A stretch of 29,661 bases of DNA from the IMG/VR virus record IMGVR_UViG_3300017917_001698, positions 1-29,661 of that record; one strand, given 5' to 3'. This document shows positions 1 to 29,661 of this stretch, piece by piece (positions within the stretch are counted from its first letter, which is position 1; each line of letters opens with the position of its first letter). Source of the stretch: a virus. A program made the translations under genes and the position numbers. The notes below the pieces were generated by a model. It saw only the letters and a program-made list of their open reading frames with translations, did no database searches and had not been told where the DNA came from.

Positions 1-757
1 CATTATCTGCTACAAGCACAACATTATTGAAGTACTTTTCTAATAGTTTCATCTGGCTTGATGAAACGTTAGCCCCCAGTGTAGCAACTGCGGGGAAACC
101 TACTTGGTCTAGTCTGATTGCATCAAAAGATGATTCTACAACATATACAACTTTTGATGATTTTACTCTATGTAAATTAAATAATATTTTACTCTTAGGA
201 AGTCCTGGAGTATTTTTAAATTCTTTACCTTCAATTGTTCTAGCAACAAAGCCAATTGTCATACCGTCTGGGGATTGCATTGGAATAATAACAGAATCCT
301 GTTTATCAGAATATCCAAGATCAAACTTAATAATAGAATCTTTATTAATCCTTCTACCTTCAAAATATGACATTGCTCTAGGAGAATCTAATGCTTGTTT
401 ATTTAATCTTTTTATAAGCAATTCATCATACTGAACAAAATCTGGCGCAGCATATAAAGCTTTATTAATTACTGCCTCAATATCTGTTTCAACTTCTTTA
501 CTTTTAATATACCTAATAGCCTCAAAATAAGTTCTACCAGTCATATGCATAATTAATTCTGTAAGATTTTTTGTAGTCTGACAACCAAAACAGAAAAATA
601 ATCCAGATTCTTTAGATACTTCACCAGCAGGAGTACGATTATTATTATGGTATGGACAAAATATAATATAGTCTGTTCCATATTCTGCTTCTATATCTAT
701 ACCTGCGCCTGTTAAGACTCTGTGTATTTGCTGTGTTGTATATATATCTTTAAGCAT
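1..757 (-). CDS. DnaG-type DNA primase, N-terminal part (cut by window edge)
   Basis: This is the N-terminal 252 residues of a primase that would make RNA primers for the phage replication fork; the gene continues past base 1. The protein opens MLKDIYTTQQIHRVL. A CHC2-type zinc finger is visible as CPYH (residues 34-37) and CFGC (56-59), the usual Cys-His-Cys-Cys order. A Toprim catalytic core follows, with the acidic motif VVESSFDAIRLD (Glu208) and, just before the cut, VVLVADN, which should lead into the metal-binding Asp motif. The ATG at 757 overlaps the end of the helicase gene by 8 bases (ATGCTTAA), so the two are probably translationally coupled. Primase next to a DnaB-type helicase is a standard phage replisome pair. 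The family call is firm. Whether the missing part contains a helicase-binding domain cannot be seen. Confidence 0.9.
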   Translation of the reverse strand, partial: MLKDIYTTQQIHRVLTGAGIDIEAEYGTDYIIFCPYHNNNRTPAGEVSKESGLFFCFGCQTTKNLTELIMHMTGRTYFEAIRYIKSKEVETDIEAVINKALYAAPDFVQYDELLIKRLNKQALDSPRAMSYFEGRRINKDSIIKFDLGYSDKQDSVIIPMQSPDGMTIGFVARTIEGKEFKNTPGLPKSKILFNLHRVKSSKVVYVVESSFDAIRLDQVGFPAVATLGANVSSSQMKLLEKYFNNVVLVADN

Positions 758-1976
758 TTTTATCTTCGTAATCCTTGTATCTGTAATATCCCTTATCAAA
801 ATCTGCCTGTATTAAAAAGTCTCCCATAAACCCATTACGGTTTTTTCTAAAAGCACATTCAATAATATCACTATTGGAAGCACGACCAAGAGCTAAAACC
901 CAGTCAGCATCGTATGCAATTTGTCTTGACCAAGATGTTTGACCAAGTGTAGGAACTGTACTCATATTTGTAACATCATCAGGAGTAGCAGATGAAATTG
1001 CAATAATTGGTACTTCTTCGCTAATAGACATTAACTTTAATTCACGAGAAAGATTTTTCATACGTACAGTCTCATTATCTGACTTTTGATTTGGAGACAT
1101 AAGTTGTAAATAATCTACAATAATAAAGTCTGGACGATATTGATCAATCTTGCCACGAATAACAGATGGTGTAATTTCTCCACCATTATCATTAGAAATA
1201 ATATGGAATGGTGGCTTACCTGCAATCTTACTTTCATGCCACTTCTTCATCATATCCATTTCAATATCACCATTAGATATTTTACGGTGTGACCATAAAC
1301 CTTCACCCATAATTGCAAATACACGATTACGAACTTCTGTCTCAGACATTTCTAAGCTAATAATCATTGGGGTCTTGCCCTGCTTCCATGCTTGTACAGC
1401 AAAGTAAAGAGCTAACCAGGACTTGCCAATACCTGGATATGCCAGGAAAATCCCCAGTTGGCCTGGCATAATTCCTGAAGGAAGGTAGTTGTCAAATCCT
1501 GGTAGTCCTGTTCGGATACCGATCTTTCCTAATTCTTGTTGCTTTTTTACATTTTCAAAATATGCAATAGCAGAATCTATATCTGTAGCATCAATATCTC
1601 GAATTGTAGATGTGTTCTTTTTTAATTCTGAAGTTTTAGTAATTAACTTTTCAAGTGCTTGAACTCCTTGACCACCTTGAATATCAGTAGCAGCATTTTT
1701 AATAATATCTTTGAGACTATCATTTAAATATTCTGCCTGTAATTCTTCAAGATGATGCTTTGTTGCTCCAACACCAGAAACAGGAGAAAAGTCTCTAAAT
1801 TTTTCAATCACTAAAGATGTTGGTGGAACTGTTCCGTTTGTTTCGGAATATCTTTTAATAAAATTCCAAACATCATTATGTGTTCGTAATATACTATCTA
1901 TATTGGCTTGCAGTAAAACATGCACTTGCTTATCTTCTAATACTGCTGATATAAGTTTTGCCTCTGTATTATTCAC
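750..1976 (-). CDS. DnaB-type replicative DNA helicase
   Basis: A 408-residue hexameric helicase of superfamily 4 that would unwind the phage replication fork. The RecA-like core has a Walker A loop AYPGIGKS (residues 179-186), a following SLEMS motif (207-211) holding the likely catalytic glutamate, a Walker B strand DFIIVDYLQLM (283-293) and a DnaB-style FRKNRNG motif (376-382) that normally senses the neighbouring subunit. The first 150 residues form a helical N-terminal domain with little recognisable sequence. The motif normally written SQL after the third strand reads ISSATPDD here. The start is GTG at 1976, inside the last codons of the upstream gene (8-base overlap), with AGGA about 8 bases upstream. 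It also overlaps the primase gene by 8 bases. The length is slightly short for bacterial DnaB, as is common in phages. Confidence 0.93.
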   Translation of the reverse strand: MNNTEAKLISAVLEDKQVHVLLQANIDSILRTHNDVWNFIKRYSETNGTVPPTSLVIEKFRDFSPVSGVGATKHHLEELQAEYLNDSLKDIIKNAATDIQGGQGVQALEKLITKTSELKKNTSTIRDIDATDIDSAIAYFENVKKQQELGKIGIRTGLPGFDNYLPSGIMPGQLGIFLAYPGIGKSWLALYFAVQAWKQGKTPMIISLEMSETEVRNRVFAIMGEGLWSHRKISNGDIEMDMMKKWHESKIAGKPPFHIISNDNGGEITPSVIRGKIDQYRPDFIIVDYLQLMSPNQKSDNETVRMKNLSRELKLMSISEEVPIIAISSATPDDVTNMSTVPTLGQTSWSRQIAYDADWVLALGRASNSDIIECAFRKNRNGFMGDFLIQADFDKGYYRYKDYEDKNA

Positions 1977-2277
1977 TTAACCACTTCCTAGCCAATTGAC
2001 GACGTTCTTTTCTTTCTTTAATATCTTTTTCTAATTCCATTTTACCATTTAGAATATTCTGTGCATTATATGCAAAAAAACTCCAATTAGGAGATTGTGC
2101 TATTTCAAAATAATAATCTAATAAGTCATAGCAATCTCTAAGTCCATATGACTCTACAAGGGCATCTGCAGCCCATTGTTCAACATTAATATTCAGATTA
2201 GCCTTTTGCTCATATCTCTGCAAATGAAGCTTATTGTAGCGACTGAGCAAAGCCATTCGGTCTTTGCGATCAGCCAT
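1969..2277 (-). CDS. small charged protein upstream of helicase, function unknown
   Basis: A 102-residue protein, basic at both ends and rich in aromatic residues in the middle (YDLLDYYFEIAQSPNWSFFAYN, around residues 51-72). It is probably all-helical, with a charged helix near the C-terminus (ELEKDIKERKERRQLARK). I recognise no family. It sits directly before the DnaB-type helicase, and the helicase GTG start lies within its last codons. The two products are therefore made together, and a helicase-partner or loader role is possible. That is inference from position only: no ATP-binding motif or zinc site is visible. The ATG at 2277 lies 1 base after the upstream stop (TAATATG), with no separate ribosome site, which suggests reinitiation. 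Confidence 0.75.
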   Translation of the reverse strand: MADRKDRMALLSRYNKLHLQRYEQKANLNINVEQWAADALVESYGLRDCYDLLDYYFEIAQSPNWSFFAYNAQNILNGKMELEKDIKERKERRQLARKWLSE

Positions 2278-2278
2278 A

Positions 2279-2488
2279 TTATTCTTCTACTACTGCTTCT
2301 CGTGCTTCTGTTACTTTTTCTACTACCTTAGATTCTACAAAATCATAAACACGATTCATGGCATCATTTGTATTTTCGCCATCACGAACATGATCTACCA
2401 CTCCTAGGTCTACCCTCAATGACTGAAAGTTACCTAAATTAAGTGTATATCCAAGTGTTACAGATACTTTTGTTTCTTTATTTTCCAC
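2279..2488 (-). CDS. small acidic conserved-type phage protein, unknown function
   Basis: About 69 residues. The N-terminal half looks like beta strands (VSVTLGYTLNLGNFQSLRVD) and the C-terminal half like one acidic helix (AMNRVYDFVESKVVEKVTEA). I have a general impression of similar small proteins in phage replication regions but cannot name a family. The open frame extends back to a TTG at 2503, but that codon overlaps the ribosome site. The sequence AAGGAGG at 2500-2494 is placed 5 bases before a GTG at 2488, so I choose that start; a GTG at 2491 is also possible. The gene ends 1 base before the next start, inside a tightly packed group leading to helicase and primase. Its role is unknown; the strand-plus-helix shape could suit a nucleic-acid or protein-binding accessory factor, which is speculation. 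Confidence 0.7.
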   Translation of the reverse strand: MENKETKVSVTLGYTLNLGNFQSLRVDLGVVDHVRDGENTNDAMNRVYDFVESKVVEKVTEAREAVVEE

Positions 2489-2506
2489 CACTGCCTCCTT
2501 CAAAGG

Positions 2507-3052
2507 CTAATTAATGCTCTCTTCCCAAACAGGTATAAACCTGCCGTCTTCTGTTTTTGTATAAACCAGTATACCATCACCCATTTTTCTTGTCAACTCT
2601 TGACTTGTAGGTGTCATATTATTTGTAACTAATCCATCTTTTCTTGGTTGTCCAATATGTATGCTTGCAAGTATATCACGTATCTCTCTTACTTGCGATT
2701 CAGAATAGTAAGCTCTTATTTGCCAATTTCTACCGCCACCTGGTTGTGCACCAATTGGTGGTGGAATTACACCTCTTTTAATTAATCTTGGAAAATATTT
2801 TCTATGTCTATTGACAAGACGTGCTGTATCTGCTACAGTATATGCTCGCTCACGATGTTTTTTAAAATCAGAACGTAAGCATGTTTCTAATCTGTCTTTA
2901 GTAATATTATAAACAGTTACAAGTCCAGTAGATCTTGAGCTATGATGTAAACGAACTAAATCACCGTTTAAAAACCAAATTGTTTTATTTCCAGGAATTA
3001 CAGGTTCGTTATTGTATTCTTGGCTCTCAATTTTTCCTTTACGAGAAGCCAT
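2507..3052 (-). CDS. MerR-like winged-helix DNA-binding protein
   Basis: A 181-residue probable DNA-binding protein. Residues about 70-130 look like a MerR/excisionase-type winged helix: YTVADTARLVNRHRKYFPRL forms the helix-turn-helix start, RGVIPPP the turn and RAYYSESQVREIRDIL the following helix. The insertion in the wing (GAQPGGGRNWQI) resembles that seen in phage MerR-like proteins. The N-terminal 60 residues have a beta-rich stretch (TIWFLNGDLVRLHH, SRSTGLVTVYNI) and the C-terminal 45 are unassigned. The start ATG at 3052 follows AGGAG about 8 bases upstream. The gene begins inside the zinc-ribbon gene in a different frame (55-base overlap). Position beside replication genes suggests a regulator or origin/replication accessory factor. 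No effector-binding domain is visible. Confidence 0.8.
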   Translation of the reverse strand: MASRKGKIESQEYNNEPVIPGNKTIWFLNGDLVRLHHSSRSTGLVTVYNITKDRLETCLRSDFKKHRERAYTVADTARLVNRHRKYFPRLIKRGVIPPPIGAQPGGGRNWQIRAYYSESQVREIRDILASIHIGQPRKDGLVTNNMTPTSQELTRKMGDGILVYTKTEDGRFIPVWEESIN

Positions 3053-3186
3053 CGTCCGTCTCCTGATTCTGCTGGCGGATGAAAAAATTTTCTAGTTCCA
3101 CACATAATACAAAATGTTTCTAGATGATCAGCAGAGCTATACTGACGATCTATAAAAATTCTACCACTACATTTTTTACAATGCAT
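2998..3186 (-). CDS. small zinc-ribbon protein
   Basis: A 62-residue protein with a clear zinc ribbon: CKKC at residues 3-6 and CIMC at 26-29, separated by a short beta-type linker (GRIFIDRQYSSADH). The remainder is basic (LLVKEKLRAKNTI). Such ribbons bind nucleic acid or protein partners. The ATG at 3186 lies within the last codons of the upstream coiled-coil gene (11-base overlap), and the last 55 bases overlap the start of the winged-helix gene in another frame. The paired CxxC motifs starting at residue 3 support this frame as real despite the small size. The target is unknown; a role with the neighbouring winged-helix protein is possible. Confidence 0.72.
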   Translation of the reverse strand: MHCKKCSGRIFIDRQYSSADHLETFCIMCGTRKFFHPPAESGDGRWLLVKEKLRAKNTITNL

Positions 3187-3382
3187 CCGTTAATGTATTT
3201 TCTATTCCAACTTTTTCAGCTACTTCTTGAGCATACTGTTTAGCAGCTTCATCTTTTTCTTGTTTATCATTAACAAGTTTTGTTATCTCTGCTCTAAGAA
3301 TAGCAATCTGTGTCTCATATGTTGAGACCAATTCACCAATTCTTTGCTGTAATGCAGTAACTACTAGTTCTGCCTTATCCAT
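3176..3382 (-). CDS. small coiled-coil protein
   Basis: A 68-residue protein that is almost entirely one predicted helix. Hydrophobic heptad positions run through ALQQRIGELVSTYETQIAIL and AEITKLVNDKQEKDEAAKQY, typical of a coiled coil that dimerises or trimerises. There is no signal peptide, membrane segment or cysteine. The ATG at 3382 follows a run AAAGGGG about 7-8 bases upstream. The end overlaps the zinc-ribbon start. The family is unknown. It could be a small accessory or adaptor protein of the replication/regulation group. The neighbouring upstream gene also encodes a short coiled coil, but the two are not obviously paralogous. Confidence 0.65.
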   Translation of the reverse strand: MDKAELVVTALQQRIGELVSTYETQIAILRAEITKLVNDKQEKDEAAKQYAQEVAEKVGIENTLTDAL

Positions 3383-3402
3383 TAATTTACCCCTTTATTT
3401 TA

Positions 3403-3615
3403 TTATACTAAAGATTCTTTTTCAGCATTAAGTGCAGCAATTTTTTTATCAATTTCTGCAATCTGACTATTTAAAGATTCAATGGTTTCTTGATTTGGAG
3501 AATCAATAGCGTTTTCTTCAATAACCGAAAGTTGTAAATTATATTTGCTATATTCTACACTTCTTTGATGTTGATCAATTATTGATATTTTATCTTCATT
3601 TGTTAGTAGACTCAT
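3403..3615 (-). CDS. small coiled-coil protein, first gene of the left-hand group
   Basis: A 70-residue protein. The C-terminal half (ETIESLNSQIAEIDKKIAAL) is a clear heptad-repeat coiled coil; the N-terminal half (NEDKISIIDQHQRSVEYSKY) is also helical. No known family is recognised. The ATG at 3615 has a near-ideal ribosome site AAAGGAGG 6 bases upstream, and a TGGTATAAT box lies at 3632-3640. This looks like the first gene of a transcript running leftwards into the replication genes. The final codons GTATAATAA also contain a TATAAT string, mentioned separately as rejected. Confidence 0.68.
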   Translation of the reverse strand: MSLLTNEDKISIIDQHQRSVEYSKYNLQLSVIEENAIDSPNQETIESLNSQIAEIDKKIAALNAEKESLV

Positions 3616-3713
3616 TATTTCCTCCTTTTAAATTATACCACTAATAAATATATTTGCTCTTATGTTTGAGCTTTTTATATATTTTTCTATATTTTATTTT
3701 TAAATATATTTTT
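3616..3713. other. 98-base AT-rich intergenic region
   Basis: This gap separates the receptor/carbohydrate block from the replication block. It is nearly pure A/T and begins next to the SGNH hydrolase stop with a T-run followed by an A-run (a palindrome of about 14 bases at 3711-3725). A weak GCTC/GAGC hairpin lies near 3658-3673 and the promoter box at 3632-3640. No convincing GC-rich terminator stem is present. It may mark a module boundary, or an easily melted site. I see no repeat array of the iteron type. Confidence 0.45.
3632..3640 (-). promoter_or_regulatory. extended -10 promoter element (TGGTATAAT)
   Basis: On the minus strand the gap before the gene starting at 3615 reads AGTGGTATAAT, an extended -10 box. 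A start of transcription about 7 bases downstream (near 3625) would leave a leader of about 10 bases that begins at the GGAGG ribosome site. I see no TTGACA-like -35 at the usual distance; the upstream DNA is almost pure A/T. The placement at the head of the small-gene and replication group supports a real promoter. Confidence 0.55.
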
Positions 3714-4628
3714 TTAAAAAAAATCATTGTTTTTTGCCTTTGTAAAAAATAAATTAGATATAAAATGTGTCCAAGCGGTTCCAGGATGAGAATTATCTTT
3801 TGCTACACCCCAATATGGAAGATTATTTTTATTTTTATAATAATCAGTTTTATCTTCTTTATTATGTATTGGTTTAAAATATTCTCCATCTACTTTTTCT
3901 TCCACTATAAAATTATTAAAATTATATTTTTTAAATAACTCATAGTCTCCAGCACCCCATGTTGACCAAAGTAATTTTATTCCAGAATTGTTACAATAGT
4001 CTTCTAGTAAATATATAAGATGAAAATTATCATAAATATTTGTTTCTCTTTTATACTCTAGGGTATATCTTTTTTGAGCATGTTTGTTATTTTCAGAAAG
4101 CCAATGAGTATTTGGGAAAGCTTTTATATATTCATTATTATTATCATCAAAAATAGTTTTTCTATCTAGATCTGGAAATAAAAGAAATAGGTATGTAGGT
4201 TTGCCATATTTTCTAATAAATCCCATTGTGTTTTTTATAATTAAATCTATTGACGATCCCATATAGGCTGTATTATAATATTCAAGATTTGTATTAATTT
4301 TTTTATTAATTTTATTAGTCAAAAGTTTTGTCCATGTATATTCTTCTGGTATACCTTCGCCAAAAGTCCACGAGCATCCGCCAAACAGAATTGAGGGATT
4401 ATTTTTATCAATTATTTTAAAGTGATTTGATCTAAATCCATTACGATTAATTTTATAAAATACTGGATAATTAGGATCTTCTGCAGCTTTTCCAGAATAA
4501 ATGAAATTAGATATCCAATATCCATCTTTATCTAAATAAATTTCACTATTCTCATCTTTAATTTCTTGCTTATAGTTAGTTCTGAAATCTAAATGACAAA
4601 TACTATCTTTTTTTAATATTTCATACAT
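3714..4628 (-). CDS. SGNH/GDSL-type hydrolase
   Basis: A 304-residue protein of the SGNH hydrolase superfamily, which includes esterases and deacetylases acting on lipids or sugars. The nucleophile block is GGCSWTFGEG (residues 83-92, Ser86). A later NTAYMGSS stretch supplies the conserved glycine region, and LFLLFPDLDR is the likely third block. The catalytic Asp-His pair appears as DNSHPG near residues 278-283. No signal peptide is present, so it acts in the infected cell or as a virion part. The ATG at 4628 overlaps the glycosyltransferase stop (ATGTATGA), so the two are coupled. This gene is very AT-rich: the 60-base line starting at 4081 has 15 G+C. Together with the transferase it could build and trim a sugar modification on a virion or host-surface component; that pairing is inference. 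Confidence 0.8.
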   Translation of the reverse strand: MYEILKKDSICHLDFRTNYKQEIKDENSEIYLDKDGYWISNFIYSGKAAEDPNYPVFYKINRNGFRSNHFKIIDKNNPSILFGGCSWTFGEGIPEEYTWTKLLTNKINKKINTNLEYYNTAYMGSSIDLIIKNTMGFIRKYGKPTYLFLLFPDLDRKTIFDDNNNEYIKAFPNTHWLSENNKHAQKRYTLEYKRETNIYDNFHLIYLLEDYCNNSGIKLLWSTWGAGDYELFKKYNFNNFIVEEKVDGEYFKPIHNKEDKTDYYKNKNNLPYWGVAKDNSHPGTAWTHFISNLFFTKAKNNDFF

Positions 4629-5523
4629 TTATATTTGACTCCTCTAACAATATACCCTTTTCAAAATCTAATCCAACATATGTGCCATATTCTTTTAATG
4701 TTCTTTGTGATCCTAGAGAAATATTATTTATTTTATTTTCAGTAAAAATTGTTTTTATTGTATATTTTGAAAATTCTTCTAGTTTGTTACACTCATCTGG
4801 AAAAGTAATCCAACAAACTACTCTATCTGAATCTACTCCATAAAGATGAAATACTACGGGAATATTTGGATACATTAAATTATAGCCATTTGTATAAAAT
4901 GATGCAGCTCTTAATATTTCTTCTCCAAAATAAAAAATTGCTGGATGTTGCACAACTTTGTGTATTTCACCTTTACCAAAAATAAAACCAGCAGATACTG
5001 ATTCAGAACAGTATGATGAGTCAAAAGGAGATCCTTCTTGATTTATTAATCTACTATTTTCAAATAAATATGATTCTTCTTGATTTCTTTTAAATCTAAT
5101 TCCAGTTGTATCAGCAGACAAGTCTAAAACTTCTGATCCGTCTTTTTTATATAAATATGATGGTGGATATCCAGTTAATATACATCTATTTCCAATTGAT
5201 AAATTTTTTTCTAAATTTTCAATTATTATTGAATCCCAATTTTCTCTAAATCTACTATGTGAATCAATCTGTAAATAATAATCTTGATTGTCATATAGTT
5301 TGTTAGCCAAATACCTTCCCATTCCAACACCAAGATTTTCTGGAGCTTTTGAATATTGAATTTTTATATTACTATTATTAAAAATTGTTTTATTATTTAT
5401 ATAACATTCATGTATACCAAAATATATGTCATTTTCTCCAGAACTTTTATCTAAACAGTCTTGTACCGTTTTTAATAATTCTTTATCATCGTATGATGCA
5501 ATTTGAACAAATATTGATGACAT
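4621..5523 (-). CDS. GlcNAc-transferase-type glycosyltransferase (Skp1-GT-like)
   Basis: About 300 residues, matching from memory the glycosyltransferase family of which the Skp1 hydroxyproline GlcNAc-transferase is the model (PF11397, GT60-like). The opening strand SSIFVQIASYDDKELLKTVQ is typical. NLGVGMGRYLANKLY (63-77) corresponds to the family's conserved Gly-Arg segment. YYLQIDSHSRFRENWD (82-97) carries the DSH metal-site motif that replaces the usual DxD. A large C-terminal part includes ESVSAGFIFGKGE and a HPAIFYFGEE motif. The best start is ATG at 5523, forming TAATG with the upstream stop; a GTG two codons earlier (5529) is also open. The protein is cytoplasmic, with no membrane segment. 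The acceptor could be a phage tail protein or a host glycan; the sequence does not tell. Confidence 0.8.
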   Translation of the reverse strand: MSSIFVQIASYDDKELLKTVQDCLDKSSGENDIYFGIHECYINNKTIFNNSNIKIQYSKAPENLGVGMGRYLANKLYDNQDYYLQIDSHSRFRENWDSIIIENLEKNLSIGNRCILTGYPPSYLYKKDGSEVLDLSADTTGIRFKRNQEESYLFENSRLINQEGSPFDSSYCSESVSAGFIFGKGEIHKVVQHPAIFYFGEEILRAASFYTNGYNLMYPNIPVVFHLYGVDSDRVVCWITFPDECNKLEEFSKYTIKTIFTENKINNISLGSQRTLKEYGTYVGLDFEKGILLEESNINV

Positions 5524-5750
5524 TACCACTTACCAAGAGGACATCTTGCATTTTCTAATGTAGTTTTTACTGCCATAAAGCATCCACATTTTTTACATTG
5601 ATTTGTTAATTTTATTAGCTCTGGGCATTGTTTACAAATTTCAAATCTTCTATTAGATTCTTCTGTAGTTGCTGGCTTTGTTGTTGGATTTAACCAGTCT
5701 AAAGGTGTTACACCGTTTTTTTCTTTATATTGTTGCCATCTGCTTTTCAT
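5523..5750 (-). CDS. small Cys-rich putative zinc-binding protein (CPLGKW type)
   Basis: A 75-residue protein with seven cysteines in the C-terminal half: ICKQC, QCKKCGC and RCPLGKW, ending exactly on the KW. The spacing fits one zinc site, possibly two. I recall small proteins ending in this CPLGKW-like motif in many aquatic phages but know no established function. The start is ATG at 5750: GGAAGGA stands about 7 bases upstream and the codon forms TAATG with the preceding stop; an in-frame GTG at 5774 is less likely. It lies between the adhesin genes and the glycosyltransferase, to which it is also joined by TAATG, so the three are probably made together. Confidence 0.75.
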   Translation of the reverse strand: MKSRWQQYKEKNGVTPLDWLNPTTKPATTEESNRRFEICKQCPELIKLTNQCKKCGCFMAVKTTLENARCPLGKW

Positions 5751-6163
5751 TATTTTTCCTTCCCTGGTACCCACATTGGTAAGTCTGTAACATCTTGATT
5801 TAAAATAATAAATTTTTCTCCATCAAACTGTGCATATGGTGAAACAACATATCTACCATATGGATAATCATATAAATTAAAAATTTGTGGATTACTCAAT
5901 AATACACTACCAAAATATTCAGAACACAAAAAATCACTAAGAATTTCATTATTTTTTATAAATCTAATAACAATACCATCATGATCTGGGTATTCTTCAG
6001 AAACATCTAATATTTGATCATTTTCTAAAAATGAAGGAAGAAATTCTTCTGGTACCGATTCATCATATAGGCATTCTCCATCTATTACCCATACAAGTGG
6101 TTGATTTGTATTTATATTGACTGGCATATTTCTTAATTCAATGTCTGTAAATATTTTTTTCAT
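5750..6163 (-). CDS. hypothetical protein of the receptor-binding block
   Basis: A 137-residue acidic protein, unrecognised. It opens MKKIFTDIELRNMPVN, has a beta-rich middle (EYPDHDGIVIRFIKNN) and an aromatic C-terminal part (IFNLYDYPYGRYVVSPYAQF). No signal peptide, membrane segment or metal motif is visible. It follows the adhesin gene directly and could be an adhesin partner or chaperone, but position is the only hint. The ATG at 6163 has no ribosome site upstream; instead a TGATAGAAT box ends 7 bases before the A of the ATG, which would give a leaderless transcript. The gene ends in TAATG with the Cys-rich gene. Confidence 0.7.
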   Translation of the reverse strand: MKKIFTDIELRNMPVNINTNQPLVWVIDGECLYDESVPEEFLPSFLENDQILDVSEEYPDHDGIVIRFIKNNEILSDFLCSEYFGSVLLSNPQIFNLYDYPYGRYVVSPYAQFDGEKFIILNQDVTDLPMWVPGKEK

Positions 6164-6169
6164 ATTATC

Positions 6170-6178
6170 ATTCTATCA
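6170..6178 (-). promoter_or_regulatory. extended -10 promoter element (TGATAGAAT), predicted leaderless
   Basis: Minus-strand sequence between the adhesin stop (6188-6190) and the ATG at 6163 reads TATGATAGAATGATAATATG. The -10 box ends at 6170, so normal spacing puts +1 on the A of the ATG. No Shine-Dalgarno sequence is present. Both facts fit a leaderless mRNA. The box matches the one found before other genes in this window. Confidence 0.5.
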
Positions 6179-6187
6179 TAAAAAGGC

Positions 6188-8560
6188 CTATACTGCAGAA
6201 CATCTATTTGAGCCAGTACATGCAAGACCGCTTGCAAGTGGGCATCCACATCCAGTTGATGTACAAACTCCACCATTTCTATCAATTGTTGTACAATTTC
6301 TAAGCTGTTGTGCTGCAGTAGTTGTGGTTGTTGTGGTAGTAGTTGTAGTAGTTGTTGTAGTAGTAGTGGTAGTAGTTGTACTAATAAGAGTCCAAATTGC
6401 ATAAAATGTTAATGTTCCAGATATTGTATACGTTGTTCCTGGAGTAGCAAAAACTGGATCACCTCCAGATAATGGATTTCTCCAAGTACTAAACGTATAT
6501 CCAGATCTTGTTGCAGATGGTACTGTAAAAGTACTACCATATGTACCTGTATAACTATATGATGAAAGACCACTACCAGGTCCAGAAGAGAGAAGCCCTC
6601 CATTAGCATTAAATGTTACAGTATAAGTTGTTCCAGTCCATCTTGCATATAATGTAATATTTGATGTTGGATAATATAAACTTCCAGCATTGCCAGCAAA
6701 TGTACCTCCAGTAGTTGCTGTATACCATCCATCAAACGTATATCCAGTTCTTGCATTTGGTGTAGGTAAAGTAACTGATCCTGGATATATTGCAGAATCA
6801 GAAGATACTGTTCCAGATCCACCATTATAATTATAAGTAACAGTGTATGTGTTAGGATTCCAAATTGCCCAATATGTTCTGGCACTTTCTAAACCAAGAG
6901 ATCCAAATGTATAATTTGTGCCAGCTGATAAGAAATAAGGATCACCACCAGATTGTGGATATCTCCAATAATAAAGTGAATAATGAGTTCTTGTAGCTGA
7001 TGGAGCAGTAAATGTACTTCCACTAAAACCAGAATATGTGTATGAGGTTAGACCATTTCCAGGTCCAGAAGATATTGTTCCTCCGTTAGCATTGAGTGTA
7101 ATATCTATAGCGCCAGCAACAGTTATTGTTGTATTTGTAATTACATTTCCTGGTTGAGCTGTTACAGTTAAAGTGTATGTTCCAACAGTTGTATAGGTAT
7201 GTGCTACTGATGCATTTACCGTGGATGTATTGGCTGCAATACTTCCAGAAGTATAATTAGGAGTTCCATCTCCCCAATTTATAGTATAACTTGTTGGATA
7301 ATGACTTATATTAAAAGCAAAATTATTAGAAGCATTTTGATTAACTGATGTTGGAGTAACTGCTCCAAGAGCAACTGCTTGATCTAAGGTATAACCAGAA
7401 GAAATACCAATACCATAATTACCGTCTGTATTAGTTGCTTTTACTCTAACAAAAACATAATCTCCAACATCTGTTAGTGAATATGTTCTTGTGTTTGCAC
7501 CATAACCACTATTTGTTAATGACCCAGTAATACTATCTTCAAGATACCAGTCATATAGATACGTAGTACTTCCAGAAACATAATTCCACGATCCAGTTGT
7601 TGCAGTTAATGTTGTGCTAACTGGCAAATATCCTCTATTGTTTAAAGGACCTATTGTTGGTGCAACAGTATTTACTGGAGCTGGAGCAGTTGTTGTAAAA
7701 AGATTAAAATCTGTAGTTCTTGTAGTTGGAGACGCATCGTTATACCAACTATCAAATGCAGTTACTACTAATTTTGCATAATATGATGTTTGTGGAGATA
7801 AATTTACATTATCAGATACGCCTGTTATATTAGTTCCAGGTGTTACATTTATTGTTTTTACAACTGTATTATCAGATACTTTTCTTATTGTTAGTACTTG
7901 ACTATAAATATATGTTGATGCATCTGGTACACCAGTTATTGACCATGAAAAAGTAGCTCCTCTATCTGTAATTGAAGATATTGAAAATCCACTTAATCCA
8001 AAACCCATTCTTAATAATATAGCTGGAGTTTCCAATGGAGTAGTTCCATCTGCATTTGTTGCATCAACTCTACCTTTAATATAATATGATGGATATAATG
8101 CATCAAAAGCTGTTATTGTATAAGAGATATATGTAGAATCTGTTGTATTAGCAGCAGTTGGACTTGAAGAAGAATTATATGTGGTATCTACAGAAGTTGA
8201 ATATCCAGAACCAGGATTATTTGATGTTTGTATTCTTAATCTATAAGATGTAGGACTTTGTGTCCAGGCACCTCTTGTTAATCGAACAACATCACCACTA
8301 TAAAAACTAGTTTCTGAATTCACTGTTCCATATGTCGACGATGCAACATATAGTTTAGAATATGGTATTTTAGGTTGTGGAACATCGGCGCCAGTAAAAA
8401 CTAAATTCCATACATTTCCATCGGAATATCCTTCGGCTTTATATCTATAGATTTTTTTAATCTTTTGCCAAGTAGAACCATTCCATCTATATATGTTGCT
8501 TATAGCATTCCAAACATTACCGTCAGAATATCCGTCAGATTTATATCTAAATATAGGCAT
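6188..8560 (-). CDS. tail adhesin with PKD and InlB-type repeats, poly-Thr stalk and Cys-rich tip
   Basis: A 790-residue modular virion protein, probably a receptor-binding fibre. Order of parts: a duplicated 15-residue motif (residues 4-18 and 38-52, core GYSDGNVWN) at the N-terminus; about 370 residues of Ig/fibronectin-like beta modules; a PKD-like domain around 425-485 (INWGDGTPNYTSG, AHTYTTVGTYTLTV); three InlB/Listeria-Bacteroides-type repeats at about 487-725 (LNANGGTISSGPG; TGYTFDGWYTATTGG; VTFNANGGLLSSG); 21 consecutive threonines (728-748); and a terminal segment of about 40 residues with six cysteines (GVCTSTGCGCPLASGLACTG). The ATG at 8560 comes 2 bases after the upstream fibre stop (TAATAATG). 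The N-terminal repeat probably docks to the tail and the Cys-rich end is probably the exposed tip. InlB and PKD modules are common in surface adhesins; the receptor is unknown. Confidence 0.82.
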   Translation of the reverse strand: MPIFRYKSDGYSDGNVWNAISNIYRWNGSTWQKIKKIYRYKAEGYSDGNVWNLVFTGADVPQPKIPYSKLYVASSTYGTVNSETSFYSGDVVRLTRGAWTQSPTSYRLRIQTSNNPGSGYSTSVDTTYNSSSSPTAANTTDSTYISYTITAFDALYPSYYIKGRVDATNADGTTPLETPAILLRMGFGLSGFSISSITDRGATFSWSITGVPDASTYIYSQVLTIRKVSDNTVVKTINVTPGTNITGVSDNVNLSPQTSYYAKLVVTAFDSWYNDASPTTRTTDFNLFTTTAPAPVNTVAPTIGPLNNRGYLPVSTTLTATTGSWNYVSGSTTYLYDWYLEDSITGSLTNSGYGANTRTYSLTDVGDYVFVRVKATNTDGNYGIGISSGYTLDQAVALGAVTPTSVNQNASNNFAFNISHYPTSYTINWGDGTPNYTSGSIAANTSTVNASVAHTYTTVGTYTLTVTAQPGNVITNTTITVAGAIDITLNANGGTISSGPGNGLTSYTYSGFSGSTFTAPSATRTHYSLYYWRYPQSGGDPYFLSAGTNYTFGSLGLESARTYWAIWNPNTYTVTYNYNGGSGTVSSDSAIYPGSVTLPTPNARTGYTFDGWYTATTGGTFAGNAGSLYYPTSNITLYARWTGTTYTVTFNANGGLLSSGPGSGLSSYSYTGTYGSTFTVPSATRSGYTFSTWRNPLSGGDPVFATPGTTYTISGTLTFYAIWTLISTTTTTTTTTTTTTTTTTTTTTAAQQLRNCTTIDRNGGVCTSTGCGCPLASGLACTGSNRCSAV
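6317..6379 (-). repeat. 21-codon poly-threonine tract
   Basis: Twenty-one Thr codons in a row using ACT, ACA and ACC in mixed order, between the last InlB-type repeat and the Cys-rich end of the adhesin. The mixture of synonymous codons means the amino acid run, not an exact trinucleotide repeat, is what is preserved. It probably forms an extended rigid or glycosylatable stalk. Length could still vary between relatives. Confidence 0.9.
8405..8551 (-). repeat. duplicated N-terminal motif in adhesin (two copies)
   Basis: Two 45-base copies, at 8507-8551 and 8405-8449, encode FRYKSDGYSDGNVWN and YRYKAEGYSDGNVWN, identical at 12 of 15 residues. They are separated by a W-rich linker (IYRWNGSTWQKIKK). 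The copies flank the probable tail-attachment end of the adhesin. The DNA copies have diverged, so this is an old duplication. Confidence 0.8.
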
Positions 8561-8562
8561 TA

Positions 8563-11500
8563 TTACACCAATGTCATATAAAGGTCTCCAGTACTAAAAT
8601 ACCCTGGATTAGAAGCCGTATATCTTGGCTGACCATTATAATACCCCTGAGTTCCACCGAAAGTGTTATTAAATGCATATCTTGATATAATAGAATTTGT
8701 TGGAGTATTATTTCCACCATACCAAATTGCTCTACCTGTAACTATTTTACCATCTGGAATTCCACCAAGTGCTGCTGGATTAATAATACGAACAACTGTT
8801 GGATCACCAGCAGTTCCGTCATCTCCACCAGTTGCATCTGATAAAACAAGATTGGCTCCACTAATAGTAACGCTAGATGATGTTCCACTTATCTGCCCAC
8901 CACCAAAACTAAATAAGCCAGTCTTATACCAATAGTTGCCAGAAGCTACATAAATACCATCATTATTAGATCCATCTACGTTATCTCCAAATTTCATAGA
9001 TCCACTTGATACCGCAAGTGTTCCAGTTAAACTTGCTGCCTTTGCATTTAAAATACCACTTCTTGTAATATAGAAATTTGGAATTTGTCCAGATACTCCA
9101 GCTTCAAAAATATTTGTTGTTCCACTTCCAGATCCAGTTAAATCTGTACCAAATCTAACAGAATAATTAGTTGAAACATCAATAACACCAGTTATTGCTA
9201 TTCTCTTATTTGTTGAGTCTAACGAGAATTGTTGTGATCTATCTGTAATAGTACTATCTGAAACGAACCAACCACCAATTAATGCCCCCTTTGTAAAAAA
9301 GTTTATATAGCCAGGAAGCGTTCCTACTGCGTTTGATTTTGGAGTTAATCCAGATGATATTGGTGATGTTAAAATTTCTGTTAGTGCAGCACCACTAGAA
9401 TTTAATGCTGCAAGACCATTTGTATTTATTACTACAGATGAAGTTGAACCATTTCCAGCATAAAATGAACCAGTTGATTTTACTTGGAAATTACCAGAAA
9501 TTTCACCAGACGTTGCTTGTATCTCTCCATTAATTATTGCACCTGCTGCTTTTAAATTTCCAGAACTATCTACGTGAAATCCACTAGGCCAAGAAGGTCC
9601 AACATCTAATGTTCCTCCAGAAATTTGTGCAGAACTTGCATATAATTTACCAGTTCTGTCTACTGCAAATTGAGAAGAATCTCCTCCAGCAGATGTGCTT
9701 CCAGACCAAAACTTATAAAATCCTGTAGAAGATAATCCAGCATACTTTGTGCTTGTTGCATCTAGCTTTTCTATTTTTGATGCAGAGATAACCCAATCTG
9801 CTATATTTCCATTATTAGCAGTAATTGCTCCATTTGTTGTGTCAAGAGATACTTGATTAGTACCTTTTCTAATTAATAAACCATTTTTATTAAATATAAA
9901 GCCATCACCTGTTAAGTTTCCTGGTGAAGTTGTAACATCTCCACTATATATTGATGCTCCTGAAGTTGTTAATGCAACATTTCCAGAAAATGATCCGCCT
10001 CTTGCAGTAATATCTCCATCTATTGTAAATTTTGTACCATTCCATAATATATAATTATTGCTTGAACCACCAACTTTTAGCCTTGCACTATCAGATGAAT
10101 TTAAAAACCAATAGTTGCTATCATCAAAAAATAAACCACGCTTTGTTCCACTAATTCCAGTAGTGTTACTTGGATCTACTCCAACTCCAAGCTGAAAGTT
10201 TCCAGCAGTTATATAATCTGTTATAGCTGGTGTTCCAGATATAGTTACGTCAGAAAATGAAGAATAGTTAGTTGATATATTATTATATTGATCATATGTA
10301 GCAATTGATATTTTATATGTAGCACCAACTGCAAGACCAGTTAATTTGTAAGATATTGTTCCAGTTGGTGGACTTGCTTGATTTATTGGATAGTCTACAT
10401 AAGAATAAACTGGACTAGATGTATCTGTTGTAAATCTTATTCTATATCCTCTTAAACTAGACTCTGTTACTGATGTCCAAGAAAGATTTATATAACCATT
10501 AAAGCCAAGAGTTCCGCTTGTATCAATTCCAGAAGATGTTGACATTCCAACTTGAGAAACATTCCCTGGTCCAGTTGTATCTATTGTTACTGGTGAGAGT
10601 GGTACAACAACCTGTTCAGCAGAATAGTTAGATGAGTTTTCAAAATCATCATAATATCTTACAATTAAATATGTATTTTCATATATTGTTGATGAAATAT
10701 TTGCTGGACTTGTTCCAGAATAAACTAAACCATACCCAGTTACTGAGCCTGAGACTTGGCTTGTAAAATTATTATTAACAGTTATTTGATTTCCAGATAC
10801 TGATGTTATATATGTATTTTCTGGTATACCTGTTCCTATTACAATATATCCTGTTGGTATTGTTGTTACTATACCTCCATCATTGTCTAAAACTGATGAA
10901 AGAGTAAGCGTATTAGTACCAGATGCTCCGCCAGATGAGTATGATCCAGTAAACGAATCAATTGGTGTTACTCCAGACCAACTTGTATATTTTTGATATA
11001 TTTCAGCATAAACAGCACCAGATGGTAGTGTGTATGAAGCATTGTATCCATTAACAACTGCAGTAGTTGTAAAATTAGGAGTAATTCCAACAAGTGGATT
11101 TGATCTTTGTGCAACAGAAAAAGAAACTCCGCTTGATTTATTATCTGCTGCATCTATACTTTTAAATACACCACTATATGATGAGTAATGAGAACCAAAT
11201 TGTGCAAACAAATCTGCTTTAGTTATTGTAAAGGTTTGATTTAAGGATGTTCCAGATGGGAATGCATAAAAATATCCAACAGATGAATTAGGTGCTGTCA
11301 GTCCTACCTGGAACCTTGATCCAGCATCTGCTGCTGGAAGCGTATAGTTAATTACAATATTGTCTCCAACCCATGAAGCAGATACAGAATCTACTTCTGC
11401 TGGAGGTATTAAGTCTGCTGATACTGGGTTAGTTGGAGTTACTTTAACAGCATTTGAATAACTTCCATATAAGCCAGATTTACTTGTATATCTTGCTTTA

Positions 11501-12294
11501 ACCCATCTAGCTTCAGTAGTTGGTGTAATAATATTTGCTGGTTTAATATCACTTAGATATACTTGTTGATATCCAGTTGATGGAGCAGTTCCAGCATCTG
11601 AAACAATTTCTTCTACAGAAATAAACTGATATGGCTTTGAACAAATATCTACTAGTTCAACGCTATAACCCATTGGAATGCTTGTTGCTGTGATTTGTGG
11701 TGTACATAAATCTGGAACATATGTTGGTATTGTTGTTAATGTTGCATAGTCTCCATGATTACCAAAACCATCATATGCTGCTATTTTTAATTCGGTAAAA
11801 GATGTTTGAAATATACCAAACTGTTTTACGTTTTCACTATATGTGAACTCTACTCTTTGTGAGATTGAGTCTTTATTTAATGTCTTACTTTCAATTAAAG
11901 GAGTTGTTTCTCCATTTCCAGTTAATGTGTAACCAAAACTAATTACATATTTATTAATGTCATCTGCAAAATCAAAATCAAAAGTAATTACAAGGCCTGG
12001 TCCACCAGATAGTTCTTCCCATGCTGCTGCAAGATTTGTAATTGTTGCTGGTTTTGTTGGATCATCAGTATTTTTTGGATTTAATCCACCACCCTTAAAT
12101 CCATTGCCACCTTGTTTTAAGTGTGTATACAATGATGATTGACTTAAACCATTTTCTCCAACAAGTACAATTTCTGCACCAATTCTAGATGCAGTTATTC
12201 CATACTTATACCCACGTACTCTAGGATCTTCAGGGTCCAAAAATATAGTTTGCCGTTTACCGACTGAAAATGGCGAATTATATTTTGATACCAT
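8563..12294 (-). CDS. large tail fibre protein with fibronectin-type domains
   Basis: A 1243-residue fibre or tail-tip protein. A conserved-looking N-terminal segment (QTIFLDPEDPRVRGYKYGIT; GLSQSSLYTHLKQGG; residues about 14-65) is probably the attachment part. Several fibronectin type III-like modules follow, for example near 75-200, 300-400 and 570-690 (GYRIRFTTD...VDYPINQ, LAVGATYKISIATYD). A short beta module at about 450-530 (YSSGGASGTNTLTL, IGTGIPENTYITSVSGN) is shared with the distal-tail-like protein. The last 540 residues are Gly/Ser-rich strand repeats (ARGGSFSGNVALTTSGA; GEIQATSGEISGNFQVKST) that suggest a beta-helix or gpJ-like fibre shaft. The ATG at 12294 follows AGG about 6-7 bases upstream, 7 bases after the lectin gene stop. 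It may bridge hub and adhesin. No enzymatic motif is seen. Confidence 0.8.
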   Translation of the reverse strand: MVSKYNSPFSVGKRQTIFLDPEDPRVRGYKYGITASRIGAEIVLVGENGLSQSSLYTHLKQGGNGFKGGGLNPKNTDDPTKPATITNLAAAWEELSGGPGLVITFDFDFADDINKYVISFGYTLTGNGETTPLIESKTLNKDSISQRVEFTYSENVKQFGIFQTSFTELKIAAYDGFGNHGDYATLTTIPTYVPDLCTPQITATSIPMGYSVELVDICSKPYQFISVEEIVSDAGTAPSTGYQQVYLSDIKPANIITPTTEARWVKARYTSKSGLYGSYSNAVKVTPTNPVSADLIPPAEVDSVSASWVGDNIVINYTLPAADAGSRFQVGLTAPNSSVGYFYAFPSGTSLNQTFTITKADLFAQFGSHYSSYSGVFKSIDAADNKSSGVSFSVAQRSNPLVGITPNFTTTAVVNGYNASYTLPSGAVYAEIYQKYTSWSGVTPIDSFTGSYSSGGASGTNTLTLSSVLDNDGGIVTTIPTGYIVIGTGIPENTYITSVSGNQITVNNNFTSQVSGSVTGYGLVYSGTSPANISSTIYENTYLIVRYYDDFENSSNYSAEQVVVPLSPVTIDTTGPGNVSQVGMSTSSGIDTSGTLGFNGYINLSWTSVTESSLRGYRIRFTTDTSSPVYSYVDYPINQASPPTGTISYKLTGLAVGATYKISIATYDQYNNISTNYSSFSDVTISGTPAITDYITAGNFQLGVGVDPSNTTGISGTKRGLFFDDSNYWFLNSSDSARLKVGGSSNNYILWNGTKFTIDGDITARGGSFSGNVALTTSGASIYSGDVTTSPGNLTGDGFIFNKNGLLIRKGTNQVSLDTTNGAITANNGNIADWVISASKIEKLDATSTKYAGLSSTGFYKFWSGSTSAGGDSSQFAVDRTGKLYASSAQISGGTLDVGPSWPSGFHVDSSGNLKAAGAIINGEIQATSGEISGNFQVKSTGSFYAGNGSTSSVVINTNGLAALNSSGAALTEILTSPISSGLTPKSNAVGTLPGYINFFTKGALIGGWFVSDSTITDRSQQFSLDSTNKRIAITGVIDVSTNYSVRFGTDLTGSGSGTTNIFEAGVSGQIPNFYITRSGILNAKAASLTGTLAVSSGSMKFGDNVDGSNNDGIYVASGNYWYKTGLFSFGGGQISGTSSSVTISGANLVLSDATGGDDGTAGDPTVVRIINPAALGGIPDGKIVTGRAIWYGGNNTPTNSIISRYAFNNTFGGTQGYYNGQPRYTASNPGYFSTGDLYMTLV

Positions 12295-12301
12295 TTTTTA
12301 C

Positions 12302-12787
12302 CTATCGTGGCCCAACTGCAACCCAGTTTACCTTAATGTTATTATCAATTGTTAATTTACCACCATAGAAACCAGTTCTAATTGCTCTGATTGTAAAGCC
12401 AGTAGTTGATACTCCATGTAACGATAAAATAAAGTCTGCTTGAGCATGTTCTGATCCAGTTGAATTATCTAATGTCAAAACAATAAAAGGTTTTTGAGCA
12501 AATACAACTCCAGACTCAAATGTTACATATTGTTTATAATATGTTTTTCCTCCAGGCGTTGTATCATCGTCTGTAGATGTAATTGTAGTTTTTCCAAACG
12601 CAACAGAATGACTTGCTGGATCTAGTTGTCCTTCTGTAACATCGCCTTCCCAATCTGGGACTGTTACTACACCAAAACGATTAATTAAAGCATTTAAATA
12701 ATCACTGTGTTGATTTACCACATTAATAATTTGCTGAATTCCAGCCAAATCCATTATTGAGGCATCTGATATTTTTATATAAGACAC
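12302..12787 (-). CDS. short tail protein with H-type-lectin-like domain
   Basis: A 161-residue protein. The N-terminal 40 residues (IMDLAGIQQIINVVNQHSDY) look like a helical oligomerisation segment. The C-terminal 100 match the H-type lectin pattern as I remember it: FESGVVFAQKPFIVLTLDN, a middle strand, then VSTTGFTIRAI and a final IKVNWVAVGPR, where the family usually ends in a W-x-A-x-G strand. H-type lectins bind sugars as trimers or hexamers, so this may be a short fibre or tip protein for glycan receptors. The start is GTG at 12787, with AAAGGAG 6-7 bases upstream, and a TGATATAAT box lies at 12807-12815. The next gene follows after 7 bases. The fold call is from pattern recognition, not a search. 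Confidence 0.68.
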   Translation of the reverse strand: MSYIKISDASIMDLAGIQQIINVVNQHSDYLNALINRFGVVTVPDWEGDVTEGQLDPASHSVAFGKTTITSTDDDTTPGGKTYYKQYVTFESGVVFAQKPFIVLTLDNSTGSEHAQADFILSLHGVSTTGFTIRAIRTGFYGGKLTIDNNIKVNWVAVGPR

Positions 12788-12806
12788 GTTATCTCCTTTA
12801 TCTATA

Positions 12807-12815
12807 ATTATATCA
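12807..12815 (-). promoter_or_regulatory. extended -10 promoter element (TGATATAAT)
   Basis: The 37-base gap after the tail hub gene contains AAATGATATAATTATAG on the minus strand. The predicted start is near 12800, giving a leader of about 13 bases that includes the AAAGGAG ribosome site for the GTG at 12787. No -35 match is evident. It would drive the receptor-binding genes separately from the tail genes. Confidence 0.55.
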
Positions 12816-12824
12816 TTTGAGGCA

Positions 12825-15800
12825 TTAGTAATTGACCCCTGAATTTATCATATTTAGAGTTAGGCTAGTAGATAACCCAGCATCAAAATTATGAGAAATA
12901 GAGTGAACAATATATTTTTGTTGATTTAATCCAGGAAGGGTGTACGACAGTGTCACAACATCTCCCACCTGAATTAATGGATTTCCAAATATCTGTAAAG
13001 ATACATCTTTTGAAAAATTATCTAGTCCTTTTGATATTGTATTTATCAGTTTATTAGCAGAGTCTTTTGATTGTACCCAGTTTGAGTCTATTTGAACAGT
13101 TTCTGATAAATTTGAAGGGTCTATAATTTTTTCAATAATTTCTTGATCGGATGGGGCAATTAGTTCATTTGTATAAAGATTTAATACAACTGTAGTCGGT
13201 AAAAGCTCCGTAGCATCTTTCTTTAAAAATACCATGTGTGACGAATTGTTTGCAATTGCAAATTTTGCCCTAAACCCAGTATTTAAAATTGTAGAGTAAG
13301 ACAGAGAGTACTCATCTACTTCTTTTGTTTGCATATATTTTTGATCAACAACTTCTGGTCCTGGAAAATACTTTAATAAATATTCTACTGGCAACACATC
13401 AACAGATACTGCTGCTGGAGTTGTATATTGAATATCATATGTATTAATTCCAATAACTTCTGGCTTAGTTTGCATTATATATGATTTAGAGTTATTAAAA
13501 ATATTTTGATTCTGAATTAATCCATTAAGAAATTCTCTATCTTGGAAATAATAGTTTACGCTTCTTTCTGTCAATGGCTTATACGTTGCATGTAATTCTC
13601 TTACAGCCCCCGCAATAGTACCAGTTTGTGTAGGGTATGTTATTCCAGAAATAGCTACTGGATCTGTTGAAATAAAAGATCCAAAAATTGAACCTACGCT
13701 AATATTATTTGTAAAACTTGGTTTTTTGGGCATTCCAGTTTTAGTGTTTTGATCCATTGGCACCCAAGTTGTGCCATCATATTTTCTCCATCCATTAATT
13801 TCAACATTGTTCAAAAATACATATAAAAGATTAGTTATTGATCCATTTTCTCCGTCATCTCCAGTAGACTTTCTAGTAACTACCTTTAAATTAAATGATG
13901 CATATCTATTGTCAGTAGTTTCTGTATATGTTTTTTCTTCTCCAGATCCTTGTGGAACTAAAACCTTTTCAAAATTACTAATAATAGATTTTACTGCAGA
14001 GGTTGCATCAGAATAGGCAATAATGTTTTCTTCTCCGCCAACAACTCTATAAAATACTATTGCATATCTATATATCTCTGGGTTATTCCATGTAATGCCA
14101 TCTGCTTTGAGTGTGTTATATCTAACTAGTTCAACAAAATATGCATTTTCTCCAGACACCTCTGAACTATCTAAATTAAAAAATACTCCTCCTGAACACT
14201 TTTCAAGACCATCTTTGAAATTAAATTTAGCTGAATATGTTTTATAATAATCTGTTCCAGAACTTGTAACAACTGAACTTCTTTCTGTTGCTGGATATAA
14301 TAAAACCTTGCCTGTCGATGGTGTTGTTATTGTAAACTCATTATTAGTTGCTGAAGTATAAGTTCCAGGTCCAGAAATTAAATATGAAGAAGATAAATTT
14401 TTACAATCTATATCTTTAGTGGCAGCATTACCTGATGTTAAAACTGTATGTTCTTTTACCTTTGTGCCAAACATTCCTCGTTGAACATTTGATATTTTAC
14501 CAGTAGGGGTGATTACAGTGTTATATTCTGATTTAATACTTCCATCACTTATCATTAATCCAACTTTATATTTTTTATTAAATCTATCAATTTCAGCAGC
14601 CAATTCTATATCGCTTTTTACTCTAACAAGAACATCATGATTTGATTGGTCCTCTATTAAATATTCTTTATATAAAAATGAAACAATTTCATTTTCAATA
14701 ACAGCGTATCCATTAGAGTTTAAATTATATGTATGAAAAATATCATATAGACTGTTTGTATCTAGTTCAAAATAGTTTTGTGTTTCATTCATATTTGCAC
14801 TAAGATAGTTCATTCCAACAGAATCACTATTTTGTTGCGACCAAACTACATCGCTAGCAGTTGTATATATAAATGATGGAGAGCTTCCTTCTAAAAGAAA
14901 GTTCTGTACAGCTAAAGTTTGTTTAATTTTAGGAGATTGATATCTTAAAGAGATCTTTCCTGGCTTTGCTTTACTTGTTACTGAATATCCATTTTCAATA
15001 ATATTATTATCTGATATTGTTATATTTGAATTAGTTTTATTCAAAATTATTGGAAGACTTAAAAACTTCATTACTCCATATTCATCAATATAGGCACCAA
15101 TTTGATATGGCAAAAATATTTGATCAAGTGCATCAACTAGCGTTGTATCTTGTGAATTAACATAAAAATATGCTAAATCAACTGGAATATTTTTATCATT
15201 ACAAACTTCATATAACGAATTGTAGTCATAATCAGTAAAGCCAGAAAGATCTAGCATATTAGAAATTACATCTGCAACTGTTCTTAAACTACAGACATAG
15301 TCAGAAACTTGTGTAGACTGTAGATATCTACCAATATCAAATGCCTGAATAGTAACTTCATTAATATCTGATTCTTCCCATGTATCAGAATAAAATACTC
15401 CACCAGGAATTAAAGTCTCTGGTATAACAAATATTTTTTTAGTATCATCAAAATAATTTTCTAAATAAAAATTTGTATATAGTTTAATATTTTTACTAAG
15501 TTTTCCTCTTAAAATACTTGAAGTTTTATTGCTTTGATTAGAAAAAATTGGAATAATATTTTCTATATTACCTAGAGGAAATCCTGACAAAGTTATTGTT
15601 GCATCATCCGCATTTAAAGATGATATTGGCATATATGTATTTTTGCTATCTAAAGATTTGTTAATAGAAAAAGCTGTAACATAATTAGTAAGGTCTATTT
15701 CTAGTCTTGGGGATATTTCAATAACTTGCATTCTTTGAATGTCAGTTAAAAATGATGAAGATGAGTATGATGCAAATAGTGATCTAGTATTTTTAGATAT

Positions 15801-16949
15801 TTGTGTTACTCTAATTTTTGACAATGTTGTATATTTAGTAATATTTCCAGAAGAATTAAATGATGGCATTTCAGTCCATCTTGTTCTTGTCCATCCAGAT
15901 CCATTCCAATATAATGTTAGTACTCCAGCATCTTCTACTACCCCGCCATTTTCTTTTGCAACATTAAGTGCTAAATTAATAGAAGTTGATCCATCTACAG
16001 AAATAATAGTATCATCAATATATATATTAATAACTGGAGTTGACATTAATGTATTAAATTTTAATACTAATTTATTTGTCATAATGCCATCTTTATCATA
16101 TAGTCCAGTAATAGATCTATCTGATGCATCTGAAATAAAATACTTATACTTGTTCATATCACTTAATAAATTATTTTTATAAAATGGTACTGGTGCTGCA
16201 ATATTAATTGATTCTGGATTTTGTATGAGTGAAGTTACTGGCATATATGTATCATTTGTATACCCTGCTATTAAATCTGTAGTAACCTTTCTAAAATTTG
16301 ATGGGAATGAAAACTTAGAACTTCCAGTATTAACATACGATTCTCCAGGTCTAAAGTTAGTAAATGCCGAATCTGATGGCCAAACAGAATTATATTGATA
16401 ATCAAAATAACTTACTTTATATATTTCTGGAACTGTAAAATACACATCTGGTAATTCATCTTCTGTACTAAATCTATTTAAAACAATATCATATGTAAAA
16501 AAAGATATGATATCTGATTCAGATGATCCTCCAATATATGTTTCTACCTTTTGCCAGCCAAATGAATTAATCTCTATTGAAGATGAGCCAAATTGACTAT
16601 CAGAACCTTTTGCAGATATATTTGCCATAATTGGGGTATTAGTGTCTGTTTTAATATAAAAAATTATTTTATATGATCCACTAGATGTTGTTGGTATTAT
16701 AGAATAAGATATTTTATCTTGATCATCTATCATAGTAAATTTTTTAGTAGTAAATCCAGATTTTGCATCTGATCCAGTAACAGATGTAAGAGTCGTTGAT
16801 GTACTAACATTAGATTCTTTAATACCATTGCCAGCTACCGTGGCATAAACTGGATTAAATATATTTTGGTTCCACTCAGCAAATACTGAAGGTGTTATTT
16901 TAATAGATTTAGAATTAGAAAAAATATTAGTTTCAACATTTGATAGCAT
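12825..16949 (-). CDS. tail hub/tip protein with inserted carbohydrate-binding-like domains
   Basis: A 1374-residue baseplate or tail-tip protein. Hub-like signals are LTNYVTAFSINKSLDSKNT (about 415), CSLRTVADVISNMLDLSGF (about 550), LVDALDQIFLPYQIGAYIDE (about 600) and the C-terminal IQVGDVVTLSYTLPG...YIVHSISHNFDAG (about 1330), which is usual in gp27/gpD-like hub proteins. Unusually large extra parts are present. Residues about 30-200 look like a carbohydrate-binding jelly roll (SGSYKIIFYIKTDTNT; FGWQKVETYIGG). Residues about 855-1100 look like a LamG/concanavalin-like sandwich (YSAKFNFKDGLEKCSGGVFF; YASFNLKVVTRKS; LLYVFLNNVEING). The ATG at 16949 overlaps the previous stop as TAATG, with GGAG upstream. 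It probably forms the central tip below the tail tube. No peptidase or lysozyme motif is visible. Confidence 0.78.
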   Translation of the reverse strand: MLSNVETNIFSNSKSIKITPSVFAEWNQNIFNPVYATVAGNGIKESNVSTSTTLTSVTGSDAKSGFTTKKFTMIDDQDKISYSIIPTTSSGSYKIIFYIKTDTNTPIMANISAKGSDSQFGSSSIEINSFGWQKVETYIGGSSESDIISFFTYDIVLNRFSTEDELPDVYFTVPEIYKVSYFDYQYNSVWPSDSAFTNFRPGESYVNTGSSKFSFPSNFRKVTTDLIAGYTNDTYMPVTSLIQNPESINIAAPVPFYKNNLLSDMNKYKYFISDASDRSITGLYDKDGIMTNKLVLKFNTLMSTPVINIYIDDTIISVDGSTSINLALNVAKENGGVVEDAGVLTLYWNGSGWTRTRWTEMPSFNSSGNITKYTTLSKIRVTQISKNTRSLFASYSSSSFLTDIQRMQVIEISPRLEIDLTNYVTAFSINKSLDSKNTYMPISSLNADDATITLSGFPLGNIENIIPIFSNQSNKTSSILRGKLSKNIKLYTNFYLENYFDDTKKIFVIPETLIPGGVFYSDTWEESDINEVTIQAFDIGRYLQSTQVSDYVCSLRTVADVISNMLDLSGFTDYDYNSLYEVCNDKNIPVDLAYFYVNSQDTTLVDALDQIFLPYQIGAYIDEYGVMKFLSLPIILNKTNSNITISDNNIIENGYSVTSKAKPGKISLRYQSPKIKQTLAVQNFLLEGSSPSFIYTTASDVVWSQQNSDSVGMNYLSANMNETQNYFELDTNSLYDIFHTYNLNSNGYAVIENEIVSFLYKEYLIEDQSNHDVLVRVKSDIELAAEIDRFNKKYKVGLMISDGSIKSEYNTVITPTGKISNVQRGMFGTKVKEHTVLTSGNAATKDIDCKNLSSSYLISGPGTYTSATNNEFTITTPSTGKVLLYPATERSSVVTSSGTDYYKTYSAKFNFKDGLEKCSGGVFFNLDSSEVSGENAYFVELVRYNTLKADGITWNNPEIYRYAIVFYRVVGGEENIIAYSDATSAVKSIISNFEKVLVPQGSGEEKTYTETTDNRYASFNLKVVTRKSTGDDGENGSITNLLYVFLNNVEINGWRKYDGTTWVPMDQNTKTGMPKKPSFTNNISVGSIFGSFISTDPVAISGITYPTQTGTIAGAVRELHATYKPLTERSVNYYFQDREFLNGLIQNQNIFNNSKSYIMQTKPEVIGINTYDIQYTTPAAVSVDVLPVEYLLKYFPGPEVVDQKYMQTKEVDEYSLSYSTILNTGFRAKFAIANNSSHMVFLKKDATELLPTTVVLNLYTNELIAPSDQEIIEKIIDPSNLSETVQIDSNWVQSKDSANKLINTISKGLDNFSKDVSLQIFGNPLIQVGDVVTLSYTLPGLNQQKYIVHSISHNFDAGLSTSLTLNMINSGVNY

Positions 16950-17638
16950 TAGATCTCCGTAAACTCTATGCTCATATCTACAAAATCTTTTTCTGTATTT
17001 CTTTTTCTAATAGTTTTTGAAAAATCACTTATAAAAACTTGATATATTTTTGAAGCAGTTGAGGCAGATGCATATGTAGAATCATTAGGAATCTGTCCTA
17101 GTGATGGATCTGTATGCTTAGAAGCAATTAGTTTAATATAAATTGGATTACCAACATTAGCATTATAAAATGCAGATAGCCAAGACGCTCCATAATTACC
17201 ATCAACTATTGGTGATTTAGTTGTTGATGTTGTAGGCAAAAAATCCCATGATGTAGAAATAATATCTTTTTTACTAATAACAAATTTTCTTAATGTGCCA
17301 TTAGCCATTCTAGCTTCTTTTTCTAAAAGAATAGGTGTAATTGAAATTTCTTTGCGATTATGATCTGTTAATTTATACCATGTTGTTGAAAATGTTATAG
17401 TTCCAGATATTTGGCCAACTGCTGCTGGTGAAAAATTTATCGTTGTACCAGAAACACTTGTAACTTTTGTGTTTGCTGCAAAACCAGTTCCAGTTATTGT
17501 TTGACCATATACAATGCTGCTATTTGCAACAGCAATTACTACAGATGTTGAACCAAGTGATCCGCCAGAAGAATATGCTGCTGTCGTTGGACTATTATTT
17601 AGTGCTACTGCTATTCCAGAGTCTAGTTGATATGCCAT
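16949..17638 (-). CDS. distal-tail-like protein (Dit position)
   Basis: A 229-residue tail protein encoded between tape measure and hub, the usual place for the distal tail protein that joins the tube to the tip. After a short start (MAYQLDSGIAVAL) it carries a glycine-rich beta module (YSSGGSLGSTSVVIAV; ITGTGFAANTKVTSVSG; residues about 22-85) and then the conserved-looking part TWYKLTDHNRKEISITPILL, KFVISKKDIISTSWDF and VFISDFSKTIRKRNTEKDFV. Sequence alone does not prove the Dit fold; the assignment rests on position and size. The ATG forms TAATG with the tape measure stop, and its own stop forms TAATG with the hub start, so the three products are probably coupled in translation. Confidence 0.7.
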   Translation of the reverse strand: MAYQLDSGIAVALNNSPTTAAYSSGGSLGSTSVVIAVANSSIVYGQTITGTGFAANTKVTSVSGTTINFSPAAVGQISGTITFSTTWYKLTDHNRKEISITPILLEKEARMANGTLRKFVISKKDIISTSWDFLPTTSTTKSPIVDGNYGASWLSAFYNANVGNPIYIKLIASKHTDPSLGQIPNDSTYASASTASKIYQVFISDFSKTIRKRNTEKDFVDMSIEFTEI

Positions 17639-20600
17639 TATTTCTTCACCACATTACTTTTATTATTTTTATTTTCTAGCAACTTAATCTTAGCAATAAC
17701 CTTATCAGCTATTTCATTTGGATTGTTGCCACTAATATTCATAGTTATAGTATACATGGATCCACCAATAGTTGTTGTAGATCCAGAGAATCCTAGTGCT
17801 CCAGAGTTAAATCCTACTGTAGGTGTTTTAGGCAGTGGTGATAAACTCTGGTAATTTCCAGATCTCATATTTGATAAAAATGTTTGATCTGCTGATGTAA
17901 TTTTTTTATTTTTTTCAATAATTGCTTTTCTTTCTTCAGCAAGATTTATTAGTCTATCAAGTTGAACAACTTTGCTTTCACGAGTAAATTTTGCACCTTC
18001 AAACATAGATTGCTGTTGTAGCATAGCAGCTTCCATAAAATTACCAGATATTTTTGCCTTGGATGCTTGAGTAATAAGATCCATCTGCCTCATCTGATAT
18101 TGTGCTTGACGATCCATTTCATCATTAACATCTTTTAGAGCATCACGCTTTTTACGAAGAGCTTCAATTTCTTTATCATACGCATCTGTTAATTTGCCAG
18201 CTGCAGTGGCAGCACTTGTTGTTGTTTTAGTAGTTTTATCTGTATTTAGATTATTTTTTTGAAGAACCTTTGCTGCATCTGTTTCTGCTTTTCTAGCTGC
18301 TGCTAAATCTTTTACAAGTGAATCTCTTTGTGCAAGTAGTCCTGCTCGTGCTCGTGCAGGTATTTTAGGATTTGCTAGTTGTTTATAAACATCATTAAGC
18401 GCAGTTGTAAGTTCAGCAACAGATAATGTTGCTTTTGCTCCTTCGCTAAGATTAGACTCTGCAATTATTTGAAGAGCAACCCTAGCAGTTTTACCATCAA
18501 TCTTAGTAAGTATATCTGGAATCATTGCAAGATCAAGTATTGTTAAACTACCTTTTGCGTATGCCATATAAATATCAATTTGTGCTGCTGAGTCTAACTT
18601 AGATAAAGATTCAGTTATTTTCTTAAATAGTTCTGGATTAGATTTTTTAAGTGCTCCTAGTGCCTGATTTCCTAAATCTTTAAGTGCTGCTGCAGCAAGT
18701 TCTCCGCTACTGTCTAATTTATTTAATTCGGCAATTAAAGTTTTTCCAGAAGATTCTAATGATTCAAAATTTGACATAGATACTGTAAATTGTGCATTAT
18801 ATTCTTCTTGAGAAATAACACCATCAGCATATTGTGCATTTAATAATGCTAAAGCTTCATTTTGTTGAGTAAATGCTGTTGATAAAACAACACTTGCAGT
18901 TTGTATTTTAGTTTGAATATTATTAAATTCATTAAGTTGATCTTGGTATCTCTTTCCAAATGTTCCAGTAAGTATATCTATGCCATAAGCTTTTGTACTT
19001 CCTACAACTCCACCTTGTTCAGATGCTTTATTTCTAGCAGCTTGATATCCAGCAGTTCTCTTTAGTCCAGCATAATCTGTTCCTAGATTTAATGGACCAA
19101 ACTTAGGTATTGATATTTTACCAACTTCTGATATTGCTGTTCCAACAGCCTGAACATTTTTATTTGATTGAGTCTTTAAAAATTCTAATCTTGCTTTAAT
19201 TGTTAATGGTTCTTTTGTAATATCTTTTCCATCTGGAGAAAGAATTTGCTGCACAGCCATTTTTAGTTTAACTTGATCTGCGCCAATTAAATCTGCTGCT
19301 GCCTTAATATTTGCAGCAATATCTGCTGGCCCAAGACCAAAGATTGCAGCTCTTTGTGCAACATCAACTGCTGCTGCCTGCATACCAGCCTGTGGCCCCT
19401 TCATTGCAGCAGTATTTATTACTTGTGTAGCTCTATTTCCCTTTTGATTATAGAATTCAGCAAATCTCTTAACTGCTTCTCCACTAGCAGAAATTAATTG
19501 TCTATTATTTCTACTAAACTCTCTTGCACTTGGTAATGCTCTTCCAGTAAATTGTGCAAAATCTTCTAAAGACTTTACGCTTCCATATCTTGCTTCTGCT
19601 TCCATTTTTGCAGAATCTGCTATTTCTTCTGCTGCTTTTTTAGCACTCTTATTTAATTGATATACTGCTGCAGCTGTTGCTACTAGTATTGTTGGTAAAA
19701 CACCAATTATATTTTTTAACATACCTACCGCTTGTAATGCAAATACTGCTGGCATTATTGCTTGTGCAAGTTGACCAAATTTTCCTGGCAACATTGATAA
19801 AGAAAATAGTAATGCTGATATACCAAAATTACCGCCTGCTCTACCTATTGCACCACGTACTTTTCCAAATCTTTTTTGTGTTTCTTCTTTTGGTTCTGGC
19901 ATTCCTGGCATACCCAAAAATACTGGTCCACCCTTACTACCACCATTATTAGCCATTGCACCAATTTGTGGAGCAGTTACCCTAGTAGCTCTTGCAAGTT
20001 CCTCTTGTGTAAATGGTTTATTTGTATTTGGATTTATAAGAGTAGTAGCTGCTGCAGAAAGCTTGCTTGCTGCCAATGAAGTTTCTTCAACTTGATCAAT
20101 CATTCCTAATTGAAGCCCACGAGCAATATCTTGACCAATAATAAAAGTTTTCTTTGATGGTGAATTTGTTCCTGCTGCATTTGCCATTGCAAGTACAGAT
20201 TGATTTGCTACAAGAGCAGCTTGTGCTGCTGCTTGAGTAGCTAAATCTCTTCCACTTGTATAATTTCCTGGTAAATTAATATTACTTGCTGGTCTAGCTT
20301 GTGGCAATCCAGATTTTGTGAGAGTAGATTTTGGTCTTGCTACTTCTACTTTTCCAAACTTAGCGGTTCCAGTTTTTTCATCTATAGTAAACATACCACT
20401 AGCAAGACCTTGTCTATACTGAGACTGTGATGGTTGTATTCTTATTTGTCCAACTTGATTGCCAACTTTTTCTAAAGCTAAAGCAACCTGTCTACTTTCT
20501 GAATCCATTAATTTAAATTCTTCAATAACACTCTTAGTTGCTTCTGCAAATAGTGTATCTGTTACTTTTTGTTTTTCTGTTCCTTTTGCAAGAGCTACCG

Positions 20601-23121
20601 CTCTTTCTCCAATAGCAACTTCAAGTTTTCGAGTTGCAGCTAGTATTCTAGGATTAGAAATATCTGCTCCACCACGCATTGCTGATGCAGCAAACTTATC
20701 TTTAAGTGATCCATATTCAGACTCAAATCTAGGTATACTAACTCCACCACTAATTTTTCCAGACTTCAGGGTTATTTCTTTTATTGCTTGATTTAAAGAT
20801 GTAGGAAGTTCTGCAGTAAGATTTGATACAACACGAATTATTCCTGGGAATTGTTTATTTAGTTCTCTTAACTCTGGTATTAGTGTAAATATAGATTCAA
20901 ATTCAGGTGATCCTTGAGCAAATGGCATGGTAGCATGAGCTCTTTCAATATTAAGTGATAATCCTTTTCTATATCCAGGAATAGTATCAGAAATCATTCC
21001 ATTAATTAATCCACCATATTTTTGTGCCATTTTAGCTGGAATAATTGCTTCTCCTGGAGAAACCATAGCTGGAACAATATCTCCAGCACCTTTTGGTCCA
21101 GGAACACTTACAACTCCTTCAGCAAACTTCTTTGGTCTAAATCCTGGAACCATCATTCCTGGCATTCTTGTAGCAGCAGTATTTTGAGCATTAATCATTC
21201 TTTGATACTCAGTTACTAACTGTCTTACAGCTCCTGCTTCTCCAGTAAATGCCTGTTCAAGCCTCATATGGGACTGTTCAAGAGATGCTGCTGCTGCAAC
21301 TGCATTCTGTTGTTCAACAGTTAAATAATTAGTCTGTTCACCAAGTATTTTAGATTGTCCTGTAAGTCTTAAGAATCCAGTTCTTAATAACATTAATCCT
21401 TTAATACCATTTGCAACAAAGTTTGCCATCAAACCTATTGTCATAAGTAATACTGGTGCTAATCCACCTAAGTATAAAACAATCTTAGTAATTACCTTTT
21501 TTGTTCCATCAGATAAACCATTAAACCAATCTAAAAATGTATTAAGCTTATCTAATAATGGAGTTAATACTTCTAAGAATGCTTGGCCTACTGGAACTAA
21601 TGAGAATCTTAAATCTTCAACAGCCTTACGGAACTTATTCATTGATGAGTTAGCTGTTATTCCTAATTCTTTTTCTGCTAAAGATGCAAGATCTTCTACA
21701 GATGCCCCAGCTAAATCAAGGACTCTTGATGCCTGATTACCATCTTTAATAACATTATCAAACAAAGCAGAAAGACGAGCCTGTTGGAATTTTCCAAATA
21801 ATTGCTCAATTGCTCTTTGTCTTTGTAGTCCAGAAAGATTATCAAGTGCTTGTGCAAACTCAATAACTGTTGCTTTTAAATTTCCAACATTTTTTTCAAC
21901 AATTTGATCAATGTTGATGCCCATATCCATCAACATGCCTTTTGCTTTATTTGATGGATTAATAAGTGATGCAAGACCAGACTTTAATGCGTTAGCACCT
22001 TCAGCTGCATTAATTCCGCCTTCTTTCATTGCTGCCATAAAGAATGCTAAATCTTTTACATCTCCACCAAGTTCTTGAACAATAGGTGCTGCTTTTGGAA
22101 TTGCGGTTGTAATATCATCAAGTGATACAACAGTTTGGTTTTCAACAGCATTGAGGAAGTTAATAGTATCAGCTAAATCATTTGCTTGAATTTTAAATGC
22201 ATTTGTTAAAGAAATTGTTGTTTCAAGTGCTTTTTGTTGATCAATTTGACCAAGTACTTGCAACCTTGTTGCCTGTGATACTTGTGCCTGTAAATCTTGT
22301 CCTTGAAAACCTGCTGCTGCAGCATCTGCTGCCAAACTAACTGTATCTGCTACGGCAATACCATATTTAGTAAACTCTTTACCAAGTCCTTGTATTGATT
22401 CTAAAGCAAACTGAGTTTGTTCTGTTGGTGTAAATAAATCTCCATAGACTTTTCTAAACTTGATTGCAGCAGTTTCCATATCCATAAATGTTTTTGTTGC
22501 AACACTTCCAAGTCCAACTAATGGAATAGTAAAACCAACCATAAGCTGTCTTCCAGCCCACTGTGTATTCTTACCAAAATTTAAAAGATTAGTTGACCCT
22601 TGTTTAATTAATTGATTAAATATTGCTTGTTTTTGTGCTGCTAATTGCGTTTGTGTTGCAAGATTATTCATATCAAGATTAGTAGGCATAACAGCGATTG
22701 CTCGCATTGCACCGCTTGCATCACGGCCCATCTTAATATATTGTGTTTGTAATCTTTTTACATTTTCTACTGCAACTTTATTTACTGTGTCTAATTCTGA
22801 TTTAAAAAATCTACCAAATGTTCTTGTTGATGCAGCAGAGTAGCGGAAATATTCCCGCATTGAAAATTTATTTTTTTCTAAAGAATCTGTAAAGTTTTCT
22901 GCAGTAGTTCTAACAGTACGTAATTCTGCAGAGAAACCCTTGATAGCATTTACGCCATTAAGGAAATTTCTCTGCAGATCACGCTGAGCTAATGAAGCTG
23001 CTTCACTACTTTTTGCTACAGATGAATGAAATCTTGCTATCTCTCTTTGTAGAGACTTAAGTTGTCCTAATGCACCAGACGTATCAATACTTACGCCAAT
23101 TTCGGCATTGACATCAGACAA
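17638..23121 (-). CDS. tail tape measure protein
   Basis: An 1827-residue tape measure protein, which sets tail length and is ejected with the DNA. Using the general rule of about 0.15 nm per residue, the tail would be about 270 nm long (inference). The N-terminus is a long helix (LGQLKSLQREIARFHSSVAK). Residues about 215-395 match the TP901-type tape measure region (TNAFKIQANDLADTINFLNA; VVSLDDITTAIPKAAPI; FFMAAMKEGGINAAEGANAL). Hydrophobic segments lie near 540-575 (IVLYLGGLAPVLLMTIGLM) and 1097-1160. A typical GPKGAGDIVPAMVSPGEAII motif lies near 675-695. A charged coiled coil lies near 1647-1687, before the end. The start is TTG at 23121, with GAGGTG 7 bases upstream. The C-terminal stop overlaps the next ATG. 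No lytic transglycosylase or peptidase domain is evident. Confidence 0.92.
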   Translation of the reverse strand: MSDVNAEIGVSIDTSGALGQLKSLQREIARFHSSVAKSSEAASLAQRDLQRNFLNGVNAIKGFSAELRTVRTTAENFTDSLEKNKFSMREYFRYSAASTRTFGRFFKSELDTVNKVAVENVKRLQTQYIKMGRDASGAMRAIAVMPTNLDMNNLATQTQLAAQKQAIFNQLIKQGSTNLLNFGKNTQWAGRQLMVGFTIPLVGLGSVATKTFMDMETAAIKFRKVYGDLFTPTEQTQFALESIQGLGKEFTKYGIAVADTVSLAADAAAAGFQGQDLQAQVSQATRLQVLGQIDQQKALETTISLTNAFKIQANDLADTINFLNAVENQTVVSLDDITTAIPKAAPIVQELGGDVKDLAFFMAAMKEGGINAAEGANALKSGLASLINPSNKAKGMLMDMGINIDQIVEKNVGNLKATVIEFAQALDNLSGLQRQRAIEQLFGKFQQARLSALFDNVIKDGNQASRVLDLAGASVEDLASLAEKELGITANSSMNKFRKAVEDLRFSLVPVGQAFLEVLTPLLDKLNTFLDWFNGLSDGTKKVITKIVLYLGGLAPVLLMTIGLMANFVANGIKGLMLLRTGFLRLTGQSKILGEQTNYLTVEQQNAVAAAASLEQSHMRLEQAFTGEAGAVRQLVTEYQRMINAQNTAATRMPGMMVPGFRPKKFAEGVVSVPGPKGAGDIVPAMVSPGEAIIPAKMAQKYGGLINGMISDTIPGYRKGLSLNIERAHATMPFAQGSPEFESIFTLIPELRELNKQFPGIIRVVSNLTAELPTSLNQAIKEITLKSGKISGGVSIPRFESEYGSLKDKFAASAMRGGADISNPRILAATRKLEVAIGERAVALAKGTEKQKVTDTLFAEATKSVIEEFKLMDSESRQVALALEKVGNQVGQIRIQPSQSQYRQGLASGMFTIDEKTGTAKFGKVEVARPKSTLTKSGLPQARPASNINLPGNYTSGRDLATQAAAQAALVANQSVLAMANAAGTNSPSKKTFIIGQDIARGLQLGMIDQVEETSLAASKLSAAATTLINPNTNKPFTQEELARATRVTAPQIGAMANNGGSKGGPVFLGMPGMPEPKEETQKRFGKVRGAIGRAGGNFGISALLFSLSMLPGKFGQLAQAIMPAVFALQAVGMLKNIIGVLPTILVATAAAVYQLNKSAKKAAEEIADSAKMEAEARYGSVKSLEDFAQFTGRALPSAREFSRNNRQLISASGEAVKRFAEFYNQKGNRATQVINTAAMKGPQAGMQAAAVDVAQRAAIFGLGPADIAANIKAAADLIGADQVKLKMAVQQILSPDGKDITKEPLTIKARLEFLKTQSNKNVQAVGTAISEVGKISIPKFGPLNLGTDYAGLKRTAGYQAARNKASEQGGVVGSTKAYGIDILTGTFGKRYQDQLNEFNNIQTKIQTASVVLSTAFTQQNEALALLNAQYADGVISQEEYNAQFTVSMSNFESLESSGKTLIAELNKLDSSGELAAAALKDLGNQALGALKKSNPELFKKITESLSKLDSAAQIDIYMAYAKGSLTILDLAMIPDILTKIDGKTARVALQIIAESNLSEGAKATLSVAELTTALNDVYKQLANPKIPARARAGLLAQRDSLVKDLAAARKAETDAAKVLQKNNLNTDKTTKTTTSAATAAGKLTDAYDKEIEALRKKRDALKDVNDEMDRQAQYQMRQMDLITQASKAKISGNFMEAAMLQQQSMFEGAKFTRESKVVQLDRLINLAEERKAIIEKNKKITSADQTFLSNMRSGNYQSLSPLPKTPTVGFNSGALGFSGSTTTIGGSMYTITMNISGNNPNEIADKVIAKIKLLENKNNKSNVVKK

Positions 23122-23146
23122 TTATTTCACCTCATCTTAATTTGTA

Positions 23147-23470
23147 TTATTCTACAGAGCTAAGAACGTCTGGCATTTGGTTCAGGGTAACTCCTGAAGC
23201 AGCCTCGACAATCTTATACACAGTAGGAAGATCAAGTAGTTCTTCTAGTTTAGATAGGTCATCTGCAATTTCAGGTTTATACTGTTTCATTGCTATTTGA
23301 GCACACTCTACCAAAAGTGTCATAGACTTTTCGTTATCTTCCGCCACTGCTGCAACTCCTTCAAACTTCTTCAAAAAAGGACGAAGAAGAGAGATTTTTA
23401 GAGGACGCACTTTAATTTCTGTTCCATCAATTAGAGTAAGCGTTTTTTCCTCATGAATTGTTGTTGCCAT
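23147..23470 (-). CDS. tail assembly chaperone, short form (gpG-like, stand-alone)
   Basis: A 107-residue protein just upstream of the tape measure gene, where the gpG-type chaperone that coats the tape measure lies. It is clearly paralogous to the first 100 residues of the next upstream protein: both share MAT.I, DGTE, V.PLKI, LR.F, the EC..IAMKQ segment, P.I, LE...D.PT and I.E...G. It lacks the C-terminal extension of the long copy. Only 25 bases separate its stop from the tape measure start, so a frameshift extension of the gpGT kind is not possible here. It has a strong ribosome site (GGAGGG, 6 bases before ATG), its own TGATATAAT box, and higher GC than the long copy (27 of 60 in the line at 23161), all consistent with being the abundant form. 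Confidence 0.82.
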   Translation of the reverse strand: MATTIHEEKTLTLIDGTEIKVRPLKISLLRPFLKKFEGVAAVAEDNEKSMTLLVECAQIAMKQYKPEIADDLSKLEELLDLPTVYKIVEAASGVTLNQMPDVLSSVE

Positions 23471-23497
23471 TGTTTCCCTCCAATATAGGTTGTAATA

Positions 23498-23506
23498 ATT
23501 ATATCA
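23498..23506 (-). promoter_or_regulatory. extended -10 promoter element (TGATATAAT)
   Basis: The 44-base gap between the two chaperone genes reads CTATGATATAATTATTAC on the minus strand. The predicted start is near 23491, giving a leader of about 21 bases with GGAGGG before the ATG at 23470. The box could raise the short chaperone and tape measure above the long chaperone. No -35 is seen. Confidence 0.55.
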
Positions 23507-23514
23507 TAGCTAGG

Positions 23515-24207
23515 CTATCTTAAATCTTCATAATCAAGACCCATGCCTATGCCAAATCCAGCCTTTTTTGCATTTTGTCCCTGTAAAGATAATACATCGT
23601 TGCTATCTGTAACCTTACCTTTACTAAATACCCTTGCTTTTAAATCTTCCCATTCTTTTTGGCCACGATCTGAATTAGCATCTAAATCTACACCTTGGAT
23701 TGCTGCAACAAACTTTTTTTCTTCATAATCTAGCTCTCGTCTACTTGATAATATTTCCATCAATTCTGGCATAGAAATAGAAGATTCTAATTCATCATAA
23801 TTTTTCCAAATACCCAAAATAAAAACTTCTGATTCTAATTTTAATAAATCTATATCTTCCCAGGAAGTACCTGATTTGCTTTTTTCTGCTTGTTCTTTTA
23901 CTGTTTCTACAGAATTATCATTAATTTTTATACCGCCAGATATTTCCAATATCTCATTAATTGTTGGCATATCTATATTTTCTTCAAGGTCTGAGATAGA
24001 GTTTGATATTTTTGGATAATGTTGTTTCATGGCTATTCTGGCACATTCAAGCAAAATTAAAATAGATTCATCATCATCTTTTGCATTATTGATTAAAGAA
24101 AAAACATCCATAAACTGCCTTAAATATTTTATTTTTAATGGAGAAACTTCAACTTCTGTTCCATCAAATAAATAAATATTTTTAGTTTGATATATTTTAG
24201 TAGCCAT
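23515..24207 (-). CDS. tail assembly chaperone, long form (gpG-gpT-like fused in one frame)
   Basis: A 230-residue protein. Residues 1-100 are homologous to the short chaperone encoded next. After a polar linker (VKEQAEKSKSG) come 120 more residues (WEDIDLLKLESEVFILGIWK; ISMPELMEILSSRRELDYEE; FVAAIQGVDLDAN) that resemble the T part normally reached by a -1 ribosomal frameshift in other phages. Here both parts are in one continuous frame. In the known system the T part binds the tail tube protein and the G part coats the tape measure. The ribosome site is weak (AGGGA) and the gene is AT-rich (17 of 60 G+C in the line at 23881), consistent with low expression. A terminator and a -10 box precede it. 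The T-like reading of the C-terminal half is inference. Confidence 0.78.
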   Translation of the reverse strand: MATKIYQTKNIYLFDGTEVEVSPLKIKYLRQFMDVFSLINNAKDDDESILILLECARIAMKQHYPKISNSISDLEENIDMPTINEILEISGGIKINDNSVETVKEQAEKSKSGTSWEDIDLLKLESEVFILGIWKNYDELESSISMPELMEILSSRRELDYEEKKFVAAIQGVDLDANSDRGQKEWEDLKARVFSKGKVTDSNDVLSLQGQNAKKAGFGIGMGLDYEDLR

Positions 24208-24222
24208 TATTATCCCTAATAT

Positions 24223-24231
24223 ATTCTATCA
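24223..24231 (-). promoter_or_regulatory. extended -10 promoter element (TGATAGAAT)
   Basis: Just after the terminator downstream of the tail tube gene, the minus strand reads TTTATGATAGAATATATT. The predicted transcription start is near 24216, leaving a leader of only about 9 bases before the ATG at 24207. It is the same variant as at 6170. No -35 is seen. Confidence 0.5.
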
Positions 24232-24236
24232 TAAAG

Positions 24237-24271
24237 CAACAAAGCCCACCTATAAATAGATGGGCCTGTTG
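24237..24271 (-). terminator. terminator hairpin after tail tube gene
   Basis: Inverted repeat in the 80-base gap after the tail tube stop. On the minus strand GCCCATC (24265-24259) pairs with GGTGGGC (24250-24244) around an 8-base A/T loop. An outer CAACA/TGTTG pairing lies just beyond, with a short unpaired step. On the minus strand it is followed by only a modest T-rich stretch. On the plus strand it is followed by ATTTAGTTTTTTT, so the element could work in both directions. Confidence 0.6.
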
Positions 24272-24287
24272 TTATTTAGTTTTTTTA

Positions 24288-24920
24288 TTACGCTGGAGTC
24301 CAGGTACGATCAACGATCTTGCCGTATGAGCCAGAAGTATCTTCTGGAAGCAAACGGAATGTTACTTCGAACATAGATGGAGCGTCACGCTTAGCGGAAA
24401 CAGTTACGTTGTCAATTGACAATGCACGGTATGCCGTATAAACACGTTCAACAGTTGTTGAATCTACGCAATCACCAGTTCCTGGGCCAATAGCAACGAT
24501 TCCTCGCTCTACTGGACATTCTCCGATGTCGCCAGCTGAAAGATCAAGAACTAATCCATTGGATGTTGCCTTGTCTCCACTTAGCTTATCGGACTTGTAT
24601 GCAACAGCAATTAGAAGATTTTCTAACGTTGCTTCTGCAAAAGCAGTTACAAGACTTACTTGCATTCCCTGCTTGTATAGTTTAGCAGCATCGAGAACTT
24701 GGTCAACAGCTACTTCACCAAAATCTGGTTGAAACTGTAACTCAAGACCATTCATCGTATAACCAACGTTTGTATAGTCTGCTTCAGTAGAAAGTGTTTC
24801 TTTAAAAGATTCAGCTCCATCAAACGCCTCCAGTGTACCTGGAGTTAGGGTTGTGTCTGCAACGTAAAGAGCAGCTGCACCAACGATAATGTTAGTAGAT
24901 GTACCACGAGTATATGCCAT
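24288..24920 (-). CDS. major tail tube protein
   Basis: A 210-residue protein with the size, position and composition of a siphovirus tail tube subunit: upstream of the chaperones and tape measure, downstream of the connector genes. Recognisable stretches are a Gly/Ala-rich start (TNIIVGAAALYVADTTLTP), YTMNGLELQFQPDFGEVAVD in the middle, and a C-terminal strand pair (PSMFEVTFRLLPEDTSGSYG). It forms the hexameric ring stack through which DNA passes. Expression appears high: strong GAGGTG site 6 bases before ATG, GC-rich codons (33 of 60 G+C in the line at 24481, against 25-30 percent in other genes), a possible promoter at 24977 and a terminator after the stop. The assignment is by context and composition, with no single diagnostic motif. 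Confidence 0.82.
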   Translation of the reverse strand: MAYTRGTSTNIIVGAAALYVADTTLTPGTLEAFDGAESFKETLSTEADYTNVGYTMNGLELQFQPDFGEVAVDQVLDAAKLYKQGMQVSLVTAFAEATLENLLIAVAYKSDKLSGDKATSNGLVLDLSAGDIGECPVERGIVAIGPGTGDCVDSTTVERVYTAYRALSIDNVTVSAKRDAPSMFEVTFRLLPEDTSGSYGKIVDRTWTPA

Positions 24921-24976
24921 ATTTTCACCTCTTCCTTAAATGATATGAAGTTGTTAGGCGATGTTTCCTCAAGATA

Positions 24977-24985
24977 AGTATAACA
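24977..24985 (-). promoter_or_regulatory. possible extended -10 promoter element (TGTTATACT)
   Basis: The 71-base gap before the tail tube gene contains GATGTTATACTTATC on the minus strand, a TGn-TATACT box. The predicted start is near 24970 with a leader of about 50 bases, the longest in the window, ending in GAGGTGAAAATATG. It fits a dedicated promoter for the tail tube gene but is less exact than the TGATATAAT copies. Confidence 0.42.
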
Positions 24986-24991
24986 TCATTT

Positions 24992-25561
24992 TTATGTGTA
25001 GAGTGGGTCGCCAGGAAGCTTCTTGGTGTGATAGTCATACTCAATAATGAGTTTATTGGTATATACCGTTCTTGCTGAGGCAAGTTCAAGCAAATCTCTG
25101 GTTTCATCTGCCTGATAAACTTTAACATTATGGAAAAAAACGTTTGGTTGTATTTTTATTCCAGAATCATCAAAAATATCATTTTTAGAAGACCATAAAT
25201 TTACATCCTGTGCTGACGCATCTTCTCTATCTAAAGCCTCACTAATAATTCTATGTGCATCTAAAACTTTTGATAGATTAGTTGAATACATATATAACAT
25301 TAACTGTTCTCTTTTATGAGCATATAAAGAGTTTGGTCTAAAACGAAGAAGTCTTTCATATTGAATCAATAATGGATCTTGAACACCTGGAGCACCAATA
25401 TAGTTACTAAATACGTCTTCAATATTAGTTGGAGATGTAGGGAAAATTGGAGCCATCTGTTCAAAACCAGATAATATTCCAAATTTTTGTAATTCAGAAA
25501 TAACATATCCTTTTATAAAATATGGTGGATATCCAGTATAGTCATTAATATTAAGGGCCAT
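24992..25561 (-). CDS. tail completion/terminator-type protein
   Basis: A 189-residue protein between the gp10-like gene and the tail tube gene, where the tail terminator or completion protein is expected. It opens MALNINDYTGYPPYFIKGYV, has a helical middle (LMLYMYSTNLSKVLDAHRII, DREDASAQDVNLW) and a beta C-terminal part (ARTVYTNKLIIEYDYHTKKL). I recognise no specific family, so the role is from gene order. The ATG at 25561 lies 4 bases after the previous stop without a ribosome site, suggesting reinitiation. Confidence 0.6.
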   Translation of the reverse strand: MALNINDYTGYPPYFIKGYVISELQKFGILSGFEQMAPIFPTSPTNIEDVFSNYIGAPGVQDPLLIQYERLLRFRPNSLYAHKREQLMLYMYSTNLSKVLDAHRIISEALDREDASAQDVNLWSSKNDIFDDSGIKIQPNVFFHNVKVYQADETRDLLELASARTVYTNKLIIEYDYHTKKLPGDPLYT

Positions 25562-25565
25562 AGTA

Positions 25566-26243
25566 CTATTCTACACCAATCCTTGCATTTGCAATCCATT
25601 TAAATCCTACACTTCTTCCTTTTATTTTCCCCAACTTAGCACCAGCAGGAAGCTCTTTTTTATACAAAGTTGGATTATTAAAATAATCAAATAAACCAGA
25701 AGCTTTTAAAAATGATTGTTTAAAATAGACTAACATAAACTCATCAATAACTTTGGAAAATGATCCCTTTGTATTTTCCCCTCCAGGATTAATAACTGTT
25801 ACTGGAGATTTTGTAAAAATCTGTTCTCCATCAACTTCAAATGATAAAGCTTTTGCTTTTTTAGGTTTTATTGTAACTGGCATACCGCTTTCCATTATTT
25901 TTGCCTTATTATAAAATGGCTCGTTTGATGTTGATGACATTGTTTTTGATTGTTTAAAAGTTCCATTAATAGATAATCCTACATTGCTAACTGTATAGTC
26001 TAAATCAAAAAGTCTGGCTGAAGGACTTCCAACTCTGTACCATTCATAGACATGATGTAATGATGATTCATTTAATCTTGCACTAGCATCAACATATTGA
26101 TTAAGAGCATGAATTACACCATTACCTAAATTACTTAAAAATATTTTTTTACCATAATTAATACCATCTATAAACCCTAATGAATAATTTACTACATTAT
26201 TCATTGTTTTTTCAAATGATACAGTATTTAAAGATACTCTCAT
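25566..26243 (-). CDS. HK97 gp10-like head-tail/tail completion protein (by position)
   Basis: A 225-residue protein, third in a chain of connector-type genes. The N-terminus is helical (VSFEKTMNNVVNYSLGFIDG, ALNQYVDASARLN). A beta middle follows (YEWYRVGSPSARLFDLDYTV; SALSFEVDG-type strands), then VIDEFMLVYFKQSFLKASGL. The pattern of an N-terminal helix, a beta core and a late helix fits HK97 gp10-like proteins that join tail to connector, but the sequence similarity is too weak to prove it from reading alone. The ATG forms TAATG with the preceding stop. It is longer than classic gp10 (about 110-150 residues). Confidence 0.55.
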   Translation of the reverse strand: MRVSLNTVSFEKTMNNVVNYSLGFIDGINYGKKIFLSNLGNGVIHALNQYVDASARLNESSLHHVYEWYRVGSPSARLFDLDYTVSNVGLSINGTFKQSKTMSSTSNEPFYNKAKIMESGMPVTIKPKKAKALSFEVDGEQIFTKSPVTVINPGGENTKGSFSKVIDEFMLVYFKQSFLKASGLFDYFNNPTLYKKELPAGAKLGKIKGRSVGFKWIANARIGVE

Positions 26244-26689
26244 TAGTCACCAGCTGTTTGATTTTCTGCTCTTCGTAATACAAGAGTGTAATATTCTACT
26301 GAATTAAATGCTCCAACAAATGGGTTAATTGTTGCTAATTCATAAATAGTACCTTTACCAGATCTTGGCCCAGATGATTCTTTATAAATCAATTCTCCAT
26401 TTACAGTTCTAATATTAGTCATTATAATTCCAGTTATAGGATTAGGTGATTTATGAGATGAATATCTAATATCTTCCCTGACTCTACCTAATAGTTTATT
26501 TTCTAACATAATATAAGCATTAGGTTTTGAATCTTCTACGCTTTTTCTTTCTGTGCTTGAAACAAAACATGCAACACTTCTATCAAAAACCCAGTCTTTT
26601 TGAGGCTGACCATAAGAATTTTGTTTAAGAATTGGATAGTATATATCTGCTAATAGTGGAAAGGTTGCATCGGTTTTTTCGCATAACAT
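26243..26689 (-). CDS. head closure-type protein (by position)
   Basis: A 148-residue, mostly beta protein: FPLLADIYYPILKQNSYGQPQKDWVFDRSV at the start (given here as two strands with a turn), ARSCF-like middle strands, MLENKLLGRVREDI, and the C-terminal SVEYYTLVLRRAENQ. Size, strand content and location between the adaptor and gp10-like genes match head-closure proteins (SPP1 gp16 type), which seal the head after packaging. No motif proves this. The ATG at 26689 makes TAATG with the adaptor stop, and its own end makes TAATG with the next gene. Confidence 0.55.
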   Translation of the reverse strand: MLCEKTDATFPLLADIYYPILKQNSYGQPQKDWVFDRSVACFVSSTERKSVEDSKPNAYIMLENKLLGRVREDIRYSSHKSPNPITGIIMTNIRTVNGELIYKESSGPRSGKGTIYELATINPFVGAFNSVEYYTLVLRRAENQTAGD

Positions 26690-27600
26690 TAAATCATACC
26701 TATCTTTGTAATATCTTTAATGTAATTACTTAAAATTTTATCTACGATCATGTTTCCAGTTCCATTGAAAACAGACTTATCAAACTCAATTTTAAATTGT
26801 TCAGTATCATACGATGAAATATATCTTGAATAATAGTCAAGTTTATTACATTTTAAATCCTCAATTAACAATTTTGTTGCATACTCAATATTTGGTGGAA
26901 CAGCCTTATATCCAATATCTAATACAAAAATAAAATCATCGTACTTGGGAAATGCAACACCACCATAACCAACATATCCTAAATCACCAGTAGCTATTGG
27001 AAGATTTAGTGGTTCTGATTGTGATCTATTGTATTCTTCATTTTCAATACGAATAATTGAAGAGTTGTCAAGTGTAACTGTATAAGTAGATTCATTTTGT
27101 GATGGATCTTCTGCATCTATATCATAAACTAATCTATTATTTCTATAAACTTTTAATACTCTATTTAAATCTTCCCATACTGGAAAATAATCTGATCCCG
27201 ATCCATTTGCTTCAACAATATGTTTATTATTATAAAATCCATCTATAACAACTGAGTCTATTATTCCTCTTGCAACAAGTTCAAGCATTTTATATTCTTG
27301 TATTTCTGAAGCTGTTGTACCTAAAGTTCTATAGTCAATATATGGTCTTAATACGTCTAGATTACTATCTAAAACAATTGATCCAGACTGTGTTAATATT
27401 CTAAAAAGAAATGTTCTATCAAACTGTGCTTTTGACTGTGGAATAGAATATGTTATTTGTGAATTAGAGTCTGATGTTACAGTAATATTTTCTACAGAGT
27501 GATCAATCAAATCTTCTATATAAAGATTATATGTTGTGCTTGGAGATGGAACATCCCACTTTGTTTCTATTGGATACGGTGGTAGTCTTAATACTTCCAT
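26689..27600 (-). CDS. head-tail adaptor-type protein
   Basis: A 303-residue protein. The first 110 residues are beta-rich (TTYNLYIEDLIDHSVENITV; LFRILTQSGSIVLDSNLDVL). The rest includes YRTLGTTASEIQEYKMLELV, a beta stretch with YRNNRLVYDIDAED, and a C-terminal helical part (PPNIEYATKLLIEDLKCNKL; FNGTGNMIVDKILSNYI). The C-terminal helices, with a late VDKILSNY segment, resemble connector adaptor proteins of the gp6/gp15 type that sit under the portal. The extra N-terminal beta domain makes it larger than the usual 100-150 residue adaptors. The ATG is 2 bases after the preceding stop, with no ribosome site of its own. Confidence 0.6.
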   Translation of the reverse strand: MEVLRLPPYPIETKWDVPSPSTTYNLYIEDLIDHSVENITVTSDSNSQITYSIPQSKAQFDRTFLFRILTQSGSIVLDSNLDVLRPYIDYRTLGTTASEIQEYKMLELVARGIIDSVVIDGFYNNKHIVEANGSGSDYFPVWEDLNRVLKVYRNNRLVYDIDAEDPSQNESTYTVTLDNSSIIRIENEEYNRSQSEPLNLPIATGDLGYVGYGGVAFPKYDDFIFVLDIGYKAVPPNIEYATKLLIEDLKCNKLDYYSRYISSYDTEQFKIEFDKSVFNGTGNMIVDKILSNYIKDITKIGMI

Positions 27601-27602
27601 AA

Positions 27603-27944
27603 TTATTTACCGTAATGACTGGCTACTTCTTCAGGAGTTGCTTCACGCACTGCCTTATGAGTTAACCACTTTTCGGATGCCTCCTTTGTCACAATATTAT
27701 ACCCAGTTTCTATAGATCCTAGGCCATTCCAATATAAATTTTTAACAGAATAAATTGCTACTTTTTCTTTTGTTTTATCTTCTTTAACAAACCCTTCAGG
27801 CTTGCCTTCTTCTGGAAAAAATGATACTAAAACTTCTAAAATATCTCTTTTGGTTTTTGTTCCATATAAATCAATACTATTTTCTTTAGCGTAGGCACGA
27901 AGCTCTGCAATTGTTTTGTTGCCAAAATCTTCAATAAATGACAT
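27603..27944 (-). CDS. small virion-region protein with SAP/HeH-like motif and shared C-terminal domain
   Basis: A 113-residue protein. Residues about 10-42 (KTIAELRAYAKENSIDLYG then TKRDILEVLVSFF) look like a SAP/HeH or Rho-N-type helix-extended loop-helix, a fold that often binds nucleic acid. Residues about 62-113 form a small domain (YSVKNLYWNGLGSIETGYN, EKWLTHKAVREATPEE) shared with the next upstream gene. Such small genes right after a capsid gene are often head decoration or head-tail accessory proteins; that role is inferred. The ATG at 27944 has AGGAGG close upstream, and a TGATATAAT box lies at 27960-27968. Confidence 0.72.
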   Translation of the reverse strand: MSFIEDFGNKTIAELRAYAKENSIDLYGTKTKRDILEVLVSFFPEEGKPEGFVKEDKTKEKVAIYSVKNLYWNGLGSIETGYNIVTKEASEKWLTHKAVREATPEEVASHYGK

Positions 27945-27959
27945 ATGTCCTCCTAAGAC

Positions 27960-27968
27960 ATTATATCA
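27960..27968 (-). promoter_or_regulatory. extended -10 promoter element (TGATATAAT)
   Basis: The 28-base gap between the two paralogous genes reads GTTCTGATATAATGTC on the minus strand. The predicted start near 27953 gives a leader of about 9 bases beginning at the GGAGG ribosome site. It has the same 12 bases (TTCTGATATAAT) as the box at 28342. Confidence 0.52.
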
Positions 27969-27972
27969 GAAC

Positions 27973-28308
27973 CTACTTAAGGTATGTTTGTATTTCTTTT
28001 TCTGTTGCTACTCTAACACTGTTTTTTGTTAGCCATTTTTCTGCATCAGATGCTGAAACTTTGTTATATCCTTTTTTAAGTGATCCTAAACCATTAATAT
28101 TTAAATCTTTTAATGCATATAAAACTACTATATTTGTTTTTGTAGGAGTTGGTGTCTTTATTGGTTCTGGTTTTACTTCTTCAATAATTGCAGCTTCAAT
28201 TTTTTCTTCTTCAATTTTTGGAGCTTCTTCTATGATAGCTGGTTGATCTACAGGAATAACTTCTTCTACTGGCTCAACAACTGGTGCCATTTCATTATTT
28301 TCAGACAT
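27973..28308 (-). CDS. small virion-region protein, Pro/Glu-rich N-terminus with shared C-terminal domain
   Basis: A 111-residue protein encoded first after the major capsid gene. Residues 1-60 are an acidic, proline-rich, probably disordered segment (PVVEPVEEVIPVDQPAIIEE; EPIKTPTPTK). Residues about 60-111 (VVLYALKDLNINGLGSLKKG, YNKVSASDAEKWLTKNSVRV) are homologous to the C-terminal domain of the next gene, with about half the positions identical. The N-terminus starts MSEN like the capsid protein, which may be chance. The ATG at 28308 has AGGAGG upstream and a TGATATAAT box at 28342-28350, immediately after the capsid terminator. A capsid-surface decoration or accessory role is possible. 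Confidence 0.72.
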   Translation of the reverse strand: MSENNEMAPVVEPVEEVIPVDQPAIIEEAPKIEEEKIEAAIIEEVKPEPIKTPTPTKTNIVVLYALKDLNINGLGSLKKGYNKVSASDAEKWLTKNSVRVATEKEIQTYLK

Positions 28309-28341
28309 TAAATCCTCCTAATAATATTTACTGTCATACTT

Positions 28342-28350
28342 ATTATATCA
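28342..28350 (-). promoter_or_regulatory. extended -10 promoter element (TGATATAAT)
   Basis: Located just past the capsid terminator: TATATTCTGATATAATAAG on the minus strand. The predicted start near 28335 gives a leader of about 27 bases with AGGAGG before the ATG at 28308. It would restart transcription after the terminator so the connector genes are still expressed. No -35 match; that region is the terminator stem. Confidence 0.6.
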
Positions 28351-28353
28351 GAA

Positions 28354-28390
28354 TATACAAAGGGGGCAGTTTTATCTGCCCCCTTGTATT
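28354..28390 (-). terminator. terminator hairpin after major capsid gene
   Basis: A perfect 10-bp stem: AAGGGGGCAG (28360-28369) pairs with CTGCCCCCTT (28376-28385) around a 6-base A/T loop, and the stem extends further through TACAA/TTGTA past one bulged base. On the minus strand it is followed by TTTGTATATT, a moderate T-rich end. It lies about 25 bases after the capsid stop. It is the strongest hairpin in the window; partial readthrough or the adjacent promoter must supply the downstream genes. Confidence 0.82.
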
Positions 28391-28412
28391 TAACCTAAAA
28401 GGTTATTTGAGA

Positions 28413-29543
28413 TTAGTCATCTGATGCAGCATCTGCATAAGCAACTGCATCGAGTTCTTCCCATTGTACACCGAAGCGGATAAATACTGTATATTCGATT
28501 GTATCCTTCTTTGGCTTGTATTCACGGTTTACAGTGATGTCTCTCTGGAAGCCCCATACACGGTTCTGTGGGAATGTCAAATCGACATATCCTTCAGGGT
28601 AGTAAGGAACTTCTTGAACTTCAACACCAAGAACACGAGTTGTACGTGCTCCACCGAATGTTTGTGCAGCGCCATCAAGATATGCTTGACGGTTTGCAGG
28701 AGTACCAGCAGCACGAGGAGCAAATGCTTCAGCAATAGCGTCAGCAAGTGTTCCGTTATTCTTTACGATACCCTGGAATGCATCTGTACCAGCATAGAAC
28801 TTTAGATTGTTCTTAAGTGCACGGTACTTACGTGGCATAGCAAGGATAATGCTTTGCATTACCTCAGTTGTCCAAGCATCATCAGAAACAGTTACGATTG
28901 CTTCGTGAGCGCCTGAACCTGATGCTATTGCCTTTGGAACAAAACCTTCCATGATTGAAAGGAAATCGCCAGTTGCACCGTCACCATTAATGGCTAGGTC
29001 TTCGATATCATTAGCGAATGCATTGGTCATCAAGCGAACTAGATGATCTTCAAGTGCACCACCTTCAATGTTATCTTCAAGAGCTTCAGTTGAAACTTCC
29101 CAGTCAAGACGAATCTTCTTGGTTGTTAATTCAACTTTGCTAAATGTTGCACCAGCATTTGTGTAGTTGTTGCTACCTTGTGCAGCAGCACGAATTACAC
29201 GTTCACCAACGTTAACTTTTTCAAGTTCCATGGTGTTTGCTCGCATTGTAACTTTACGACCATCCTTGGCGAGAACTGTTGCATCCCACACATAGTCGAT
29301 GAAGCGGCGAGCCTGTTCTGGTAGAAGAATTCCGCCTAGTGTTCCGACAGGATTAACTGCGTTTGGTCCTGATGTTACACCAGCAAGTGCTGTTGGTGTA
29401 TTTCCTAGAACAGTAGATGCTGGATCTGATACTCCACCAATTCCACCTGATGCAAATGCACCTTGGGAATTGATTTCGTTACCTGCACCACCTGATCCTG
29501 GGTAGTTCTTCTCGAGAACTTCGTTATTTAGGTTTTCCGACAT
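28413..29543 (-). CDS. major capsid protein (HK97-fold type)
   Basis: A 376-residue capsid protein. The first 75 residues are Gly/Ser/Pro-rich and probably flexible (NYPGSGGAGNEINSQGAFAS). The HK97-like part then begins (GGILLPEQARRFIDYVWDAT) with the N-arm and E-loop region (ATFSKVELTTKKIRLDWEVS), a spine helix (GALEDHLVRLMTNAFANDIE followed by DLAINGDG), an A-domain part (ALKNNLKFYAGTDAFQGIVK) and the C-terminal strands (VEYTVFIRFGVQ-type, seen as YTVFIRFGVQWEELDAV). No large delta domain is present, so scaffolding may be separate. High expression is indicated by a GGAGGTG ribosome site, GC-rich codons with CGT arginines (30 of 60 G+C in the line at 28621) and a strong terminator after it. 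A T-number or crosslinking cannot be judged. Confidence 0.92.
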   Translation of the reverse strand: MSENLNNEVLEKNYPGSGGAGNEINSQGAFASGGIGGVSDPASTVLGNTPTALAGVTSGPNAVNPVGTLGGILLPEQARRFIDYVWDATVLAKDGRKVTMRANTMELEKVNVGERVIRAAAQGSNNYTNAGATFSKVELTTKKIRLDWEVSTEALEDNIEGGALEDHLVRLMTNAFANDIEDLAINGDGATGDFLSIMEGFVPKAIASGSGAHEAIVTVSDDAWTTEVMQSIILAMPRKYRALKNNLKFYAGTDAFQGIVKNNGTLADAIAEAFAPRAAGTPANRQAYLDGAAQTFGGARTTRVLGVEVQEVPYYPEGYVDLTFPQNRVWGFQRDITVNREYKPKKDTIEYTVFIRFGVQWEELDAVAYADAASDD

Positions 29544-29548
29544 TGTTT

Positions 29549-29555
29549 CACCTCC
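29549..29555 (-). promoter_or_regulatory. strong ribosome binding site of the capsid gene (GGAGGTG)
   Basis: GGAGGTG lies 5 bases before the capsid ATG (spacer AAACA). The same GAGGTGAAA pattern precedes the tail tube gene and the tape measure TTG, and a GGAGGGAAACA variant precedes the short chaperone. It supports the choice of the capsid start and high translation. Confidence 0.8.
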
Positions 29556-29562
29556 GTAGTGA

Positions 29563-29661
29563 TTAATTAAATAGGTCGGCTGTTTTGAGGAAACGTCCGC
29601 CCCATAGGGATTTTTGAACCTGTTGTACAGGCTCCTGCACGATCTCGCCTAGATCGCCAGA
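29563..29661 (-). CDS. C-terminal end of an unidentified head-module protein (cut by window edge)
   Basis: Only the last 32 residues are visible; the sequence ends SLWGGRFLKTADLFN then TAA at 29565-29563. The frame is open to the window edge. It sits 19 bases upstream of the capsid gene, where phages usually place the prohead protease, the scaffolding protein, or a portal/protease fusion, so it is one of those by context. The visible part has no diagnostic motif. The other two frames on this strand were not needed: this one runs straight to a stop just before the capsid ribosome site. Confidence 0.65.
   Translation of the reverse strand, partial: SGDLGEIVQEPVQQVQKSLWGGRFLKTADLFN

Follow-up and report, generated by a model that had tools for sequence, protein, structure and literature searches.

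Organization of the putative chaperone locus

The window, that is, the whole 29,661-nt stretch of viral DNA analysed here (positions 1 to 29,661 of IMG/VR record IMGVR_UViG_3300017917_001698), carries two related genes, termed long and short, between the tail tube gene and the tape measure gene. All four genes lie on the minus strand, and the features of the locus are listed below in their 5′ to 3′ order on that strand.

24920-24288, minus strand: tail tube gene, upstream of the long gene.
24242-24267, minus strand: intrinsic-terminator-like hairpin (11 pairs, 4-base loop) in the interval between the tube gene and the long gene.
24223-24231, minus strand: TGATAGAAT, an extended -10-like box that lies 15 nt 5′ of the long gene's ATG, recognized from the sequence.
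23515-24207, minus strand: long gene, a single-frame ORF of 230 aa for a predicted fused G-like and T-like tail assembly chaperone, equivalent to GT (PHROG 10504 and PHROG 10474).
23863-24207, minus strand: N-terminal portion of the long gene (about residues 1-115), G-like, sharing 45% identity with the short protein and alignable with the G of frameshift relatives.
23515-23862, minus strand: C-terminal portion of the long gene (about residues 116-230), T-like, with homology to what annotated frameshift chaperones encode in the -1 frame.
23498-23506, minus strand: TGATATAAT, an extended -10-like box that lies 27 nt 5′ of the short gene's ATG, recognized from the sequence.
23476-23481, minus strand: strong ribosome site GGAGGG of the short gene, recognized from the sequence and its pairing energy.
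23147-23470, minus strand: short gene, an ORF of 107 aa for a predicted G-only paralogue, equivalent to G (PHROG 10504).
23121-17638, minus strand: tape measure gene, downstream of the short gene.

The ORFs confirm the two minus-strand genes of the original prediction at these positions, with products of 230 aa (long) and 107 aa (short). The homology between them, which had been put at about 95 residues, was measured as 45% identity over 97 residues (E 2e-30) between the short protein and the first 96 residues of the long protein. The long protein consists of a short-like N-terminal part and an extra C-terminal part, in one frame throughout. The stronger ribosome site claimed for the short gene was borne out by anti-SD pairing in the window (-9.8 kcal/mol for short, -4.6 kcal/mol for long), the box of its own was located at 23506-23498, and the GC contrast seen in sampled lines had the correct direction, whole genes having 38.6% (short) and 29.4% (long). 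What the prediction overlooked is the long gene's own -10-like box, which stands directly after the hairpin terminator (24267-24242). It had also argued from the long-before-short order and from the lack of room for a frameshift product before the tape measure start; both points are weak as support standing alone. The two genes are separated by 44 nt in the window, and the order tube, long, short, tape measure is the same in the window and its relatives.

Probable assignment of the products to tail assembly chaperones

PHROG 10504 matched residues 1-115 of the long protein as well as the short protein, and PHROG 10474 matched only residues 133-222 of the long protein; neither family has a named function. 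No Pfam match above the cut-off was obtained for the long and short proteins, and a Pfam scan of 50 members of the G domain generated chance-level matches only, one of them to the mycobacteriophage family GP24_25 (E 0.15). The unnamed families and the empty Pfam result would suit a reading in which the two proteins are not tail assembly chaperones and resemble them in position only, but homology speaks against it. A tblastn search of the long protein against 50,697 phage records matched 132 records, exclusively from Streptomyces or Rhodococcus phages; in the records examined, both parts are located between the major tail protein and tape measure genes and are mostly named tail assembly chaperones, with a joined-pair annotation in Yaboi, Emma1919, NiceHouse and Francesca. 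Homology to the annotated frameshift chaperones of Streptomyces phages extends over the full length, and that to Rhodococcus phages covers the T part, the names in both cases being those of the annotation. Because the homologous parts lie in the same interval in annotated frameshift chaperones, we assigned the N-terminal part as G and the C-terminal part as T. A few family members also weakly match PHROG chaperone families, and the predicted folds find chaperones. Purely positional resemblance is the least probable of the alternatives considered in this study, with hardly any weight. Many Streptomyces records, LilMartin, Samisti12 and Jay2Jay among them, show G and T as two unjoined genes, often annotated as hypothetical; relatives of these phages are annotated as a frameshift pair.

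Predicted structures had mean pLDDT values of 70 (long) and 59 (short), a moderate to low confidence. The structure prediction that had been proposed as a check came out in favour of the assignment among viral models, in which the best named match of long and short alike is a protein named tail assembly chaperone, but gave little from solved chaperones: the HK97 chaperone 2ob9 occupied the top row for the long model against PDB over residues 1-92 with a weak Z of only 4.4. Foldseek returned no significant match of the long model in PDB, and a sequence search of solved structures returned no relevant match. The fold evidence for chaperone identity, resting on models, is supportive, not decisive. 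We infer that the C-terminal half acts as T, given that annotated frameshift chaperones encode a homologous part in the -1 frame, and the long and short proteins would function as GT and G chaperones, respectively. In phage lambda, G is the part that attaches to the tape measure protein and T the part that attaches to the tube protein, the short form being in excess; the two forms arise from one start by a -1 slip at a ratio of about 30:1, which is crucial (PMC5009743). The same roles are expected here, though no clear sequence relation to lambda gpG/gpGT was found.

Fused and frameshift loci among relatives

A total of 328 loci was collected from four scans across viral contigs, from the phage records and from the window; the best 80 loci were kept per scan, and the counts below are those of samples. 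Removal of identical G-T regions left at least 226 distinct loci. Among the 226 listed, 159 have G and T in one frame and 67 have T in the -1 frame. A second G gene follows the long gene in 158 of the 159 fused loci listed and in none of the 67 frameshift loci listed, and no intermediate state was seen among the 226 distinct loci listed. Since 158 distinct loci, the window counted, show the arrangement, it is no sequencing accident. This co-occurrence strongly supports the main claim of the original prediction, that a fused gene plus a separate short gene stands in for the frameshift pair.

The sole fused locus in which no short gene was seen (L049) has an unrelated gene after the long gene, followed by the contig end, so the short gene may not be truly missing from that phage. 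Its positions 4700-5223, where the short gene would be expected, gave a weak PhyH dioxygenase match, perhaps through an insertion or a misassembly. In another locus (L154), the long gene (3428-3955) lacks, through an internal in-frame deletion, the last part of G and the first part of T, maybe as an assembly artefact.

Among the closest known systems are the frameshift chaperones of Stanwilliamsviridae and of the Rhodococcus phages of Trinavirus, which have homologous T parts in the same interval between the major tail protein and the tape measure; those of Streptomyces phages have clearly homologous G parts too. They differ from the window locus in having G and T in different frames, a slip site and no second G gene. 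The link to actinobacteria runs through such relatives only, and a scan of bacterial genomes for relatives that might point to a host found none. Freshwater is the presumed habitat, given the kind of collection and the window's relatives.

A canonical slippery heptamer is present in the G/T overlap of 56 of the 67 frameshift loci listed (CCCAAAC in 31, CCCAAAT in 19, GGGAAAA in 3 and GGGAAAC in 3). The other eleven form a Coruscant/MulchMansion-like group without a canonical heptamer, most of them having CCCGGAA at the corresponding place. Among the fused genes, no heptamer is conserved in residues 90 to 120, the maximum at any position being 8/158. A hidden slip site in the fused gene was rejected on the grounds that the junction has no conserved heptamer. 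The check on relatives that had been proposed thus found a slippery site in those without the short gene and none conserved at the fused junction; the two marks of a frameshift-encoded G/GT, different frames and a conserved slip site, are both absent from the window locus.

It could still be supposed that the long gene itself yields the short form, either through transcript slippage or through a programmed, dnaX-like slip that ends at an early stop, and that another task falls to the short gene. The long gene does contain A-rich heptamers, such as AAAAAAG/AAAAAAA at residue 163 in 60/158, but the commonest site lies within the T part, where a slip would not yield a G-only protein. With no conserved heptamer around the junction, and with the short gene being the paralogue nearest to frameshift G genes and having their start signals (see below), we regard production of the short form from the long gene as very unlikely.

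Start signals, terminators, codon usage and selection

The box TGNTATAAT was found 5′ of the short gene in 158/158 loci listed, 23-30 nt before the start in nearly all of them, and is followed by GGAGG in 151 loci. After clustering at 85% identity, the short gene's box was present in 38/38 clusters vs 0.7% in dinucleotide shuffles. The same box precedes the G genes of 50/67 frameshift loci at similar spacing and was found before the tape measure gene in 0/155. Upstream of the long gene, TGNTANANT is present in 156/157 fused loci, and the end of this box is 5-9 nt from the start codon in 139. These boxes are presumably promoters. A hairpin with a T-run lies between the tube gene and the long gene in 146/157 fused loci vs 0.8% in shuffles; such a hairpin was found between long and short in 1/157 and between short and tape measure in 0/154. 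Because no terminator separates the two chaperone genes, the short gene would be read also from the long transcript.

The usual distance from a -10 box to the transcription start allows the leader length to be estimated. Combined with the gap of 5-9 nt between box and ATG, it suggests that the leader of most long genes is absent or only a few bases in length, so that translation of the long gene would start in a leaderless or near-leaderless manner. The subclade of the window (15 loci including the window) has its -10 box 14-15 nt before the long ATG and a weak G-rich ribosome site, and its long gene is not strictly leaderless. Anti-SD pairing of long, at -2.8, did not improve on that of shuffled sequence (-2.6); short had a median of -10.2 and thus equalled frameshift G (-10.2), and pairing of the short gene exceeded that of the long gene in 157/157. 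Elsewhere in the window, a TGNTANAAT box at 6178-6170 (minus strand) stops 6 nt short of the ATG of a further gene (6163-5750), another possible leaderless start.

Codon adaptation, calculated with pooled tube genes as the reference, had medians of 0.50 (long), 0.62 (short) and 0.60 (tape measure), and was higher in short than in long in 148/154; GC content was higher in short in 150/157. Within the long gene, the median dN/dS was 0.16 in the G part and 0.11 in the T part; the short gene had 0.12 and the tube gene 0.13. Both long and short are therefore kept by purifying selection. A balance between long and short set by promoters, ribosome sites and codon use fits every signal examined and is the probable arrangement, with the short protein presumably in excess over the long one.

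In most frameshift loci, the tape measure start adjoins the T stop or overlaps with it (distances of 2 or -1 nt); in fused loci, it lies 17-28 nt past the short gene and has its own ribosome site. Translation of the tape measure may be coupled to that of GT in the frameshift group only.

Phylogeny of the G, T and tube genes

A tree built from 157 G domains separated the long proteins, a clade (100/99) borne on a long stem, from the short proteins, which group in a clade of their own (99/92). The short clade sits among freshwater frameshift G genes, and short is the slower-evolving copy. The separate clades, together with an identity of just 45% between the two G domains of the window, could indicate that short has diverged to a distinct task, such as the escort of another tape measure segment or of the tail tip, the ratio then being irrelevant. 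This is unlikely, since short is the slower copy placed among frameshift G genes, the long stem belongs to the G part of long, and the perfect exclusion between a short gene and the frameshift state points to the same task for both. An excess G-only protein remains the preferred function of short.

Free trees of T and tube placed some frameshift phages among the fused ones with weak support. When fused phages were held together, both trees scored higher (p-AU 0.62 and 0.79). Repeated independent fusions, which the split of the fused group in the free trees would allow, were set aside, the held-together trees having scored higher. As the constrained trees score higher, a single origin of the fusion is the simplest reading; the trees allow it and do not reject it. 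The arrangement probably arose when a G/T unit was duplicated in tandem, the first copy being joined in frame and the second losing T, an order of events that we infer.

Proposed replacement of the frameshift and comparison with known systems

It is likely that two separate chaperone genes have replaced the -1 slip, with the excess of short being set by initiation. In the proposed scheme, the G/T unit of an ancestor with a -1 slip would have been duplicated; the upstream copy would have lost the slippery site, with G and T becoming joined in frame, and the downstream copy would have retained G, a strong promoter and a strong ribosome site while losing T. The long product would serve as GT, its G part holding the tape measure protein and its T part bringing tube subunits, and the short product as the G-only protein needed in excess. 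Long would be translated from its own transcript behind the terminator, beginning at the ATG or a few bases before it, with little or no ribosome site. The short gene would have two sources of message, its own promoter and the long transcript, along with a strong ribosome site and codons that match better. The fuller version of this scheme, to which we give slightly better than even chances, is a once-only switch, in a large lineage of freshwater phages, from recoding to paired initiation control, in which a rarer long gene is leaderless or nearly so, an abundant short gene has a promoter and a strong ribosome site, and the sister phages still use the frameshift. Actinobacteria can translate leaderless messages efficiently, which means that the long protein is not necessarily rare.

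The G/GT frameshift is a classic example of recoding held under strong constraint. In TP901-1, a permanent G-T fusion gave normal-looking but non-infectious particles (PMC4493119); that a fusion and a separate G gene go together fits the non-infectious outcome of the fusion alone in that phage. T4-like phages, as the PRFect paper recounts in brief, encode the short form and the fused long form in a gene each, without a frameshift (Vladimirov, Gautam and Davidson 2022, via PRFect, PMC10885494), so an arrangement of this kind is, on that account, already known. The likeness, taken from that description, consists in a separate short gene and a fused long gene without a frameshift (PMC10885494); the T4-like phages belong to another lineage and have contractile tails. 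The sequence comparison bearing on T4-like chaperones was the tblastn search of the 50,697 records, in which only Streptomyces and Rhodococcus phages were matched. No description of a fused-plus-short arrangement in actinophages was found in the open-licence literature. As far as the open literature shows, its occurrence in an actinophage-related group, its environmental breadth, the close frameshift relatives and the paired change of start signals are new. Both solutions occur in one related group of phages, where they can be aligned and the signal changes seen, which offers a natural test of the required ratio and of how a frameshift is lost. Annotation that assumes a frameshift will misread many environmental phages.

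Other features of the window and its relatives

Downstream of the window's capsid gene, two small neighbouring genes (27603-27944 and 27973-28308, minus strand) share a similar C-terminal stretch, NGLGS..GYN....A.KWLT...VR.AT, and appear by eye to be a tandem duplication, the first having a weak Rho_N match. A TGNTATAAT box is located 15 nt before one of their starts and 33 nt before the other. In MulchMansion (L004), similarity to the N-terminus of the window's tape measure protein begins at 3647, 90 nt before the annotated start at 3737, and the tape measure start of this phage may have been annotated too late. Past the tail module on the minus strand, matches were obtained to InlB-type repeats and PKD (6188-8560), an H-type lectin (12302-12787, below the cut-off) and a GlcNAc glycosyltransferase (4621-5529).
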